The notes beneath the pieces were generated by a model. It searched no databases, had not been told where the DNA came from, and saw only the letters and a program-made list of their open reading frames with translations. A program made the translations under genes and the position numbers. A DNA stretch of 64,000 nt from Acidimicrobiia bacterium (GTDB taxonomy: Bacteria; Actinomycetota; Acidimicrobiia; Acidimicrobiales; Aldehydirespiratoraceae): assembly GCA_022820805.1 (NCBI GenBank), contig JAJEEV010000037.1, positions 1 to 64,000 of the forward strand. The letters run 5' to 3'. Shown here piece by piece: positions 1-64,000 of this stretch (positions are counted from its first letter, which is position 1; each line of letters begins with the position of its first letter).

Positions 1-2
1 TC

Positions 3-131
3 AACATCCGCATCATCAACCCAACCACCGGCGAACTACTGCGACAGCTCACCCTCAACCCAAACCGCGACTACCAACCCCAAGCCCGAAACACCGCTGC
101 CGCGTGGGTTCGCGATGTTCCTATGTCTTGA
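3..131 (+). pseudogene. C-terminal end of an IS481-type transposase/integrase (cut by window edge)
   Basis: The first 42 codons encode the end of a protein with a GELLRQLTLNPNRDYQP-like stretch before a TGA stop at 129-131. This tail is typical of IS481-family integrase-type transposases, where it follows the DDE catalytic core. The catalytic part lies outside the window, so it cannot be said whether the element is intact. The tail lies 14 bases from a tRNA-Pro gene on the other strand and is poorer in G+C than its surroundings, as expected of imported DNA. Confidence 0.6.
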
Positions 132-145
132 CACATCACAATTGT

Positions 146-218
146 CGGGCAGGCGGGATTTGAACCCACGACCTCCTCGTCCCGAACGAGGCGCGCTACC
201 AAGCTGCGCCACTGCCCG
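146..218 (-). tRNA. tRNA-Pro (anticodon CGG)
   Basis: The reverse strand folds into a full cloverleaf of 73 nt. The acceptor arms are CGGGCAG and CTGCCCG, the D-arm stem is GCGC/GCGC, the anticodon stem is CCTCG/CGAGG with loop TTCGGGA, and the T-arm carries TTCAAAT. The loop gives anticodon CGG, which reads the proline codon CCG. No CCA is encoded. Confidence 0.93.
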
Positions 219-249
219 TGTTGCAGCGCGGAAGAGGTTAGCCGAGCCC

Positions 250-296
250 AGGGCCCGAGCGGCCCGTGAGCGCAGCGAACAGGAGCGGGGAACCGA
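250..296 (+). repeat. Dispersed short repeat, family C, copy 1
   Basis: A segment containing CCCGAGCGGCCCGTGAGCG followed by CAGCGAACAGGAGCGGG recurs at 6186-6241 and 40190-40246 with few differences. All three copies lie between genes. The function is unknown; it may be a small REP-like element. Confidence 0.55.
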
Positions 297-310
297 TGCG
301 GGCCACGCCC

Positions 311-691
311 TCAGGCGGTGGCGGAGGCTTCGGTCAGGGTGGCCGACACCAGGCGGGCGAGGCCCATCGGGTCGATCGGCTTGACCAGCCAGGCGTCCGC
401 GGTGCTGCGGCGGGCCAGGAACTCGTCGGCGTCGCGGTCCAGCAGCATCACCACCGGCCGTCGCGGCAGCCGGCCCATGTCCTCCTCCTGGCGCAGGGCC
501 AGGCAGGCGGCCATCCCGCCCATGTTGCCCACCTGCAGGTCGAGCACCACCAGCGCGGGGTCGACCAGTTCGACCGCCTCGAGGGTGTCAGCGCCCCGCC
601 GCACCCGGTGCAGGGCGTGCTCGCCGCTCAGTGCGGCCTCGCACTGCGCCGCGATCCAGTCGGCGTCGGTCACCAGCAGCACATCGGGCAC
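311..691 (-). CDS. Single-domain response regulator (CheY-like receiver)
   Basis: The 126-residue product is a stand-alone receiver domain. It shows an N-terminal acidic pair (D9, D11), the predicted phospho-acceptor Asp51 in LVVLDLQ, and the conserved Lys104-Pro105. The usual Thr/Ser of the phosphorylation switch seems replaced by Leu84, so signalling may be altered. There is no output domain, so it must act through a partner. The divergent neighbour encodes a STAS domain protein, which suggests a partner-switching circuit. The GTG start at 691 lies 7 bases after a TACGAT box (699-704 on this strand), so the mRNA is probably leaderless. Confidence 0.8.
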   Translation of the reverse strand: MPDVLLVTDADWIAAQCEAALSGEHALHRVRRGADTLEAVELVDPALVVLDLQVGNMGGMAACLALRQEEDMGRLPRRPVVMLLDRDADEFLARRSTADAWLVKPIDPMGLARLVSATLTEASATA

Positions 692-753
692 GACGGAGAT
701 CGTACCGGCTCCCGCTACCCCGATCCCAGCGGTGGCCGGATATCCTCCAGCCC
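692..753. promoter_or_regulatory. Divergent promoter pair for leaderless response-regulator and STAS genes
   Basis: The 62-base gap holds two outward-facing -10 boxes of the form TAnnnT. TACGAT on the minus strand (699-704) is 7 bases from the GTG at 691, and TATCCT on the plus strand (741-746) is 7 bases from the GTG at 754. Neither gene has a Shine-Dalgarno sequence. Both transcripts would start at or next to the start codon. Confidence 0.55.
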
Positions 754-1107
754 GTGCTGGACATCGAGTCTTTCCACAACGAGGACGAGTCCTACCACCT
801 GCTCCGTCCCACCGGTGAGCTCGACGCCTACACCGTGGCCCACTTCCGGGAGGCGCTGGCGGACCATGCCGCCGCGGGCCGTCTCGTGGTGGATCTCTGC
901 GGGGTGCCGTTCATCGACTCGGCCGGACTCGGAGCCCTCATCGGCGGGATCCGCCGCATCCGCGAGAACGAGGGCCGGGTCGTGGTGTTCTGCGACGGTG
1001 CGACGCTGATCCGGCTGCTGCACACCACCGGCTTCGACCGCATCGTGCCGGTCGAGGAGACCCTCGAGGCCGCGGTCGGCGCCCTCGACCGAGACCCCGA
1101 CGCCTGA
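754..1107 (+). CDS. STAS-domain anti-sigma factor antagonist
   Basis: The 117-residue product is a single STAS domain. The motif DSAGLGAL around residues 55-62 contains Ser56, which corresponds to the phosphorylated serine of SpoIIAA/RsbV-type antagonists. Such proteins bind anti-sigma kinases when unphosphorylated and release the sigma factor. The GTG at 754 is preferred because homology begins right after it and TATCCT lies 7 bases upstream. No kinase or sigma gene is adjacent, so the partner is unknown. Confidence 0.85.
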   Translation: MLDIESFHNEDESYHLLRPTGELDAYTVAHFREALADHAAAGRLVVDLCGVPFIDSAGLGALIGGIRRIRENEGRVVVFCDGATLIRLLHTTGFDRIVPVEETLEAAVGALDRDPDA

Positions 1108-1159
1108 CCGCTCAAGACACGGAGGTGCCCCGCACCGCCGACCAGGGGCGCCTGCGACC

Positions 1160-2542
1160 ATGCGACCAACCCGACGCCTGATCCGCCTGACCGGCCTGAG
1201 CGCCCTGATCCTCGGTGCAGTGCTGGTCTTGGGCTCGCCCGCCGTCGCCGGCGCCTCCGACGCCTCCGACGGTTCGACCGACGGTTCCGACGTTCTCGAC
1301 GTGGTCGAGGTGTCGGGCTTCCTCGACGGGATCATGGCCAACTTCATCGAGCAGTCCATGGACCAGGCCGCCGCGAGCGGCTCGCTGGGACTCGTGCTCC
1401 AGGTGAACAGCTCGCGGGCCGTCATCGACGACGAGCGCCTGGTGGAGCTCGCCGCCCGCATCCGCGCCTCCAGCGTGCCGGTGTACATGTGGGTCGGGCC
1501 CTCGGGGTCGGTGGCCTCCGGAGCGGTCGGCCAGCTGGCCGGGGTGGTGAGCGACCTGGCTCTGGCGCCCGGCTCCGAGCTGGGCGACCTCGGCTCGTTG
1601 ATCGTGCCGCCGGAGCATCTGACCGGGCCCTTCGCCGACGCCTATCCCATCATGCGGGACCGGATGGTCTCGTCGGACGAGGCCATCGAACTCGGTCTGG
1701 CCCGGCCGGGCCCGACCCTGGGGCTCTTCGTGATCGACCTGCCCGGCTTCGAGACCGAGGTCGACACCAGCGGCGACGAGCCGGTGAGGGTCCCGGTCAC
1801 GCCGGTGCGGTTCGCCAAGCTGTCGCTGGTCGACCAGTTCATGCACACCGCGGCCAGCCCCGCGCTCGCCTACCTGCTGTTCCTGGCCGGTGCCGGGCTG
1901 CTGGTCTTCGAGCTCTACACCGCGGGCGTGGGCCTCGCCGGGGGGCTGGGCGCGCTGTCCTTCCTGCTCGGCTGCTACGGGCTGGCCGCGCTGCCGGCCA
2001 ACGGCTGGGCCGTCGGGCTGCTGCTGCTGTCGATGTTCGGGTACGCAGTGGACATCCAGACCGGTGTGCCCCGGGTCTGGACCGTGATCGCCACCGTGTG
2101 CCTCACCGCGGGATCGCTGACCCTGTTCGACGGCGTGTCGTTGTCGTGGGTCACGCTGCTGGCCGGGATCGTCGGGGTCACCGCGGGGATGGTGACCGGC
2201 ATGCCGGCGATGGTCCGCACCCGGTTCGGCACCCCGACGATCGGGCGGGAATGGATGATCGGCGCCCTCGGGGTCGCCCGGGACGCGGTGGACCCCGAAG
2301 GGGTGGTGATCATCGACGGCGCCCCCTGGCGGGCCCGCACCCAGCGAGCCACCCCCGTCGAGCAGGGCGACCCCATCCGGGTGATGGCCCTGGAGGGCCT
2401 GGTCCTCACGGTCGAGCCCGCCGACGACGACGGTGACGCTGACGAGGCTGCCGGCGCGGTCGGGGGGACCGGCGACGGCGATGACGCTGGCGAGGCTGCC
2501 GGCGCCGCAGGGGGAACCGGCGACGGCGACACCGCCGGCTGA
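1160..2542 (+). CDS. NfeD/ClpP-class membrane serine protease-like protein
   Basis: The 460-residue protein has a signal peptide or first membrane helix (residues 8-32), then a ClpP/crotonase-fold region with SGSVASGAVGQLAG near residue 115. Next come four or five hydrophobic helices (about 230-350) and a C-terminal OB-fold NfeD domain (about 365-425). The tail is a low-complexity Asp/Gly/Ala run with a near-repeat. This domain order matches long NfeD proteins, which cleave membrane proteins such as stomatin. The canonical catalytic Ser-Lys dyad is not clear, so activity is uncertain. Confidence 0.75.
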   Translation: MRPTRRLIRLTGLSALILGAVLVLGSPAVAGASDASDGSTDGSDVLDVVEVSGFLDGIMANFIEQSMDQAAASGSLGLVLQVNSSRAVIDDERLVELAARIRASSVPVYMWVGPSGSVASGAVGQLAGVVSDLALAPGSELGDLGSLIVPPEHLTGPFADAYPIMRDRMVSSDEAIELGLARPGPTLGLFVIDLPGFETEVDTSGDEPVRVPVTPVRFAKLSLVDQFMHTAASPALAYLLFLAGAGLLVFELYTAGVGLAGGLGALSFLLGCYGLAALPANGWAVGLLLLSMFGYAVDIQTGVPRVWTVIATVCLTAGSLTLFDGVSLSWVTLLAGIVGVTAGMVTGMPAMVRTRFGTPTIGREWMIGALGVARDAVDPEGVVIIDGAPWRARTQRATPVEQGDPIRVMALEGLVLTVEPADDDGDADEAAGAVGGTGDGDDAGEAAGAAGGTGDGDTAG

Positions 2543-2545
2543 TCC

Positions 2546-2567
2546 GCCTCCCGTCCGGCCCGGAGGC
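2546..2567 (+). terminator. Possible terminator hairpin after the NfeD-type gene
   Basis: GCCTCC and GGAGGC can pair across a 10-base loop just after the stop codon. There is no T-tract, so this is a weak call. Confidence 0.3.
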
Positions 2568-2748
2568 TGAGCGGGCTAGGTGGCCGGCCGCAGCGTTGCC
2601 GGCGATGTCACAGGCCTGCCCGATACTGGCTCCGAGATGCGGGTGTGGACGCCGGGACCGGATTGGCGCTGTTCGAAAGAAAGCGCTCAGCGGCTTGGCT
2701 TCGGTGCACCTCGTGTGGTAGTCGTCACAGTCGAGGAGGGCGTTGGTA

Positions 2749-3018
2749 ATGGGGTTTCCATCGGCCGAGAGGGTTGAGTGGCAGATGCGGGCGGCCTGCC
2801 GCGGCCCCCATGCTTCGGTGTTCTTCCCACCCCCCTACGTCGAGAAGCGCGACGAGAAGCGCCGCCGCGAGCTCCGGGCCAAGGACATCTGCGCCACCTG
2901 CTCGGTGCAGTCCGACTGCCTCCAGTACGCCCTGGACATCGGCGAGCAGCACGGCATCTGGGGCGGCCTCAACGAGGTGGAGCGGCGCGACCTCCTGCTG
3001 CGGACCGCCCGAGCCTGA
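2749..3018 (+). CDS. WhiB-family Fe-S transcriptional regulator
   Basis: The 89-residue protein has the four cysteines of the WhiB 4Fe-4S cluster (C17, C48, C51, C57), the last three as CxxCx5C, followed by the GIWGG turn (69-73) and a basic tail. WhiB proteins are confined to Actinomycetota and their phages and act with the primary sigma factor. The length and spacing resemble the WhiB1/WhiB2 groups. The ATG at 2749 is chosen because GGAGGG ends 8 bases upstream; a TTG two codons earlier is less likely. Confidence 0.95.
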   Translation: MGFPSAERVEWQMRAACRGPHASVFFPPPYVEKRDEKRRRELRAKDICATCSVQSDCLQYALDIGEQHGIWGGLNEVERRDLLLRTARA

Positions 3019-3030
3019 ACTAGGGCTGAA

Positions 3031-4749
3031 CTAGAGCTCCGGCAGCCGGGGGCCGGCGATGCGCACGTCGTCGCGCCGGCGGGTGACGCCGGTGCTGTCC
3101 AGCCGGGCCAGCAGGGCCAGGGCGTACTTGCGGGTGGTGCCCCACGCGTCGCGCGCCTCGGCCACCGTCACCCCTTCGGGCTGATCGGCCAGCAGCCGGG
3201 CCACCACCACCGCGGCCTCCTCGACCGCGGACGCCGCGAAGTGGATCCCGCCGCTCTCGACGAGGCGGCCCTGCCTCACCAGCAGGCGCAGCTCGTCGCC
3301 GCCGACCCCGCTCGCCGCGGGGGGCGCGAACGGCTCGGCCTCGGCTGCGGCCACGAACGGATGGTCCGCCAGCGGATCGGCGCCCCCCGCGACGAGGGCC
3401 CGGCCCTCGCCGGTGGCGATGCCGTCGATGGTGCCGATCACGGCCCGCTCGAAGTCGTCGAGCCCGGCCAGGTCGAGCCCGAGCGGCCCGGCGCCGTCCA
3501 CCGCGTCCGCGAGCCGCCGCCTGGTCTGCTCCAGGTGCTCGGGGTCGACCGCCCACCGGTCCAGATCGGGCGGGCGGGCGGTGCCGGTGAGCCGCTGCAG
3601 CGCGGCCGCGTCTATGCGGCCCCGCTCGGCGATGATCCGGTCCACCGACCGGTCGGGCCGGGCCCGTGAGGCGGGCAGCACCGGGTCGACGTCGAGCACC
3701 TCGCCACCGCCGACCGTCTCGGAGCGTCCCGACTCGCGCAGGATGAAGCGATCCCCCATGCACAGCGGCAGCGGCACCGGCAGGTGCAGCCGCACCAGTC
3801 CCGTCCGGCCCGGCTCGATGGCCGACGGCCCGAGCACCCGCAGCTTCACGGGGTGCTCGCCCGACCCGATGTAGGCCACGTAGGCCCCCCGGCGGGTGAC
3901 GGGGTGGTCGATGGAGGCCAGCACCGACAGCTCCGAGTCGATGGTCGTGGCGGCGTGCCACTGCCCGGCCCTCACCACCGCGTCGCCCCGGGCCACGTCC
4001 CGGTGACCGGCGCCGACGAGGTTGACCGCCACCCGGTTGCCGGGGCCCAGCTCGTCGCACTGCTGGTGCAGGCTCTGAAGGGCCCGCACCCGCACGCTGT
4101 GGCCGGCGGGCAGCAACGCGAGGGTGTCGTCGGTGCTGAGGCGGCCCCCGGTGAGGGTGCCGGTCACCACCGTGCCCGAGCCCTTGATGGCGAAGGCCCG
4201 GTCCACCCACAGCCGGGGCCGGTCGCGGTCGGCGGCGGTCGGGGTGACGGCCAGCAGATCGTCGAGCGTGGCGACCAGCGTGTCCATTCCGGTGCCGTCC
4301 ACCGCGTCGGTGGCCACGATCGGCGCCTCGGCCAGGAACGTGCCGGCGACGTGCTCGGCCACATCGAGACGGGCCAGTTCCACCAGGTCCTCGTCCGCGT
4401 CGCCGGCCTTGGTCAGGGCGACCAGCCCGTGGCGCAGGCCCAGGAGCTGGAGGATGCGCAGATGCTCCTCGGACTGAGGCTTCCATCCCTCGGTCACGTC
4501 CACCACGAACACGCAGGCGTCCACCCCGCTCACCCCGGCCAGCATGTTCTTGAGGAACCGGACATGGCCGGGCACGTCGATGAACGCGATCTGGCGTCCC
4601 GACTCCAGCGGCATCGACGCGAAGCCCAGGTCGATGGTCAGGCCCCGTTCCTTCTCCTCGTCCCACCGGTCGGGGTCGGTGCCGGTGAGGGCCCGCACCA
4701 GGGTGCTCTTGCCGTGGTCGACATGGCCGGCCGTGGCGACTACATGCAT
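3031..4749 (-). CDS. selB: Selenocysteine-specific elongation factor SelB
   Basis: The 572-residue GTPase carries G1 GHVDHGKST (8-16), G2 RGLTIDLGF (35-43) and G3 DVPGH (58-62). EF-Tu-like beta-barrel domains follow, then a long C-terminal part ending in winged helices. This is the SelB layout: it brings Sec-tRNA(Sec) to the ribosome and binds the SECIS hairpin with its C-terminal domains. The G4 motif is degenerate (LTKAGDAD). The gene starts 15 bases after selA and should share its transcript. The window has at least one likely client, the UGA-containing gene at 15811-16644. Confidence 0.95.
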   Translation of the reverse strand: MHVVATAGHVDHGKSTLVRALTGTDPDRWDEEKERGLTIDLGFASMPLESGRQIAFIDVPGHVRFLKNMLAGVSGVDACVFVVDVTEGWKPQSEEHLRILQLLGLRHGLVALTKAGDADEDLVELARLDVAEHVAGTFLAEAPIVATDAVDGTGMDTLVATLDDLLAVTPTAADRDRPRLWVDRAFAIKGSGTVVTGTLTGGRLSTDDTLALLPAGHSVRVRALQSLHQQCDELGPGNRVAVNLVGAGHRDVARGDAVVRAGQWHAATTIDSELSVLASIDHPVTRRGAYVAYIGSGEHPVKLRVLGPSAIEPGRTGLVRLHLPVPLPLCMGDRFILRESGRSETVGGGEVLDVDPVLPASRARPDRSVDRIIAERGRIDAAALQRLTGTARPPDLDRWAVDPEHLEQTRRRLADAVDGAGPLGLDLAGLDDFERAVIGTIDGIATGEGRALVAGGADPLADHPFVAAAEAEPFAPPAASGVGGDELRLLVRQGRLVESGGIHFAASAVEEAAVVVARLLADQPEGVTVAEARDAWGTTRKYALALLARLDSTGVTRRRDDVRIAGPRLPEL

Positions 4750-4764
4750 TCCGGCGGACGGTCT

Positions 4765-6057
4765 CTAGCGAGTCAGGCCGGCGACTTCGCGCAGCGCGGT
4801 CGCCACTTCGGCGTCGTCGTCGGGGTGGACTGTGCGCAGGTCTGCGACGGTGGCCCCTTCGAGCACCCGGGCGATGATCGGCCGGGGCCGCGACCGCAAT
4901 GCGGCGGCGTGGTCGCCGGGCACGGACACGCCGACCGACTCGATCTCCACGCCGGGCAGCGTGCCGCCGCCGGGCGTGGCTGCGGTGGCGACCTCGGCGA
5001 GGCCCTCGTACCGGCCCAGCCGGCCCCTCAGCTCCGCCGGGGTGAGGGCGGCCATCCGCCAGAACTCGATGGCGTTGCCGTCGCCTCGCAGGTAGGCCAG
5101 CGCAGTGTCCTGCAGCGCGGCCAGCACCAGCGACCCCGGCCGCAGCGCCCGGGCAAGCCGGTGGCGGCGGCAGGCGTCGACCAGCTCGGCCCGGCCCGCG
5201 ATGATGCCGGCCTGGGGTCCGCCCAGGAGCTTGTCGCCGGAGAAGGTCACCAGCGCGGCGCCGGCCTCGAGGGTCTGGCGGGCGGCCGGCTCGGAGTCCA
5301 GCCACGGCGGGGGGCCGCCCTCCAGCCAGCCGCAGCGGCTGTCGAGCAGGCCCGATCCGATGTCGGCCACCAGCGGCGGGCCCAGGTCGGCCAGCTCAGC
5401 CGTGCGGGGCGCCTCGGTGAAGCCCACCACCCGGAAGTTCGACTGGTGGACCTGCATCACCACCGCGACGTCGTTGGCGGCGTCGGCCACCGCGGCGGCG
5501 TAGTCGGCCCGGCGGGTGCGGTTGGTGGTGCCGACCTCCACCAGCCGGGCGCCCGACCATGCCATCACGTCGGGAACCCGGAAGCCGCCGCCGATCTCCA
5601 CCAGCTCGCCCCTCGACACCACCGCGTCGCGGCCTTCGGCCAGGGCGGCCAGCACCAGCATCACCGCGGCCGCGCAGTTGTTGACGGCCATGGCCGCCTC
5701 GGCTCCGCAGGCCCGGGCCAGCAGGCCGGGCGCGCCCCGCTGGCGGTCGCCCCGCTCTCCGGTGTCGATGTCGAGCTCCAGGTTGGAGTACTGGGCGCTC
5801 TGGTTGCGAGCCAGCGGCGCCCGGCCCAGGTTGGTGTGCAGCAGCACTCCCGTGGCGTTGATCACCGGCGTGAGCATCCTGCGGCCCAGGGCGCGGGCCC
5901 GCGCCTCCGCGGAATCGGGATCCCCGGCCGCGATGGCGGCCCGGGCCGCGTCCACCAGCAATCGATGGGGCAGGCCGGTGCCGGCCAGCGAGCGGGCCAG
6001 CCGGTCTACGGAGGGCGGTCGATCCTGGGGCGCCACGTCGGCGACAAGGCTACGCAT
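4765..6057 (-). CDS. selA: L-seryl-tRNA(Sec) selenium transferase SelA
   Basis: The 430-residue PLP enzyme converts seryl-tRNA(Sec) to selenocysteyl-tRNA(Sec) using selenophosphate. The PLP-lysine motif SGDKLLGGPQAG is present near residues 263-274, and the N-terminal region with NATGVLLHTNLGRAPL near residues 66-81 is typical of SelA. It is the first gene of a selA-selB operon. Neither selD nor a tRNA(Sec) gene could be found in this window, so they must lie elsewhere. Confidence 0.95.
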   Translation of the reverse strand: MRSLVADVAPQDRPPSVDRLARSLAGTGLPHRLLVDAARAAIAAGDPDSAEARARALGRRMLTPVINATGVLLHTNLGRAPLARNQSAQYSNLELDIDTGERGDRQRGAPGLLARACGAEAAMAVNNCAAAVMLVLAALAEGRDAVVSRGELVEIGGGFRVPDVMAWSGARLVEVGTTNRTRRADYAAAVADAANDVAVVMQVHQSNFRVVGFTEAPRTAELADLGPPLVADIGSGLLDSRCGWLEGGPPPWLDSEPAARQTLEAGAALVTFSGDKLLGGPQAGIIAGRAELVDACRRHRLARALRPGSLVLAALQDTALAYLRGDGNAIEFWRMAALTPAELRGRLGRYEGLAEVATAATPGGGTLPGVEIESVGVSVPGDHAAALRSRPRPIIARVLEGATVADLRTVHPDDDAEVATALREVAGLTR

Positions 6058-6185
6058 CCGGCTGCCGCGCGGCGGGGTCCATTCCCGAGAGGCCGGGCGG
6101 GCCCCGTATGAGCTTTGCTCGCCCGCCTGCTCGCTCGGCTCCTAGAGGCCGAGCGGATAGGCACGCGAATCCGGCGCATACGGCG

Positions 6186-6241
6186 CGAGGCCGTGGCCCG
6201 AGCGGCTCGTGAGCGCAGCGAGCAAGAGCGGGAATGACACC
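6186..6241 (+). repeat. Dispersed short repeat, family C, copy 2
   Basis: This copy shares GAGGCCGTGGCCCGAGCGGC and the following GTGAGCGCAGCGA(A/G)CAAGAGCGGGAATGACACC pattern with the copy at 40190-40246, and most of its core with 250-296. It lies between the divergent selA and fxsA genes. Confidence 0.6.
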
Positions 6242-6281
6242 GCAGCACCGCGACCGGCTCCCACCTATCCGCGTGGCCCCT

Positions 6282-6294
6282 TACGCTGGGGGCC
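6282..6294 (+). promoter_or_regulatory. Leaderless promoter of fxsA
   Basis: TACGCT (6282-6287) fits the actinobacterial -10 consensus TAnnnT and ends 7 bases before the GTG start at 6295. No Shine-Dalgarno sequence is present. Confidence 0.5.
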
Positions 6295-6831
6295 GTGTTC
6301 ATAGTGCTGCTCCTGGCCCTGCTGTGCGTGCCGCTGCTGGAGCTGTACGTGATCATCCGGGTTGCCGGCGGCATGGGCACCGGCTCAACCATCCTGCTGC
6401 TGATCGCGGTGTCCGTGATAGGGGCGTGGATGGTGCGCCGGTCCGGGCTGGGGGTGCTCAACCAGATCCGGGTTCGTCTCGACCGGGGCGAGCTGCCCAC
6501 CAATGAACTGGTCGACGGGCTGCTGATCCTGGTCGCGGGCGCGTTGATGCTCACACCCGGGTTCATCACCGACGCGGTGGGCCTGCTGCTGCTGTTCTTC
6601 CCCACCAGGCTCGTGGTGCGGTCGTTGCTGGTGCGCCACTTCGCCAAGAAGATCAACCTCCACGGATGGACGGCGGCACCGGGCGGTCCGGGCGGTCCGG
6701 GCGGATTCGGCTTCGGCTACACATCGGGCGGCGGCCGGCGCCGGCCCAGCAGACCCGACATCCGTGACGTCGACGACGTGCGGGAGGTCCGCGAGAGCCG
6801 GGAGCCCGACCAGGATCAGGAGAGAGACTGA
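6295..6831 (+). CDS. fxsA: FxsA-family membrane protein
   Basis: The 178-residue protein has a hydrophobic N-terminus (residues 2-17), a second helix (about 28-45), and a third hydrophobic stretch with the LMLTPGFITDAVG signature (about 82-103). FxsA is a small cytoplasmic-membrane protein; in E. coli, excess FxsA relieves phage T7 exclusion by the F plasmid. Its normal role is unknown. A Gly-Pro-rich stretch and a charged Asp/Arg/Glu tail follow the core. The gene begins a run of plus-strand genes. Confidence 0.88.
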   Translation: MFIVLLLALLCVPLLELYVIIRVAGGMGTGSTILLLIAVSVIGAWMVRRSGLGVLNQIRVRLDRGELPTNELVDGLLILVAGALMLTPGFITDAVGLLLLFFPTRLVVRSLLVRHFAKKINLHGWTAAPGGPGGPGGFGFGYTSGGGRRRPSRPDIRDVDDVREVRESREPDQDQERD

Positions 6832-6846
6832 CCATGGAGACTGACC

Positions 6847-8016
6847 GTGCAGATTGACCCCGCCGTCACGGCGGCAGTGGACGGGGTGCTCACCACCACC
6901 CGGGCGGTGCGCCGGCGTTTGGACCTCGAGCGCGACGTCGACGACGAGATCATCCTCGACTGCATAGACATCGCCGAGCAGGCCCCCACCGGGGGCAACC
7001 AGGGCAGTCGCCGCTGGCTCATCGTGCGCGACCCCGAACTCAAGCAGCGCCTCGCCGAGCTGTACCGCGGCGTGATCGGCAACCGCATGATCACCGCCCG
7101 CGACCGCCTGGCCGGCACTGGAGACCCCCGCGAGCGCTCCATGCGGTCCTCGGCCCATCTGGCCGAGCACCTGGGCGAGGTGCCCGCCATCGTCATCCCG
7201 GTGATCCTCGGTCGTCATGACGGCAGCGGTCGCCCCGGCCTGTTCGACTCGGTGATCCAGAGCGGCTGGAGCTTCTGCCTGGCCCTGCGGGCCCGGGGCC
7301 TGGGCACGGCCTGGACCACCGCCGGCCTGGCGAACGCGCCGGACATCAAGGAACTGCTCGACATCCCCGAGGACGTGACCGAGATCGCCATGTTCCCGGT
7401 GGCGTGGACGGTGGGAACCGACTTCAAGCCGGCCCGGCGCCACCCGGCCCGGGAGATCGCCTACTTCGACGGCTACGCCAGGACCTTCGAGCGGGGGCCC
7501 AGCCATCCGGTGTGCATGGCCGACGGCCCCGGCACCGTCGCCGAGGCCGACATCCGGGCAGATCCGGCCGCGGTATGGGCGCGCGTCACCGACATCAACC
7601 TGCCCGCGGAGTTCTCCGAGGAGTTTCAGGGCGCCGTGTGGCAGGACGGACATGACGGCCCGGCGCTGGGCGCCCGCTTCGTCGGCCGCAACCACCATCC
7701 GGGGCGGGGCGACTGGGAGGCGACCTGCTTCGTCGACGTGTTCGAGGAGGGGGCCGCGTTCGGGTGGTGCACCAGCGACGTCGACAATCCCGGCGCCCGG
7801 TGGCGGTTCGAGCTGGAGCCCGTCGTGGGCGGCACCCGCCTGCGCTTCAGGGGCATCCTGGGACCCGGCCCGTCCGGGCTGGACGCCATCATCGAGTCCC
7901 GGCCCGACTTGGAGCCTCGCATCATCGCTCGCCGCATCAGCGAGCACCGGGCCAACATGCAGCGGGTGGTGGACGGGATCAAGACCCTGCTCGAGCAGGT
8001 GCCGGCCGGTTCCTGA
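6847..8016 (+). CDS. Nitroreductase fused to an SRPBCC/START-like domain
   Basis: The 389-residue protein is a two-domain fusion. Residues 1 to about 215 form a nitroreductase-type FMN domain, with the flavin-binding region TTRAVRRRLD and SRRWLIVRDPE and a conserved central part QSGWSFCLALRARGLGTAWTT. Residues about 225-385 look like an SRPBCC ligand-binding domain (ADIRADPAAVWARVTDI, EEFQGAVWQDG, RWRFELEPVVGGTRLRF). A fused binding pocket suggests flavin-dependent reduction of a bulky hydrophobic substrate, but none can be named. The GTG start is preceded by GGAG; the LLM oxidoreductase follows 19 bases downstream. Confidence 0.8.
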   Translation: MQIDPAVTAAVDGVLTTTRAVRRRLDLERDVDDEIILDCIDIAEQAPTGGNQGSRRWLIVRDPELKQRLAELYRGVIGNRMITARDRLAGTGDPRERSMRSSAHLAEHLGEVPAIVIPVILGRHDGSGRPGLFDSVIQSGWSFCLALRARGLGTAWTTAGLANAPDIKELLDIPEDVTEIAMFPVAWTVGTDFKPARRHPAREIAYFDGYARTFERGPSHPVCMADGPGTVAEADIRADPAAVWARVTDINLPAEFSEEFQGAVWQDGHDGPALGARFVGRNHHPGRGDWEATCFVDVFEEGAAFGWCTSDVDNPGARWRFELEPVVGGTRLRFRGILGPGPSGLDAIIESRPDLEPRIIARRISEHRANMQRVVDGIKTLLEQVPAGS

Positions 8017-8035
8017 TGGTGGCTCGCGGCGGCCT

Positions 8036-9076
8036 ATGAGGACGTCGGTCCAGCTCACCGCCGACGCCGGGCCGCGGCCGGAGCTGGTCGACTTCGTGGT
8101 CGGGGCCGAAGCGCTCGGCGTCGACGCGGTATGGGTGGCCGAGGCCTGGGGGGCCGACGCGGTGTCGCCGCTGGGCTACCTGGCTGCCCGTACCGACCGG
8201 GTGATGCTGGGCGCGTCGGTGTTCCAGGTGGGCGTCCGCTCCGCGGTGATGACCGCTCAGACCGCGCTGACCCTCAACGAGCTGTCGCAGGGGCGCTTCG
8301 TGCTGGGTCTGGGGGTGTCGGGACCGCAGGTGATGGAGGGCCTGCACGGGGTGCGCTTCGCCGGCCCGGTGGGCCGCATGGCCGAGACCCTCGACGTGAT
8401 CGCGCAGGCCTTCGCGGGCGAGCGCGTCCGTTACTCGGGCCGCCATCTGCAGCTTCCCCTGGCCGGCGGGGAGGGCAAGTCGCTGCGCCTGTCGATCCGC
8501 TCGGAGTCGCCCCCGCCGGTGTATCTGGCCTCGATGCTGCCGAGGATGCTGGAGTTGACCGGCGAGCGAGCCGATGGCTGGCTGGGGACCAGTTTCGTGC
8601 CTGAGGGCGCTGAGGACGCCTACTTCCGGCACCTGCGGGCCGGCGCGGCCCGGTCCGGGCGGACTCTGGCCGACATCGATGTCTGCCAGGGCGCCGAGGT
8701 CGCCTTCGCGGCTGACGAGGCTGAGCTGGCTGCCATGATCGACGCCCGCCGGGGTGGGCTGGCCTTCAGTCTGGGCGGCATGGGCTCAGCCATCTCCAAC
8801 TTCTACAACTCGGCCTACGCCCGCCAGGGCTTCGCCGAGGTGGCCGCTGAGTCCCAGCGCCTGTGGCTGGCCGGCGATCGCGCCGCCGCGGCCGCGGCGA
8901 TCCCCGACGAGATGGTGCTGGGGACCACCCTCATCGGCACCGCCGGAATGGTGCAGGCACGGTTGGCGGTGTGGGCTGCCGCCGGGGTGGACACGGTGCG
9001 GCTGTATCCCGCGGGCGACACCGTCGGCGAACGCCTGGACACTCTCGGCCGGGCCCTGGACCTGGTCCCGTCCTGA
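8036..9076 (+). CDS. LLM-class (probably F420-dependent) oxidoreductase
   Basis: The 346-residue protein fits the luciferase-like monooxygenase fold: VWVAEAWGADAVSPLGYLAARTDRVMLG near the N-terminus and the FVLGLGVSGPQVMEGLHG motif. The C-terminal MVLGTTLIGTAGMVQARLAVWAAAGVDTVRLYP resembles that of F420-dependent reductases of actinobacteria. The cofactor is inferred from family and phylum, since FMN members look similar. The ATG at 8036 follows the upstream gene by 19 bases, which suggests one transcript with the nitroreductase fusion. Confidence 0.85.
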   Translation: MRTSVQLTADAGPRPELVDFVVGAEALGVDAVWVAEAWGADAVSPLGYLAARTDRVMLGASVFQVGVRSAVMTAQTALTLNELSQGRFVLGLGVSGPQVMEGLHGVRFAGPVGRMAETLDVIAQAFAGERVRYSGRHLQLPLAGGEGKSLRLSIRSESPPPVYLASMLPRMLELTGERADGWLGTSFVPEGAEDAYFRHLRAGAARSGRTLADIDVCQGAEVAFAADEAELAAMIDARRGGLAFSLGGMGSAISNFYNSAYARQGFAEVAAESQRLWLAGDRAAAAAAIPDEMVLGTTLIGTAGMVQARLAVWAAAGVDTVRLYPAGDTVGERLDTLGRALDLVPS

Positions 9077-9207
9077 GGGCCGCGCCTCCGGGCATGCGGC
9101 GTGCCTGACCGCTCGACCTCTCCGGCGAGCCGCCTGGTGCCGGGGGATCGATGAGCGGTCGCGACGGTCACCGGTCGGGGACCCCGGTCCTGTCATACTC
9201 GCGTCCT

Positions 9208-9225
9208 ATGAGCGTTGAGCGATGA
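9208..9225 (+). other. Five-codon mini-ORF overlapping the next start
   Basis: ATG AGC GTT GAG CGA TGA begins 8 bases after a CATACT box (9194-9199), and its stop overlaps the ATG of the SH3 protein gene as ATGA. It looks like a leaderless leader peptide coupled to the downstream gene, but the true start could simply be the second ATG. Confidence 0.35.
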
Positions 9226-10526
9226 CCGAACAGAGGACGCCCATGCGGCGACCGGTCCCTGCCGCGTTGATCGTGGCCCGGCGGGCGATGGTGGTCGCGG
9301 CCGCCTCCATGGTGATCGCCGCGCTGGCGGTGGTGGTCGCTCTGCTGGGCGAGCCCGGCACCGACCCGGCCGACACCGCGGCCCTCGAACAGGCCCGGGA
9401 CGACGCGGCCGCGGCCCAGTCACAGGCCGGCGCGGCCACCGACATGGCCGACGCGGCCGTCGTCCTCGCCGAGGAGGCCGCCGCCAAGGCCTCGCTCCTC
9501 GAGGATGCGGTGGCCGAATCCTTCGCGGAGGCTGAGGGTGCGGTCGATCCCGAGACTGTGGCCGAGTTGCAGGCACAGTTGGCCGAGGTCCGGAACCTGG
9601 CGGCCGAGGCTCTGGTGGCTGCCGGCGCGACTGCCGGCGCCGAGGAGGCTGCCGCCGAGGAGACGACTCCTGAGGATGAGGCCGCGGCCGAGGACCCCGC
9701 GTCCGAAGACGCCGAGGCTGAGGAGGCGCCCGCGCCCGACGCCGAGGCTGAGGACCCTTCCGAGCCCGATGACGGCACCGCCGGGGAGGCGCCCGTTCCC
9801 GAGACCGATGACGAGGACGGGGTCGAGGACGACCCGGCCGCAGCCGTCGACCTGCCCGGCGAGGCCTTCGAGCTCGCCCCGGCCGCAGGCGCCGGGCTGA
9901 CGGTCGTCGGGGTGAGGCACGACAGCGCGCTCAACCTTAGAGACGTCCCCAGCGGCGATGTCACCGCCAGGCTCGACAACGTGATGGACGGGGTGCGCGA
10001 TCCGGCCGTCTATGTGCGCCAGCCGGGCTCCGACGACATCATCGACACGGTCGACCTGCAGAACGGGATCGTCGCGACCGGAAACAGCCGCCAGCTGCCC
10101 ACGACCATCTGGCACGAGCTGCGGGTCGGGAGCCTGCGAGGCTGGGCCAGCGCCGCATATCTCGCCCAGGCCGGAGGCACCGAAGACGCCACGTCCGAGG
10201 TGGTTGACACGCTGGGCGAACTCCCGGTAGCCGAGACCATGGTCGAGCTGGGTCTCGCGGTCGCCCAGACCATGGCAAGCCAGGAGCCCCAATCCAGTGT
10301 CGTGGTGTCGGGGGCGCCCGGCCTCTCCGGCGATCTCGGGCAGGTGACGATCGACATCGTCGGCATCGGCGACGACTCGCTCCGGGGGTTCCGCCTGGTG
10401 GTGTTCGCCCACCCGGCCGAGAACTGGACCCAGGACGACCCCGGTCCGTTCACCCTCAAGAGTGTCGAGCGCACGGTCCTCTGCCACAGCCACCGAGGCG
10501 TAAGCGAAGAAGGCCTCTGCAACTAG
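9222..10526 (+). CDS. Membrane-anchored protein with Ala/Glu-rich stalk and SH3-like domain
   Basis: The 434-residue protein has a short basic cytoplasmic end, one membrane helix (about 22-42), a long Ala/Glu/Asp-rich helical region (about 53-205) and a bacterial SH3-like domain (about 225-310, with SALNLRDVPSGD and GWASAAYL). A less familiar C-terminal domain ends with two cysteines. This suggests an extracytoplasmic protein standing off the membrane, perhaps binding cell wall. Residues 104-123 resemble residues 93-112 of the substrate-binding lipoprotein at 43153-45021. The function is unknown. Confidence 0.65.
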   Translation: MTEQRTPMRRPVPAALIVARRAMVVAAASMVIAALAVVVALLGEPGTDPADTAALEQARDDAAAAQSQAGAATDMADAAVVLAEEAAAKASLLEDAVAESFAEAEGAVDPETVAELQAQLAEVRNLAAEALVAAGATAGAEEAAAEETTPEDEAAAEDPASEDAEAEEAPAPDAEAEDPSEPDDGTAGEAPVPETDDEDGVEDDPAAAVDLPGEAFELAPAAGAGLTVVGVRHDSALNLRDVPSGDVTARLDNVMDGVRDPAVYVRQPGSDDIIDTVDLQNGIVATGNSRQLPTTIWHELRVGSLRGWASAAYLAQAGGTEDATSEVVDTLGELPVAETMVELGLAVAQTMASQEPQSSVVVSGAPGLSGDLGQVTIDIVGIGDDSLRGFRLVVFAHPAENWTQDDPGPFTLKSVERTVLCHSHRGVSEEGLCN

Positions 10527-10542
10527 CTCCGCGTTGACGGCC

Positions 10543-11231
10543 CTACACCGGCGGCTTGACCTCGTAACCCATCTCGCGCAGTTGCTCCACCGCCACGTCG
10601 GTGTGGTCCCGGACCGTGGCGCTCGCTTGCTTCTGTTCCCAGTCGCCGAGGGTTCGGTCTACGACAGCTTGCCAACCGGGGTTCCATTCGGTGTAGAGGC
10701 GCTCACGGTCAAGGAACTGTAGAAGATCCTCCACGGTCGGGCGGAAGCGTCGTCCGCCGACGGGAAAGTGGAACTCGGCCAAGCGTGGTGGCGCAAGCCC
10801 TGCCGTTCCGTAGATCCATCCGATCTCCAGTGACTCGGCATGCAGAATGCACATGTGCAGAGGGCTTGCTGCGAGCGTTCCCAACATACTCAACGCGGAA
10901 GACTGGGCGCTCTCTCCGTCGCGGATCGGGCCGAACCCACAAGCCGTAGTCCGAGGTCTGGACTACGAGGAATCCGGAGTGCGGGGTGACGGACACCCGT
11001 AGTTCGATCTTGAGCATGAGCGTCGCGGGACCGGCACCATCGCACTCGCGCGGAAGCGGAACCAGACTGAACCCCCACCTTCTCGGGATTCAATGGCATC
11101 GGTCCGATCCGGCGCTGGTCGTCGCCTGCCTCGACCACCCCGAACTCACGAGCTCCGACTACACATCCTTGGATGAGCTCGGTCAGTTGCGCTGCGAACT
11201 CATTCGACGCTTCATCGAGGGCACTGGTCAC
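10543..11231 (-). pseudogene. Frameshifted gene of unknown function (three frame segments)
   Basis: Protein-like sequence continues through three frames on this strand. A GTG at 11231 opens MTSALDEASNEFAAQLTELI. A second frame carries MLKIELRVSVTPHSGFLVVQ to about 10850, and a third carries HAESLEIGWIYGTAGL and the PTVEDLLQFLDRE region to 10543. Dropping one T near 10846 joins the last two segments as SAHVHLHAESLEIG. The first junction is near 11050 and less certain. The start overlaps the stop of the preceding small gene (GTGA), so the two form an operon. The family is not recognised. Sequencing indels are possible. Confidence 0.55.
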
Positions 11232-11416
11232 GCCGTGTCGGGAAGGTCTTCCTCAGTGAGGATGTCACCCCAGATCAGCCAGAGATCGCGCAGCGAAGGG
11301 TCGTCCAGGCGGTCCTCAACGCCGAGTTCGTAGAACCCACGCAGACCGAGCCCGACCTCGTCAGCAGCTCTCGCAAGCATGCTCACGACTTCTTCCCTGG
11401 GGACGGTGATGGTCAT
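11228..11416 (-). CDS. Small protein of unknown function (62 aa)
   Basis: This 62-residue acidic protein starts MTITVPREEVVSMLARAADE and ends in an acidic LWLIWGDILTEEDLPDTA. A strong GAGGAGG sits a few bases before the ATG at 11416. Its stop overlaps the GTG of the frameshifted downstream gene, so the pair look translationally coupled. Pairing of a small acidic protein with a larger partner resembles toxin-antitoxin or immunity modules, but nothing here proves it. Confidence 0.6.
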   Translation of the reverse strand: MTITVPREEVVSMLARAADEVGLGLRGFYELGVEDRLDDPSLRDLWLIWGDILTEEDLPDTA

Positions 11417-11683
11417 GGACTGTTCCTCCTCGGGTAGCGATGAGCGTAGTAGGGCCGTGGGACATCGGTGACAACCTCCTGATCGGTTAGGCGGTCTTGT
11501 GTCAATGCGCCGTGGGTAGTGCGATGTCCTTGTGGAGTAGGCGAGAGTCAGCAGTGGGTGCGGGTGGCGCTGCAGACGCTGGTCGTTGTGGCTTACCCTG
11601 GCTGTGGCCTGCGTGGGTGAGGCAGGCAAGGGCCTGTGGTGCGGTGTGTGCCGGTGCCTGCCTGGACTCATCTGTGTGACCTG
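11417..11683. other. Intergenic stretch without recognisable gene
   Basis: These 267 bases separate the small operon from the HNH endonuclease gene. They are rich in GT on the plus strand. No RNA gene, terminator or convincing coding frame was seen. Confidence 0.4.
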
Positions 11684-13006
11684 CTAGGCGAGGGTGATCA
11701 GTCGGGTACCGTTCACCGGCGAGGTTGTTTCGCTGGCCGGGCTGAGGCCTGACCCCGGAGGGTCGGGGACGCTGTTGGGGCGGCGCGCTCGTACCGAGTT
11801 GGTGTCTGGTCCGGGCGGGTCGGGGGCGTGTGCGGGGCCGTGGTTGATCGCATCTGGGGGGTGGAGCGTGCGTCTGCCGGGTGGTCCGTGGATTTGCCAG
11901 TTGAAGTGGTGGATCTTGTTGTGGCAGTGCCAGCATGCGGGTACGAGGTTGTCGATGTCGGTGGGTCCGCCTTGGGACACGGGTCTGACGTGGTGGGCTT
12001 GGCATGCGTCGAAGTCGAACCCGCAGGCGAAGCAGCCTCCGTAGATCGCTTTCAGTGCCTTGAGCTGGGTGGCGGTGGCGGTGCGTTTGGTGTGTCCTTG
12101 CCACAACAGCACGCCGCGGCGGTCATAGATGGCCGGTGTGATGGCGGAGTTGCAGGCCAATTCGTCGAGCACCACATTCGGTAGCCGGTCCCCTGTGGGG
12201 GTTTCGGCGATGAGTTCGCCGGTGGTGTCATCGACGTGCGCGACCACGCAGATGTCCGCGAAGGGCTTGCTGGTACCGGTGGCGGTGTTGGCGGTGAGGG
12301 CATCAAGGGCGTCGGCCATGCACTGGTCGAAGCTTCGTCGCTGGGTCAGGTCTTCGGCGCTCTTCTTGTCGGCGTCATGGAGGCGGGCGGCTTCGGTGCG
12401 CAGCCGGTTGTTGATGCGAGCGCCGGTGACTGCGTCGAACTCGCCGTGAAGGCGGACCATCCCGTCGTCGGTCTCGAAGATGCGCACGCAGCGCCGGACG
12501 CGCTGGCGAGCATGCTCAGAGGCTCCGCCGTCGCCTCGACGTTCGACGGTCCAGCGGCGTGCCTCGCGGGCGAACTGATCGGGATGCATGGATTCGGCCT
12601 TGGCCAACAGTTCAGCGTCGGACTCGACATCGGCGACGCTGGTGTTGGCGGCTGCCTTGGCTAGACGCTTGGCGTTGGCCAACGACACCCGACCCTCAGC
12701 CACCGCGTCGCTCAGTCTCTGTGCCTCGCCCAGCGCCTCAGCTACTTTGACCCGGCTACGAGCCTCCTGCCGGGACAGCCCCGCACTCACAGCCAGCACC
12801 TCAGCACCGCCGTCACCATGACGCTCCCGGCCCGCCACCGCAGCCGCAGCCGAGACCTGGAACGCTGAGTTCACACCGGCGATCACCTTCGACGCCACCA
12901 ACCCCTCACGCAGCTCCGAACACGATGCCGAGCCCTCGTTGGCGCAAGCCAGCATCTCCTTCACCGCGGCCTCGGCCCGTCGAGCAGCTTCGATCAACAT
13001 AGACAC
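11684..13006 (-). CDS. DUF222 / HNH endonuclease-domain protein
   Basis: The 440-residue protein has an N-terminal helical DUF222 region (about 1-300) and a C-terminal HNH nuclease domain: CFACGFDFDACQAHHVRPVS, then NLVPACWHCHNKIH, giving two CxxC zinc pairs around the HH catalytic centre. These proteins are abundant, often multi-copy, in actinobacteria and are linked with mobile or repeated elements; their biological role is unsettled. A Pro-rich tail of about 60 residues follows the HNH domain. The AT-rich region upstream suggests acquired DNA. Confidence 0.88.
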   Translation of the reverse strand: MSMLIEAARRAEAAVKEMLACANEGSASCSELREGLVASKVIAGVNSAFQVSAAAAVAGRERHGDGGAEVLAVSAGLSRQEARSRVKVAEALGEAQRLSDAVAEGRVSLANAKRLAKAAANTSVADVESDAELLAKAESMHPDQFAREARRWTVERRGDGGASEHARQRVRRCVRIFETDDGMVRLHGEFDAVTGARINNRLRTEAARLHDADKKSAEDLTQRRSFDQCMADALDALTANTATGTSKPFADICVVAHVDDTTGELIAETPTGDRLPNVVLDELACNSAITPAIYDRRGVLLWQGHTKRTATATQLKALKAIYGGCFACGFDFDACQAHHVRPVSQGGPTDIDNLVPACWHCHNKIHHFNWQIHGPPGRRTLHPPDAINHGPAHAPDPPGPDTNSVRARRPNSVPDPPGSGLSPASETTSPVNGTRLITLA

Positions 13007-13146
13007 AGCATCCCATATGGGTGTGACATCTCATATTCTAATTTGGAATATAACAAAAATAGTTGACAATTTAGAACTTGCGACTATGGCTGCGTGCAGG
13101 CTTGGGCCAGGTTTCTCCGAACGCCGCTCACGGCAGACTGGTCGCG
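13007..13146. promoter_or_regulatory. AT-rich divergent promoter with two palindromes
   Basis: This gap between the HNH gene and the orphan gene is far richer in A+T than the rest of the window. It holds the perfect palindrome CCCATATGGG (13012-13021), an inverted repeat ATATTC-n7-GAATAT (13033-13051) and a consensus -35 TTGACA (13063-13068). It probably drives both flanking genes under a repressor not identified here. Confidence 0.5.
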
Positions 13147-14031
13147 ATGCCCGATAGCCGTTGCTTCGTCCAGTTCCATCATCCCGGTAGAGAGCAGCGA
13201 CCCGGTCCCGGCGGTGGGCAGGAATGGAACCGGCGAGCCGCGGACGACGGCTGTGCCCCCACAGAGACCTGCGGTCCTGGCCACGCCCGGAAGTTCATTC
13301 AGCTATGCGGCGACTGGATCGACGAGGACGGCATCAGCGGAACCGGTGACTTGTGGGCCTGGGGCGAATGGGAGGCTGAGTCTGAGTTGTTGCGCGAACT
13401 CGATCAGATGGGTGATCCAGGATTCCCCCGGCACCTCTGGCTCCCGTACTACGTCCGACGGCAACACGGCTACCGGGGCTTGCACAACACCGACCCGTTC
13501 ATCTTCGGTGGGCGCTTCCTCTACTCGAATTGCCATCAGCGATGGAAGAGCAGACTCCGACACCTTTCAAGAGGCTCGGTAATCGCCTTTGGAAGCAAGA
13601 AGGGCGACTGGGTGCTCGACACCGTGCTGGTAGTCGCTGGTTCTGTCGAGTATGTGGCAGAAGCGGCTGGCGACTCCCTGCCCGACTGGGTGCCAGGGGC
13701 ATTCCTGGACGTTACGGCTGGACCGCTAGCTGATAACGACGCTGGAGTGAGTTTCAGGCTCTACTGGGGAGCAACGCCGACCGATCCGGTCGATGAGATG
13801 TTCAGCTTCTTCCCTGCGGTGGAGGCGGGTGGAGACATGGGGTTCAAGCGGCCGAGCATCGAGCTCCCTGACGAGTGCTTCACGAGGACGCTGCAAATGG
13901 GTGCCAAGTCGACACCCGGGTTGGCCCCCGACACCGCGCGGCAGTTATGGGACTCCCTTGTTCAGCAAGTGCGGGATGCCAATCTTCTGCTGGGCACCCA
14001 CGCAGCCGTGCCGCCGCGGCGCGAGGCCTAA
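13147..14031 (+). CDS. Conserved protein of unknown function (294 aa)
   Basis: The 294-residue soluble protein has motifs CFVQFHHPGREQRP, HARKFIQLCGDWID, LWAWGEWEAES and GLHNTDPFIFGGRFLYSNC, then a hydrophilic C-terminal half. This arrangement recalls a scattered family of uncharacterised proteins but no enzyme class is recognised. Start choice is uncertain: the ATG at 13147 begins just before the conserved part, and an upstream extension exists. It faces away from the HNH gene across an AT-rich promoter, so it belongs to the accessory patch. Confidence 0.6.
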   Translation: MPDSRCFVQFHHPGREQRPGPGGGQEWNRRAADDGCAPTETCGPGHARKFIQLCGDWIDEDGISGTGDLWAWGEWEAESELLRELDQMGDPGFPRHLWLPYYVRRQHGYRGLHNTDPFIFGGRFLYSNCHQRWKSRLRHLSRGSVIAFGSKKGDWVLDTVLVVAGSVEYVAEAAGDSLPDWVPGAFLDVTAGPLADNDAGVSFRLYWGATPTDPVDEMFSFFPAVEAGGDMGFKRPSIELPDECFTRTLQMGAKSTPGLAPDTARQLWDSLVQQVRDANLLLGTHAAVPPRREA

Positions 14032-14072
14032 GGACAGGGGTCGTCGCCGCCCGAGTGCGAGCGTGCGGTCGG

Positions 14073-14393
14073 CTAGCTGAAGCTCTGGCCGCAGCCGCAG
14101 GTGCGTTGGGCGTTGGGGTTGTCGATCGAGAACCCGGCCGACTGCAGGCTGTCGGAGTAGTCGAGCGTGGCCCCCTCCAGCAGCATGGCCGACGACGGGT
14201 CCACGACCACCCGCACGTCGCCGAACGTCGCGGTGGTGTCGCTCTCGGCCACATCGGTGTCGAAGTACATCTCGTAGGAGAAGCCCGAGCAGCCGCCTGG
14301 CCGCACGGCCACCCGCAGCGCCAGCCCCTCCTCGTTCTCGGCATCGATGAGTTCCGACACCTTGCTGGATGCCTGGTCGGTGAGTGTGATCAC
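14073..14393 (-). CDS. A-type iron-sulfur carrier (IscA/ErpA/HesB)
   Basis: The 106-residue protein has the three cysteines of A-type carriers: one in GGCSGFSY and two in the C-terminal CGCG. It accepts Fe-S clusters from the assembly scaffold and passes them to apo-enzymes. The GTG at 14393 follows GGAG by 8 bases and starts directly at ITLTDQASSKV, where family similarity begins. It is divergent to mrp, another Fe-S carrier, which supports a shared role. Confidence 0.93.
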   Translation of the reverse strand: MITLTDQASSKVSELIDAENEEGLALRVAVRPGGCSGFSYEMYFDTDVAESDTTATFGDVRVVVDPSSAMLLEGATLDYSDSLQSAGFSIDNPNAQRTCGCGQSFS

Positions 14394-14517
14394 GATGGCT
14401 CTCCGTGGATGGTTGCCGCCGACTGGTGCCAACAAAGGTAGCGCCAAGCGCGAGGCGAGGCTACTGATCCCGCGGCAACGGCCGCGGAGGCCTGATCGGC
14501 CGGGCACGCCCCGCCGG

Positions 14518-14530
14518 TAGCATCAGAGGG
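14518..14530 (+). promoter_or_regulatory. Leaderless promoter of mrp
   Basis: TAGCAT (14518-14523) matches TAnnnT and ends 7 bases before the GTG start at 14531. Confidence 0.5.
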
Positions 14531-15763
14531 GTGACCACGACCGTGCCGACGGCCGAGGCCGTCATGGAGTTGATGCGGGGCGTGGTCGATCCCGAGCTGG
14601 GCAGCAACCTGGTGGAGCTGGGCATGGCCCGGGGCGCGCAGGTGTCCGGCGACGGCGAGGTGCGGATCGAGATCGCCCTCACCACGTCCGGTTGCCCCCT
14701 GCGGGCCCAGATCCAGCGCGACGTGAAGGCCCGGCTGGAGTCGCTGCCCGGAGTCACCAAGGTGCGAATCGTCTGGGCCGAATTGACCGCGGAGGAGAAG
14801 ACCGCGGCCATGGCCAAGGCCCGCTTCAACGTGTCGCAGCGGGCGCCGGACACGGCCATTCCGCCGACCACCAAAGTGCTGATGGTGGCCAGCGGGAAGG
14901 GCGGCGTGGGCAAGTCGACCGTGACGACCAACCTGGCCGCTGCTCTCGCCGAGGAAGGCTTCAAGGTCGGGGTGATGGACGCCGACATCTGGGGGTACTC
15001 GGTGCCCCGGATGCTGGGCGTGGACGGGGACTTGCGCTCCCTCGAAGGCAAGATCGTGCCCATCAGCCGGACCGTCGGCGAGGGCCGCCTCGACGTGGTG
15101 TCGATGGGCTTTTTGGTGGATCGGGAGGACTCGGCGCTGATGTGGCGGGGCCTGATGCTCAACCGGGCGGTGCAGCACTTCTGCGAGGACGTCCGCTGGA
15201 ACGACGACCTCGACTACCTGCTGATCGACATGCCGCCGGGAACCGGCGACGTGCAGATGGGCCTGGCCAAGATGCTGCCCAGAGCCGAGATGATCATCGT
15301 CACCACCCCGACGGTGGCCGCCCAGAAGGTGGCCGCCCGGGTGGCCGACATGGGCCGCAAGAACTACCTGAGAGTCGTGGGCGTGGTCGAGAACATGAGC
15401 TACCTGGTGACCCCCGACGGCGAGCACCAGGCCGTGTTCGGCGCGGGTGGGGGCGAGGCGCTGGCCTCCGAGATCGGAGCGCCGTTGCTGGGCTGCATCC
15501 CGCTCGACCCTGCCGTGGCTGAAGGCTCCGACCTCGGCGAGCCGGCCGTGCTCGGCTCCGGCGTCGCGGCGAAGGAACTGAAGTCGGTGGCCCTGGCCCT
15601 GTCGGAGGAGCACGTCCCACCGGTGGAGATGGCGGGCTGCAGCGCCCGGATGCTCGACGCGGCCGTGGCCGCCCTCGACGCCCTTGACGCCCTTGACGCC
15701 CTTGACGCCCTCGACGCCCTCGACACCGAGGACGACGAGGACAACGAGGACGACGAGGCCTGA
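14531..15763 (+). CDS. mrp: Mrp/NBP35-type Fe-S cluster carrier ATPase
   Basis: The 410-residue protein begins with a MIP18/SufT-like domain (6-85) and continues with a deviant Walker A P-loop SGKGGVGKST (121-130), MDADIWGYSVPRMLG and DMPPGTGDVQ of the Mrp ATPase family. It binds and transfers Fe-S clusters in an ATP-dependent way. The C-terminus has a run of ALD tripeptides encoded by a 9-bp tandem repeat, then an acidic tail of Asp/Glu. The tail is unusual and may vary between strains. Confidence 0.93.
   Translation: MTTTVPTAEAVMELMRGVVDPELGSNLVELGMARGAQVSGDGEVRIEIALTTSGCPLRAQIQRDVKARLESLPGVTKVRIVWAELTAEEKTAAMAKARFNVSQRAPDTAIPPTTKVLMVASGKGGVGKSTVTTNLAAALAEEGFKVGVMDADIWGYSVPRMLGVDGDLRSLEGKIVPISRTVGEGRLDVVSMGFLVDREDSALMWRGLMLNRAVQHFCEDVRWNDDLDYLLIDMPPGTGDVQMGLAKMLPRAEMIIVTTPTVAAQKVAARVADMGRKNYLRVVGVVENMSYLVTPDGEHQAVFGAGGGEALASEIGAPLLGCIPLDPAVAEGSDLGEPAVLGSGVAAKELKSVALALSEEHVPPVEMAGCSARMLDAAVAALDALDALDALDALDALDTEDDEDNEDDEA
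15671..15724 (+). repeat. 9-bp tandem repeat inside mrp
   Basis: Six units of GCCCT(C/T)GAC encode (ALD)6 near the C-terminus of Mrp. Copy-number change would keep the frame. Confidence 0.85.
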
Positions 15764-15780
15764 CGGGCTGCCCCGCACGA

Positions 15781-15825
15781 ACTTCTGTCAGTCATCCACC
15801 TCACAGGTGGCTAGGTGACAGAAGT
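15781..15825. terminator. Bidirectional hairpin between convergent mrp and UGSC genes
   Basis: ACTTCTGTCA (15781-15790) pairs with TGACAGAAGT (15816-15825), enclosing a second hairpin CCACCT-CAC-AGGTGG. It overlaps the last codons and stop of the UGSC gene and lies 17 bases after mrp, so it can end both transcripts. There is no clear T-tract. Confidence 0.65.
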
Positions 15826-16644
15826 CCGGGGGTCGTCCAGCTCAACGGTCAGACCGGGGCCCAGCTCGGCGTCGACGCGGCTCTGCAGGATGGGGACCAG
15901 CATCGACGAGGGCAGGACGCACTCGGCGCAGGCCTCGTCGGGTATGTGGAGCCGGAAGACGATCGTGGTGCCCGTCCGTTCAGCCGTCAGGTCGGCGCGG
16001 TCGGCCCGGAGGGCCTCGGCAAGGGACTCCACGACGTCCTCCAGCCCGGCGAGCCCGCCATCGCTGCCCGCTGCGGTGACCGGCTCGCCGGCGGCCTGAG
16101 GCGGCGCGGCAGCCACGCCGCTGAGCAGCAGGCTCTCGACTGCGGGGGTGACCGCGTCGGCGGCCGCTCTCACCTGCTCGTCAGTGAGGCTGGCCACCGG
16201 GTGGGGGATGGTGGCGAACGGGTAGTCGGAGAATCCTTGGAGTTCGGCCATGACCCGGCCGGTGGTCCGGAACGGCTCGGTCAGGATGGCGGCCGCGGGC
16301 AGGCCCAGCTCCTCGAAGCGGACGGCGTCGAGCACACTGCCCGACGAGCAGCTGCCTCAATCGCCGATGGCGGCGATGACCGCGGTGGCGTCGCTGGCCA
16401 GCATCTCGACATCGGTGGGATCGGCGGGGAAGCTGGAGTCGGGCTTGGTGACCAGGATCGTGCCGCCGAGGCGGTGGGCGGCCGCCAGGTTCTCGGCGAC
16501 CCGCTGGAGGATCTCGCGCCCGCGGGCCTTGCCGTTGTTGACCAGCCCGAGCACCGCGCCGTCGAGCGAGGCGGGCCGGGCCGCCGGGGTTCGGCCGCCT
16601 GCGCCGGCGGGACCGAGGGTCGGGTCGATGAGTGTGACCGTCAT
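15811..16644 (-). CDS. UGSC-family selenoprotein (in-frame UGA = selenocysteine 96)
   Basis: A 277-residue product is obtained when the TGA at 16357-16359 is read as selenocysteine. The sequence around it reads GD-U-GSCSSGSVLDAV, giving the U-G-S-C motif that names this family, with C99 three residues after Sec96. Residues on both sides form one protein: LDGAVLGLVNNGKARG upstream, and FEELGLPAAAILTEPF with QGFSDYPFATIPHP downstream. Without recoding the protein would stop at 95 residues. The ATG at 16644 follows AGGAG and overlaps the previous stop (ATGA). The motif suggests thiol/selenol redox chemistry, but the reaction is unknown. selA and selB lie 10 kb away. Confidence 0.88.
16317..16356 (-). 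promoter_or_regulatory. Candidate bacterial SECIS region after the UGA
   Basis: Bacterial SECIS hairpins lie just 3' of the UGA. Here GCTGC (16348-16352) can pair with GCAGT (16336-16340) around a 7-base loop UCGUCGG on the coding strand. The loop begins about 10 bases after the UGA, closer than in the E. coli element, so the exact structure is uncertain. Confidence 0.35.
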
Positions 16645-17723
16645 GGCGTGACTATCTCCTGAGTGATGAGCGGGACGCTGCGGTCCCGGCTCCATGTGGG
16701 AAAGAAGGCCGAGTGCCCGCCGGCATCGCCGCCGCCGACCATGAGGGCGATGTCGGAGGGTCCGGTCCCCCGCCGCACCGCGATGTCCTCATCACCGGGA
16801 CGGACCGCCGGATCCGACGCCATCCACCACACCGGGTCGTACCCGTCGACGAGGCCGGCCGGTTCGACCTTGCCGCCCCGCTTGACGTCCGCGAACGAGC
16901 GGGCCGAGTGCTCGTACAGGTACTCCTGCACCTGGGCCCGGGTCCACCCCGACGCCGCGATCTTGCGGGCATGCTCGGGCGCGAACACGATCAGCGACCG
17001 CCCCGAACTCAGCGACCCGAACGCGGCCATCGAGTCGGCGAATGTTCCCAGCAGTTCGGCCACGTCCGAGGATGCGTGGTTCAACACGTTGTGGCCGGAC
17101 TCGGCAGCCATGATCGTGACCGTGCTCTGTGACGGCTGGTAGCCCCGGGAGACGTGGAACGGCTCCCACGGGCATGACGCCTCGTCCTCGCCGAAGCACA
17201 GCGCGAACTTGCCCGCCCATCCCTGGGTGCTCTTGTCCAGCGCACCCGGTATGGCCATCAGGCAGTTGCGCAGCACCAGCCGGACGGTGCGGCCGATGGT
17301 GGCGTTGGCCCGGAAGCCCGGGCCGAACAGGTTCTCCTTGCAGTGGATGCCGATCTGGTCGCGGACGGGGCCGTTGACCGCCACGAGGATGGCGGCCCCG
17401 CCGGTGCTGGCGGCCACCGCATGCAGCCCGAAGTCCGGCGCGCCCATCGCCTGCAGGGCCGCGCCCACGACCGGGAAGTACTCGGGGCGGCAGCCGGCCA
17501 TGACTGCGTTGACCGCGGCCTTGCCGGCGGTGACGGTGAGGCCCCGCCACGGGTCGTCGAGCAGCACGTCGTCCGCTGCCCACACGCCGCCGGCCACCAT
17601 CGCCTCGACCAGCGGCCCGGTGGGCGGCACGACGGGCAGCCCGTCGGTCCAGCCGGCCGTGTAGCAGGCCTCGATGGCCTCCCACGGATCGTCCACCCGC
17701 CGGTCGCCGTGAGCAGGAATCAC
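16641..17723 (-). CDS. Conserved protein of unknown function, operon partner of the UGSC selenoprotein
   Basis: The 360-residue soluble protein contains an N-terminal TDGLPVVPPT motif (about residues 25-34) and glycine-rich segments such as ASTGGAAILVAVNGPVRD and NATIGRTVRLVLRNC. Several cysteines are scattered through it. No family could be named. Its stop overlaps the ATG of the UGSC gene by four bases, which indicates translational coupling and a shared pathway. The GTG start is preceded by GAGGGG. It could be the enzyme that works with the selenoprotein. Confidence 0.7.
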   Translation of the reverse strand: MIPAHGDRRVDDPWEAIEACYTAGWTDGLPVVPPTGPLVEAMVAGGVWAADDVLLDDPWRGLTVTAGKAAVNAVMAGCRPEYFPVVGAALQAMGAPDFGLHAVAASTGGAAILVAVNGPVRDQIGIHCKENLFGPGFRANATIGRTVRLVLRNCLMAIPGALDKSTQGWAGKFALCFGEDEASCPWEPFHVSRGYQPSQSTVTIMAAESGHNVLNHASSDVAELLGTFADSMAAFGSLSSGRSLIVFAPEHARKIAASGWTRAQVQEYLYEHSARSFADVKRGGKVEPAGLVDGYDPVWWMASDPAVRPGDEDIAVRRGTGPSDIALMVGGGDAGGHSAFFPTWSRDRSVPLITQEIVTP

Positions 17724-17762
17724 CGAGTCCCCTCGCAGCCGACGGTCGTCATTGCGCGAATC

Positions 17763-19382
17763 CTACGGCCGGGGTGCGCTCGGCGGGGCTTCGAAGGTCG
17801 CCTCGACCTCGGCCGACAGGAGCCGGGCCACCTCGGCATGGCCCGCGTTGTTCAGGTGGAAGCTCCGGTACCAGCCGCTCAGCGGGTTGAGGCCCACGTG
17901 GGTGATACCGTGGATGAAGTCGGAGCCCCGCCCGCACACCTCGTGACCGCCCTCGCGGAACGGCGTGTAGGTGTCCACGTAGTGGACCCGCTCGGCGCCG
18001 AGCGCCTCGTTGGCCCGCTGCACCGCCCCGGCCAGCTGCCGGTTGAGGTGCTCGGCGAGCCGGCCCAGCCGGTCGACGGTGCCGGGCTTGTACAGCGCCC
18101 GGCACGGGTCGAACAGCCTCCACTCGCTCGAGGGCGCCAGCAGGCTGGGGTAGCCGATCACGTACAGGCGGCCCCGCTCGGTGAGCCGCTCGGTGACGAT
18201 CTCGCGGTAGAAGTCGGACATCGACCCGTACTGCTGGCCGTCGATGCGCAGCGCGCAGCCGTAGTCGGGCCTCGACCCGCTGCGGGTGCTGCCCGGACAG
18301 GTCCTCGCGGGATCGATGAGATGGTCGATCCGTGCCTGCAGGGACGCCTCCGACGGGCACCCGAGGACGAGTTCGCTGATGCGGGTGAACGGGACACAGG
18401 CCAGGACCACGTCCTCGAAGCCGACATCGTTGCCGCCCAGCGACAGCGTGATCACGTCCAGTCGTCGGGGCCCGTCGAGAGACTCGACGTGCTCCTGGAA
18501 CATCGACATCCGCCCCGATGTGGGCGAGCGGCGGTTGAACATGTCCTCCACGAGCGCGCCCTCGCAGGCGGTGTGGGTGTGGCTGATCGTCCAACCCTGT
18601 TGCCGGAGCAGCTCGGCTGCCGCGGGGCCGGCCGCCCGGGGACTCCGCCGGCAGGATCCCTCGGCGTGCGGGTCGGTTCCCACGCCCGACGAGTAGGAGT
18701 CGCCCGCCGACAGCCACGTGACGGTGGCATTGAACCGCAGGGCCCGGAGCAGCAGCGACGCCATCTGGGCCCTGGTCACGGCCACGTCCGGGCAGTACCG
18801 GGCCGGGTCACGGGCGCATCCCAGCGTGATGCCGGCCTCGGCCAGCGCGTCGACGGCGGACTCGTGGGTGTTGCCGCCGGTGTCGGTGAACCCCGCTGAC
18901 GGGCCCGGGCTGAGCCGGAACGCCCTCTGCAGGAAGCTGGCCGTCTGGGCCCGGGAGACGGGCCGGTGCGGGCAGAAGCGGGCCGGACCGGTCCTGCACC
19001 CCCTGGTGATGCCCAGATCGGCGAGGTGCTCGACATGGGGTGACCACCACCGCCACGACTCGACGTCCGCGAAGCGGGAGCTTCCCGAGCGCGGGGGGTC
19101 GCGGCCGTCGAGGGTCCGCACCAGCCACACCGCCATCGCCCAGCGGGGCAGCGGTTCCTGCGGGCAGAGCCGGCTGGGAGTGCAGCCGGTGCCCTGCAGA
19201 ATCCCGGCCGCATCGAGCGCCTCCACGGCGCTCTGGTGGACGCCGGCGTCCGCGGAGTCCGAGAAGTCGGCCCAGGCCGCAGCCGGTGCCGCCCCGAACG
19301 CCCCCGATGCGGCTGCCAGCCCGACGATCAACACGGTCAGTATCCGCCGCCTTGGGCGACCGTTGCGTCTCTGCCGAGTCAC
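17763..19382 (-). CDS. Secreted SGNH/GDSL hydrolase with N-terminal SLH-like repeats
   Basis: The 539-residue protein has a basic start and signal peptide (about 12-37), three S-layer-homology-like repeats (about 38-220, each with a GITxGC and RAQxAxxLxRA pattern), then an SGNH hydrolase domain. Block I is GDSYSSG, block III is GGND, and the late HLNNAGH supplies the catalytic His. Esterase or lipase activity at the cell surface is likely. SLH domains usually bind pyruvylated wall polymers. It lies 39 bases upstream of the UGSC partner gene on the same strand. Confidence 0.85.
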   Translation of the reverse strand: MTRQRRNGRPRRRILTVLIVGLAAASGAFGAAPAAAWADFSDSADAGVHQSAVEALDAAGILQGTGCTPSRLCPQEPLPRWAMAVWLVRTLDGRDPPRSGSSRFADVESWRWWSPHVEHLADLGITRGCRTGPARFCPHRPVSRAQTASFLQRAFRLSPGPSAGFTDTGGNTHESAVDALAEAGITLGCARDPARYCPDVAVTRAQMASLLLRALRFNATVTWLSAGDSYSSGVGTDPHAEGSCRRSPRAAGPAAAELLRQQGWTISHTHTACEGALVEDMFNRRSPTSGRMSMFQEHVESLDGPRRLDVITLSLGGNDVGFEDVVLACVPFTRISELVLGCPSEASLQARIDHLIDPARTCPGSTRSGSRPDYGCALRIDGQQYGSMSDFYREIVTERLTERGRLYVIGYPSLLAPSSEWRLFDPCRALYKPGTVDRLGRLAEHLNRQLAGAVQRANEALGAERVHYVDTYTPFREGGHEVCGRGSDFIHGITHVGLNPLSGWYRSFHLNNAGHAEVARLLSAEVEATFEAPPSAPRP

Positions 19383-19495
19383 TACCCCATCACCGGCCTT
19401 CCAGGAGGCACGATATTGTCGAAGACGTCGGCATTGTCGAAGACGTCGGCGGCGTTCTCACGGGCGTCCGACACACCGTCGTAGCCTGCTGTTCC
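19383..19495. promoter_or_regulatory. Divergent intergenic region with an 18-bp tandem repeat
   Basis: ATTGTCGAAGACGTCGGC occurs twice in direct tandem (19415-19432 and 19433-19450), each with the palindrome GACGTC. The region separates the SGNH gene from the 2Fe-2S fusion gene, so the repeat may be a paired operator. TAGCCT (19482-19487) lies 8 bases before the ATG at 19496 and may be its -10 box. Confidence 0.5.
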
Positions 19496-21091
19496 ATGGC
19501 TTCTGCGCCGGCCGAGAGCTTCGAGATCGTCGTCGACGGTGCTCCGGTGACCGTGGACGACGAACGGCTGACGCTGCTGGACGTGCTGCGCGAGCAGCTC
19601 GGGGTGCGGTCGGTCAAGGACGGGTGCAGCCCGCAGGGCCAGTGTGGCTGCTGCACGGTGCTGGTGGACGGCCAGCCCCGGGTGGCCTGCGTCACCCCGG
19701 CCCGCCGGGTGGCGGGCCGCACCATCACCACCCTCGAAGGGCTCGACGCCGGGGTCCGTGACGGATGGACCCGGGCGTTCGCAGCCACCGGCGCCAGCCA
19801 GTGCGGGTTCTGCACTCCGGGCATCATCTGCCGCTTCGCCGGTCTCAACGCCAAGGGCGCCGACCACGGCGACCGGGGCGCGGCGGCCCGGGCCCTGGCC
19901 GCCCACCTCTGCCGGTGCACCGGCTGGCAGCCCATCCTCGACGCCTGGGAGGCGTACCCCCGCTTGCTGGGCCCAGCCGGTGAGGCCGGGGTTGAGGACG
20001 CGGGCCGGCGGGCCGAGGCCGACCTCCGGGCCGCCATCGAGGGGGGCTCGCCCCAGTCGACGGGACCCCATGTGGCCCTCGGAGACGGTGGGTTCGCCGA
20101 CGACACCGCCCCGGACGGCGCCCTGGTGGCGGTGCGGGCCGGCGACGACTGCGAGTCTGCGGACGAGCACGGCTGGGTGGTGGCCGACACCGCGGTCGAG
20201 GCGCGGCGGCTCGCGGCCCGGGTGCCTGGACGCCGGACCACGGCGAGCTGGGAGCCGCCCCTGCAGGTGCCACCGGGGGACTGGGCCGTGACCCTGCGGA
20301 CGAGCTGGACCGAGCCCGGCTACCTGGAGACCGACGCCGCCTGGTGCGAACCCGGTGGCCGGCCGGCCTCCCCGCTGGGCAACGGCGGTGCCTTCGGCGG
20401 CAAGCTCCACTCTCCGGTGGCCGATGCCGCCCGCCGTCTGGCCGACCGCCACGGTCGGCCGGTGAGGGTCCTGTGGTCCCGGCCCGACACGGTCGAGCTG
20501 GGCCCCAAGCGACCCCCGCTGGCCGCGGGCATGCGCTCGGACGGTCGCGGCGAGATGGTCGTGGCTCGCACACCGGGCATCGCCGAAGCGGTCCGGGCCT
20601 ACGGCCCCGGGCTGGCCGTGACCGAGGTGGACGTGCCCGGACCGTCGACGTCGTCGCAGGTGAGGGGGGCGGGCTGGGCTGAGGCCGCGGTGCTGCTGGC
20701 CGCAGTACGGGGGGAGGCCGGCTGGATCGCCGGACCGGGCGGGGGATCGGCCGCTGCGACCGTCGAGGGCGACGGCTCGATCAGCGTGCAGGTGCGAGCC
20801 GGCCGGGCTCTCGACGAGACCGTGCTGCGCTCCTACTGCACCGGCGCGGCCCACATGGCCTACTCGTGGGTGACCAGCGAGTCGCTCGGCGTCGACGGTG
20901 AAGGCACCGTCCACGACCTGACCGTGCGGTCCTTCGGCATCGTCGGGGCGGCCGGCATGCCACCGGTGGCCGTCGAAGTCGCCGACGACGGCTCCGAGCC
21001 CGTCAACGGCAGCGACGCAGTGTTCGCCGCGGTGGCCGCCGCGGTGTGGATCAGCCGCGGGTGCCCGCCGGTCTGGCCCACCGACCGCTGA
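19496..21091 (+). CDS. 2Fe-2S (xanthine dehydrogenase small-subunit type) protein fused to a short molybdopterin-binding-like domain
   Basis: Residues 1-165 match the two-cluster iron-sulfur subunit of the xanthine dehydrogenase/CO dehydrogenase family: a plant-type 2Fe-2S site GCSPQGQCGCC (43-53) and a second site with QCGFCTPGI and CRCTGWQPI. Residues about 200-531 resemble parts of the molybdopterin subunit (GNGGAFGGKLHSP, VRVLWSRPDTVELGPKR), but at about 330 residues this is less than half the usual length. The fusion may be a degenerate or reduced oxidoreductase. No separate large or FAD subunit is adjacent. The ATG at 19496 starts at the conserved domain. Confidence 0.75.
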   Translation: MASAPAESFEIVVDGAPVTVDDERLTLLDVLREQLGVRSVKDGCSPQGQCGCCTVLVDGQPRVACVTPARRVAGRTITTLEGLDAGVRDGWTRAFAATGASQCGFCTPGIICRFAGLNAKGADHGDRGAAARALAAHLCRCTGWQPILDAWEAYPRLLGPAGEAGVEDAGRRAEADLRAAIEGGSPQSTGPHVALGDGGFADDTAPDGALVAVRAGDDCESADEHGWVVADTAVEARRLAARVPGRRTTASWEPPLQVPPGDWAVTLRTSWTEPGYLETDAAWCEPGGRPASPLGNGGAFGGKLHSPVADAARRLADRHGRPVRVLWSRPDTVELGPKRPPLAAGMRSDGRGEMVVARTPGIAEAVRAYGPGLAVTEVDVPGPSTSSQVRGAGWAEAAVLLAAVRGEAGWIAGPGGGSAAATVEGDGSISVQVRAGRALDETVLRSYCTGAAHMAYSWVTSESLGVDGEGTVHDLTVRSFGIVGAAGMPPVAVEVADDGSEPVNGSDAVFAAVAAAVWISRGCPPVWPTDR

Positions 21092-21119
21092 CCAGCAGGC
21101 GCCGGCGGGCAGCTCCGGG

Positions 21120-21374
21120 TCAGCGGCGGCGGCCTATAGGAAGGTTGATCCGCGGGCGCCGCCGGCGCCCGTCGAAGGGCTGGGGGTAGCCGGTCTCGGC
21201 TTCCTTGCGGGCCAGCTCCAGGTACTCGTTGGGGCCGTCGTCGGTGCGGTTCCCGGCGTCGGAGTCGGCCTTGAGGAAGCTCCCGAGGGCCGCGGCCAGG
21301 ATCCCGCTGCCCACCAGCACCACCACGGGGAACAGCACCACCAGCACGATCACCATCGCTACCGCTCCGGCCAC
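21120..21374 (-). CDS. Small single-pass membrane protein (84 aa)
   Basis: The protein has one strong N-terminal membrane helix (residues 2-34) and a charged tail ending in an Arg-rich segment. It resembles no named family. It is convergent with the 2Fe-2S fusion gene and on the same strand as the next two genes. Confidence 0.5.
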   Translation of the reverse strand: MAGAVAMVIVLVVLFPVVVLVGSGILAAALGSFLKADSDAGNRTDDGPNEYLELARKEAETGYPQPFDGRRRRPRINLPIGRRR

Positions 21375-21464
21375 GCCGCCAGCATACGCGCCGGGCCGGC
21401 ACCGGGCAGCAAGAGGCCGAACGAGTGCTCGGCGGTCGCTCCGAGAGCCTCGCCGGATGGCGGC

Positions 21465-22901
21465 TCAGCGCACCCGGGCGATGTAGGTGTGCTGTGGCAG
21501 CGCGACCGCGTGCCAGCCGGCGGCTGGTCCGGCGTGGGGACCGGGAGCCCCGTCGACGGGGGTGCCCAGGCGGTAGCCGTGGTCGGACACCTCGGCGACG
21601 ACCAAGTCGTTGCCGACGGCCATCCTGACCGAGACCCTCCGGCGAGGATCGACGCCGAAGGCCTCGGAGGCCGGCTGCCACCCCCAGGCCTCGCCGTCAG
21701 GGGACCAGCCCACCCAGACCTCGTCGGCCCGGTAGTCGCCGTGGCCGGTCTGGGTGTAGGTGCGTCCCGCTCTGCGCACCTTCGTCGGCATGAGCCCCGG
21801 CTCCTTACGTGCGCTGTCGCCGGTCAAGGCGGCCACGACCACCCCCGCGGGCCCGGCCGCGAAGTTGCAGAGGTTCGAGGCGTCCTCCAGGAATTCGGCC
21901 GTCGTTCGACCGTCGTGGGCGACGCGATCGATCCTCGTTCCGTTGTGGGAGCGGGCCGCGGCCCACAGCGCCACGTCCCCGCCGGTCGCCCACAGTTCCA
22001 CGGTGCCCAACGGTTGCTGGGCCCATTCGATCCCGTCCGTCGAGGTGAGCAGAGCCTCCCATTCACCCTGGGCTGCCAGCACGATCCCCTCGGCCGAGGC
22101 CACTCCGGTGACCTTGTAGGCCCACCGTTCGTACCCGGCTCTCAGCGGCAGCGAGGGTCCGTCTCCCGAGTAGATCCTGACGACGGTGTCCCTCCGCTTG
22201 CGCAGCAACTCCGCCTGCGGGGCCGACAGCGCCAGGTCCTGGTGCGACACGTCCTGCTTGTCCTGGCGCCAGCGGCCGCGACCGCGCCGTCCGGGCTCGC
22301 CGTCCGCCGGGAACTCCTCGACGAACGTCAGCGTGAAGCCGCGGCGTGACGGCTCCCAGAAGTTCAGCAGCTGCCCGGCGGGCATCAGGCCCCGGTCGGT
22401 GAGCAGCGCCTCCAGGTCCAGTCTCGTGGAGGTCCGCACCACCACGACGAGACGGTCGTCCCAGGCCAGCGCCTCGAGCACCGCAGACTCCTCGACCGCG
22501 TACGGCGGAAGCGGCTCGGACCTGTCCGGCACATCGAGGGTCGCCTGGGTCCAGCTGGAGCCCTCATCGTCGGAGAACCAGACCTCGCGCCCGACGTTCT
22601 CGTGCGGTGCGCGGTCGACGTCCCAGCCGAAGGCCACCCAGCGGTCGCCGGAGACGTCGATACTGGCGTCAGCGTCGGAGCTGAGATCGGCGACATGGAA
22701 GCCGTCCGGCAGCCGCAGTTCGGACCAGTCGGCGCCGTCGGTGGTCATGGCCAGCCGGATCGGCACGTCGGGCCCGCGGTAGAGCCTCCGCAGGATCTGA
22801 CCGCTCCCGGTCGTCTCGAAGTGCTGGAAGTCCCTGAACTCGCCGAAGTCCGGGACGAACTCGGTCCAGGCCAGAAGGCGACTGGAGTCCGATCGCCTCA
22901 C
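21465..22901 (-). CDS. Beta-propeller-like (BNR/sialidase-type repeat) protein of unknown function
   Basis: The 478-residue protein has repeated Asp-box-like turns such as SDDEGSSWTQ and TTDGADWSELRL, each followed by strand-like segments, which suggests a WD/BNR-type propeller. No signal peptide is seen, so it may be cytoplasmic or use another export route. The predicted fold gives no enzyme function. The GTG start lies 38 bases after the YbdK gene on the same strand. Confidence 0.6.
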   Translation of the reverse strand: MRRSDSSRLLAWTEFVPDFGEFRDFQHFETTGSGQILRRLYRGPDVPIRLAMTTDGADWSELRLPDGFHVADLSSDADASIDVSGDRWVAFGWDVDRAPHENVGREVWFSDDEGSSWTQATLDVPDRSEPLPPYAVEESAVLEALAWDDRLVVVVRTSTRLDLEALLTDRGLMPAGQLLNFWEPSRRGFTLTFVEEFPADGEPGRRGRGRWRQDKQDVSHQDLALSAPQAELLRKRRDTVVRIYSGDGPSLPLRAGYERWAYKVTGVASAEGIVLAAQGEWEALLTSTDGIEWAQQPLGTVELWATGGDVALWAAARSHNGTRIDRVAHDGRTTAEFLEDASNLCNFAAGPAGVVVAALTGDSARKEPGLMPTKVRRAGRTYTQTGHGDYRADEVWVGWSPDGEAWGWQPASEAFGVDPRRRVSVRMAVGNDLVVAEVSDHGYRLGTPVDGAPGPHAGPAAGWHAVALPQHTYIARVR

Positions 22902-22939
22902 GACACCGAGCGTAGGCAGGCTCTAGATCGCTCGACCCT

Positions 22940-24079
22940 TCAGGCCCGAGGGGGAGCGAGGGTGTCGGTGATCAGCGCGTCGACGACGGCCTTGAGGGCC
23001 TCGTCGGTGGTGGCCCCCTCCGCGATCGCCCCGTGGTACACCGCCAGCTGGCGGTCCGCGGAGGTGCCCCGCCGGCAGATCGTGCGGGTGTGCTCGATCT
23101 CCTCCACGCAGTCGAGGGCCTCGGCGTCGGGCTGGACCAGCTCGATCAGCTCCTCCAACAGGTCGCCGAACGGCACCAGCACGCCCTTGCCGAAGTCCAT
23201 CAGCTCGCCGTTGACCCCGTAGCGCTCCGCCCGCCAGAGGTTCTCCGACAGCAGGAAGTTGGCGTAGCTGCGCCAGCGGCGGTTCTCCAGCTTGAGCCGC
23301 CACAGCATCCTCAGCAGGCAGACGTACATGCAGGCCAGCGCGATCGTGTCCTCCATCCGGGTGGGCAGGTCGGTGACCCGCATCTCCAGGGTGGGGTAGC
23401 GCTCCGACGGGCGGATGTGCCACCAGATCATGGTGGAGTCCTCGATGATCCCGGCCTTCACCAGCACGTCCACATGGCGTTTGAAGTCGGACCACGATTC
23501 GAACTTCTCCGGGAACCCGGTTCGGGGCAGGGCCTCGCCCACCGTCAGGCGGTAGCTCTTGAGGCCGGTGTCGCGGCCCTCCCAGAACGGCGACGAGGTC
23601 GACAGGGCCAGCAGATGGGGCAGGAAGTACGCGACCTGGTCCATCAGATCGATCCGCAGGTCGGGGTCCTCGATGCCGACGTGGACGTGCATCCCGGAGA
23701 TGACCATCCGACGGGACACGCCCTGCAGGGCCGCGGTGAGGGCCTGGTAGCGCTCCGCGTCGGTGTACTCCTGCTCGAGCCACCGCGCGAACGGGTGCGC
23801 CGAAGCCGCGATGGGCACCATCCCGTACTCGGCCGCGGCCTCGGTCACCGCCAGGCGCAGCAGCCCGATGTCGGCCCGCAGCTCCCTCGCGTTGGTGCAC
23901 ACGCCCGTGCCGATCTCGATCTGCGAGCTGAACAGCTCCCTGGCCACCAGACCGTGGCGCAGGTTGGCCACCTTCTCCAGCAGGCCGGGAGGCTGCTTGG
24001 TGATTAGGTTCCCGCTGTCGCGCTCGACGAGCAGGTACTCCTCCTCGATGCCCATCGTCCAGGCCGGCTCTTCCTGCAC
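22940..24079 (-). CDS. Carboxylate-amine ligase, YbdK / glutamate-cysteine ligase type 2 family
   Basis: The 379-residue enzyme has the GIEEEYLLV N-terminal signature (10-18), SQIEIGTGVC, GMHVHVGIED and TLEMRVTDLPTR, all typical of the GCS2/YbdK family. These ATP-dependent enzymes join a carboxylate, often glutamate, to an amine such as cysteine; in actinobacteria related proteins include EgtA and the weak gamma-glutamylcysteine ligase YbdK. The true substrate cannot be read from sequence. The GTG start has GGGAGAAG upstream. Confidence 0.9.
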   Translation of the reverse strand: MQEEPAWTMGIEEEYLLVERDSGNLITKQPPGLLEKVANLRHGLVARELFSSQIEIGTGVCTNARELRADIGLLRLAVTEAAAEYGMVPIAASAHPFARWLEQEYTDAERYQALTAALQGVSRRMVISGMHVHVGIEDPDLRIDLMDQVAYFLPHLLALSTSSPFWEGRDTGLKSYRLTVGEALPRTGFPEKFESWSDFKRHVDVLVKAGIIEDSTMIWWHIRPSERYPTLEMRVTDLPTRMEDTIALACMYVCLLRMLWRLKLENRRWRSYANFLLSENLWRAERYGVNGELMDFGKGVLVPFGDLLEELIELVQPDAEALDCVEEIEHTRTICRRGTSADRQLAVYHGAIAEGATTDEALKAVVDALITDTLAPPRA

Positions 24080-24154
24080 TGCTTCTCCCGTTCCGAATAC
24101 TGCCGCGAGGCTAGTGCCGCGCCAGACGCTGATGCCCCAGCCACATGCCGCGCC

Positions 24155-25390
24155 TCAGTCGGTGAGCTCGAGCATGCGAAGAGCGTTGCCCCGAACGATC
24201 TTGTAGACGGTGTCGTCGTCGAGGCCGGCGAACATCTCGGTGGCTACCTGCAGCGTGTTGGGCCACGTCGAGTCGGTGTGGGGGTAGTCGGTCTCGAAGG
24301 TGACGTTGTCCACGCCCACCTCGTCGAGGCTGGCCAGGCCGTGGCGGTCGCTGAAGAAGCACCCGAACCCGTGGCGGTACCAGTACGTCGACGGGGGCTC
24401 GGGCACCAGCCGCTTGGTGTCGGCCCAGGCCCGGTGCTCCTCCCAGACGGTGTCGGCCCGCTCGAGGATGTAGGGCAGCCAGCCGATCTGGCCCTCGCTG
24501 TAGGCGATCTTCAGGTTCGGGTGTCGGGGCAGGATGCCCGAGAACAGCCAGTCCGACAGCGAGGCCATGGCGTTGTTGAAGCTGAGCGTGGCCGCCACCC
24601 CGGTTGGTGCGTCGGCCGAGGTGATCGGCATCTGCGAGCTCGACCCGATGTGCATGCAGATCACGGTGCCGGTCTCCTCGCAGGCGACGATGAACGGCTC
24701 GTAGAAGCCGCTGTGGATCGACGGCAGGCCCAGCTTGGGCGGGATCTCGCTGAAGCACACCGCCCGGCAGCCCCGCTCGGCGTTGCGGCGCACCTCGGCC
24801 GCGGCCAGCTCGGCGTCCCACAGCGGGATGATGATGAGCGGCACCAGGACCCCCTCGCTCTGGGCGCACCACTCCTCGACCATCCAGTCGTTGTAGGCGT
24901 GGATGCAGGCCAGGGCGAGCTCGCGGTCCTTGGCCTCGTAGAACGTCTGGCCGCAGAAGCGGGGGAAGGTCGGGAAGCTGAGGGACAGGTCCACGTGGTT
25001 GGCCAGCATGTCGGCCGCCCGGGCCTTGGGCTCGTAGCAGCCGGGGCGCATCTCGTCGTAGGTGATCGGCGAGAGCGTCATGTCGTCGCGGTCGAAGCCG
25101 ACCGCGGCCACGTGACGCTTGTGGGGGTACATGCCGTCCTCGTAGAACCAGATGTCGCACCAGTCGCCCGAGCCGTCGGCCGGGTCGAGGTCGTAGCTGT
25201 AGGTGGTGCCGGCCGAGTAGTTCAGCCCGCCGAGGCGCCGACGCTCGATCCTCGGGCCGGCGTCGCGGTGCTTGGCCGGCAGCCACCGCTGCCAGACGTG
25301 GGGCGGCTCCACCACATGGTCGTCGACGCTGACGATCATCGGGATCCGGGACACGGCGGAGTCCGGGACCTGGGTCTCGCCGGCCGCCAT
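24155..25390 (-). CDS. Amidohydrolase-2 family metal-dependent hydrolase/decarboxylase
   Basis: The 411-residue TIM-barrel protein has an N-terminal SVDDHVVEPPHVWQ motif, a central CMHIGSSSQ, and a late FETDYPHTDS metal-site motif. This is the pattern of actinobacterial proteins related to aminocarboxymuconate semialdehyde decarboxylase. The ATG at 25390 overlaps the osmC stop (ATGA), so the two genes are coupled. It is a distant relative of the protein at 35456-36547. The substrate is unknown. Confidence 0.82.
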   Translation of the reverse strand: MAAGETQVPDSAVSRIPMIVSVDDHVVEPPHVWQRWLPAKHRDAGPRIERRRLGGLNYSAGTTYSYDLDPADGSGDWCDIWFYEDGMYPHKRHVAAVGFDRDDMTLSPITYDEMRPGCYEPKARAADMLANHVDLSLSFPTFPRFCGQTFYEAKDRELALACIHAYNDWMVEEWCAQSEGVLVPLIIIPLWDAELAAAEVRRNAERGCRAVCFSEIPPKLGLPSIHSGFYEPFIVACEETGTVICMHIGSSSQMPITSADAPTGVAATLSFNNAMASLSDWLFSGILPRHPNLKIAYSEGQIGWLPYILERADTVWEEHRAWADTKRLVPEPPSTYWYRHGFGCFFSDRHGLASLDEVGVDNVTFETDYPHTDSTWPNTLQVATEMFAGLDDDTVYKIVRGNALRMLELTD

Positions 25391-25833
25391 CAGCCCGCGA
25401 ACACCGTCTCGGTGGTGAAAGTGAGTCCCCGCTCCAGGGTCTTGTGCACCGGGCAGCGGCGGGCGATGTCGCCGAGCCGGGCCCGCTGCTCGTCGTCGAA
25501 GGCGCCCTCGATGAAGATCTGGCTGCGGACCCGGTCGATGTAGCCCGACGACTCGGACTCGCAGTCGTCGCAGTCGTTGGAGTGCACCCGGTCGTGGGTG
25601 TAGCTGGCCGAGACCGAATGCAGCTCCCAGCCCTTGCGCCGGCAGTACATCGACACCGTGATGCAGGTGCATGCGGCCACCGACGACAGCAGCAGCTCGT
25701 AGGGGTTGGGGCCGGTGTCGGCCCCGCCCACCTCGGTCGGCTCGTCGGCGTGCCAGAGGTGAGAACCGGACCTGAGTTCCACCGAGAACTCCGCACCCGG
25801 CTCGATCTTGACATCCGCGGTGATGGTGGTCAT
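25390..25833 (-). CDS. OsmC-family peroxiredoxin-like protein
   Basis: The 147-residue protein has the two redox-active cysteine regions of OsmC/Ohr proteins, SSVAACTCITVSMY and IARRCPVHKTL, and the GPNPYELLL motif. Such proteins reduce organic hydroperoxides with thiol cofactors. Extra cysteines in CDDCES are unusual. TAGCCT (25840-25845 on this strand) lies 6 bases before the ATG, so the mRNA is probably leaderless. Confidence 0.88.
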   Translation of the reverse strand: MTTITADVKIEPGAEFSVELRSGSHLWHADEPTEVGGADTGPNPYELLLSSVAACTCITVSMYCRRKGWELHSVSASYTHDRVHSNDCDDCESESSGYIDRVRSQIFIEGAFDDEQRARLGDIARRCPVHKTLERGLTFTTETVFAG

Positions 25834-25875
25834 GGCATCAGGCTAAAGGGCCATGCGCAGGGCCATACTGAGCGA
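25834..25875. promoter_or_regulatory. Divergent leaderless promoters (osmC and enoyl-CoA hydratase)
   Basis: The 42-base gap has TAGCCT facing osmC (6 bases from its ATG) and CATACT facing the hydratase (25864-25869, 6 bases from the ATG at 25876). There is no room for leaders or Shine-Dalgarno sites. Confidence 0.5.
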
Positions 25876-26649
25876 ATGCCGGCGGCAACATACGAGCGCG
25901 ACGGGCACGTCGCCACCATCACCTACAACCGCCCCGAGGCCCTCAACGCGGTCAACGGGGACATGCGCCGGGCCCTCGACGAGGCCTGGGCGGCGTTCCG
26001 GTCCGACACCGATGCCTGGGTGGCGATCGTCACCGGCGCGGGCCGGGCCTTCTGCGCGGGCGCCGACCTGAAGGACTCCGAGGGCTCGACGGGGGACTGG
26101 CCCGGTTCGTTCTGGGAGTGGCCCACCATCACCACCTTCGAGTCGGGCATGGAGATCTGGAAGCCGACCATCGCCGCGGTCAACGGTCCGTGCATCGGCT
26201 ACGGCCTGACCGCGGTGCTGGCCTGCGACTTCGTGCTGGCCAGCGAGCGGGCCACCTTCGCGTACCCGGAGGTACGCATCGGCGTGCCCACGATCGTCGG
26301 TGCGCTGCGCCTGCCCGACCGGGTCGCCTGGCCCGACGCTCTCGAGCTGCTCCTGACCGGGGAGACCATCGACGCCGCCCGGGCCTCCGAGACCGGTCTG
26401 GCCTGGAAGGTCATCCCCCACGACGATCTCATAGCCGAGGCCCGCACCCTCGCCGGCCGCCTGTGCGCGGGAGCGCCCCTGGCCGTGAGAGCCACCAACG
26501 AGATGGCCCGCCGGGGCCGCACCATGGGATGGACCGAGGCGGTGCGGATGGGGGAGACGATGCGCCGCGTCGCGTCCAACACTGCCGACGCGGCCGAGGG
26601 AATAGCCGCCTGGCAGGAAGGCCGCCCCCCGGACTGGCAAGCCCGCTGA
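25876..26649 (+). CDS. Enoyl-CoA hydratase/isomerase (crotonase) family protein
   Basis: The 257-residue protein has the crotonase oxyanion-hole motifs AFCAGADLK and AAVNGPCIGYGL and the usual C-terminal helices. It should act on a CoA thioester, by hydration, isomerisation or hydrolysis. The first catalytic Glu of classic hydratases is at the PCIGYGLTAVLACD region where no Glu is visible, so the reaction may differ. It stands alone and is followed by a composite repeat. Confidence 0.88.
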   Translation: MPAATYERDGHVATITYNRPEALNAVNGDMRRALDEAWAAFRSDTDAWVAIVTGAGRAFCAGADLKDSEGSTGDWPGSFWEWPTITTFESGMEIWKPTIAAVNGPCIGYGLTAVLACDFVLASERATFAYPEVRIGVPTIVGALRLPDRVAWPDALELLLTGETIDAARASETGLAWKVIPHDDLIAEARTLAGRLCAGAPLAVRATNEMARRGRTMGWTEAVRMGETMRRVASNTADAAEGIAAWQEGRPPDWQAR

Positions 26650-26830
26650 GTCGCTGCGAGGGGTCAACGAGCGCGATCCGCGAGGCCGGCGGGTGGCGGC
26701 GAGGGGTCAACGAGCGCAACCCACCAGGCCGGCGGGTGGCGGCGAGTCAGATGACCGACGAATAGGGCGAAGCCCGTGTCGGTCATCTCGGCTCGACGAC
26801 CGGACCCGCCGGCCGGGGGAAAAGGACCGC
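26650..26830 (-). repeat. Composite palindromic repeat, copy W
   Basis: The region has two tandem copies of a unit GGGGTCAACGAGCGC...AGGCCGGCGGGTGGCGGCGAG and then the family A hairpin at 26749-26788: AGATGACCGAC and GTCGGTCATCT pair around a GGGCGAAGCCC core. The same hairpin occurs, in reverse orientation, at 52922-52963 and 56599-56640, and as a half copy at 46141-46173. Confidence 0.8.
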
Positions 26831-26854
26831 TGGGCGGTCCAGCGCCCGCGACTG

Positions 26855-28018
26855 CTAGCTCTTGGCCTGGGTGTGCATGTCCTGGATGAGCAGGGCCATG
26901 TCGCCCGCATGCGGGATCAGCTCGAGCCGAGCGTCGACCTCCGGCGGCGGGTAGATGCCGGGATCCTCCAGGATCTCGTCGAGGATGTAGGGCGTGGAGG
27001 CTGCGTTCGGGCTGCCGTAGTAGGTCCAGTTGGTCAGCGTGGCCCCGTTCTCGGCGTCGGTCAGGAAGTTGATCATGGCGTGCGCCGAGCAGATGTTGTC
27101 GGCGTTGTGGGGGATGGCCATGTTGTCGACCCAGCGGACCCCTCCCTCGACGGGGATGGTGTAGGTGTAGTCGTCGTAGGCGTCGGCCTCGAAGAACGAC
27201 AGGAAGAACCCGCCGCTCCAGCCGTGGGCCACGTCCACCTCTCCGTTGACCAGGTCGTCGCCGAAGGTGACCGAGTCGTACTTGAGCAACCGGTCGTTGG
27301 TGGCCCTCAGCAGCTCGCCGGCCTCGCGGACGGCGTCCTCGTTCTGGTTGTTGATCACGTCCTCGATGCTGTAGCCCAGGTACTTGAGCGCGGCCGACAC
27401 CGTCTCGGGGGCGTCGTCGAGCATCGAGATGCTGCCGGGGACCAGCGCGGCGGTGCCCGGATCGAAGATCACCGCCCAGGTGGACTCGCCGCCCAGCAGG
27501 TCGAGCACCTCGTAGGACATGCCGATGCCGGTGGTGCCCCACTGGTAGGCGACGCTGTACTTGTGCTCGGGGTCGAACGGCGGGTTGTCGAACTCGGAGC
27601 CGATGTTGGCCGAGTTGGGTATGGCGTCGAAGTTCAGCTCGAGCAGCAGCCCGTCCCGGCGCATCGTGTCGACCATGTAGTCCGAGGGCACCACCAGGTC
27701 GTAGATGGCTGCGCCCGACTCGACCTTGCTGAGCATCTCCTCGTTGGACTCGTAGGTCGTGTACTCGACGTTGATGCCGGTCTCGGCCTCGAACGCGGTG
27801 AGCAGCTCCTCGTCGATGTACTCGGCCCAGTTGTAGAAGGCCAGGTCGCCGTCGGTCTGGCCCGGCTCGCAGTCGGCGGCCGACGCGGCGTCTCCGTCCC
27901 CGCCGCTGCAGGCCGCGGCCAGCAGGCCGGCGGCACCGACGAGCGCCGCGGCCAGCAGGAGCCTGCCGCGGCCGTTGCCGGGGCGCCGGTCCGGCAGCTT
28001 AGGTACAAGTGCAGTCAT
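26855..28018 (-). CDS. potD: Spermidine/putrescine ABC transporter substrate-binding lipoprotein
   Basis: The 387-residue precursor has a lipobox LLAAACSGG with Cys37, then a PotD-type binding protein that begins LAFYNWAEYIDEELL, the typical polyamine-binding start. It is the last gene of potA-potB-potC-potD. AGGAGGGA lies 8 bases before the ATG at 28018. A 15-bp palindrome upstream may form a small hairpin that separates its expression level from the permease genes. Confidence 0.93.
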   Translation of the reverse strand: MTALVPKLPDRRPGNGRGRLLLAAALVGAAGLLAAACSGGDGDAASAADCEPGQTDGDLAFYNWAEYIDEELLTAFEAETGINVEYTTYESNEEMLSKVESGAAIYDLVVPSDYMVDTMRRDGLLLELNFDAIPNSANIGSEFDNPPFDPEHKYSVAYQWGTTGIGMSYEVLDLLGGESTWAVIFDPGTAALVPGSISMLDDAPETVSAALKYLGYSIEDVINNQNEDAVREAGELLRATNDRLLKYDSVTFGDDLVNGEVDVAHGWSGGFFLSFFEADAYDDYTYTIPVEGGVRWVDNMAIPHNADNICSAHAMINFLTDAENGATLTNWTYYGSPNAASTPYILDEILEDPGIYPPPEVDARLELIPHAGDMALLIQDMHTQAKS

Positions 28019-28036
28019 GGTCTGGTCCCTCCTTGC

Positions 28037-28051
28037 GTTCGTTCAACGAAC
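28037..28051. promoter_or_regulatory. 15-bp palindrome before potD
   Basis: GTTCGTTCAACGAAC is a perfect inverted repeat in the 40-base gap between potC and potD. In RNA it can form a 5-bp stem with a TTCAA-type loop. It could stabilise the potD message or bind a regulator. Confidence 0.4.
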
Positions 28052-28058
28052 CACAGAA

Positions 28059-28916
28059 CTATAGGACTTGGGTCTGCTGCGATGCGCTGGCTCGGCGCCG
28101 CTGCAGCGCCAGCGAGCCGAGTACCAGCGCAATCGACGCGGCGAGCATCAGCGTGGAGATGGCGTTCAGCTCGGGTGTGACGCCCCGGCGGATGCTGCTG
28201 AACACGTAGACCGGCAGGGTCGTGGAGCCCGGCCCGGACACGAAGGCGGATATCACGACATCGTCGAGCGACAGGGTCAGCGCCAGCAGCCCCCCGGCCG
28301 CGATGCCGGGCATGATCAGTGGCAGGGTGACCCTCCTGAAGGTCTCCCACGCCGACGCGTACAGGTCGCGTGCTGCCTCCTCCAGCGTCCGGTCGAACTG
28401 GTCGAGCCTGGCCCGCACCACCACGCACACGAACGAGATGTTGAACGCGATGTGGGAGAGGGCGACGGTGGAGATGCCGAGAGTGAGGCGCGGACCGAAC
28501 GAGTCGATCAGCTTGAACGCCTCCGCGAAGAACACCAGCAGCATCACCGCCATGGTGATGTCGGGGATCACGATGGGCAGGTACACCGTGCCGTCGAGGG
28601 TGCGGCGGCCCCGGAACCGGTAGCGGTCCAGCGCCAGCGCCACCGCCGTGCCCAGCACCACCGAGACCACGGTGGAGACGAAGGCCACGATGAGCGACAC
28701 CCGCACCGCCGAGATGATCACCTCGTTGCTGAGCGCCTCGCCGTACCACCCCAGCGAGAAGCCCCCCCAGATGTTCACCCGGGACGACGAGTTGAACGAG
28801 AACACCACCAGCACGACGATGGGCACGTACAGGAAGGCGAAGACCACCCACGCCCAGGCGGCCAGCCAGCGGCGGGTTCGCCGTCCCAGCCCGACTTCCA
28901 CGACACCGGCCATCAC
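28059..28916 (-). CDS. potC: Polyamine ABC transporter permease PotC
   Basis: The 285-residue protein has six predicted membrane helices and the EAA loop EEAARDLYASAWETFRRVTLPLIMPG that contacts the ATPase. Its length and context fit PotC. Its start overlaps the end of potB (ATGA). Confidence 0.92.
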   Translation of the reverse strand: MMAGVVEVGLGRRTRRWLAAWAWVVFAFLYVPIVVLVVFSFNSSSRVNIWGGFSLGWYGEALSNEVIISAVRVSLIVAFVSTVVSVVLGTAVALALDRYRFRGRRTLDGTVYLPIVIPDITMAVMLLVFFAEAFKLIDSFGPRLTLGISTVALSHIAFNISFVCVVVRARLDQFDRTLEEAARDLYASAWETFRRVTLPLIMPGIAAGGLLALTLSLDDVVISAFVSGPGSTTLPVYVFSSIRRGVTPELNAISTLMLAASIALVLGSLALQRRRASASQQTQVL

Positions 28917-29878
28917 ACGGCCGCCGTCACGGGCTCGGCCTCATCGGCGGCGCGACCCCGTCTTCGAGCCCGGCGCCGGTCACCGCCCTCCGCGCCGCTG
29001 CCGGAGCGCTGGTTTAGCGCCACCGCGATCAGCATGGCCGCGATGAGCAGCACGCTCAGCGCCGCTCCCAGCGGCCAGTTGCGGGCGTCGCGGAACTGGC
29101 GCGCGATGTAGGAGCCGATGAGCAGCGTCTTGGCGCCGCCCAGGATGTCGGGGACCACATAGGACCCGAAGCTGGGCACGAACACCAGCACCGATCCGGC
29201 CACGATCCCCGACTTGGTGAGGGGCAGCGTGACCTTCCAGAACGCCTTCGAGCCGCCGGCGTACAGGTCACGGGCCGCCTCGGTGAGGCTCCAGTCCATC
29301 CTCTCGAGCGCCACGTACAGGGGCAGCACCATGAGGGTGAGGAAGCTGTAGACCATCCCGATCGTGACCGCGGTCGGGGTGAACAGGATCCGGAAGGTTC
29401 CGAATCCCAGGCTCTCGCTGAGCGCCGAGGCGGGGCCGTTGGACCCGAGCAGGAAGCGGATGGCGAAGACCCGCACCAGCCCGTTGGTCCAGAACGGGAT
29501 CATCACCAGGACCAGCAGGATGGCCCGCACGTGGCGGGGCCGGGTCGCCAGGTAGTAGGCGAAGGGGTAGCCGACCGCGAGGCACAGCGCGGTGGTGAGC
29601 GTGGCCAGCCACGCCGACCGCCCGATGATTCCCAGGATGATGTCGTCACCGATGGCCTCGTAGGACTCGACGTTCCAGCCGCTCAGCGACGTCCGGCCGG
29701 TGGAGGTGCGGGTGGCGAAGGAATAGACCGAGATCAGGGCGAGCGGGACGACGAAGAAGATCAGAAGGTAGAGGGCTCCCGGTGAGGCCAGCAGCATCCC
29801 CTGGCGCCGCTTCGCCTGGGCGGCCGCCGCCTCCCCGGACGACCCGGTGCCGGCTCGGGGCCGGCGGGCCGGCTGCAT
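28913..29878 (-). CDS. potB: Polyamine ABC transporter permease PotB
   Basis: The 321-residue permease has a cytoplasmic extension of about 27 residues, six helices, and the EAA loop TEAARDLYAGGSKAFWKVTLPL. A short charged Arg-rich segment ends the protein. It begins 2 bases after potA and overlaps potC, so the four genes form one operon. Confidence 0.92.
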   Translation of the reverse strand: MQPARRPRAGTGSSGEAAAAQAKRRQGMLLASPGALYLLIFFVVPLALISVYSFATRTSTGRTSLSGWNVESYEAIGDDIILGIIGRSAWLATLTTALCLAVGYPFAYYLATRPRHVRAILLVLVMIPFWTNGLVRVFAIRFLLGSNGPASALSESLGFGTFRILFTPTAVTIGMVYSFLTLMVLPLYVALERMDWSLTEAARDLYAGGSKAFWKVTLPLTKSGIVAGSVLVFVPSFGSYVVPDILGGAKTLLIGSYIARQFRDARNWPLGAALSVLLIAAMLIAVALNQRSGSGAEGGDRRRARRRGRAADEAEPVTAAV

Positions 29879-29880
29879 CG

Positions 29881-30948
29881 TCAGTCCGCGACCACGGTCG
29901 CGGCGCCCCGGTCCCAGCTGACGGTCACCGCGTCGCCGGCTGCGAACGGCTGGCCGACCTCGCCCTCGCTGCGCACCTCGACCGACATCGAGCCGACCGC
30001 CACCTCGTACACCACCGCATGGCCGAGGTAGGTGATGTCGCGCACCTCGCCGTCGAGGCTGTGACCGTCGGCGGAGGCCGTGCCCCGCGGTTGCAGGCGG
30101 GTCCGCTCCGGGCGAAGGCTGACCGCCACCTCGGATCCGGCCGGCACCGACGTCTCGGCCTCGATGCGGGCTCCGCTGCTGAGACGAACCGCCCCTGACG
30201 AGTCCACGGTGGCCTCCAGGAGGTTGGTCCGGCCGATGAAGTCGGCCACGAAGCGGCTGGCCGGCCGCTCGTAGATCTCCCGGGGGGTACCGACCTGCAG
30301 GAGGCGACCCTCCGACATCACCCCGATCCGCTCGCTCATGGCGAGGGCCTCCTCCTGGTCGTGGGTGACGAACACGAAGGTGATGCCGACGGTGCGCTGA
30401 AGCGCCTTGAGTTCCTGCTGCATCTCCTGGCGCAGCTTCAGGTCGAGCGCCCCCAGCGGCTCGTCGAGCAGCAGCACCTTAGGCTGGTTGACCAGGGCCC
30501 GGGCCAGCGCCACCCGCTGCTGCTGGCCGCCCGAGAGCTGGTCGGGCCTGCGCTCCTCCATGCCGGCCAGGCGCACCATCGCAATGGCCTCGGCCACCCG
30601 CTGCGACAGCTCGGGATCCTTGACCCTGCGCATCCGCAGCCCGAACTCGATGTTCTGGCGGACGGTCATGTGGGGGAACAGGGCGTACGCCTGGAACACG
30701 GTGTTGACCGGTCTGCGGTCGGGAGGCGCCATCCCGACCTCCTCGCCGAAGATCCGCAGGCTCCCGGTGGTGGGCAGGTCCAGGCCGGCGATCATGCGCA
30801 GCGTGGTGGTCTTGCCGCAGCCCGAGGGCCCCAGCAGGGCGAAGAACTCCCCGTCGTCGATGGCGAGGTCGACGTTGTCCACCGCGACCACGTCGTCGAA
30901 GCGCTTGGTGACACCATCGATCTCGACGGCCGCTACCGGTTCGGTCAT
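29881..30948 (-). CDS. potA: Polyamine ABC transporter ATPase PotA
   Basis: The 355-residue ATPase has Walker [15 protein letters not shown] (38-51), Q-loop, signature [15 protein letters not shown], Walker [13 protein letters not shown] and switch His in VTHDQEE. A C-terminal TOBE domain is present (about 280-350). It energises polyamine uptake through PotBC. GGGAGGG lies close upstream of the ATG. Confidence 0.94.
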
Positions 30949-30968
30949 GGCGCCCTCCCAGTGAGCGA

Positions 30969-30974
30969 ATTATG
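30969..30974 (-). promoter_or_regulatory. -10 box of the pot operon
   Basis: CATAAT on this strand sits 20 bases before the potA ATG, with a Shine-Dalgarno between. The 42-base gap to the upstream same-strand gene suggests a separate promoter for potABCD. Confidence 0.4.
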
Positions 30975-30990
30975 CCGCATGGCGCCGGGC

Positions 30991-33627
30991 TCAGCAGGCG
31001 ACGAGTCGGGCGATCACGTCTCCCAGCAGGCTGGAGGCGCCGAAGCGGAGTCTCTCCGGTGCCAGCCACTCAGTGCCCAGAACCGAGCGCACGATGTCGA
31101 CGTATTCGAGGGCGTCGGCCGCGGTGCGCACCCCGCCGGCCACCTTGATCCCAACCGGGCGGCCTCCGGCGGCGTGATGCTCGGCCACGGCGCCGGCCAT
31201 GGCGGCCACGGCTAGCGGCGAGGCGCCCGCGGAGCCCTTGCCGGTCGAGGTCTTGACCATGTCGGCTCCGGCGTCGATGGCCAGCCTGGTGGCCTCGGCG
31301 ATCGCCGCGGCCGAGCCGAGCTCGCAGACCTCCAGGATCACCTTGAAGTGGGCCGCGCCCGCGGCCTGCCGCAGCGCTCGCAGCTCCTCGGCGGCCACGT
31401 CGTGACAGCCCGAGAGGAACGCGGCGCGGTTGAGCACGGTGTCGATCTCGGTGGCGCCGGCAGCCACCGCGGCAGAGACCTCGGCCAACTTGACCTCCAG
31501 CGGTGACAGGCCGCTGGGAAAGGCCCCGGCCACGCTGGCCACCGCCACCGGCGTGCCTGCCAGCAGCTCGGCGGCCAGGCCCGCCAGCGACGGGTAGACG
31601 CACACCGCGGCCACCGGGCCGACGGTCGGGTCGGCGGGGTCGGGGCGCAGCGCCGCCGAGCACAGCGCCCGGACACGTCCCGGCGTGTCGTCGCCCTCGA
31701 GGGTGGTCAGGTCGGTGCAGCGCACCACCAGGCGCAGGTCGTCGGCACGGGTCTCGCCGTCTCGGTCGTCGGTCCGGCCCATGTCCGCAGGATCGTCCGG
31801 TCCCGTGCCGGCCGCCATGGCCCGTTCCGACTCGTGCCGCTCGGGATCGGCCACATGCCGGACGGCCGCGTCCAGAACCGACGCCATCGTGCTGCGGGCT
31901 CCGGACCGGGCCGAGCGCAGCCACTCGCCGTCGCCTTCGCTGTCGCCGGGCGGGGCCACGACCGCCTCTCCGTAGACCTTCATCTTCGGCTCGGTGCCGC
32001 TCGGCCGGACGATCACCCTCGCCCCGCTCCCGTCGAGCTCGAGCACCACAGCATCCGCGGGCGGCAGCCCGGAACCGGCGGCTGCGAGGTCATGGACCGC
32101 GGTCACCGCCGCGCCGGCCAGCGCGTTCGGCGGAGCGGCCCGCAGCGCCTCCATCGCGCTCCTCATCGGCTGCTGGCGGCCGGATGCCGACTCGAAGCGG
32201 ATCGACCGCTGGCCGCTGGCGTGGGCCCCGTGGCGGCGGTGGAGGTCGTCGAGGAGGTCGCCCAGACCCAGTCCCCGGCTCTTGAGGCCGGCGACGAGTT
32301 CGGCCATCACCAGCGCCGCGCCGATGCCGTCCTTGTCCCTCACCACCTCGCCCACCGCGTAGCCGAGGGCCTCCTCGTACCCGAGCAACAGCTCGTGGCT
32401 GGCCGCCCGCTGCGAATGGGACTGCATGATCCACTTGAAGCCGGTGAGCGTCTCGGCCCAATCAGCACCGTGATGGGTCGCGATGCGCCGCAGCAGGCGC
32501 GAGGACACCACGGTGTTGACCACGAGCCGACGCCGGGTGCCGTCTTCAGCCCGGTGTCGGCTGAGCAGGTGCTCGGCCAGCAGGCAGCCGGTCTCGTCGC
32601 CGGTCAGCAGCCGCCACCGCCCGCCGGCGGGCACCGCCACCGCCAGCCGGTCGGCGTCGGGGTCGTTGGCCAGAGCCACGTCCGCTCCGGTCCTGGCCGC
32701 CAGCTCCAGCAGCGGATCGAGGACGCCGGTCTCCTCGGGGTTGGGGAACGGGGCGGTGGGGAAGTCGGGGTCGGGCTCGGCCTGGCCTGCCACCACTGCG
32801 GGCGGGTCGAAGCCGGCGCGCGACAGGGCCTGCAGGAACGTGGCCCCGCCCACGCCGTGAAGCGGTGTGTAGGCCAGTCGCAGGGCTCTCGGGCCCTGCG
32901 ACTCCAGCAGTCCCACCACGGCTTCCAGGTACTCCTCCATCAGGTCGTGGCCCGCGATCGTGACGAGCGGGTCGTCCTCGGATGCCAGATCGGATGGGGC
33001 CAGCGGCGCGGTGTGGTCGATGATCTCGCCGATCTCCGCGTCGACCGGGGCGGCCAGCTGCTGGCCACCCCGCCAGTAGACCTTGTAGCCGTTGTCGGAG
33101 CGCGGGTTGTGGCTGGCGGTGACCATCACGCCCGCTGACGCGTCGAGGTGCCTCACCGCGAAGGCCAGCACAGGGGTGGGAACCGGTCCGGGCAGCACTG
33201 TCACCGGTATCCGGCGAGCGGCCAGCACCCGCGCGGTGTCGGTGGCGAAGAGGTCGCTCCTATGGCGGGCGTCGTATCCGACCACCACCCGGGGCTGCTC
33301 GTCGCGCTCGGAGAGCACCCGCTCGGCCAGCGCGGCGGCCACCATCCGCACCAGCACCCGGTTCATGCGGAGCGGCCCCGCACCCATCGGGCCCCGCATG
33401 CCCGCGGTCCCGAAGGTGAGCCGTCCCGCGAACCGGTGCTCGAGATCGACTGCATCGCCGCACAGCAGTGCCTCCAGCTCTGCTGCGGTGTCGGGGTCGG
33501 GGTCGGCGGTCAGCCACTGCTCGGCCCGCCGCCGAGTCCGGGCCACGGCCCCGCTCGGCTCCCCGCGTGTCCCTGGCACTTGCGCCGCCTGCTCGCTCGG
33601 CCTGTCGGGCCGGGCGCTCGATGTCAC
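30991..33627 (-). CDS. Fusion of phosphopentomutase/phosphoglucomutase and deoxyribose-phosphate aldolase
   Basis: The 878-residue protein joins two enzymes. Residues about 30-580 are an alpha-D-phosphohexomutase of the PGM2 type, with phosphoserine motif VTASHNP (Ser172), Mg loop DPDADR and the late RPSGTEPK phosphate loop. Residues about 635-878 are a DeoC aldolase with Schiff-base Lys in FKVILEVCEL and the VKTSTGKG lysine. Together they could turn deoxyribose 1-phosphate into the 5-phosphate and then into acetaldehyde plus glyceraldehyde 3-phosphate, ending nucleoside breakdown. The GTG start overlaps the GntR gene stop (GTGA). A stand-alone DeoC is about 220-260 residues. Confidence 0.88.
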   Translation of the reverse strand: MTSSARPDRPSEQAAQVPGTRGEPSGAVARTRRRAEQWLTADPDPDTAAELEALLCGDAVDLEHRFAGRLTFGTAGMRGPMGAGPLRMNRVLVRMVAAALAERVLSERDEQPRVVVGYDARHRSDLFATDTARVLAARRIPVTVLPGPVPTPVLAFAVRHLDASAGVMVTASHNPRSDNGYKVYWRGGQQLAAPVDAEIGEIIDHTAPLAPSDLASEDDPLVTIAGHDLMEEYLEAVVGLLESQGPRALRLAYTPLHGVGGATFLQALSRAGFDPPAVVAGQAEPDPDFPTAPFPNPEETGVLDPLLELAARTGADVALANDPDADRLAVAVPAGGRWRLLTGDETGCLLAEHLLSRHRAEDGTRRRLVVNTVVSSRLLRRIATHHGADWAETLTGFKWIMQSHSQRAASHELLLGYEEALGYAVGEVVRDKDGIGAALVMAELVAGLKSRGLGLGDLLDDLHRRHGAHASGQRSIRFESASGRQQPMRSAMEALRAAPPNALAGAAVTAVHDLAAAGSGLPPADAVVLELDGSGARVIVRPSGTEPKMKVYGEAVVAPPGDSEGDGEWLRSARSGARSTMASVLDAAVRHVADPERHESERAMAAGTGPDDPADMGRTDDRDGETRADDLRLVVRCTDLTTLEGDDTPGRVRALCSAALRPDPADPTVGPVAAVCVYPSLAGLAAELLAGTPVAVASVAGAFPSGLSPLEVKLAEVSAAVAAGATEIDTVLNRAAFLSGCHDVAAEELRALRQAAGAAHFKVILEVCELGSAAAIAEATRLAIDAGADMVKTSTGKGSAGASPLAVAAMAGAVAEHHAAGGRPVGIKVAGGVRTAADALEYVDIVRSVLGTEWLAPERLRFGASSLLGDVIARLVAC

Positions 33628-34292
33628 CCCTCGGCGGCGACTGCGGTCGTTTCCAGCGCCTGCTCGAAGGACTCCAGAGCGTTGACGATGTGCTCGCGGA
33701 TCAGTTCCTTGGCGCCCTCTGCGTTGCCCGAGGCCACCGCGTCGTAGATCGCCTCGTGCTCCTCCCAGGTGATGTCGCCCCGGCTGTCGGTCACCACCGA
33801 GAAGACGAGTTCGGTCTGCTGCCGGAGCGGGTCGAGCACCTGGTGCAGGAAGGGGATACCGGCCGCCTCCTCCACCGCGATGTGGAAGTCCCGGTGGCAG
33901 AGGGCGGCGGTGACCGCGTCCCCCCGTTCGGTGGCGGCCCGACCGTCCTCGAGGCAACGCAGGATCCGACCGATGCTCTCGGGATCCTGGCGCCGAGCGG
34001 CCTGCTCGACCGCGTAACCCTCGACCAGCGTCCTGATCCGCTGGATGTGATGTACCTCGCACTTGTCGATGGCGCACACATGGGCGCCCCGGCGCGGCAC
34101 GACCTCGATCAGGCCGGTCGCCTCCAGCGACCGCATGGCCTCCCGCACTGGGTTGCGGCTCACTCCCAGTCGTTCTGCCAGCTGGCCCTCAACCAGCCGC
34201 TGGCCGGGCTTGAGTTCCCCGCCGAGGATCATGGAGCGAAGCTGGCCGGCGACGACCTCCCGCAGGGGCTGTTCGCTGTTGTTGTCGCTCAA
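33624..34292 (-). CDS. GntR-family (FadR/FCD type) transcriptional regulator
   Basis: The 222-residue protein has an N-terminal winged helix with GQRLVEGQLAERLGVSRNPVREAMRSLEATGLI and a C-terminal all-helical FCD ligand domain with the metal-type residues RDFHIAVEEAAG and a late His in EEHEAI. The TTG at 34292 is preferred because GGAGG lies 8 bases upstream; longer frames extend further but without domain content. It is cotranscribed with the mutase-aldolase fusion. It may also control the GTATAC promoters, which fit the GntR operator core, but that is inference. Confidence 0.88.
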   Translation of the reverse strand: MSDNNSEQPLREVVAGQLRSMILGGELKPGQRLVEGQLAERLGVSRNPVREAMRSLEATGLIEVVPRRGAHVCAIDKCEVHHIQRIRTLVEGYAVEQAARRQDPESIGRILRCLEDGRAATERGDAVTAALCHRDFHIAVEEAAGIPFLHQVLDPLRQQTELVFSVVTDSRGDITWEEHEAIYDAVASGNAEGAKELIREHIVNALESFEQALETTAVAAEG

Positions 34293-34319
34293 GGTTCTGG
34301 TCCTCCATCCCCCGTTCGG

Positions 34320-34332
34320 CGATGTTACATCG
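34320..34332. promoter_or_regulatory. Palindromic operator candidate of the GntR gene
   Basis: CGATGTTACATCG is a perfect inverted repeat with one central base, 28 bases upstream of the GntR start. It is well placed for autoregulation. Confidence 0.45.
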
Positions 34333-34484
34333 GCGGCTCGCCCGATAGGAAGCCAGGCGATCCGGCCGTGTAGAAAGTCGGGCGCGCTCGGCCGGCCACT
34401 GTCCTGTCGGGGCGGTACCGGTCGCGCCGATCCCCTGACACCGGTGCGATGCCGGGTGTCACAGGCAGCCGAAGGGACACCCCA

Positions 34485-35459
34485 ATGACCACCCTCATCA
34501 CCGGCGCAGGAATGATCGGATCGCTGGCCGCGGCCCGAATCGTCAACGAGCGCGGTGAGCGTCCAGTCCTCTACGACGTCGCCTTCAGTGAGCCCAACCT
34601 CGCTGAGCGGCTCGACCTCGGCACGGTGGAACTGGTCAAGGGCGACATCGGCGACATCGGCGACCTGCTGCGGGCCATAGAGGCCCACGGCGTGGACCGC
34701 ATCATCCACACCGCGTCCCTGCTGACCCGAGACCTCATCCCCCGGCCCGTGGCGGGAGTGCGGGTGAATGTCATGGGCACCATGAACGTGCTGGAGGCGG
34801 CCCGCATGGCCGGTCTGGCCCGGGTCGTGTTCTGCAGCTCAACCGTCGTGACCATGGGCCGGCGCAGCGTCGCCGCCACCGACGACACCGTCGAGGACTT
34901 CAACCTCAAGGTGGTCAGCGAGTACCCGCCGTCGCTGTACGCGTCGATGAAGCTGGCGTCTGAGTGGCTCTGCCACAACTACGCCGACTCCTACGGGCTG
35001 GATACCGCAGTGGTCCGTTTCGGGGGCGTTTTCGGACCCTGGCACGGGGTTCCCGGCGGCGGGCCCAGCAAGCTGCTCAAGCAGCTCATCGAGTGCGCCC
35101 ACTACGGGCGCACCTACCGCATCGCCGAGGCTGACCTGCACCGCCAGGGCATGGACTACACGTACTCCGTCGACGGGGCCCAGGGGCTGGTGCGGGCCGC
35201 CTTCGCTCCCGAGGTCCCCAACCGCGTCTACAACGCCACCATGGGCGAGCTCCTGACCATCGCGGCCATCATCGAGCGGATCGAGCAGGCCGCAGGCCGC
35301 TCGATCGACCTGGAGATCACCCAGGAGGACTCGATGACCAAGTACGGCAACCCGACCAGCCCCATGGACCTCACCGCGTCCCGCCGCGACCTCGGCTACA
35401 AGGTCGAGTACCCGATGGACGTCGCTGTGGCCGACTATCTCGAGTGGCTGGCGGGATGA
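34485..35459 (+). CDS. NAD(P)-dependent epimerase/dehydratase (extended SDR)
   Basis: The 324-residue protein has the Rossmann motif TGAGMIGS (6-13), VFCSSTV and the catalytic YxxxK as YASMK. It is an extended SDR acting on a sugar nucleotide or other hydroxy compound. It resembles the protein at 50505-51455, which also stands in an amidohydrolase operon. Its stop overlaps the next start (ATGA). GAAGGG precedes the ATG. Confidence 0.87.
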   Translation: MTTLITGAGMIGSLAAARIVNERGERPVLYDVAFSEPNLAERLDLGTVELVKGDIGDIGDLLRAIEAHGVDRIIHTASLLTRDLIPRPVAGVRVNVMGTMNVLEAARMAGLARVVFCSSTVVTMGRRSVAATDDTVEDFNLKVVSEYPPSLYASMKLASEWLCHNYADSYGLDTAVVRFGGVFGPWHGVPGGGPSKLLKQLIECAHYGRTYRIAEADLHRQGMDYTYSVDGAQGLVRAAFAPEVPNRVYNATMGELLTIAAIIERIEQAAGRSIDLEITQEDSMTKYGNPTSPMDLTASRRDLGYKVEYPMDVAVADYLEWLAG

Positions 35460-36547
35460 AGGTCATCGACGCCGACGGCCACGTCCAGGAGGACTCCACC
35501 GAGATACTCGAGTACCTGCCCGAGACTTACCGGGAGATGGCCCTGGAGACGCCCCGCAGCGTGGGCCTAGTCCCTCCGGTGGTCGGCCTGTTCCCGCCGC
35601 TGGACCACGTTCACACCAGCTTCCGGCACTCGGCCGCCAGCTTCAACCGGGCCGGCCGGGTCCGGGCCCCGCAGTGGCGGGAGTTCCTGGACGCGGTCGG
35701 CATCTCCGGCGCGGTGCTGTACCCGACCGCGGGCCTGTCCATCGGCAGGGTCAACTACCCGGAGGTGGCGGTCGCGCTGGCCCGGGCCTACAACGACTGG
35801 CTGAGCGACACCCATGTGCAGGCCGACGACCGGCTCAGCGGGATGGCGCTGCTGCCGATGCAGGTGCCCGAGGCCGCGGTGGAGGAACTGCGGCGGGCGG
35901 TAACCGAGCTCGGACTGGTGGGCGCCATGCTGCCCTCCAACGGCCTCCGCGGCCACCTCGGCTCCCAGGAGTACTGGCCGGTGTACGCCGAGGCCGAACG
36001 GCTCGGCTGCGCCCTGTCCGTCCACGGCGGCTGCCACGCCAACTTCGGCATAGACCACCTCGACGTCTGGCCCTTCGTGCATGCGCTGGGACACCCCTGG
36101 GGCCAGATGATCGCGCTGGCCGGGATCGTCTCCAACGGCATCCTCGACCGCCATCGGGGGCTGCGCATCGCCTTCCTGGAGGGCGGCGTCAACTGGTTCG
36201 TCACCTGCCTGGAGCGCTTCGACAACTCGTGGGCCGCGTTCAGCCAGCACGACCCCGGCGGGCGCTTCTGCGCGGTGGAGCCCGGCGGGCGGGTGAGCGA
36301 CTACGTGATCCACCACGCCGACGCCGGGCGAATCTACGTGGGCTGCGAGGGAGACGAGCTCGGGCTGGCCCGCTTCGTGGAACTGGTCGGCAGCTCGCCG
36401 CTGGTGTTCTCCTCGGACTTCCCCCACGAGGTCACCGCCACCACCTGCCGTCACGAGATCGACGAACTGCTGGAGAATCCGGCTCTGGCCGCCTCCGACA
36501 AGGAGGCCATCCTCGCCGGCAACGCCGAACGCCTCTACGGCCTCTGA
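35456..36547 (+). CDS. Amidohydrolase-2 family hydrolase/decarboxylase
   Basis: The 363-residue protein begins KVIDADGHVQEDSTEILEYLP and has SVHGGCHANF and VFSSDFPHEV, the metal-ligand pattern of the ACMSD-like amidohydrolase-2 family in actinobacteria. It is coupled to the epimerase gene. The substrate is unknown; a ring-cleavage or decarboxylation step is possible. Confidence 0.83.
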   Translation: MKVIDADGHVQEDSTEILEYLPETYREMALETPRSVGLVPPVVGLFPPLDHVHTSFRHSAASFNRAGRVRAPQWREFLDAVGISGAVLYPTAGLSIGRVNYPEVAVALARAYNDWLSDTHVQADDRLSGMALLPMQVPEAAVEELRRAVTELGLVGAMLPSNGLRGHLGSQEYWPVYAEAERLGCALSVHGGCHANFGIDHLDVWPFVHALGHPWGQMIALAGIVSNGILDRHRGLRIAFLEGGVNWFVTCLERFDNSWAAFSQHDPGGRFCAVEPGGRVSDYVIHHADAGRIYVGCEGDELGLARFVELVGSSPLVFSSDFPHEVTATTCRHEIDELLENPALAASDKEAILAGNAERLYGL

Positions 36548-36559
36548 CGCAGGTGTGAG

Positions 36560-37819
36560 CTAGCGGGTCCGGCTCTGCTCGATGAGCCGGCCGACCACGG
36601 CCATCACCGCGGCGGCCGCGCCCGACGTGACCGCGGTGAACATCCAGGCCCAGCTGTAGCCGGCCGCCTCGACCAGCAGGCCGAACAGCAGCGGCCCGGT
36701 CACCGCACCGGTGAAGCCGCCCGTCATGGCGATGCCTGTGGCCGCGCCGGGCGCCGACGGGTTCGACCGCACCACGGCCAGGTGGAACAGCCCGGGCCAG
36801 GCGAAAGAGGTGGCGAAGGCGAACGGCATGGCTGCGAACAGCATCGGTTTGGACCCGATCGAGAGTCCGACGAAGGCCAGCCCGGCCACCGCGAATATGG
36901 CGGTGAGCATGCTCCACGGGCTCAGCGCGCTGCGGTCCGCGCCGGCCCCCATCGCCAGCCGGGCCACGATCCCGACCACGCTCCCGACCATCAACAGGAT
37001 GCCGGCGAAGGCCTCCTCCACGCCGATCTCCACGCTCGACAGCACGAAGAACGAGCCGAGCCCCATCGAGCCCATGGCGGCCAGGGAGGTCGAGCAGGCC
37101 ACCGCCACCAGCAGCCGTACCGGGACATCGGGCCTGGGACGCGACGAGCGGCCCTCGGTGGTCGACCCCGGCCCGCTCGCGGCCGACGGGGCGCCGCCGA
37201 CGGCCGGCACGCCGAGCGACACCATCAGGGCCAGCAGGCCTCCCAGAGCGAAGGCCCAACTCCATCCGATGGTCAGTCCGACTGTCGGCACCGCCAGGCC
37301 CGCCAGCAACGACGCCGTCGGGATGCCCGCCTTCTGGATGCCGAGAGCCAGGCCCTGGCGCCGGTTCGGCACGCCCCGGGCCACGTAGAGGTTGGCTGCG
37401 GGCTGGGCCAGCGAGTTGGCCAGCCCGGCCGCGCCGACGAAGGCCACCAGCGCCGGCCATGAACGCGCCGTCGCTCCGGCGGCCATCAGCATCAGCCCAC
37501 CCGTGGCCGCGGCCAGACGCAGCGACGCGACCGGCCCGATCCGTTCCGTCAGCCTGCCGGCCAGGGTCGAGGTGGCGACGCCCACAAGGAAGAACACGCT
37601 GACGGTCATCCCGATCTCGGCCTCGCCGATGCTGAGTTCCCTCTGGATCTGCACGGCCAGGGCGCTCACCAGCGGCGGCGAGAGGTTGGCGGCGGTGGTC
37701 ACCAGCAGTGAGGCCGTCACCAGCGCCGGGAATCCGGCGCTCCGCCCCGAGTTCCCCACGAGGTTCGCCCGGCCCGGTCCGAAGCGGTCGTGCACTCGGC
37801 GCTGTCCTCTCGTTGGCAT
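36560..37819 (-). CDS. MFS transporter
   Basis: The 419-residue protein has about 12 hydrophobic helices and a weak MFS loop signature after helix 2 (GRLTERIGPV). It belongs to the general MFS sugar/acid carrier group. The ATG at 37819 is preferred over a longer frame that would enter the GTATAC operator. It diverges from the broken aldehyde dehydrogenase gene and shares its regulatory region. Confidence 0.82.
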   Translation of the reverse strand: MPTRGQRRVHDRFGPGRANLVGNSGRSAGFPALVTASLLVTTAANLSPPLVSALAVQIQRELSIGEAEIGMTVSVFFLVGVATSTLAGRLTERIGPVASLRLAAATGGLMLMAAGATARSWPALVAFVGAAGLANSLAQPAANLYVARGVPNRRQGLALGIQKAGIPTASLLAGLAVPTVGLTIGWSWAFALGGLLALMVSLGVPAVGGAPSAASGPGSTTEGRSSRPRPDVPVRLLVAVACSTSLAAMGSMGLGSFFVLSSVEIGVEEAFAGILLMVGSVVGIVARLAMGAGADRSALSPWSMLTAIFAVAGLAFVGLSIGSKPMLFAAMPFAFATSFAWPGLFHLAVVRSNPSAPGAATGIAMTGGFTGAVTGPLLFGLLVEAAGYSWAWMFTAVTSGAAAAVMAVVGRLIEQSRTR

Positions 37820-37927
37820 GGCTCGAACCGGTCGGCCTAGGGTATACACCGACCTGTATACAAGATGCGGTCGTGCGCGGCGCGCTCGCCTCGCGGGTGA
37901 TGCGCACACTCCCTGAAGAGGCAGTCC
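37820..37927. promoter_or_regulatory. Divergent regulatory region with two GTATAC boxes
   Basis: GGTATACAC (37841-37849) and CTGTATACAAG (37854-37864) lie 14 bases apart centre to centre. GTATAC matches the GTMKAC core of GntR-family operators. The pair stands between the MFS gene and the aldehyde dehydrogenase gene. Confidence 0.55.
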
Positions 37928-39382
37928 ATGACGCTGATACCAGCTCGCATCACCGTTGACGGCGGCAGCGGCACCGACGAGGTCGGCATCCTGATCGACG
38001 GTGCCATCAGGCCGGGGTCGGGACCCGAGCAGAAGCTGGTCAGCCGCAGCGACGGCCGCGTTCTGGCAGTCGTGCGCTCCGCCGGCCCCTCAGATGTGCG
38101 GATCGCCTACGAGGTGGCCGCAGGGGCGGCGCCGTCCTGGGCCGCCACCGGCCCTGCGGCCCGGGCCGAGGTGCTCCACCGGGCCGCCGAGCTGTTCCGG
38201 GAGCGAGCCGGGGAGCTGGCCCCCATCATCTCCGCAGACATGGGCAAGCCGGCCTCTGAGGCCACCGTCGAGGTGGCCAAGGGAGCGGCCGTGCTCGACT
38301 ACTACGCCGAGCTCGGCTACCGGCGCCTCGGCACCACCTACCGGACCGACTTCGACGAGGACATATTCACGATCGTCGAGCCGCTGGGCGTGGTGGCTCT
38401 GATCACGCCCTGGAACTTCCCGTTCACGATCCCGATCCGCAAGCTGTCGGCCGCGCTGGCTGCCGGCAACGCCGTCGTGTTCAAGCCGTCCACCAACGCC
38501 GGCATCACCGGGTTGATGATCGCGGTCACCCTGCTCGATGCCGGCCTGCCGCCGGGCTTGATCCAGGCCACCATCGGAAGCAGCTCGGTCATCGAGAAGG
38601 CCCTCCTGGAAGCGCCCGAGCTCGACGGGGTGAGCCTGACGGGGTCCTATGAGGCCGCGGTGGCGATCCGCAGCCGGCTGCGCATGGAGGTTCCCTTCCA
38701 GGCTGAGCTGGGCGGCAAGAACACCATCGTGGTCTGGTCCGACGCCGACCTCGCCAAGGCCGTCGACATCATCGTGGCCTCCAGCTTCCGCAACAACGGC
38801 CAGATCTGCACATCGGCGGGCCGGCTGCTGGTCCACACCGACGTGTACGACCAGCTGCTGGAGCGGCTGTCGGCCAAGGTGAGGTCCATGACCGACACCG
38901 CGGGCCCCGACGAGCTCGGGATCCTGGTCAGCGACCGCGAGGCCGAGCGCGTCGAGGAGTACGTGTCGCTGGCCGGCACCGACGCTCGCGACGTGGTCCG
39001 CCCCGAGCCCGACGCCTGGCGCCAGGGCCGGGTGTCGCCGGCGGTTCTGGTGGACCCCGACACGGGCCCGCTCACCACCGAGGAGATCTTCGGCCCGGTG
39101 GTGACCTTCGAGGCGGTGAGCGACATCGACGAGTAGGTGGCCATGGCCAACGCCACCTCCTACGGGCTCACCTCCGGCATCGTCACCGGCGACGTCGCGG
39201 TGGCCCGCCGCTTCTGGAAGGGCTCCCACGCCGGCACCGTCAAGGTCAACTCGCCGCTGACGGGGGTCCCCTTCCACGTGCCCTTCGAGGGGTACGGGCA
39301 TTCCGGCGCGGGCTGGGCCGAGGGCGGAGAGTCGTCGCTCGAGTTCTTCACCCGCACCAAGACCGTGTACCTGCGCTCCTAG
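37928..39382 (+). pseudogene. Aldehyde dehydrogenase interrupted by an amber codon
   Basis: Codons 1-402 encode an aldehyde dehydrogenase with GVVALITPWNFPF, FKPS, the catalytic Glu in ELGGKN and the catalytic Cys in GQICTSAGR. A TAG at 39134-39136 follows FEAVSDIDE. The same frame then continues VAMANATSYGLTSG to a normal end at 39382, giving a total length of 484, standard for the family. A single G-to-T change of a GAG codon would explain it. TAG ends other genes here, such as selA, so recoding is unlikely. It may be a pseudogene or a sequence error. Confidence 0.85.
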
Positions 39383-39419
39383 CCGAACCCCTACTCACCA
39401 CAACAGAAAGAGGCATCCA

Positions 39420-40136
39420 ATGCTTGGACCAGCCGAATACCGCAGCGCTCTGGAAGCCGCCCGCAACGAGTGGCATTCCAAGAACCATCCCTTCTTCAAG
39501 ACCTGGGCCCAGGGCGAGCTGTCCAATGCGGCCATGAGGGCCTACTGCCAGCAGCACTACAACTTCGTGAGCAACGCCTCCCGCTACTCCGGGATCATGT
39601 ACGGCCTGTGCGACTGGCATGACGCCCGGACGCTGCTGCTCGAGAACCTCAACGAGGAGGAGGACCCCGACGAGCGCCACGTCGACATGCTGTCGCGCTT
39701 CGGCATGGCCCTGGGCATGACCTTCGAGGAGGGCCGCTCCGCCCCCGACCTGCCCACCACCGCCGCCCTCAAGGACTTCATCATCAACACGCTGATGATG
39801 AAGAGCGTGCTGGAGGGCATCGCCACGCTGACCATCGGGCTGGAGTCGCAGGTGCCGGAGCTGTACGCGCCGCTGATCGACCCGCTGCGCAACGTCTACG
39901 GGTTCAGCGACAGCGACATCGAGTTCTTCACCCTGCACGTCGTCGCCGACGTGGAGCACGGCGACGCCGGCTTCGAGATCATCATCAACCACTCCGTCGA
40001 CGGGCGCGAGCAGCAGATGGTGATCGAGCAGGTGCGCCAGGCCGCCATGAAGCGCTGGTTCTACATGGACGGGCTCTGGCTGCAGTACGTGGAGGGCCGC
40101 CAGTGGTATCCCGCCGACGCCCAGGCCGCCGCCTGA
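39420..40136 (+). CDS. PqqC/TENA-like haem-oxygenase-fold (HDO-type) oxidase
   Basis: The 238-residue all-helical protein shows LLENLNEEEDPDERHVDML (about 72-90) and FFTLHVVADVEHGDAGFEI (about 164-182). These fit the haem-oxygenase-like diiron oxidase superfamily, where Glu, His and Asp from such helices hold two iron atoms, and also resemble PqqC. A C-C or C-N bond oxidation is plausible. AGAAAGAGG lies before the ATG. It sits between two aldehyde dehydrogenase genes, so its product may be an aldehyde or acid precursor. Confidence 0.75.
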   Translation: MLGPAEYRSALEAARNEWHSKNHPFFKTWAQGELSNAAMRAYCQQHYNFVSNASRYSGIMYGLCDWHDARTLLLENLNEEEDPDERHVDMLSRFGMALGMTFEEGRSAPDLPTTAALKDFIINTLMMKSVLEGIATLTIGLESQVPELYAPLIDPLRNVYGFSDSDIEFFTLHVVADVEHGDAGFEIIINHSVDGREQQMVIEQVRQAAMKRWFYMDGLWLQYVEGRQWYPADAQAAA

Positions 40137-40189
40137 GCCCAGTCTGAGCCAGAGGCCGAGCGGGTGCGCGGCGCCAGCGCTGGAAACGG

Positions 40190-40246
40190 GCGAGGCCGTG
40201 GCCCGAGCGGCCCGTGAGCGAAGCGAACAAGAGCGGGAATGACACC
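40190..40246 (+). repeat. Dispersed short repeat, family C, copy 3
   Basis: This copy is nearly identical to 6186-6241 (GCGAGGCCGTGGCCCGAGCG onwards, ending GGGAATGACACC). It lies between the HDO-type gene and the second aldehyde dehydrogenase. Confidence 0.6.
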
Positions 40247-40314
40247 CTCATGACGCCACAGGCTCTCGCCGTCTCGCGCCCACTCTTACTCCTGTACGAG
40301 CGGGTGCGCCCGGC

Positions 40315-41829
40315 ATGACAGCCCACACCGACCTGCTCGACCTGCCCTCGGGCGGGGCCGGCGTCAACGTCCCGATGTGGATCGACGGCCGCGCCGTCGC
40401 GTCCTGCGACGGGGCCGGAGCCCTGCGCGACGACGTCAACCCGTCGACAGGCTCGGTGCTGGCTCGCGTCCACCAGGCCTCGGCGGCCGACGTCGACCGG
40501 GCCGTGGCCGCAGCCTCCCGGGCCCAGCCGGCATGGGCCGCACTGGGCGTCCACGAGAGGGCGGCCCGGCTGGCCGAGTGGGGCCGGCGGGTCACTGAGG
40601 CCGCGCCCCGCCTCGGTCTGCTCGACGCCCGGGACAGCGGCACCGCGGTGGCCTCCATGGCAGCCAGCGCAGCCAAGGGCGGCAAGTTCCTCCAGGCCAT
40701 CGCCGGGGTGGCGCCCGAACTCCACGGGCGCACCATCCCGGCCACCCCCGGCGGGCTGCACTTCACCGAGCCCGCCCCCTGGGGCGTGGTCGCCGCGCTG
40801 TGCGCCTACAACCATCCCACCCTGTTCACCTGCATGAAGGCCGGCCCCGCTCTCGCCGCCGGCAACTCGGTGGTGCTCAAACCGGCCGAGCAGACCCCGC
40901 TGTCACCGCTGGTGATCGCCTCGCTGGCCGAGGACCTGCTGCCCGCAGGCGTGCTCAACGTGGTGCCCGGCGGCGCGGCCGCGGGCGAAGCCCTGGTTGT
41001 GCACCCCGACGTGCCCAGGGTGTCGTTCACCGGTTCGCTGCGCACCGGCCTGGCCGTGCAGGCCAGCGCCGGCGCCTCGGGGGTGCTCAAGAGCCTCACC
41101 CTGGAGCTGGGCGGCAAGAACCCCATCCTGATCTTCGACGACGTGGATCCCGACACCGCCGCGACCGCAGTCGTGAAGGGCTCGAACTTCGCCCGCGTCG
41201 GTGGCCAGAGCTGCGGCGCCACCAGCCGGCTGCTGATCCACGCCGACTTGCGCGAGGCCGTGCTGGAGCGGGTGGTGGAATCGACCGAGCGGATCCGCAT
41301 CGGCATGCCCGACGACCCGGACTCGGACATGGGCTGCATGGTCTCTCACGCCCACCGGGACCGCATTCTCGGCTTCGTCGAGGCAGGCACCGCCGACGGC
41401 GGGCGGCTCCTGACGGGAGGCACGGCACCCGACGATCCCGAACTCGCCTCCGGGGCGTTCATCCGTCCCGCGGTGTTCGACGGCGTGGACCATGGCGCCA
41501 CCATCGCCGCCACCGAGATATTCGGACCGGTCCTGGCCGTCACCTCCTTCACCGACGCGGCCTCCGCCGTCGCCATGGCCAACGACACCCCCTACGGGCT
41601 GACGGCGAGCATCTGGAGCAACGATGTCAACCGCGCGCTGGGCGCGGCCCGGGCCATCGACGCAGGCTACGTGTGGGTGAACGATGTGGAAGTGCGCTAC
41701 CCGGGGCTGCCCTTCGGCGGCTGGAAGCAGTCCGGCATCGGCAAGGAACTGGGCCTGGTCGACGACATCTTGAGCCACACCCGGTCCAAAGCCATAAGCG
41801 TCGCCATCGCGCCCGCCCGCTCGTCTTGA
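40315..41829 (+). CDS. Aldehyde dehydrogenase
   Basis: The 504-residue NAD(P)-dependent enzyme has a complete set of motifs: PWGVVAALCAYNHP, LKPAEQTPLSP, catalytic Glu in ELGGKNP, catalytic Cys in GQSCGATSR, and EIFGPVLAV. It resembles betaine/aromatic aldehyde dehydrogenases in general. It may cover the function of the broken gene at 37928-39382. An MFS gene follows 7 bases after its stop. Confidence 0.93.
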   Translation: MTAHTDLLDLPSGGAGVNVPMWIDGRAVASCDGAGALRDDVNPSTGSVLARVHQASAADVDRAVAAASRAQPAWAALGVHERAARLAEWGRRVTEAAPRLGLLDARDSGTAVASMAASAAKGGKFLQAIAGVAPELHGRTIPATPGGLHFTEPAPWGVVAALCAYNHPTLFTCMKAGPALAAGNSVVLKPAEQTPLSPLVIASLAEDLLPAGVLNVVPGGAAAGEALVVHPDVPRVSFTGSLRTGLAVQASAGASGVLKSLTLELGGKNPILIFDDVDPDTAATAVVKGSNFARVGGQSCGATSRLLIHADLREAVLERVVESTERIRIGMPDDPDSDMGCMVSHAHRDRILGFVEAGTADGGRLLTGGTAPDDPELASGAFIRPAVFDGVDHGATIAATEIFGPVLAVTSFTDAASAVAMANDTPYGLTASIWSNDVNRALGAARAIDAGYVWVNDVEVRYPGLPFGGWKQSGIGKELGLVDDILSHTRSKAISVAIAPARSS

Positions 41830-41836
41830 CGGCTGA

Positions 41837-43006
41837 GTGACCGGCGGCGCAGCTCCGAGCGGCGCTGTCCCGGAGCCGTCCGAGCGCCGGGAGGCCTCCG
41901 CCCAGTACGCGGGCGTGCTGTTCTTCTCGGTGAGCCTTGGCATAACGCTGGTGGCCTTCCCGCTGTTCGTGGTGGGCGAGGGTCGCTCCAAGACGATGGC
42001 CGGGGTTCTCATCGGGCTGTCGGCCGCGGTCCAGGTGCTCACCCGGTGGCAGCTCGGGTCGCTGATGCGGGTCGTCTCCAACGCCAACGTGATCAGCGCC
42101 GCGGCCGTGTTGAAGTGTCTGGCCGTCGGGCTGCTGGTCCTGTCGCCGAGCCTGACCGCGCTGGCGATGTCGGCCGCGTTGCAGGGCATGGCCCGGGCCT
42201 TCTTCTGGACGGGCAACCAGGTGCAGATCGTCCGCTCCCCCCGGCCCACACCCAAAGCGATCGCCACCCTCAACATGACGGCCACCGTCGGCATGCTGAT
42301 CGGCCCGCCGCTGGGAGGCTTCATCGCCGAACGGTCCTTCGAGGCGGCGTTCGCGGTGGCGGCCGCGGTTGCCCTGGCGAGCATCGTCCCCACGCTGATG
42401 CTGCACCGGCCGCCCCCCTTCGCCCGGGTCGGCGGGCACAGCTACCTGCATCTCCTGCGGAACCCGGGCGTGCGGGTCGGGGTGTGGGCCAGCATCGCAG
42501 TGGGTGCCTGGCGGGGGCTGCTCGGGTCGTATGTGCCCATCGGGCTCGACGCGGCGGGCAGCACCGAGACCGTGATCGGCGTGGTGGTGGCCGTCGCCAA
42601 CGGAGCGGCCGCGGTGAGCGGCTACTTCGCGGTCAATGTGGAGGGGCCGCGGGTCGCGCCGGGCGTTGCCCGCTGGGGCGCGGTCACGCTGCTGTCCACG
42701 GTCCTGGTCGGGTTCGACCTTCCCGTGTGGCTGATCATGGGCGCCCTGGTCGTGGGAGGCGTGGCCAACGGCCTGATACAGGTCCTGGCCATCACCGCGA
42801 TCAGCGAGGCGGTGCAGCCCGAGTTGACCGGCGACGCCGTGACGCTCGTGGGCGTGGCCCGCGGGATGACCCTCTCGGGCGCTCCCCTCGGCGTGGCCGC
42901 CCTGCTGGTGCTGGGACTCGGTCCGGCCGTGCTGGTGGTTACCACCGCCCTCGTCGGTTCCGCGGTGGTGTTCAGCGACCGCCGGGGCTGGCACCGGCAG
43001 CAGTAG
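41837..43006 (+). CDS. MFS transporter
   Basis: The 389-residue protein has about 11-12 membrane helices, with the start GTG 7 bases after the aldehyde dehydrogenase stop. Its helices resemble drug or solute exporters rather than sugar permeases. It may move a product or substrate of the preceding enzyme. Confidence 0.75.
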   Translation: MTGGAAPSGAVPEPSERREASAQYAGVLFFSVSLGITLVAFPLFVVGEGRSKTMAGVLIGLSAAVQVLTRWQLGSLMRVVSNANVISAAAVLKCLAVGLLVLSPSLTALAMSAALQGMARAFFWTGNQVQIVRSPRPTPKAIATLNMTATVGMLIGPPLGGFIAERSFEAAFAVAAAVALASIVPTLMLHRPPPFARVGGHSYLHLLRNPGVRVGVWASIAVGAWRGLLGSYVPIGLDAAGSTETVIGVVVAVANGAAAVSGYFAVNVEGPRVAPGVARWGAVTLLSTVLVGFDLPVWLIMGALVVGGVANGLIQVLAITAISEAVQPELTGDAVTLVGVARGMTLSGAPLGVAALLVLGLGPAVLVVTTALVGSAVVFSDRRGWHRQQ

Positions 43007-43152
43007 TCGACATGAGCGCCGGGCGCGCCGGCGGGTCTGTATACAACAATTTGCGGGCCGTCGGTGCGCGGTATACCGTTGCCGGGATCGGCTGCAAAAA
43101 GTGTCTTGCAGCCGTCGAATATCCACGGAACCACTGGAGGGGACGCCACCAG
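43007..43152 (+). promoter_or_regulatory. Promoter region of the binding-protein gene with two GTATAC boxes
   Basis: CTGTATACAA (43037-43046) and CGGTATACCG (43069-43078) are both near-perfect palindromes. They lie 32 bases apart, upstream of GGAGGGG and the ATG at 43153. Confidence 0.55.
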
Positions 43153-45021
43153 ATGTTCAAGAAGTTCACTTTCATGCAGCGGCTCATTGCCGCCCTGTTC
43201 GTCTTCACCCTTGTCGCCGCCGCGTGCGGCGACGATGACGAACCGGCCGCTCCGGACACCAGCGCGGCCGATGCTGCGGCACTGCAAGCCGCCCAGGATG
43301 AAGCGGCTGCGGCTGATGCCGCTGCAGCTGCCGCGCAGGCCGATGCCGACGCGGCTGCGGCTGAGGCCGAGGCGGCTGCGGCGGCTGCGGCTGAGGCCGA
43401 GGCGGCCCTGGCTGATGCCATGGCGGCGGCCGAGGGAACCGTAGATTCCGCGGTCGTCTCCGAGCTCGAGGCTGAGTTGGCCGCGGCTCAGGCTGCCGAG
43501 GAGGAGGCTGCGGCTGCGGCTGCGGCGGCTGCGGCTGAGGCCGAGGAGGCGGCTGCGGCTGCGGCGGCTGCCGAGGAAGCGGCCATGATGGCCGCCGAGG
43601 CACCCGAGTCGATCACCATCGCCATCCTCGAGGGTCCCGGCCGGATCGACCCCCACTACCAGGACGGCGAGATGCGCCGCACCATGGAGAACGTCTACGA
43701 GCGCCTCATCGAGCGCGACCTCGTCGACCCGTCGATCTTCGTGCCGAGGCTGGCCGCGTCGCTGCCGAGGCTCGTCGACGAGACCACCTGGGAGCTCAAG
43801 CTGCGGCGGGGCATCACGTTCCACAACGGCGCCCCGTTCAACGCTGCTGCGGCCAAGTACTCGATCGAGCGAGTGCTCAGCGACGAGCTCGACTCCGACC
43901 TCAGGGAGCAGATCGAGAAGATCACCGGCGTGGACGTGGTCGACGACTACACCATCCGCATCAACACCGCCGGACCCGATCCGGTGCTGCCGGCCCGGCT
44001 CTACATGGTGCAGATGGTGGAGCCTGGCGCGGCCGCCGACGGCCTCGAGGACGAGGCAGTGGGCACCGGCCCGTACAAGTTCGTCGAGTGGGTGCCGGGC
44101 GATTCGCTCACCCTCACCCGCAACACCGACTACTGGGGTCCCGAGCCGCAGATCGATGACGTGAAGTTCGTGTTCCTGCCCGACGAGCAGTCCCGGGTGG
44201 CGGCCGTCCAGGCCGGCGACGTGCACCTCGCGGTGGGCCTGTCGGCCGACTCGGCCGGTCAGATGCCCAAGCTGTTCGTGCGCGACGAGGGCATCGAGTA
44301 CCCGTACCTGCGGATGAAGAACTACGAGGGCCCGCTGGGTGACTATCCCGATCTGCGGGTGGCCATCGCCCACGCCCTCAACGTCGATGACTACATCGAG
44401 TTCATCTACCAGGGCCAGGCCGGCCGGGCCAACTGCCACATCTTCGGCTCGGGCGTGTTCGGCCACAATCCGAACATCACCGACCGGGCCTACGACCCGG
44501 ACATGGCCCGCCAGATCATCGCCGACTCCGGCTATGCGGACGAGCCGATCTCGTTCCTGGCCAACGGCACCCGCTGGACCAAGTTCGACGAGCTCTCCGA
44601 GGCCATCACCGCCGACATGCAGGCCGTGGGCCTGACCGTCGACTTCCAGTTGCTGGCCTGGGAGGTCTGGCTCTTCGACGAGTTCCTCCTGCCGATCGGC
44701 GAGGTCGGCGGCGACATCTTCCTGTCGTCCTCGTCCAACGAGTTGCAGGACGGCGCCCGGCTCGGCTCCTACATCGGTCGCGACAACGTGACATCGTCCT
44801 ATGACGATGCCGTCCTGGTCGGCATGCTCGAGGCAGCTGCCAGCGAGCTCGACTCGGTCGCCCGCGAGCAGATGTACCACGAGATCATGCAGTACAACTG
44901 CGACAACGTCGGCATCCTGCCGCTCCTCACCTACCTGAGCGTGAACGGCGGCGCCGAGAATCTCAGTTGGATCCCGCGTTACGACGACACGGCTCGCGTG
45001 GAGGACATGACGCTTAGCTGA
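43153..45021 (+). CDS. Family-5 ABC transporter substrate-binding lipoprotein with Ala-rich stalk
   Basis: The 622-residue precursor has a lipobox LVAAACGDDD (Cys25), then about 110 residues of Ala/Glu-rich low-complexity helix (about 37-150), then a family-5 peptide/nickel-type binding protein (SITIAILEGPGRIDPHYQ onward, with ITFHNGAPFNAAAAKYSIERV and VGTGPYKFVEW). The stalk is unusual for this family and would hold the domain away from the membrane. No permease genes are adjacent; the matching transporter could be the one at 58502-62338. The ATG follows GGAGGGG. Confidence 0.9.
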   Translation: MFKKFTFMQRLIAALFVFTLVAAACGDDDEPAAPDTSAADAAALQAAQDEAAAADAAAAAAQADADAAAAEAEAAAAAAAEAEAALADAMAAAEGTVDSAVVSELEAELAAAQAAEEEAAAAAAAAAAEAEEAAAAAAAAEEAAMMAAEAPESITIAILEGPGRIDPHYQDGEMRRTMENVYERLIERDLVDPSIFVPRLAASLPRLVDETTWELKLRRGITFHNGAPFNAAAAKYSIERVLSDELDSDLREQIEKITGVDVVDDYTIRINTAGPDPVLPARLYMVQMVEPGAAADGLEDEAVGTGPYKFVEWVPGDSLTLTRNTDYWGPEPQIDDVKFVFLPDEQSRVAAVQAGDVHLAVGLSADSAGQMPKLFVRDEGIEYPYLRMKNYEGPLGDYPDLRVAIAHALNVDDYIEFIYQGQAGRANCHIFGSGVFGHNPNITDRAYDPDMARQIIADSGYADEPISFLANGTRWTKFDELSEAITADMQAVGLTVDFQLLAWEVWLFDEFLLPIGEVGGDIFLSSSSNELQDGARLGSYIGRDNVTSSYDDAVLVGMLEAAASELDSVAREQMYHEIMQYNCDNVGILPLLTYLSVNGGAENLSWIPRYDDTARVEDMTLS

Positions 45022-45053
45022 TCCCCACGGAGCTGACAGATCCCCTCCACCTG

Positions 45054-45094
45054 CGAGGGAGCACGACTCGACAACGATCGGTCGTGCTCCCTCG
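45054..45094 (+). terminator. Strong hairpin after the binding-protein gene
   Basis: CGAGGGAGCACGAC pairs perfectly with GTCGTGCTCCCTCG over 14 bp, with a 13-base loop. It lies 32 bases after the stop. There is no T-tract, but the stem is strong. Confidence 0.75.
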
Positions 45095-45150
45095 TGGGCT
45101 TCTCCGGGGGCCTGTCAGCGGGGACCATGCCATCGAGGGGTCATCACGCC

Positions 45151-45846
45151 ATGTATCCCTGGAACGACGCAATACCCCCTGACGACATAGGCCGCTACCT
45201 CGCGGCCGGCTATGGGGACACCTTCAGCGGCGACGAGTTCCGCGCCATCAGCGCGGGCTCCTCGCCCGCGCTGATCGTGGTGGACATGACGCTGGCCTTC
45301 ATCGACGGACGCTGGCCCACCGGCTGCCCGGAGACGGGCTGGCCCGCGGTCGAGGCCAACGCCCGGCTGCTGGACGAGGTGCGCCGTCACGGCTTCGCCG
45401 TGTACTTCACGAAGCTGTACGCCGACCCGAGCCACACCCCCTTCCCGGGCCAGAAGGGGCGCTGGAAGACGGTGGGTCGCCGGCTGCCGGACCCGGACCT
45501 GCCCCCCGGCGATGTCATCGTGGACGAGCTGGCCCCCAAGCCCGACGAGCTGGTGATCTGCAAGAGCCACAAGCCGAGCGGGTTCTTCGGCACCGAACTG
45601 GCCTCGCTGCTGGTCTACGACAAGGTCGACACCGTGATAGTCACCGGGTTGACCACCAGCGGGTGCGTGCGGGCCACTGCGGTGGACGCCTTCCAGTACA
45701 ACTTCGACGTGATCATCCCGTTCGAGTGCGTGGCCGACCGCAGCCAGATCTCCCACAAGGTCAACCTGCTCGATCTGCACATGAAGTACGTGGACGTCGC
45801 CCCCCTCGACCACGTCATCGCCTGGCTCGACAACCTCCAGAGCTAG
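45151..45846 (+). CDS. Isochorismatase-family cysteine hydrolase
   Basis: The 231-residue protein has the catalytic Asp in LIVVDMTLAFIDGRW, the Lys in DELVICKSHKPSGF, and the nucleophile Cys in GLTTSGCVRATA, typical of amidohydrolases such as N-carbamoylsarcosine amidase. The ATG at 45151 is chosen because GAGGGG lies about 10 bases upstream; an ATG at 45127 is possible. It probably hydrolyses a small amide. A long repeat-filled gap follows. Confidence 0.87.
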   Translation: MYPWNDAIPPDDIGRYLAAGYGDTFSGDEFRAISAGSSPALIVVDMTLAFIDGRWPTGCPETGWPAVEANARLLDEVRRHGFAVYFTKLYADPSHTPFPGQKGRWKTVGRRLPDPDLPPGDVIVDELAPKPDELVICKSHKPSGFFGTELASLLVYDKVDTVIVTGLTTSGCVRATAVDAFQYNFDVIIPFECVADRSQISHKVNLLDLHMKYVDVAPLDHVIAWLDNLQS

Positions 45847-46214
45847 CTCATAGACAGGGCCGTTCCGGCCGGCGGAGGGCGCTGTTAGCGAGCTCCGACT
45901 GGCCTCACCGGGCTTCGCCCTAAGATTCGGCCAGGTCGGACTCGCTGCGCCCCCTCCGCCGGCCTGTGGGGTCGCGTTGTTCCGGCTGGTGGAGGGCGCT
46001 GTTAGCGAGCTCCGACTGGCCTCACCGGGCTTCGCCCTAAGATTCGGCCAGGTCGGACTCGCTGCGCCCCCTCCACCCGCCTGTCGGGACGCCCGCGTAG
46101 GTGCCGCCTCACCGGACTAGGCCGGGGGGTGGCGGCGAGGCAGATGACCGACGAATAGGGCGAACCCCGTGTAGGGAAGCTGTCGCGGCGACAGGACCCG
46201 CCGGCCGGGAGGAA
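45847..46214 (-). repeat. Composite palindromic repeat, copy Z, with a tandem duplication
   Basis: No gene was found in these 368 bases. A unit that starts TCCGGC(C/T)GG(C/T)GGAGGGCG and contains the family B hairpin (CCGACTGGCC pairing with GGCCAGGTCGG around GGGCTTCGCCC) occurs twice, at 45864-45960 and 45981-46077, with a 117-bp period. A half copy of the family A hairpin follows at 46141-46173. The order is the reverse complement of copies X and Y. Confidence 0.8.
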
Positions 46215-47792
46215 TCAGTCAGGCAGCGTGATGACGGTGGACGTGCCGTCGCGGCGGGGATCGGCGGCCGCGGTGAGGGTGTCGGCGGCCCGCAGGACGG
46301 CTTGGGCGCCGCCGAAGCCGCCGATGACGTCGGCTGAGTCCAGCAGTTCGTAGCCGGCGGCGCCGATGGCGTCCCGCCAGGCGGGTTCGAGGGTGGCCTC
46401 GGTGGTCACCTGGCCGTCGTCGATCAGGCGGAACCGGCCCGCTTCCACGGCCGCGCCCAGACTGGCGCCGCCGAGCAGCCGGTGCAGGATCTGCAGCTGG
46501 CCCTGGGGCTGCATGATGCCGCCCACAACTCCCATGCCCAGCACCGGTCGTCCCGCTTCCAAGACCAGGGTGGGCACGATCGTGTGGTAGGGGCGCTTGC
46601 TTGGCGCCACCGCGTTCGGATGGCGCAGGTCGGTGGTGAAGCCCCGGCCCCGGCTCTGCAGCACGAAGCCGCCCTCGGCCACGGTCACGCCCGAGCCGAA
46701 CCGGTCGCACACGCTGGAGGTGAGCACCACGGCCTGCTCCGGTGTGAACACGACGGTGAACACGGTGCCCGGTCCCAGCGGCATGGGGCCGTGCGTCGGT
46801 GCCGCACCGAGCCGGGCTCGCATCTCGTCGTAGCCGGGGACGGGCGCCGCGTCCGGGTCGGCCACACAGTCGAGCACCACCGCGAAGGCCCGGTCGAGCG
46901 CTTCGACCATGGCCGCGGCCGCTGCCGGCCCTGCATCGTCGCCGGTGGCGCCGAGCAGTCCCCGGTCGTGCACCCATTGGGCGGCCAGGGCTGTCGCCAC
47001 GCCCTGGCAGGGAGGCGGGACCGTGAGCAGTTCGTGGCCGCCCAGGCTGGCCCTCAGCGGCTTCACCCACTGGCTGGCGTGGTCGGCGAGGTCGTCGACA
47101 TGCACGCTGCCGCCTGCGGCTGTGGCCGCGCCGGCGACGGCTCGGGCCAGGGGGCCGCGGTAGAGCGCTTCGGGGCCGTCGGCGGCGATCCGGGTCAGAA
47201 CCTCGGCGAGGGCGGGGTTGCGCCAGCGCTCGCCCGCTGCCGGGGCCGTGCCGTGAGGGAGGTAGAGCGCCTCGCCCGCGGCGTCGAGCCGGCCTCGGGC
47301 GCCCTCCCACAACCGGCTCCCGGTCGCGCCGACCTCGGCGCCTTCGGCCGCGGCTTCGATGGCCGGCTCGAACAGGGCCGGCCAGCTGAGGCGTCCGAAC
47401 CGGCGGTGCAGGTCCTCCCAGGCGGCCACCGTCCCAGGCACGGTCACCGCGGCGCCTCCCACCGAGGGCACGAAACCGTGGCCGTTGTCGGGCACCGACT
47501 CCGGGTCGGTTCGCCGACCGGAGCGGCCGCTGCCGTTGAGCACCGCGATGCTCTCGCCGGTCGCCACCACAGCCGTCAGATCGCCGCCGACGCCGGTTCC
47601 GGTGGGCTCCACCACCCCCATGACCGCATCCGCGCCGATGGCGGCGTCAACGGCCGATCCCCCGGCCCGCAGCAGGGCCACCGCCGCTGTGGCGGCCCGC
47701 CCATGGCCGGCCGACACCGCCGCTCGTGCGACGGTCGGGGAATGGTCTTGCGGGTTCACAGGATGAGCATCACGGACCCCGGCTTCGGGCAC
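46215..47792 (-). CDS. ggt: Gamma-glutamyltransferase family protein
   Basis: The 525-residue protein has the family start region GRAATAAVALLRAGGSAVDAAIGAD, the GTGVGGDL loop, PPCQGVATALAAQWV, and the nucleophile region THGPMPLGPGTVFTVVFTPEQA with Thr at the autoprocessing site. The C-terminal GGIMQPQGQLQILHRLLG is typical. It would cleave gamma-glutamyl compounds such as glutathione. No signal peptide is evident. GTG at 47792 is used; a GTG at 47759 is also possible. It is convergent to nothing and ends beside repeat copy Z. Confidence 0.87.
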   Translation of the reverse strand: MPEAGVRDAHPVNPQDHSPTVARAAVSAGHGRAATAAVALLRAGGSAVDAAIGADAVMGVVEPTGTGVGGDLTAVVATGESIAVLNGSGRSGRRTDPESVPDNGHGFVPSVGGAAVTVPGTVAAWEDLHRRFGRLSWPALFEPAIEAAAEGAEVGATGSRLWEGARGRLDAAGEALYLPHGTAPAAGERWRNPALAEVLTRIAADGPEALYRGPLARAVAGAATAAGGSVHVDDLADHASQWVKPLRASLGGHELLTVPPPCQGVATALAAQWVHDRGLLGATGDDAGPAAAAAMVEALDRAFAVVLDCVADPDAAPVPGYDEMRARLGAAPTHGPMPLGPGTVFTVVFTPEQAVVLTSSVCDRFGSGVTVAEGGFVLQSRGRGFTTDLRHPNAVAPSKRPYHTIVPTLVLEAGRPVLGMGVVGGIMQPQGQLQILHRLLGGASLGAAVEAGRFRLIDDGQVTTEATLEPAWRDAIGAAGYELLDSADVIGGFGGAQAVLRAADTLTAAADPRRDGTSTVITLPD

Positions 47793-47816
47793 CGTGGGGG
47801 TCAGCGTCTGGGGGCG

Positions 47817-48173
47817 CTACACCCGCGCGTAGGGTATGGGCACGAGAGTCTCTTCGACCGGATCGACCGACAGGCGGAGCCCTTCGAGGGTGTAGGCCCC
47901 CAGCAGAGGATCGACGCCGTCCTCGCCGAAGACCACGAGAGTCGTCACCCTGCGGTCGTCGATCGTGGCCCGGGCCTCGCCCATGTCCCAGAGGACGCGC
48001 CTTCCGTCCGCGAGTTCGAGCCCGACCTTCTCGGCCGGCTCGACCCCCAACTCTCCCAACAGGTCAGCGGGCACGACCGTGTAGAAGCTGCCGGTGTCAA
48101 CCAGCGCGTCGAGTTGCAGGGATCGCTCACCGTCCATGCTCTCCAGCCGGATCGGCCAGTTGAATGTGCCCAC
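47817..48173 (-). CDS. Retropepsin-like aspartic protease domain protein (118 aa)
   Basis: The 118-residue protein contains ALVDTGSFYTVVP with D26-T27-G28, the catalytic signature of retroviral-type aspartic proteases, then GVDPLLGAYTLEGLRL, a second typical strand. Such single-domain proteins would have to dimerise to be active. The GTG at 48173 follows GGGAGG; longer frames upstream lack domain content. Function is unknown. Confidence 0.75.
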   Translation of the reverse strand: MGTFNWPIRLESMDGERSLQLDALVDTGSFYTVVPADLLGELGVEPAEKVGLELADGRRVLWDMGEARATIDDRRVTTLVVFGEDGVDPLLGAYTLEGLRLSVDPVEETLVPIPYARV

Positions 48174-48376
48174 CTGTCCCTCCCGAGTCCTTGAAGGGCA
48201 GCCACACCCGCCCTCCGGTCTCTGTCGTTGCATTTCATGATATTGAATGTCTGACTGGTTCGCAACCGTGCCGATCGGTGCAACAGAGACCACCGGACCC
48301 CTCGCATCCGCAGGCACCTTGGGCGTACCCTGGCCGATGACATGTGATCCGCGGCGGTTGTATACAGTCGGTCGCC
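48174..48376. promoter_or_regulatory. Divergent region with a GTATAC box before the VOC gene
   Basis: TTGTATACAG (48358-48367) lies 9 bases before the GTG at 48377. At this place it can overlap the promoter of the VOC-monooxygenase-RidA-epimerase operon, so a bound repressor would block transcription. Confidence 0.5.
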
Positions 48377-48829
48377 GTGGCTGCCCGGCTTCGACACCTC
48401 GCCATCTCGGTGCCCGACGTGGCCGCGGCCCAGGCCTTCTTCGAGCGGGCCTTCGGTATGACCAAGGCCGGTGACGCCGGTCGGGGCGTGTACATGACCG
48501 ACGGGGTGATGAACGTGGCCCTGCTGCACTTCGGCGACGATCCCGTCGTCGGAGTCACCGCCGAAGGCGACGGCTCGGACCCCTTCTACGGGCTCTACCA
48601 CTTCGGGATGTGGGTGGACGACCTCGAGGAGGCGTCGGCCCAGGTGGAGGAGGCCGGGGCCGAGCACCTGAGGGGCCGCCGGCCCGACGAGCCCAACCGC
48701 TACTACGAGGTCAAGTACCGATCGCCCGACGGTCTGGTGTTCGATCTCACCACCTCGGGCTGGATCGGCGCGCTGCGGGACCCCGAGGGAGCCGAGTCCG
48801 ACCCGGCAGATCCCGGTGGCACCGGCTGA
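48377..48829 (+). CDS. VOC-family (glyoxalase/dioxygenase fold) protein
   Basis: The 150-residue protein has the paired beta-alpha-beta modules of the vicinal oxygen chelate fold: LRHLAISVPDVAAAQAFFERAFG and LYHFGMWVDDLEEASAQVEEAG. Metal ligands probably include H and E residues in these motifs. It could be a glyoxalase, dioxygenase or epimerase. Its end overlaps the next gene by 14 bases. Confidence 0.82.
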   Translation: MAARLRHLAISVPDVAAAQAFFERAFGMTKAGDAGRGVYMTDGVMNVALLHFGDDPVVGVTAEGDGSDPFYGLYHFGMWVDDLEEASAQVEEAGAEHLRGRRPDEPNRYYEVKYRSPDGLVFDLTTSGWIGALRDPEGAESDPADPGGTG

Positions 48830-50024
48830 CGATCGGGTCCTGATCGCCGGCGCCGGGCCCGTGGGGCTGGTGCTGGCCCTGTGCCTGGCCGGCCGCGGCC
48901 ACCGGGTCCTGGTGGTGGAGAAGCTGGTGGGCCTGCTCGACCAGGTCCGGCGGGCCGGCACCATCCACGCGGCCACCCTCGAGATGCTCGACGACATAGG
49001 GCTCTACGAACGCCTCGAGCCCCGCGGCATCGTCGCCCCCCTCGTCCACTACTGGGATCGCGGCGATGCCGAGCCCATCGCGGTGTTCGACCACGGTGTG
49101 CTGGCCGGCGACGCCCGCTTCCCCCACGCGCTGCAGTGCGACCGCCTCAAGGTGGTGGAGGAGGCCCTCAAGACGGCCTCCGGCAGCGACCTGATCGAGA
49201 TCCGCACCGGCACCGAGCTCGTCGGGTTCCGCCAGGACCACGATTCGGTGGTTGCAGTGGCGGAGACCGCCGCGGGCGAGCGCGAGGAGCTCCGAGGCAC
49301 CCACTTGGTCGGCTGCGAGGGCGCCCACAGCGTGGTGCGCAAGCAGTTGGGCATCGAGTTCGAGGGGTTCGCCTTCCCTGATCGCACCATGACGCTGAGC
49401 GTGCTGTTCGACTTCGACTCGATCCAGCCCTACGGCTACCGCAACTACATCCTCGATCCCGTCGAGTGGGCCAACCTCTTCAAGTGGACCGACCTGTGGC
49501 GGGTGGTGCTGCCGGCCGACGTGAACGCCGACGAGGACGCCCTCCTCGACGATGATGTCATCGAGGCCGGGCTGCAGCGGTTCCACCCCACCGGCCAGCG
49601 GTACGAGGTGGTGTCGAAGTCGCTCTACACCGTGCATCAGCGGGTGGCCGAGACGTTCCGGGCCGGGCGGGTGCTGCTGGCCGGGGATGCGGCCCATGTC
49701 AACAGCCCCATCGGGGCCATGGGCATGAACAGCGGCATACACGACGCGGTGAACCTCGCCTCCAAGCTGTCGCCGGTGCTGCGGCGCGAGGCCGGCGACG
49801 CGGTCCTCGACCGCTATGTCCGCCAGCGCCGCCATGTGGCCGTGGCCCATGTGCAGGCCATCACCATCCGCAACAAGAAGCTGATGGCCGAGGCCGACCC
49901 GGAGGTGCGGCGCCGCAACCGCGACGAGCTGCGCCGCGCCGCCGACGACCCCGTTCTGGCCCGGGAGTTCCTGCTCCGGGCCTCGCTGATCTCCAGTGTC
50001 CGCGAAGCCGCGGGGATCGATTGA
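48816..50024 (+). CDS. FAD-dependent aromatic monooxygenase
   Basis: The 402-residue protein has the FAD-binding GAGPVGLVLALCLAGRGHRV (11-30), the DG-like motif in HLVGCEGAHSVVRKQLG, and GRVLLAGDAAHVNSPIGAMGMN, all of the p-hydroxybenzoate/phenol hydroxylase family. It should hydroxylate an aromatic or related compound with NAD(P)H and O2. The GTG at 48816 lies inside the VOC gene. It is the core enzyme of a five-gene run. Confidence 0.88.
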   Translation: MAPADDRVLIAGAGPVGLVLALCLAGRGHRVLVVEKLVGLLDQVRRAGTIHAATLEMLDDIGLYERLEPRGIVAPLVHYWDRGDAEPIAVFDHGVLAGDARFPHALQCDRLKVVEEALKTASGSDLIEIRTGTELVGFRQDHDSVVAVAETAAGEREELRGTHLVGCEGAHSVVRKQLGIEFEGFAFPDRTMTLSVLFDFDSIQPYGYRNYILDPVEWANLFKWTDLWRVVLPADVNADEDALLDDDVIEAGLQRFHPTGQRYEVVSKSLYTVHQRVAETFRAGRVLLAGDAAHVNSPIGAMGMNSGIHDAVNLASKLSPVLRREAGDAVLDRYVRQRRHVAVAHVQAITIRNKKLMAEADPEVRRRNRDELRRAADDPVLAREFLLRASLISSVREAAGID

Positions 50025-50025
50025 C

Positions 50026-50508
50026 ATGGCCGGGGGCCGGATCGAGGCGCAGCTGGCTGCGATGGGGCTGACCCTGCCCGAGCCCCGCCAGTTCCCCAGC
50101 CCGAACCGCCGCGGCTGCGTGCGGGTCGGCGACGTGATGTTCGTTTCCGGTCACGGTCCGCACCACCCGGGCATGGACATCGTGCGCCGGGGCAAGCTCG
50201 GTGCCGAGCTGACCGTCGAGCAGGGCTACGAGGTGGCCAGGGCCTGCGGTCTGTCCATCCTGGCCACCCTGCGGGCCGAGCTGGGAGACCTCGACCGGGT
50301 CCGCACGGTGGTGCGGTTGCTGGGCATGGTGAACTGCACCCCCGACTTCGAGCTGATGCCCAAGGTCGTTGACGGTGCCTCCGACCTGTTCTTCGAGCTG
50401 TTCGGCCCCGAGCGGGGCTCGCACGCCCGGGCTGCGGTCGGCATGGCCAGCCTGCCCCGCCAGCAGCCGGTCGAGATCAGCGGAGAGTTCGAGGTGTCAG
50501 ACCCATGA
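50026..50508 (+). CDS. RidA/YjgF-YER057c-type deaminase family protein
   Basis: The 160-residue protein has the RidA-like fold: VRVGDVMFVSGHGPHHPG, a central LATLRAELGDLDRVRTVVRLLGMV and the end RAAVGMASLPRQQPVEISGEF. The arginine typical of imine hydrolysis seems present in HARAAVGM. This subgroup often stands in catabolic operons. It starts 1 base after the monooxygenase stop. Confidence 0.87.
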   Translation: MAGGRIEAQLAAMGLTLPEPRQFPSPNRRGCVRVGDVMFVSGHGPHHPGMDIVRRGKLGAELTVEQGYEVARACGLSILATLRAELGDLDRVRTVVRLLGMVNCTPDFELMPKVVDGASDLFFELFGPERGSHARAAVGMASLPRQQPVEISGEFEVSDP

Positions 50509-51455
50509 CCACACTGGTGACCGGTATCGGGCTGGTGGGCACGGCCTTCGCCCGCTGCGCCCTGCAGCGGGGCGAGGAGCTCGTCTTCCTGGACCTGCGT
50601 GAGCGACCCGACTACCTGCAGGAGCGCCTCGGACCGGTAGCGGCGGGCATACCCACCGTGACCGCCGACATCCGCGACTCCTCTGCGGTCCTGTCGGCCG
50701 TGCGCGACCACAAGGTGGACACGGTGGTGCACACCGCCGGACTGATCGGCGACAGCGTGTCGCGGCAGCTCTACACCGGCCTGGAGGTCAACGTCACCGG
50801 CACCATCAACGTGCTGGAGGCGGTGCGGCTGGCCCGGGTGCGCCGGCTGGTCCACATCAGCAGCTTCGCGGTGTACGACCGGCGCCGGGCCAGGGGCGCT
50901 CCCCTCGGTGAGGACTCGCCCCGGGGGCCGGGACGGGCCTACGGCAACTCCAAGGTCATGAAGGAGCTGGCTGCGGAGAGCTACCAGAAGGAGTTCGGCT
51001 TCGAGCTGGCCGTCCTGCGGCCGGCCAACGCCTACGGGTACGGGCACTTCGAGGGCGGCTCCTTCGGCTCCAAGATCCAGGCCCTGCTCAAGGCCGGCAT
51101 CGAGGGCCAGACCGCCTTCGTCGACCAGAAGCACACCATGGATTTCGAGTACGTGTACGACCTCGACGTCGGCCGGGCGGTCGACCTGGCGGCCACCGTG
51201 GACCTGCCCGAGCGGGCGGTGTTCAACATCGGCACCGGCACGGTCACCTCCTTCGACGACCTGGTGGCCGCGGCCCGGCGGATCTTCGGCGACCTGAAGG
51301 TGCAGGTCATCCCGGGGCAGCCGCCCGCGGTGTCGGCCGGCGACCCGCTCGACCTGTCGCACACCGAGGCCGCGCTGGGCTGGAGCCCCACCTTCGACAT
51401 TGAGGCCGGCCTGAGCCATTACGCCTACGAGCTGAAGAGGCTCTCGGGCGGATGA
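50505..51455 (+). CDS. NAD(P)-dependent epimerase/dehydratase (extended SDR)
   Basis: The 316-residue protein has a TGIGLVGT Rossmann motif (5-12), VDTVVHTAGLIGD and YGNSKVMKE with the catalytic Tyr-x3-Lys. It resembles the SDR at 34485-35459; both lie in operons with an amidohydrolase. Its ATG overlaps the RidA stop. Confidence 0.86.
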   Translation: MTTLVTGIGLVGTAFARCALQRGEELVFLDLRERPDYLQERLGPVAAGIPTVTADIRDSSAVLSAVRDHKVDTVVHTAGLIGDSVSRQLYTGLEVNVTGTINVLEAVRLARVRRLVHISSFAVYDRRRARGAPLGEDSPRGPGRAYGNSKVMKELAAESYQKEFGFELAVLRPANAYGYGHFEGGSFGSKIQALLKAGIEGQTAFVDQKHTMDFEYVYDLDVGRAVDLAATVDLPERAVFNIGTGTVTSFDDLVAAARRIFGDLKVQVIPGQPPAVSAGDPLDLSHTEAALGWSPTFDIEAGLSHYAYELKRLSGG

Positions 51456-51479
51456 GTCCGGCACGAGGAGGCTGAGCAG

Positions 51480-52874
51480 ATGATCGACATGCTGGTGCGC
51501 AACGCCGACTGGCTGATCACCGTTGATCCCGAGCGCCGGATGGTGCGCGACGGCGCGATGGCCATCGACGGCGGCGAGATCAAAGCGGTGGGCACCACCG
51601 CCGACGTAGAGGCCGCCGGCCACCGGGATGCGGCCCGCACCATCGACGCACGGGGCCGGCTGATCACGCCCGGCTTCATCGACAACCACCAGCACCTGGC
51701 CCCGTTCTTCGTGCGGGGCCTCGGTGACGACGTGCCCCTCAAGGTGTTCCTCCACGACCGCTGCTACCCGATGGAGGCCGGCGTCAACGACGAGGAGGCC
51801 TACCTGGCCGCCATGTGCGCGCTGCTGGAGTCGGTCCGCCACGGCACCACCACGCTGTGCGATCCCGGCTCCCAGAACCCCGAGAACTCGGCCCGGGCCG
51901 TCGACGAGATCGGCTGCCGGGCCGTGCTGGCCCGCTCGCTCACCGACATGGTCGGCGGCCGTTCCATGCCGGGCACGTTCGACTCCACCACCGACGACGC
52001 CATCGCGGCCGGGCTGGACTTCGTCGAGTCGCATGCGGGTGCGGCCGGCGGGCGGGTGCGGCCCTGGTTCTCGCTGCGCACCGAGCGCATGGTGTCGGAC
52101 CGCCTGTGCGGCGCCGTCTCCGAACTCGCCGCCGAGCACGGCACCGGCATCGTGTCGCACATGATCTCCAACCGCGACTCCGTGGAGCACCACCAGCGGG
52201 TGTTCGACGGCGAGCTCCCCATCGCCCGCTACGAGCGCAACGGCGTGCTCGGCCCCAACGTGCAGCTCGTGCACTGCCACTTCCTCACCGAGGACGAGTG
52301 CGACCTGCTGGCCGAGCGGGATGTGAAGGTGTCGATGTGCCCCACGGCCAGCGCGGTCTTCGGCTGGGGCGGCCTCCAGAGGGCCACCCACCTCAAGCTG
52401 CTGGACCGGGGGGTGACGGTGGGGGTGGGCACCGACATCGGCGCCTGCTCGCACACCACCGACATCCTGCGCATCGCCCAGTACTTCCGGGTGTACCGCG
52501 ACATCTTCGAGGACGCCTCGCTGATGCCGGCCGAGACAATCCTGGAGCACCTCACCATCGACGGCGCCCGCTCGGTCCTGTGGGACGACGAGGTCGGGTC
52601 GCTGGAGGTGGGCAAGCGGGCCGACTTCCTGCTGTTCGACCTCGACCGACCCGAGTGGGTGCCTCTGCACAACCCGCTGTCGAACCTCTGCCACGGCGTG
52701 AGCGGGGACTCGGTCGACACCGTCGTCATCGACGGCAAGGTGATCGTCGAGGCCGGCGAGTTCGTGGACCTAGACGCCCGGTCCATCATGGCCCGGGGAC
52801 GCGAAGCGGCCACCGCCGCCGCGGCCCGAACCGGCCTAACCCAGTTCGCCACCCCCCGCTGGCCCATCATCTAA
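51480..52874 (+). CDS. Amidohydrolase of the TRZ/ATZ (deaminase/chlorohydrolase) type
   Basis: The 464-residue protein has PGFIDNHQHLAPFF (metal His pair), VQLVHCHFLTEDE, VSMCPTASAVFGWGG and VGVGTDIGACSHTTD, the metal and catalytic motifs of cytosine-deaminase-like hydrolases (SsnA, AtzB, guanine deaminase). It removes an amino or other leaving group from a ring or amide. It ends the VOC-monooxygenase-RidA-epimerase operon. Confidence 0.9.
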   Translation: MIDMLVRNADWLITVDPERRMVRDGAMAIDGGEIKAVGTTADVEAAGHRDAARTIDARGRLITPGFIDNHQHLAPFFVRGLGDDVPLKVFLHDRCYPMEAGVNDEEAYLAAMCALLESVRHGTTTLCDPGSQNPENSARAVDEIGCRAVLARSLTDMVGGRSMPGTFDSTTDDAIAAGLDFVESHAGAAGGRVRPWFSLRTERMVSDRLCGAVSELAAEHGTGIVSHMISNRDSVEHHQRVFDGELPIARYERNGVLGPNVQLVHCHFLTEDECDLLAERDVKVSMCPTASAVFGWGGLQRATHLKLLDRGVTVGVGTDIGACSHTTDILRIAQYFRVYRDIFEDASLMPAETILEHLTIDGARSVLWDDEVGSLEVGKRADFLLFDLDRPEWVPLHNPLSNLCHGVSGDSVDTVVIDGKVIVEAGEFVDLDARSIMARGREAATAAAARTGLTQFATPRWPII

Positions 52875-53278
52875 GCGACGCCCCGGTCGACCTTCCCGGC
52901 CGGCGGGTCCTGCCGCCGAGCCAGATGACCGACACGGGCTTCGCCCTATTCGTCGGTCATCTGACTCGCCGTCACCCCCCGGCCTAACAAGTAGCGGCAG
53001 CCCCCAAGCAGCGCGACCCGACAGGCGGGCAGAGGGGGCGCACCGAGTCCGACCCCCGCGACCCGACAGGCGGGCAGAGGGGGCGCACCGAGTCCGATCT
53101 GGCCGAATCTTAGGGCGAAGCCCGGTGAGGCCAGTCGGAGCTTGGCGGTAGTCCCCCGCCGCCCGCCGGAACGGCCTTCTCGCGGAGTTCTTACCGACAC
53201 ATGCGAACCTAGGTCACTCCAGCCCCACTGGCGCCGAGGTCTCTCCCCCCAAGGCCTCGGCGCCACCGCGTCCGGGGC
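52875..53278 (+). repeat. Composite palindromic repeat, copy X
   Basis: No gene was found in these 404 bases. Family A hairpin at 52922-52963 (CAGATGACCGAC/GTCGGTCATCTG, 12 bp) is followed by two near-copies of a 45-base unit and family B hairpin at 53090-53141, with GGGCGAAGCCC core. The order matches copy Y at 56565-56800. Confidence 0.82.
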
Positions 53279-53995
53279 TCAGACCATGACCCGGATGAGA
53301 ATGCCGATGGCTGAGACCACTGCGAACACCAGCACCGCCGGTCGTACCACCGCCGGCTTGATGCGGGGCGCCACCCACCCCGAGACCGCGAAGCCGATCA
53401 CCATGCCGGGGGCCAGGAGCAGCCCCCGGCCCATGTCGGTCCACCCGAACTCCCCGACCACAGCCAGCGCACCGATCGACGTGGCCGCCCCGAAGGACTG
53501 GATGGGGGCCAGCGTCCCGCGGATCTCGTCGCCGGAGCTGCGCTGGTAGACGAGGGTCAGGGGTGGGCCGCCCACGCCGATGGCCGTGCCCATCAGCCCC
53601 GACAGGGCCCCCGCCCCGAACAGCGCCGGCGTGGTCCGGGGCAGCGACACGCCGGCCACGCTGACGGCCACCAGCGCGAAGATTGCGCAGGCGAACACGA
53701 TGGCCAGCCCGGTCGTGGAGAGCCAGGCCACCGCCAGCGCCCCCAGCACCATTCCGGGCGTGCGTCCCAGCAGCAGCCACTTCACTCCCCGGAAGTCGGC
53801 CGAGGATCGGTCTCGCACCGTGATCATGAGCGTCAGGATCACGCCCGCGCACAGCATCGGTCCCGGGATCAGCTCGGGATCGATCAGCACCAGCAGGGGA
53901 GCGGCGACGAGGCCCATCCCGAAGCCCATCGAGCCGTGCAGCGCACCGCCTATTGCCAGGGCCGCGAGGCCGAAAGCCAACTCCGCCCCGGTCAT
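53279..53995 (-). CDS. TauE/SafE family membrane exporter
   Basis: The 238-residue protein has about 7-8 membrane helices and two half-repeats beginning with glycine-rich GGALHGSMGFGMGLVAAPLL and SGLMGTAIGVGGPPLTLVY, the signature of the TauE/SafE (sulfite/sulfoacetate exporter) family. The substrate is unknown; an organic or sulfonic acid is likely. It shares a GTATAC-containing gap with the divergent ketopantoate-reductase-like gene. Confidence 0.87.
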   Translation of the reverse strand: MTGAELAFGLAALAIGGALHGSMGFGMGLVAAPLLVLIDPELIPGPMLCAGVILTLMITVRDRSSADFRGVKWLLLGRTPGMVLGALAVAWLSTTGLAIVFACAIFALVAVSVAGVSLPRTTPALFGAGALSGLMGTAIGVGGPPLTLVYQRSSGDEIRGTLAPIQSFGAATSIGALAVVGEFGWTDMGRGLLLAPGMVIGFAVSGWVAPRIKPAVVRPAVLVFAVVSAIGILIRVMV

Positions 53996-54039
53996 CGCCT
54001 GTATACCGTACGGCGGGATTCTCCTGGCACACTGTCGCC
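53996..54039. promoter_or_regulatory. Divergent promoter with GTATAC box
   Basis: CTGTATACCG (53999-54008) lies between TauE and the reductase gene. CACACT (54028-54033) lies 6 bases before the GTG at 54040, similar to other leaderless promoters here. Confidence 0.45.
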
Positions 54040-55020
54040 GTGCGGATTTGTGTCGTGGGTGCCGGAGCCATCGGCGGGATGCTGGCCGCCCGCCTGTCGG
54101 CGGATGGCCACGACGTGAGCGTCATCGCCCGGGGCGAGCACCTGGAGGCCATCCGCACCGGCGGGCTGAGGCTGGTGGAGTCGGACGGCTCCACGATGGT
54201 GGCGACCGGAATCGAGGCCTCTGACGACTTCAGGGCCCTGGGAACCCACGACACCGTGATCCTGGCCCTCAAGGCGCATCAGATCGCAGCGGTCGCCCAC
54301 GAGCTCGACGGCCTGTTCGACGAGCACACCACGGTCGTGCCGGTGCAGAACGGGATCGGGTGGTGGTACTTCGAGCGCCACGGCGGGCCCCATGACGGGC
54401 ACCGGCTCGACGCCCTGGACCCCGACGGCACCATCGCCGCCGCGGTCCCGCCGGAGCGCATCGTGGCCTGCATCGCCTACCCGGCCGCGGAGAAGACCGG
54501 GCCCGGTGTGATCACCCACGTCGAGGGTGACCGCTTCCCGGTGGGCGAGCTCGACGGCACCAAGTCCAGCAGGGCCAAGGCGCTGGCCGACGCGTTGTCG
54601 GCCGCCGGCTTCAAGTCCCGGGTGCTGACCGACATCCGCTCGCACCTGTGGGTCAAGGCCTGGGGGAACCTCGCCTTCAACCCGATCAGCGCCCTGACCG
54701 GCGCCACCCTCGCCGGCATCTGCCGCACGCCGGCCACCCGGGACCTGGCCGCGCAGATGATGACGGAGGCCGGCCAGATCGCGGAGGCGCTCGGGGTGAG
54801 CATCCGCATCAGCGTGGAGCGTCGCATCGCCGGCGCCGAGGCCGTCGGCGAGCACAAGACCTCCATGCTCCAGGACGCCGAGGCCGGCCGCCCGCTGGAG
54901 CTCGACCCGCTGGTCGGCGTGTTCGTCGAGCTGGGCGAGCTGACCGGCGTTCCCACCCCGGCGATCAGCACCGTCTACGGCCTCGCCACCCTGCTCAACC
55001 GCCGTCTGGCGAGCGCATGA
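54040..55020 (+). CDS. Ketopantoate reductase-family (PanE/ApbA) NADPH dehydrogenase
   Basis: The 326-residue protein begins RICVVGAGAIGGMLAARLS, the Rossmann start of the PanE family, and has the catalytic Lys in DIRSHLWVKAWGNLAFNP and the late KTSMLQDAEAGRPLELD. Its context next to an acyl-CoA synthetase, not pantothenate genes, suggests a catabolic 2-oxo acid reductase rather than true PanE. Its stop overlaps the next start (ATGA). Confidence 0.87.
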   Translation: MRICVVGAGAIGGMLAARLSADGHDVSVIARGEHLEAIRTGGLRLVESDGSTMVATGIEASDDFRALGTHDTVILALKAHQIAAVAHELDGLFDEHTTVVPVQNGIGWWYFERHGGPHDGHRLDALDPDGTIAAAVPPERIVACIAYPAAEKTGPGVITHVEGDRFPVGELDGTKSSRAKALADALSAAGFKSRVLTDIRSHLWVKAWGNLAFNPISALTGATLAGICRTPATRDLAAQMMTEAGQIAEALGVSIRISVERRIAGAEAVGEHKTSMLQDAEAGRPLELDPLVGVFVELGELTGVPTPAISTVYGLATLLNRRLASA

Positions 55021-56564
55021 GCCGTCCGGCAACGCTGCGAGCCCTGCTCGACGCCGGCGCCGATCACACGCCGGCGATCGTCGCGCCTGACGGAGCGGTG
55101 CTCACCCACGCCGAGTTGCGGGCCGAGGTGGACCGGCTCACGGACCGGCTGCGGCTCCTGGGACTGCAGGCCGGCGACCGGATCGCCATCGTCGTTCCCA
55201 ATGGCCCGGAGATGGCCATCGCCTTCCTGGCCGCGGCCTTTACCGGCTGCGCCGCCCCGCTCAACCCCAAGTACCGCACCGAGGAGCTGCGCTTCTACCT
55301 CGACGACCTCGGTGCCAAGGCCCTGATAACCCGTCCCGACGAGTCAGGCTCCGACGCCCGCGACGCGGCCCGTGCCGCCGATGCCGCGGTGCTGCCGGTG
55401 GCGCTGACCGGATCAGCCTCCGACGGCGCGGGCTCGATCGATCTGATCGCATCCTCGCCAGCGGCCGAGCCGCCGGGACCCAGCGGGCCCTCCCCCGACG
55501 ATGTGGCCCTGGTCCTGCACACCTCCGGGACCACGTCGAGGCCCAAGATCGTTCCTCTTCGCCAGCGGAACCTGGCCCGCTCGGCTGCGGGCATCGCCGA
55601 GTCCCTGGCCTTGACCCCGGCCGACCGGTCGCTGCAGGTGATGCCGCTGTTCCACATCCACGGCCTGCTCGCCGGGCTCCTGGCCCCGCTGTCGGCCGGC
55701 GGGTCGGTGGCCTGCACCGAGGGGTTCGACGCCTTCCGGTTCTTCGCCCAGCTCAAGGAGCTGCGGCCCACCTACTACACCGCGGTGCCGACCATGCACC
55801 AGATGGTGATCGCCCGGTCGTCCCGCCATCGCGGCGCGGCCCTCGAGGCGGGCCTGCGGTTCGTGCGCTCCTCGTCGGCGTCGCTGCCCGAGCCGGTCCT
55901 GCAGGAGCTGGGCGGGCTGTTCGGAGCGCCGGTGATAGAGGCCTACGGCATGACCGAGGCCACCCACCAGATGTGCGCCAACCCGCTGCCGCCTGCCGTG
56001 GCCAAGCCCCGGTCGGTGGGGATCGCCACCGGCATCGAGGTGGCCGTGCTCGACGGCGAGAACCGTGCCCTGGCGGCGGGCGAGCGCGGCGAGGTGTCCA
56101 TCAAGGGCTCGACGGTGATCGACGGCTACGAGAACAACCCCGAGGCCAACCGGGCCGCCTTCACCGACGGCTGGTTCCGCACCGGCGACGAGGGCTACCT
56201 CGACGGCGACGGCTACCTGTTCCTCACCGGCCGTCTCAAGGAGCAGATCAACCGGGGCGGCGAGAAGGTCTCCCCGCTGGAGGTCGACGAGGCTCTGCTG
56301 CGCCACCCGTCGGTGGCTCAGGCGGTGACGTTCGCGATGCCTCACCCGAAGCTCGGTGAGGAGGTGGCTGCCGCGGTGGTGGCATCCGACGGGGTCGAGG
56401 TGGACGAGCGGGAGCTGCGCCGGTTCCTGTCGAAGTCGCTGGCCGCGTTCAAGGTGCCCCGCCGGGTCCTGGTCCTCGACGAGCTGCCCAAGGGCCCCAC
56501 CGGCAAGCTCCAGCGCATCGGCCTTGCCGAACGCCTGGGCCTCACTCCAGCCGACGACCAGTAG
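55017..56564 (+). CDS. AMP-binding acyl-CoA synthetase (Pcs60/AAE3-like)
   Basis: The 515-residue enzyme has the ATP loop LHTSGTTSRPKIVPL, YGMTEATHQM, and the late GWFRTGDEGYLDGDGYL with KGPTGKLQR carrying the catalytic Lys. The N-terminal pattern resembles Pcs60/AAE3-type ligases, which include oxalate-CoA ligase; this is a similarity, not proof. It is coupled to the reductase gene, so the two may act on one acid in sequence. Confidence 0.88.
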   Translation: MSRPATLRALLDAGADHTPAIVAPDGAVLTHAELRAEVDRLTDRLRLLGLQAGDRIAIVVPNGPEMAIAFLAAAFTGCAAPLNPKYRTEELRFYLDDLGAKALITRPDESGSDARDAARAADAAVLPVALTGSASDGAGSIDLIASSPAAEPPGPSGPSPDDVALVLHTSGTTSRPKIVPLRQRNLARSAAGIAESLALTPADRSLQVMPLFHIHGLLAGLLAPLSAGGSVACTEGFDAFRFFAQLKELRPTYYTAVPTMHQMVIARSSRHRGAALEAGLRFVRSSSASLPEPVLQELGGLFGAPVIEAYGMTEATHQMCANPLPPAVAKPRSVGIATGIEVAVLDGENRALAAGERGEVSIKGSTVIDGYENNPEANRAAFTDGWFRTGDEGYLDGDGYLFLTGRLKEQINRGGEKVSPLEVDEALLRHPSVAQAVTFAMPHPKLGEEVAAAVVASDGVEVDERELRRFLSKSLAAFKVPRRVLVLDELPKGPTGKLQRIGLAERLGLTPADDQ

Positions 56565-56855
56565 TCGACCTCCCGGCCGGCGGGTCCTGCCGCCGAGCCA
56601 GATGACCGACACGGGCTTCGCCCTATTCGTCGGTCATCTGACTCGCCGCCACCCCCCGGCCTAGCAAGTCGCCGCGCCGCCCAAGCAGCGCGACCAAACA
56701 GGCGGGCAGAGGGGGCGCACCGAGTCCGACTGGCCGAATCTTAGGGCGAAGCCCGGTGAGGCCAGTCGGAGCTCGGTGACAGCCCCCGCCGCCCGCCGGG
56801 AGAGCTCCCTTCTGCGGCGATTAGCGGCATGTGCCGCCCGCGTAGACTGCCGCTC
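56565..56855 (+). repeat. Composite palindromic repeat, copy Y
   Basis: The gap holds the family A hairpin at 56599-56640 (identical in core to 52922-52963), and family B at 56721-56774 (CCGACTGGCC/GGCCAGTCGG around GGGCGAAGCCC). The flanking sequence matches copy X for over 90 bases with very few changes. TAGACT (56843-56848) near the end is the likely -10 box of the next gene, 7 bases from its GTG. Confidence 0.83.
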
Positions 56856-57272
56856 GTGCCTCAGATCGAGATGCTGACCCTGGCCAACCACGCCGAGGTG
56901 CAGAACGGCCTGCTGTACTTGAGCGGCGCCGGATGGGACCGGGTGACCCGGGCCTACAAGGAGGGCAACAAGCCCCGGCCCCAGCACTTCTCCATCGCGC
57001 TGTCGGTGCTGGTCCCGTGGTCGGAGACCAACCAGCGCCACGAGATGGTGATCCGCGTCGAGGACGAGGACGGCCTCCACAAGCTGATGGAGGCCAAGGC
57101 CAACATCGAGGTCGGGCGCCCTCCCGGCAAGGTGCCGGGCACCGACAGCCGCTCGCCGTTGGTGGTGACCGGCATCGTCCAGTTCCCCAAGGCCGGCGGC
57201 TACCGGGTGCGCGCCACCCTCGGCGACGAGCAGCGCGACTACGCCTTCCGCGTCATCGACAAGGTCAGCTGA
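56856..57272 (+). CDS. DUF6941-like conserved protein (138 aa)
   Basis: The 138-residue soluble protein begins PQIEMLTLANHAEVQNGLLYLSGAGWDRV and contains a region HFSIALSVLVPWSETNQRHEMVIRVEDEDG. This recalls an actinobacterial family of unknown function (DUF6941), recognised from memory only. GTG at 56856 lies 7 bases after TAGACT. The next gene starts 6 bases later. Confidence 0.7.
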   Translation: MPQIEMLTLANHAEVQNGLLYLSGAGWDRVTRAYKEGNKPRPQHFSIALSVLVPWSETNQRHEMVIRVEDEDGLHKLMEAKANIEVGRPPGKVPGTDSRSPLVVTGIVQFPKAGGYRVRATLGDEQRDYAFRVIDKVS

Positions 57273-57278
57273 GCGCCC

Positions 57279-57755
57279 ATGATCCAGGATCTGCTGGAGC
57301 TGCCGAGGTCGACCTGGCCGAGGGCCGTGCTGTTCGCCGGGATCGCGGCGGTGCTGATCGCGGTGCCGTCGGATCTGATCGACACCCCGATCTTCGGCCG
57401 GCCGGTGGAGGTTCGCTGGATCGACTACGTGATCCTGGCCATCACCTCGGCGCTGATCGGGCTGATCCTCGCCATCCGCCCCGAGCCGGCGGACCCGGCC
57501 GCGTCGGAAGAGCTGGCCGTGACCGTCGACCGCCAGGGCACCCGCACCGTCTGGGGCGGGTTCGTGTCTTTCCTGGCGGTGGGCTGCCCGGTGTGCAACC
57601 AGGCTGTGGTCGCTCTCATCGGCGTGTCCGGCGCGCTGTCGTGGTGGGCGCCGGTCCAGCCCTTCGTCGGCCTCCTCGCGGTGGGGCTGCTGCTCTACAC
57701 CCTTCGTAAGCGCCTCAACACCTACAAGCTCGCCGCCTGCCCCATCCCCGCGTAA
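57279..57755 (+). CDS. Small membrane protein with CPVC motif (158 aa)
   Basis: The protein has four predicted membrane helices: two before and two after a short soluble segment (about 66-90). The motif VGCPVCNQAVVALIG lies in or beside the third helix, a CxxC arrangement that could bind a metal or act in redox exchange. It is probably cotranscribed with the preceding DUF6941-like gene. It is convergent with the MazF gene 3 bases away. Confidence 0.65.
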   Translation: MIQDLLELPRSTWPRAVLFAGIAAVLIAVPSDLIDTPIFGRPVEVRWIDYVILAITSALIGLILAIRPEPADPAASEELAVTVDRQGTRTVWGGFVSFLAVGCPVCNQAVVALIGVSGALSWWAPVQPFVGLLAVGLLLYTLRKRLNTYKLAACPIPA

Positions 57756-57758
57756 CGG

Positions 57759-58076
57759 TCACAGACCCAGGACGGCTCGCAGTCCGTCATCGATGGCATC
57801 GCCCAGAGCATGGGGCAGTCGGCCCACGCGTTCGGTCAGCCATGAGCGATCGACAAGCTCCAATCCGAGCGGCACCGCTACAGAGTCAGTGGGCAGGCCG
57901 GTCACCGCAGCACCGAGCAGGACATTGCCGGCCAGACCAGCCCGATCGAGATTCGAGGTCAGGGGCACGACATGTGTCTGCCAGACGTCGACATCGAGAA
58001 CGTCGTCCGAGGACACGACGACACAGGGCCGACGCTTGTCGAGGTCGATCCAGTACACCTCGCCGCGCGCTACCAC
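57759..58076 (-). CDS. mazF: MazF-family mRNA interferase toxin
   Basis: The 105-residue protein has the PemK/MazF start RGEVYWIDLDKRRPCVVVSSD (4-24), a conserved VVPLTSN strand, and SWLTERVGRL near the end. MazF cuts mRNA at short motifs. Its ATG lies inside the end of the antitoxin gene (7-base overlap), the usual order of mazEF. Confidence 0.88.
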   Translation of the reverse strand: MVARGEVYWIDLDKRRPCVVVSSDDVLDVDVWQTHVVPLTSNLDRAGLAGNVLLGAAVTGLPTDSVAVPLGLELVDRSWLTERVGRLPHALGDAIDDGLRAVLGL

Positions 58077-58300
58077 GGCGCTGATCGCTCCATCCGCTCA
58101 CCAACCGCCGAGGCGTCCTCGGGGGTCAGGCGCCGGGGTGCGGTCAGCGCTGCGTCCGCCAACAGTTGATCGGGGAAGGACCTCGTCGACTGGGCCGCGT
58201 GGCGCCGGAGCTGGTCGGTCACCCACCTTGAGAAAGGCACGCGCAGGCTCTCGATGATCGGCACTACGTCGTCGGGCACGCTGATCGTCTTGTTGGGCAC
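58070..58300 (-). CDS. MazE-like / ribbon-helix-helix antitoxin
   Basis: The 76-residue protein begins MPNKTISVPDDVVPIIESLRVPFSRWVTDQL, which fits a ribbon-helix-helix DNA-binding domain, and ends with an extended Pro/Glu segment suited to bind MazF. GTG at 58300 directly follows a palindrome with an embedded TATAAT, so it can repress its own leaderless promoter. Confidence 0.8.
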   Translation of the reverse strand: MPNKTISVPDDVVPIIESLRVPFSRWVTDQLRRHAAQSTRSFPDQLLADAALTAPRRLTPEDASAVGERMERSAPW

Positions 58301-58317
58301 GTACGTATTATACGTAC
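58301..58317 (-). promoter_or_regulatory. MazEF operator/promoter (17-bp palindrome with TATAAT)
   Basis: GTACGTATTATACGTAC is a perfect inverted repeat. On the minus strand it contains TATAAT (58307-58312), 6 bases before the antitoxin GTG, so the operator lies over the -10 box and the mRNA is probably leaderless. Confidence 0.65.
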
Positions 58318-58501
58318 TCAGGAAGCCCGGACGCCCCCGGGAGGTAGGGGCCTCGGCCGTGGGCGTTGGACGGGCTGGTCGCCATCAGCGCAGAGACCGC
58401 CGCTGCGAGGGCGGCTGATTCGGACCAGCCGCCGTAGTGTGGCTACGGTATACAGGCGGCCCCACTCGCGGGCCAGTGATGGCCCGAGGGGAGGCAGCGC
58501 G
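58318..58501 (+). promoter_or_regulatory. Promoter region of the ABC operon with a GTATAC box
   Basis: CGGTATACAG (58446-58455) lies 46 bases before the permease TTG at 58502. GAGGGGAGG lies just before that TTG. Confidence 0.5.
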
Positions 58502-59422
58502 TTGCTTCGATGGCTCGCCAGACGCATTATCGCCGCCGCGCTGGTGGTGTTCGTGGTCACCTCCCTGGTGTTCGTCGTCACCCACATCTTCACCGACCCG
58601 GCCACGGTGTCGCTGCCGCTGGAGGCCACCGAGGAGCACCGGGCGAACCGGCGGGCCGTGCTCGGGCTCGACCGGCCCCTCAGCGTCCAGTACTGGGACT
58701 TCGTGTCGGGCCTGGTGGTGGGCGACCTCGGCGAGTCGTTCTGGCAGAGCCAGCCGGCCTCGAAGCTCGTCTTCGAGCGGCTGCCGGCCACGCTGAAGCT
58801 GGTGGGCGGGGCCATCGCGGTGACCGTGCTGCTGGCCGCGCCCATGGGCATGCTGGCCGCCTGGTGGGAGCGCCGCTTCGCCGACCACGCGGTGCTCGGC
58901 TTCTCGATGGTGTCGATCAGCGCGCCGCCGTTCTGGATCGGCTACCTGCTCATCATCGTGTTCGCGGTGCAGCTCGGCTGGGTGCCGACCTTCGGCTCCA
59001 GCGGGTTCGTGTCGCTGATCCTGCCGTCGTTCGCCATCGGGCTGGCCAGCGCGGGCCGGCTGGCCCAGATGACCCGGAGAGGCATCGTGGAGGAGCTGCG
59101 AAAACCGTATGCAGTCACCGCGCTGTCGAGGGGCTTCTCGCGGTCCTACACGATCGTGCACCACACCTTCCGCAACGTGGCCTCGGGCTTCGTGACCATG
59201 ACCGGGTGGGAGCTGACCCGCATGTTCACCGGCTACACGGTGGTGATCGAGGTGGTGTTCGCCTGGCCCGGCGTGGGCCGCCTCGCCATCCACGCCATCG
59301 AGAACCGCGACCTCATCCTGGTGCAGGCCGCGGTGGTGGTGCTGGCCACGCTGGTGGTGGTGACCAACCTGCTGGTGGACATCGCCCGCCGGCTGATCGA
59401 CCCGCGGGTGGAGCTGGCATGA
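58502..59422 (+). CDS. Peptide/nickel-type ABC transporter permease (DppB-like)
   Basis: The 306-residue permease has six predicted helices, the N-terminal region LVVFVVTSLVFVVTHI and the EAA-like loop FSRSYTIVHHTFRNV of the DppB/OppB group. TTG at 58502 is favoured because GAGGGGAGG lies upstream and the first helix starts there. Its stop overlaps the next gene (ATGA). Confidence 0.9.
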   Translation: MLRWLARRIIAAALVVFVVTSLVFVVTHIFTDPATVSLPLEATEEHRANRRAVLGLDRPLSVQYWDFVSGLVVGDLGESFWQSQPASKLVFERLPATLKLVGGAIAVTVLLAAPMGMLAAWWERRFADHAVLGFSMVSISAPPFWIGYLLIIVFAVQLGWVPTFGSSGFVSLILPSFAIGLASAGRLAQMTRRGIVEELRKPYAVTALSRGFSRSYTIVHHTFRNVASGFVTMTGWELTRMFTGYTVVIEVVFAWPGVGRLAIHAIENRDLILVQAAVVVLATLVVVTNLLVDIARRLIDPRVELA

Positions 59423-60375
59423 CGGCCACGGAGAACCCGGTGGGACCGGCGCCAGACACCGGCACCGACGCCGCCGCGACGGGCGAGAGCGTCACCGTCA
59501 TGGGGGACCTGCGGTCGCACCTGCTCAAGTCCAAGGCGGGCATCGCCGGCATCATCATCTGCTTCCTGTTCGCCCTGGTTGCGATCATCGGCCCATGGCT
59601 GCCGTTCATCAAGGATCCGGCCCAGCAGAGCCTGCCCGACAAGCTCACCCCCCCAGTGGGATGGGGGGGCACCTGGTCGCACCCCCTGGGCACCGACCAG
59701 CTCGGCCGCGACATCCTGGCCCGGCTGATCGACGGCGCCCGCATCTCGCTGCTGGTCAGCCTGGTCGCAGTGATCATCGCGGCCATCCTCGGCACCGCCC
59801 TCGGCCTCATCGCGGGCTACATCGGCGGCAAGATCGACACCCTCATCATCTCGGCCGCCGACGTGCAGATGGCCTTCCCGGGCGTGCTGGCAGGCCTGAT
59901 CCTGGTGGCCGCGTTCGGGCCCAGCGTGTGGCTGGTCATCATCGTCATCGCCATCTCCAGCTGGATGGTGTTCACCAGAGTGGGGCGCGGCCTCGTGTTC
60001 ACCCTCAAGACCTCGCTGTACGTGGAGGCGTCGGAGTTGGCGGGTGCGTCGTCGAGACGGATCATGTGGCGACACCTGCTGCCCAACCTGGTCAGCTCGC
60101 TCATCACCCTGAGCGTGCTCGAGCTGGCCGCGGCCATCCTCTCGGAGTCGGCCTTCGCGTTCCTGGGCTTCGGGGTGCAGCCGCCCCGCTCGTCGTGGGG
60201 GCTGATGATCCAGCAGGGCCGCAACTACATCACCGACGGATGGTGGATCGTGACCTTCGCAGGCATGGCCATCGCCATCGTGGTGCTGGGCGTGAACCTG
60301 CTGTCGCTGTGGCTGCAGTCGTTCAACGACGTGGCCGAGCGCGAGCAGATCATCCTCGAGAGGCCCGGCGGGTGA
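59419..60375 (+). CDS. Peptide/nickel-type ABC transporter permease (DppC-like)
   Basis: The 318-residue permease has an N-terminal cytoplasmic segment (about 40 residues), a first helix GIIICFLFALVAIIGPWLP, and HPLGTDQLGRDILARLIDGARISL, the typical DppC/OppC motif. The EAA loop is ASELAGASSRRIMWRHLLPN. It pairs with the DppB-like protein. Confidence 0.92.
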   Translation: MTATENPVGPAPDTGTDAAATGESVTVMGDLRSHLLKSKAGIAGIIICFLFALVAIIGPWLPFIKDPAQQSLPDKLTPPVGWGGTWSHPLGTDQLGRDILARLIDGARISLLVSLVAVIIAAILGTALGLIAGYIGGKIDTLIISAADVQMAFPGVLAGLILVAAFGPSVWLVIIVIAISSWMVFTRVGRGLVFTLKTSLYVEASELAGASSRRIMWRHLLPNLVSSLITLSVLELAAAILSESAFAFLGFGVQPPRSSWGLMIQQGRNYITDGWWIVTFAGMAIAIVVLGVNLLSLWLQSFNDVAEREQIILERPGG

Positions 60376-61376
60376 GTGTGAGCACGACCGGCGGCGACGG
60401 CCGTACCGAGCGCCTGCTCGAAGTCAAGGACCTCACCGTCGGCTTCCCCACCCGCGACGGCACCGTGCTGGGTGTGGACGGCCTGACCCTCAACGTCGGC
60501 TCCCACGAGCGCCTCGGCGTGGTGGGCGAGTCGGGCTCGGGCAAGAGCGTCATGGGTCTGGCCATCCTGGGCATGGTCCTGCCGCCGGGCCGCATCATGG
60601 GGGGCTCGGTGCGCTGGAAGGGCGAGGACGTGCTCGACGAGGCCGTCGCCAACCGGGTTCGGGGCCGGGAGATCGCCATGATCTTCCAGGACCCGATGGT
60701 GTCGCTCAACCCCCTCAAGACGGTGGGGGCCCAGCTGCGGGAGCTGCTGCAGCGCAGGGTCGGCCTGCAGGGCTCGGCGGTCCGGAAGCGCTCGCTGGAG
60801 CTGCTCGACATGGTGGGCATCGCCAACGCGCCCGAGCGCATGAAGGCCTACGCCTACGAGCTCTCGGGAGGCATGCGCCAGCGGGTGATGATCGCCGCCG
60901 CGCTGGCCTGCGAGCCCACGCTGCTGATCGCGGACGAGCCCACCACCGGGCTCGACGTCACCATCCAGGACCAGATTCTCACGCTGCTGCGAAACCTGTC
61001 CACCGAGCTCGGCGTGTCGGTGCTGATGATCACTCACGACCTGGGCGTGGTGGCCCAGTTCTGCGACCGGGTGCAGGTCATGTACGCCGGGCGCATCGTG
61101 GAGCGGGCCCCCATCGCCGAGATGTTCGCCGATCCCCAGCACCCCTACTCGCTCGGCCTGCTGCAGTCGGTGCCGCGAGTGGACCGCGACGACCGCGAGC
61201 TGACCGGCATACCGGGCGAGCCCCTCGACCGGGCCAAGTTCCCTCCGGGATGCGCCTTCGATCCCCGCTGCGCCGAGGCCCGCGAAGGCTGCCAGGTGGC
61301 ACCGCCGCCGCTGGTCAAGACCGCAGACCGGCGCTGGGTGGCCTGCTACAACCGGCCCGGAGAGGGGGCGACGTGA
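60372..61376 (+). CDS. Peptide/nickel-type ABC transporter ATPase (DppD-like)
   Basis: The 334-residue ATPase has Walker [14 protein letters not shown], signature [16 protein letters not shown], Walker [13 protein letters not shown] and the C-terminal oligopeptide domain with the Cys cluster [17 protein letters not shown] at 60372 overlaps the upstream stop (GTGA). It is one of two ATPases of the transporter. Confidence 0.93.
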
Positions 61377-62338
61377 GCGAGCCGGTGACGCCTCTCGTCG
61401 AGAGCCGCGACGTCAGCGTGCACTTCAGCCGCTGGGTGGGCAGCCGCCGTCGGACGGTGTACGCGCTGGACGACTTCAGCATCGCGGTGGCGCCCGGCGA
61501 GACCGTCGGACTGGTGGGCGAGTCGGGCTGCGGCAAGTCCACCGCGGGCCGTGCGCTGCTCGGAGCGGTGAAGCCCGTCAAGGGCCAGGTGCTCTTCGAG
61601 GGCAGGGACGTGACCGACCTCAGCCGGCGCAACTGGCGGGCCATGCGCAAGCAGGTCCAGATGATCTTCCAGGACCCCTACTCGGCGCTCAATCCCAAGA
61701 TCAAGGTGGGCGAGAGCGTCGCCGAGCCCTTCCTGGTGCACACCCGCAAGCGGGGCGCCGAACTCGACGCGGCGGTGGCCGAGCTGCTGGAGACGGTGGG
61801 GATGACCGCCAGTGCGGCCGACAAGTACCCGCACGCCTTCTCCGGCGGCCAGCGCCAGCGCATCGTGATCGCCCGGGCCCTCGCCCTCCATCCGGGGTTC
61901 GTGGTGGCCGACGAGGCCACCGCCGCCCTCGACGTCTCCATCCAGGCCCAGATCGTCAACCTGCTGGTCGAGCTCAAGGAGAGCGTCGGCCTGTCGTACC
62001 TGTTCATCTCCCACAACCTCGCGGTGGTGCGCCACGTGTCGGACCGGGTGGCCATCATGTACCTGGGCCACCTGATGGAGATTGGCAGCCACCACGACAT
62101 CTACGAGAACCCGACCCATCCGTACTCCCAGGCCCTGCTCTCGGCGGTGCCGGTGCCGGACCCGACCACCCGGGGCGACCACGAGCCGCTCAAGGGAGAC
62201 CTGCCCAGCCCGATGGACCCGCCCAAGGGCTGCCGGTTCAACACCCGCTGCCCGCTGGCGGAGGAGCAGTGCTTCGAGGAGCGCCCGCCGCTGGAGGAGC
62301 GCTCTCCGGGCCACTACGTGGCCTGCTGGGTGAATTGA
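61373..62338 (+). CDS. Peptide/nickel-type ABC transporter ATPase (DppF-like)
   Basis: The 321-residue ATPase has Walker A VGESGCGKSTAGRALLG, signature FSGGQRQRIVIARALA, Walker B FVVADEATAALD and the tail CRFNTRCPLAEEQC. Ala replaces the usual Pro-Thr in the Walker B stretch, a minor change. It overlaps the DppD-like gene by four bases and the next gene by TTGA. No binding protein is adjacent; the one at 43153-45021 is the nearest candidate. Confidence 0.93.
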   Translation: MSEPVTPLVESRDVSVHFSRWVGSRRRTVYALDDFSIAVAPGETVGLVGESGCGKSTAGRALLGAVKPVKGQVLFEGRDVTDLSRRNWRAMRKQVQMIFQDPYSALNPKIKVGESVAEPFLVHTRKRGAELDAAVAELLETVGMTASAADKYPHAFSGGQRQRIVIARALALHPGFVVADEATAALDVSIQAQIVNLLVELKESVGLSYLFISHNLAVVRHVSDRVAIMYLGHLMEIGSHHDIYENPTHPYSQALLSAVPVPDPTTRGDHEPLKGDLPSPMDPPKGCRFNTRCPLAEEQCFEERPPLEERSPGHYVACWVN

Positions 62339-63498
62339 GCGATCCCGCGGCCGGCGGCAGGCTCACGCCGCGTCAGGCGACCTTCACCTACCTGTTCACG
62401 CTGTACTTCATCCTCGGTGGCGCCGAGACGATGATGTCTCCGCTGTTCCCCCTGGTGAGCCCCGATCTCGGCATCACCGAGAGCAACCTGGCCGCCATCC
62501 TGGCCGCGGTTTCGGCCGGCATCGCCTCGTTCAACATCCTGGGCGGGATGAGCAGCCGCCGGCTCAGCGACCGGGCGCTGGTCCGGGCCTCGGCCGTGGC
62601 GCTCGCGGCGGGCATGCTGGCGTCGGCGGCAGCCCCCAACTTCTGGGTGCTCCTGGCCGGCCAGACCCTGCTGGGGGTGGCCTTCGGGCTCTACTTCCCG
62701 CCGGGGCTGGCCAGCGTGGCCCGCCTGTACCCGGGCTCTGAGGGCAAGGCCATCGCGGTGTGGGGCCAGGCCTACTCGTTCGGGCTGGCCGCGGCCGCCC
62801 TGAGCGTCTTCGCGGGCGGGGGATGGCGCTGGGTGTACCTGGGCTGCGCGGTGCCTCCGCTGCTGGCCATCGCCTGGGTGCCCCGCTGGGTCCAGCCCGA
62901 CCGGGACCGGGCACCGATGCCACTGCTGGCGCAGCTGGTCCAGTACGCCCGCAAGCACACCTACCGGCTGGCGTTCTGGGCCAGCTTCGGCGGGGTGTCC
63001 ATGCACTTCGTGGTGATCGGCTTCTCGCCCGCGTTCTTCGAGTCCCGGGGCGTGAACCTCTGGCTGGTCGGCATCCTGCTGGCCGCGGGCCGGATCCTGT
63101 CGGCTCCGGTGAAGCTGGTGGGCGGGGCGCTCTACGACCGGCACGGAGGGCCGTGGACGGCCCGGCTGATGACGGCCACGACCTTCGCCTTCGGCCTGCC
63201 GCTGCTGCTGCCGCCGGCCCGGGTGGGCGTGTGGATGCTGGTGCCCTTCGTGGGGATGGCGGTGTCGGTGCTGCCGGTGGCCAACGCCATGCTGGTGGCG
63301 GCCCTGCCGCCCCAGTCGGGCTGGGGGATCGGCACCTTCCGGGCCGCCCTGCTGGGCTCGGCCGCAGTCCTGTCGGCATTCGTGAGCGGACTGCTGGAGC
63401 TGGGAGCACCCCTCAGGACCCTGATGCTGATCTCGCTGGCCCTGCCCGCCCTGGTGTCCCTAGCCATGCACCGCGCCGTGGGCGAGCCACTCGCCTGA
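62335..63498 (+). CDS. MFS transporter
   Basis: The 387-residue protein has about 12 membrane helices and family motifs GGMSSRRLSDRALVRAS after helix 2. The TTG at 62335 overlaps the upstream stop (TTGA); other starts are possible. It lies between an ABC transporter and a Rieske oxygenase, so it may carry the oxygenase substrate or product. Confidence 0.8.
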   Translation: MSDPAAGGRLTPRQATFTYLFTLYFILGGAETMMSPLFPLVSPDLGITESNLAAILAAVSAGIASFNILGGMSSRRLSDRALVRASAVALAAGMLASAAAPNFWVLLAGQTLLGVAFGLYFPPGLASVARLYPGSEGKAIAVWGQAYSFGLAAAALSVFAGGGWRWVYLGCAVPPLLAIAWVPRWVQPDRDRAPMPLLAQLVQYARKHTYRLAFWASFGGVSMHFVVIGFSPAFFESRGVNLWLVGILLAAGRILSAPVKLVGGALYDRHGGPWTARLMTATTFAFGLPLLLPPARVGVWMLVPFVGMAVSVLPVANAMLVAALPPQSGWGIGTFRAALLGSAAVLSAFVSGLLELGAPLRTLMLISLALPALVSLAMHRAVGEPLA

Positions 63499-63527
63499 AG
63501 CGAGCCGGAGTGGGTGCAGGTGCAAAG

Positions 63528-64000
63528 ATGGCGGCGATGGCATCAGGGGGCAGTGCGCAGGAGGCGCGGTACTCGGCGAGCGGGGACCACGCCTACAAGC
63601 GGTGGCCCCGCTACCGGGACGCATCGGAGGGCTTGCGGAACTACTGGTATCCGGTGGCCTTCTCCAAGAGCGTCGGCCGCAAGCCGGTGCCGGTCACCAT
63701 CTGCGGCGAGCAGCTCTTCCTGATCCGCCACGAGGGCCGGGCGCACGCCCTGAACGACCGGTGCCTGCACCGAGGGGTGCCCCTGTCGATGGGCAAGTGC
63801 TGGTTCCCGGGCACGATCTCGTGCCCCTACCACGGATGGACCTACGACCTGGCCGACGGCAACCTGAGGGCCGCCCTGGTCGACGGCCGGGACTCTCCCA
63901 TTGTCGGCAACAAGAGCGTGCGGGTGCGGACCTATCCGGTGGAGGAGCACGGCGGCGTGGTCTTCGTCTATGTCGGCGACGGCGAGCCGCCGCCCATCGA
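63528..64000 (+). CDS. Rieske non-haem iron oxygenase, alpha subunit (5' part; cut by window end)
   Basis: The visible 157 codons encode an N-terminal Rieske domain: GLRNYWYPVAFSKSV, then CLHRGVPLS (Cys and His ligands) and CPYHGWTYDLADGN (second Cys-His pair). This is the CxH-x17-CxxH pattern of ring-hydroxylating oxygenases. The catalytic iron domain lies beyond the window. The first ATG is at 63528; a second at 63537 is equally possible. It probably starts the degradation of a compound brought in by the preceding transporters. Confidence 0.85.
   Translation, partial: MAAMASGGSAQEARYSASGDHAYKRWPRYRDASEGLRNYWYPVAFSKSVGRKPVPVTICGEQLFLIRHEGRAHALNDRCLHRGVPLSMGKCWFPGTISCPYHGWTYDLADGNLRAALVDGRDSPIVGNKSVRVRTYPVEEHGGVVFVYVGDGEPPPI

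Follow-up and report, generated by a model that had tools for sequence, protein, structure and literature searches.

A UGSC-family selenoprotein gene of an Acidimicrobiia bacterium, its conserved partner gene and a possible role as a reductase subunit

A stretch of 64,000 nucleotides from an Acidimicrobiia bacterium (assembly GCA_022820805.1, contig JAJEEV010000037.1), referred to here as the window, carries two segments on the minus strand that share one reading frame and are joined by a TGA codon (16357..16359). Does this codon end a gene or is it read as selenocysteine (Sec), and what may be the function of the protein? The original prediction took both segments for a single selenoprotein gene with the residues GD-U-GSC around the UGA, and sequence, frame and coordinates all proved to be as it described them. 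The gene (15811..16644, minus strand) starts with ATG at 16644, ends with TAG at 15811-15813 and encodes 277 amino acids when the TGA, its single in-frame break, is read through as Sec. The sequence AGGAG (16656..16660, minus strand), which is likely the ribosome-binding site, sits 11 bases upstream of the start codon. A plain list of open reading frames splits the gene into two pieces, and this is the one observation in favor of the TGA as a true stop, i.e., of a truncated protein, a pseudogene or a sequencing error. UGA is still a stop elsewhere, as the gene upstream ends with TGA at 16641-16643 in an ATGA overlap with the start of the UGSC gene.

The joined product belongs to the UGSC family, as had been proposed. 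With U read as C, the whole protein scored 167.8 bits against PF24696 (cut-off 25) and 127.9 bits against NF041046 (cut-off 125). Each half also matched PF24696 when searched alone, the N-terminal one with 54.5 bits and the C-terminal one with 91.5 bits, and together they cover profile positions 2-92 and 94-170 with the junction at the TGA. The UGSC domain, as judged by profile match and predicted fold, comprises residues 5-173 (16126..16632, minus strand). Over these residues, the window protein resembles in sequence the members of PF24696 and NF041046 and the GOS family as presented in the UGSC passages of PMC2398784. The likeness extends to the [U/C]-G-S-C motif, present here as UGSC, to the exchange of Sec for Cys and to a stem-loop behind the UGA, whereas an extra CxxC module at the C-terminus sets the window protein apart.

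Reading of the same codon in related genes revealed that homologues continue through the UGA instead of all ending there. In the genome that holds the window and 60 relatives, 61 genomes altogether, UGSC genes were present in 45, with 103 matches. The fact that 99 of these hold one TGA argues against a true stop; among the four matches without TGA, two fail to span the Sec site. A closer set of 63 loci (66 were submitted, and L066, L077 and L078 were without UGSC match) has TGA at the Sec column in 54 cases and Cys codons in nine, with some genomes counted twice because two collections were used. After removal of identical domain sequences, 46 Sec and nine Cys forms remained, i.e., 55 distinct homologous domains. 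The Cys homologues that the original prediction had suggested looking for thus exist, and they, too, speak against termination at this site. The motif reads UGSC in 54, CGSC in eight and CSTC in one of the 63 homologues, and the position of Cys99 is occupied by cysteine in every one of them. Cys forms occur in Arthrobacter, Embleya, Roseovarius, Variovorax, Neorhizobium and on four haloarchaeal plasmids, while the TGA forms include that of Mesobacillus (Bacillota) and plasmid-borne ones in Acidovorax and Paracoccus. On the Paracoccus plasmid, selB and the partner gene introduced below are 3.3 kb apart. A tree calculated with the Sec site masked requires six Sec/Cys changes. Well-supported branches force two of these; the details of the tree are unsure because of long branches. 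One relative (G048) has ten UGSC matches, among them a Cys-type fusion of UGSC with the partner (L102).

The claim that ordinary annotation would break such genes holds for both annotated plasmid records with UGA that were read. In the record for Acidovorax sp. T1, a coding sequence for a 'hypothetical protein' stops at the UGA, and in that for Paracoccus ferrooxidans two small hypothetical coding sequences lie at the UGSC gene, the first one stopping at the UGA. Such breakage is not universal, however, given that NF041046 knows the family. The family name appears under the match in five of 14 plasmid records, and all five are Cys forms.

A SECIS-like hairpin (16327..16345, minus strand) follows the UGA, with 11 bases between TGA and stem, a 7-bp stem and the loop AGUGU (16334-16338). 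Counting the T of TGA as 1, bases 15-21 pair with bases 27-33. All seven pairs form in 30 of 36 distinct Sec sequences and six pairs form in six, compared with 1.7 sequences expected to have all seven upon synonymous-codon resampling with the codon usage of 10 window genes, which was applied to all sequences including that of Mesobacillus. Note that part of the stem reflects coding constraint, because Cys homologues also form pairs (seven in 2/9, six in 3/9), so that the stem alone is less telling. The loop is different in this respect. All 36 distinct Sec sequences have AGT as its serine codon (expected 0.3), and none of the nine Cys homologues does. AGT is rare, accounting for 2 of 234 serine codons in the 10 window genes. 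For 15 sequences picked from the 36, the covariation score was 0.321 versus 0.110 in shuffles; none of 500 shuffles scored as high and versions of the hairpin slid along the alignment reached at most 0.155. Three pairs were changed on both sides, a number matched by 49 of 500 shuffles, and the swaps seen (C-G/G-C and U-A/A-U) are not independent events because the sequences are related. The folding energy of the 50 bases from the UGA was no better than that of shuffles (z -0.39); covariation and synonymous-codon resampling were used because the energy test is powerless in GC-rich DNA. A covariance model of nine other sequences (R1) matched 16312-16359 with 55.7 bits, partly via coding similarity, and also scored six Cys homologues with 13.8 to 43.2 bits. 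Because R1 holds coding information, its match cannot count as separate evidence for the hairpin. Rfam at gathering thresholds yielded no SECIS family in the window. Bacterial SECIS elements are defined, in a passage of PMC1088965, as stem-loops after an in-frame UGA with a G in a small apical loop, and the UGSC gene has both the UGA and a stem-loop of this kind.

Selenocysteine also requires its decoding apparatus, and selA and selB had been predicted about 10 kb from the UGSC gene on the same strand. Both assignments were borne out by profile matches above cut-off: selB (3031..4749, minus strand), for the Sec-specific elongation factor, scored 296.5 bits against TIGR00475 (cut-off 242.25), and selA (4765..6057, minus strand), for the seryl-tRNA(Sec) selenium transferase, scored 377.8 bits against TIGR00474 (cut-off 267.9). 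Absence of selD or tRNA-Sec, named at the outset as an observation that would speak against Sec, was not encountered, since both are present in the genome (3.4 Mb, 94.8% complete). The decoding set of selA, selB, selD and tRNA-Sec is therefore complete. The tRNA-Sec scored 68.3 bits and has the anticodon TCA; a second candidate above cut-off turned out to be a tRNA-Ser. The selD match (G000:C44:53233-54147; L012, L106) itself holds one in-frame TGA, and the selenophosphate synthetase is thus probably a selenoprotein as well. Two further UGSC genes reside in this genome, on contigs C17 and C9, with one TGA apiece. The hairpin model additionally gave a weak match in the same genome (G000:C44:114447-114529, L131; 24.2 bits, E 0.006), perhaps another selenoprotein site. 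Family matches on both sides of the UGA, Sec/Cys exchange at the column in question, the covarying hairpin, the forced loop codon, the two paralogues with UGA and the decoding set all point in the same direction. We thus state with near certainty that 15811-16644 is a selenoprotein gene whose UGA encodes Sec96. With 99 of 103 matches holding one TGA, nine homologues with Cys at the column and a covarying hairpin with its forced AGT codon, there is practically no room left for a true stop.

What, then, does the protein do? The gene that overlaps the UGSC start (16641..17723, minus strand; 360 amino acids) offers a lead. Its product, termed partner here, matched no family in NCBIfam and gave only a sub-threshold match in Pfam. 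In 61 of the 63 UGSC loci, the flanking sequence retrieved encodes it on the UGSC strand, upstream in 54 and downstream in seven; for the two loci without it (L027 and L028), the flanks span only about 1.5 kb each. Both further UGSC genes of the genome have a partner paralogue directly before them (38% identity), and fusions with UGSC as the N-terminal part exist in G028 and G026 (Sec) as well as in G048 (Cys). Identity of the partner amounts to 76-92% in 12 aligned actinobacterial orthologues and to 44% in Mesobacillus. An alignment of 59 rows has 11 invariant positions, including the cysteine of NAVMAGC (Cys78 in the window copy). Judged from this arrangement of genes, UGSC is coupled to, and nearly always located beside, the partner gene. 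The plasmid loci of Haladaptatus (L077) and Vibrio europaeus (L078) gave a partner match and no UGSC match in the stretch; the partner-type protein of the latter has about 560 amino acids and is encoded beside genes for aconitase X and a DUF126 protein. Partner relatives were not found in viral contigs, a fold search with the partner model (pLDDT 71.6) gave no match under E 0.001, and the UGSC and partner alignments, when used to search PDB sequences, had no match up to E 1.

The predicted structure of the UGSC protein (mean pLDDT 83.7) alternates strands and helices and places Sec just before helix 97-112. A Foldseek search returned one match under E 0.001 (NatL2, TM 0.30), which was not trusted. 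Profile comparison was more informative. In hhalign, UGSC was matched with GrdB at 86%, with PrdB-type sequences at 89% and with a joint profile at 96% probability, with Sec column on Sec column; the joint value was 92% when the motif was masked, and reversed controls gave 0.1-0.2%. Single GrdB sequences scored 39-40. The best of 185 gene-like decoy reading frames (23.7) was beaten by 11 of 18 single sequences (4/4 GrdB, 7/14 PrdB-type), but the best of 394 cruder decoys, six-frame open stretches (27.8), by only eight of 18. The GrdB family PF07355 did not match the UGSC protein at E up to 1, and its model ends just before Sec. Matches to PF07355 were present in 45 of 100 relatives searched, many of them short and PrdB-type (L085-L099, also G000:C44:93239-93646, L107). 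Beyond the end of the model, four GrdB sequences continue with LTAT-U-GTGTRCG and, further on, LERAGIPT, and 14 PrdB-type sequences mostly with LVPV-U-PVCH. As most genes read carry U-P-x-C right behind its end, the Sec domain is missing from the PF07355 model. When the PF07355 part of one GrdB was searched against PDB sequences, no relative was detected. On these profile similarities, the Sec domain of UGSC is probably a distant homologue of GrdB/PrdB and not a member of that group.

A different view would make UGSC a general thiol-disulfide oxidoreductase or antioxidant of the thioredoxin-like type, with the partner as a stable client or regulator. It draws on the U-x-x-C motif, which is shared with thioredoxin-like selenoproteins and usual in redox selenoproteins, but the predicted secondary structure of UGSC alternates strand and helix. 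Thioredoxin has a different order of strands and helices. The UGSC profile matched two thioredoxin-type single sequences at no more than 1.0-1.4%, so that fold prediction and these two comparisons both set the domain apart from the thioredoxin fold, and a separate thioredoxin domain sits on the partner in one paralogue clade. We therefore consider this view rather unlikely, even though a Trx-like fold is the published guess for UGSC in the relevant passage of PMC2398784.

The thioredoxin domain in question is located at the N-terminus of the partner in one paralogue clade, which includes the C9 copy of the genome, and carries C-x-T-C and VPTL. Among 17 loci surveyed, 14 had readable N-termini; the clade accounts for 11, nine of them readable (not L034 and L044), and all nine have the domain (CPTC in eight, CETC in one). 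Its profile matches thioredoxins in the PDB (E 1.8e-7), while Pfam at E 0.001 made no call. Gene order provides further links: trxB-trxA-partner-UGSC in Arthrobacter, partner-UGSC-trxB in Roseovarius and, in Variovorax, a trxB gene that precedes the partner by about 2 kb. Such genes are near the UGSC-partner pair in only three of 13 plasmid loci; in the other ten there is none within 7-9 kb, the Embleya record being without annotation. Neither trxB nor trxA was identified beside the window copy.

Taken together, these findings give about an even chance that the UGSC protein provides the Sec subunit of a reductase that has two subunits, is recycled by thioredoxin and resembles glycine or D-proline reductase to some degree in the way it works. 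The UGSC protein and the partner would form one enzyme, the task of the partner being the binding and presentation of a small substrate. Sec96 would attack the substrate and take up the leaving group, Cys99 would resolve the selenenyl intermediate by formation of an Se-S bond, and thioredoxin would reduce this bond, either directly or through the thioredoxin domain on the partner. We count in support the partner in 61 of 63 loci, the fusions, the profile link to GrdB/PrdB and the thioredoxin links, and we count against it the PF07355 miss, the result with the cruder decoys, the lack of a convincing fold match, the sparse trxB/trxA genes and the fact that the thioredoxin-tied subunit of glycine reductase is GrdA, not GrdB (as described in a passage of PMC13188914). 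The pairing of genes, as expected of an enzyme with several subunits, and, in some UGSC lineages, thioredoxin links are shared with GrdB/PrdB (PF07355, TIGR04483), as is the Sec domain at profile level with Sec on Sec; in contrast, PF07355 does not match UGSC directly, the partner falls in no family of NCBIfam or, above cut-off, of Pfam, and the UGSC-partner pair also occurs in haloarchaea. Many of the lineages with the pair are usually aerobic. Its range comprises Actinomycetota, Bacillota and Pseudomonadota, with the Cys form in haloarchaea. Slightly more tentative is our proposal that UGSC and partner form a branch of the glycine/D-proline reductase superfamily that had gone unrecognised, namely a catabolic selenoenzyme of two subunits that is recycled by thioredoxin and carries a CxxC extension in the lineage of the window.

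Alternatively, reduction may not be the main task of the enzyme, which may instead transfer or handle a group (methyl, sulfur or metal) for which Sec would act as ligand or acceptor. A gene assigned to the homocysteine S-methyltransferase family (PF02574) by Pfam analysis of the L055 copy immediately precedes the partner, in the same orientation, in seven of 21 loci (the window and 20 others; for L056 the upstream sequence is too short to tell), and phosphosulfolactate synthase genes occur in two plasmid UGSC loci. Yet the seven loci are from close relatives, the window copy has no such S-methyltransferase gene beside it, and the thioredoxin links argue for redox turnover, which makes group transfer improbable. 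In L064, a homocysteine S-methyltransferase-type gene is more than 5 kb away. Returning to the reductase, the relatives' neighbour genes, i.e., TRAP and tripartite-tricarboxylate transporter parts, CoA-transferases and the S-methyltransferase, suggest that its substrate is a small compound of carboxylic or methylated/sulfur type.

The window gene adds a member to a known family, as UGSC proteins were described in the literature in 2008 at the latest. They are among the commonest selenoproteins of aquatic metagenomes, with 255 in GOS according to a passage of PMC2398784 and a share of 8.2% among the selenoprotein genes of a later GOS survey (passage of PMC9402790), and a 2026 review (PMC13188914) still counts UGSC, in its relevant passage, among proteins with functions that 'remain largely uncharacterized'. 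What is added here is the coupled partner gene, the GrdB/PrdB profile link and the thioredoxin fusion or adjacency in some lineages. The passages on UGSC in PMC2398784, PMC13188914, PMC9312934, PMC5330540, PMC5029168, PMC7539508, PMC7435645 and PMC9402790 mention neither the partner gene nor a link to GrdB/PrdB, and both are also absent from the GrdB/PrdB passages of PMC13188914. With a fixed partner and the GrdB/PrdB and thioredoxin links, an orphan family becomes an enzyme that can be tested, and it is the partner and the GrdB/PrdB link that deserve specialist attention.

The C-terminal module of the window protein (about residues 200-272; 15829..16047, minus strand) has a conserved CAEC and a predicted helix-strand-strand-helix-strand arrangement. 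It is conserved in 12 other actinobacterial rows of the alignment and in the Cys form of Arthrobacter, and is absent from Mesobacillus. A comparison with the C-terminal domain of NifU (PF01106) gave a weak hhalign probability of 10% with CxxC aligned (reversed control 1.4%). The predicted order of helices and strands resembles that of NifU, and the module is possibly NifU-like. In the reductase, it could serve as an extra redox or Fe-S relay. A UGSC/Unknown_1 fusion is reported in a passage of PMC2398784 and may be the same arrangement.

The window copy is located between a GDSL lipase-like gene and genes for Fe-S assembly (Mrp type and Fe-S_biosyn type), which also occur in nine and six of the 21 loci, respectively. 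The Mrp gene is encoded on the other strand, so this arrangement does not imply an operon with it. In translation, the end of this gene (about 15680-15763) shows an ALD repeat and an acidic tail. On inspection by eye, a reading frame at 19040-21091 in the window apparently encodes a 2Fe-2S small subunit of a molybdenum hydroxylase followed, in one frame, by what seems to be part of the large subunit.
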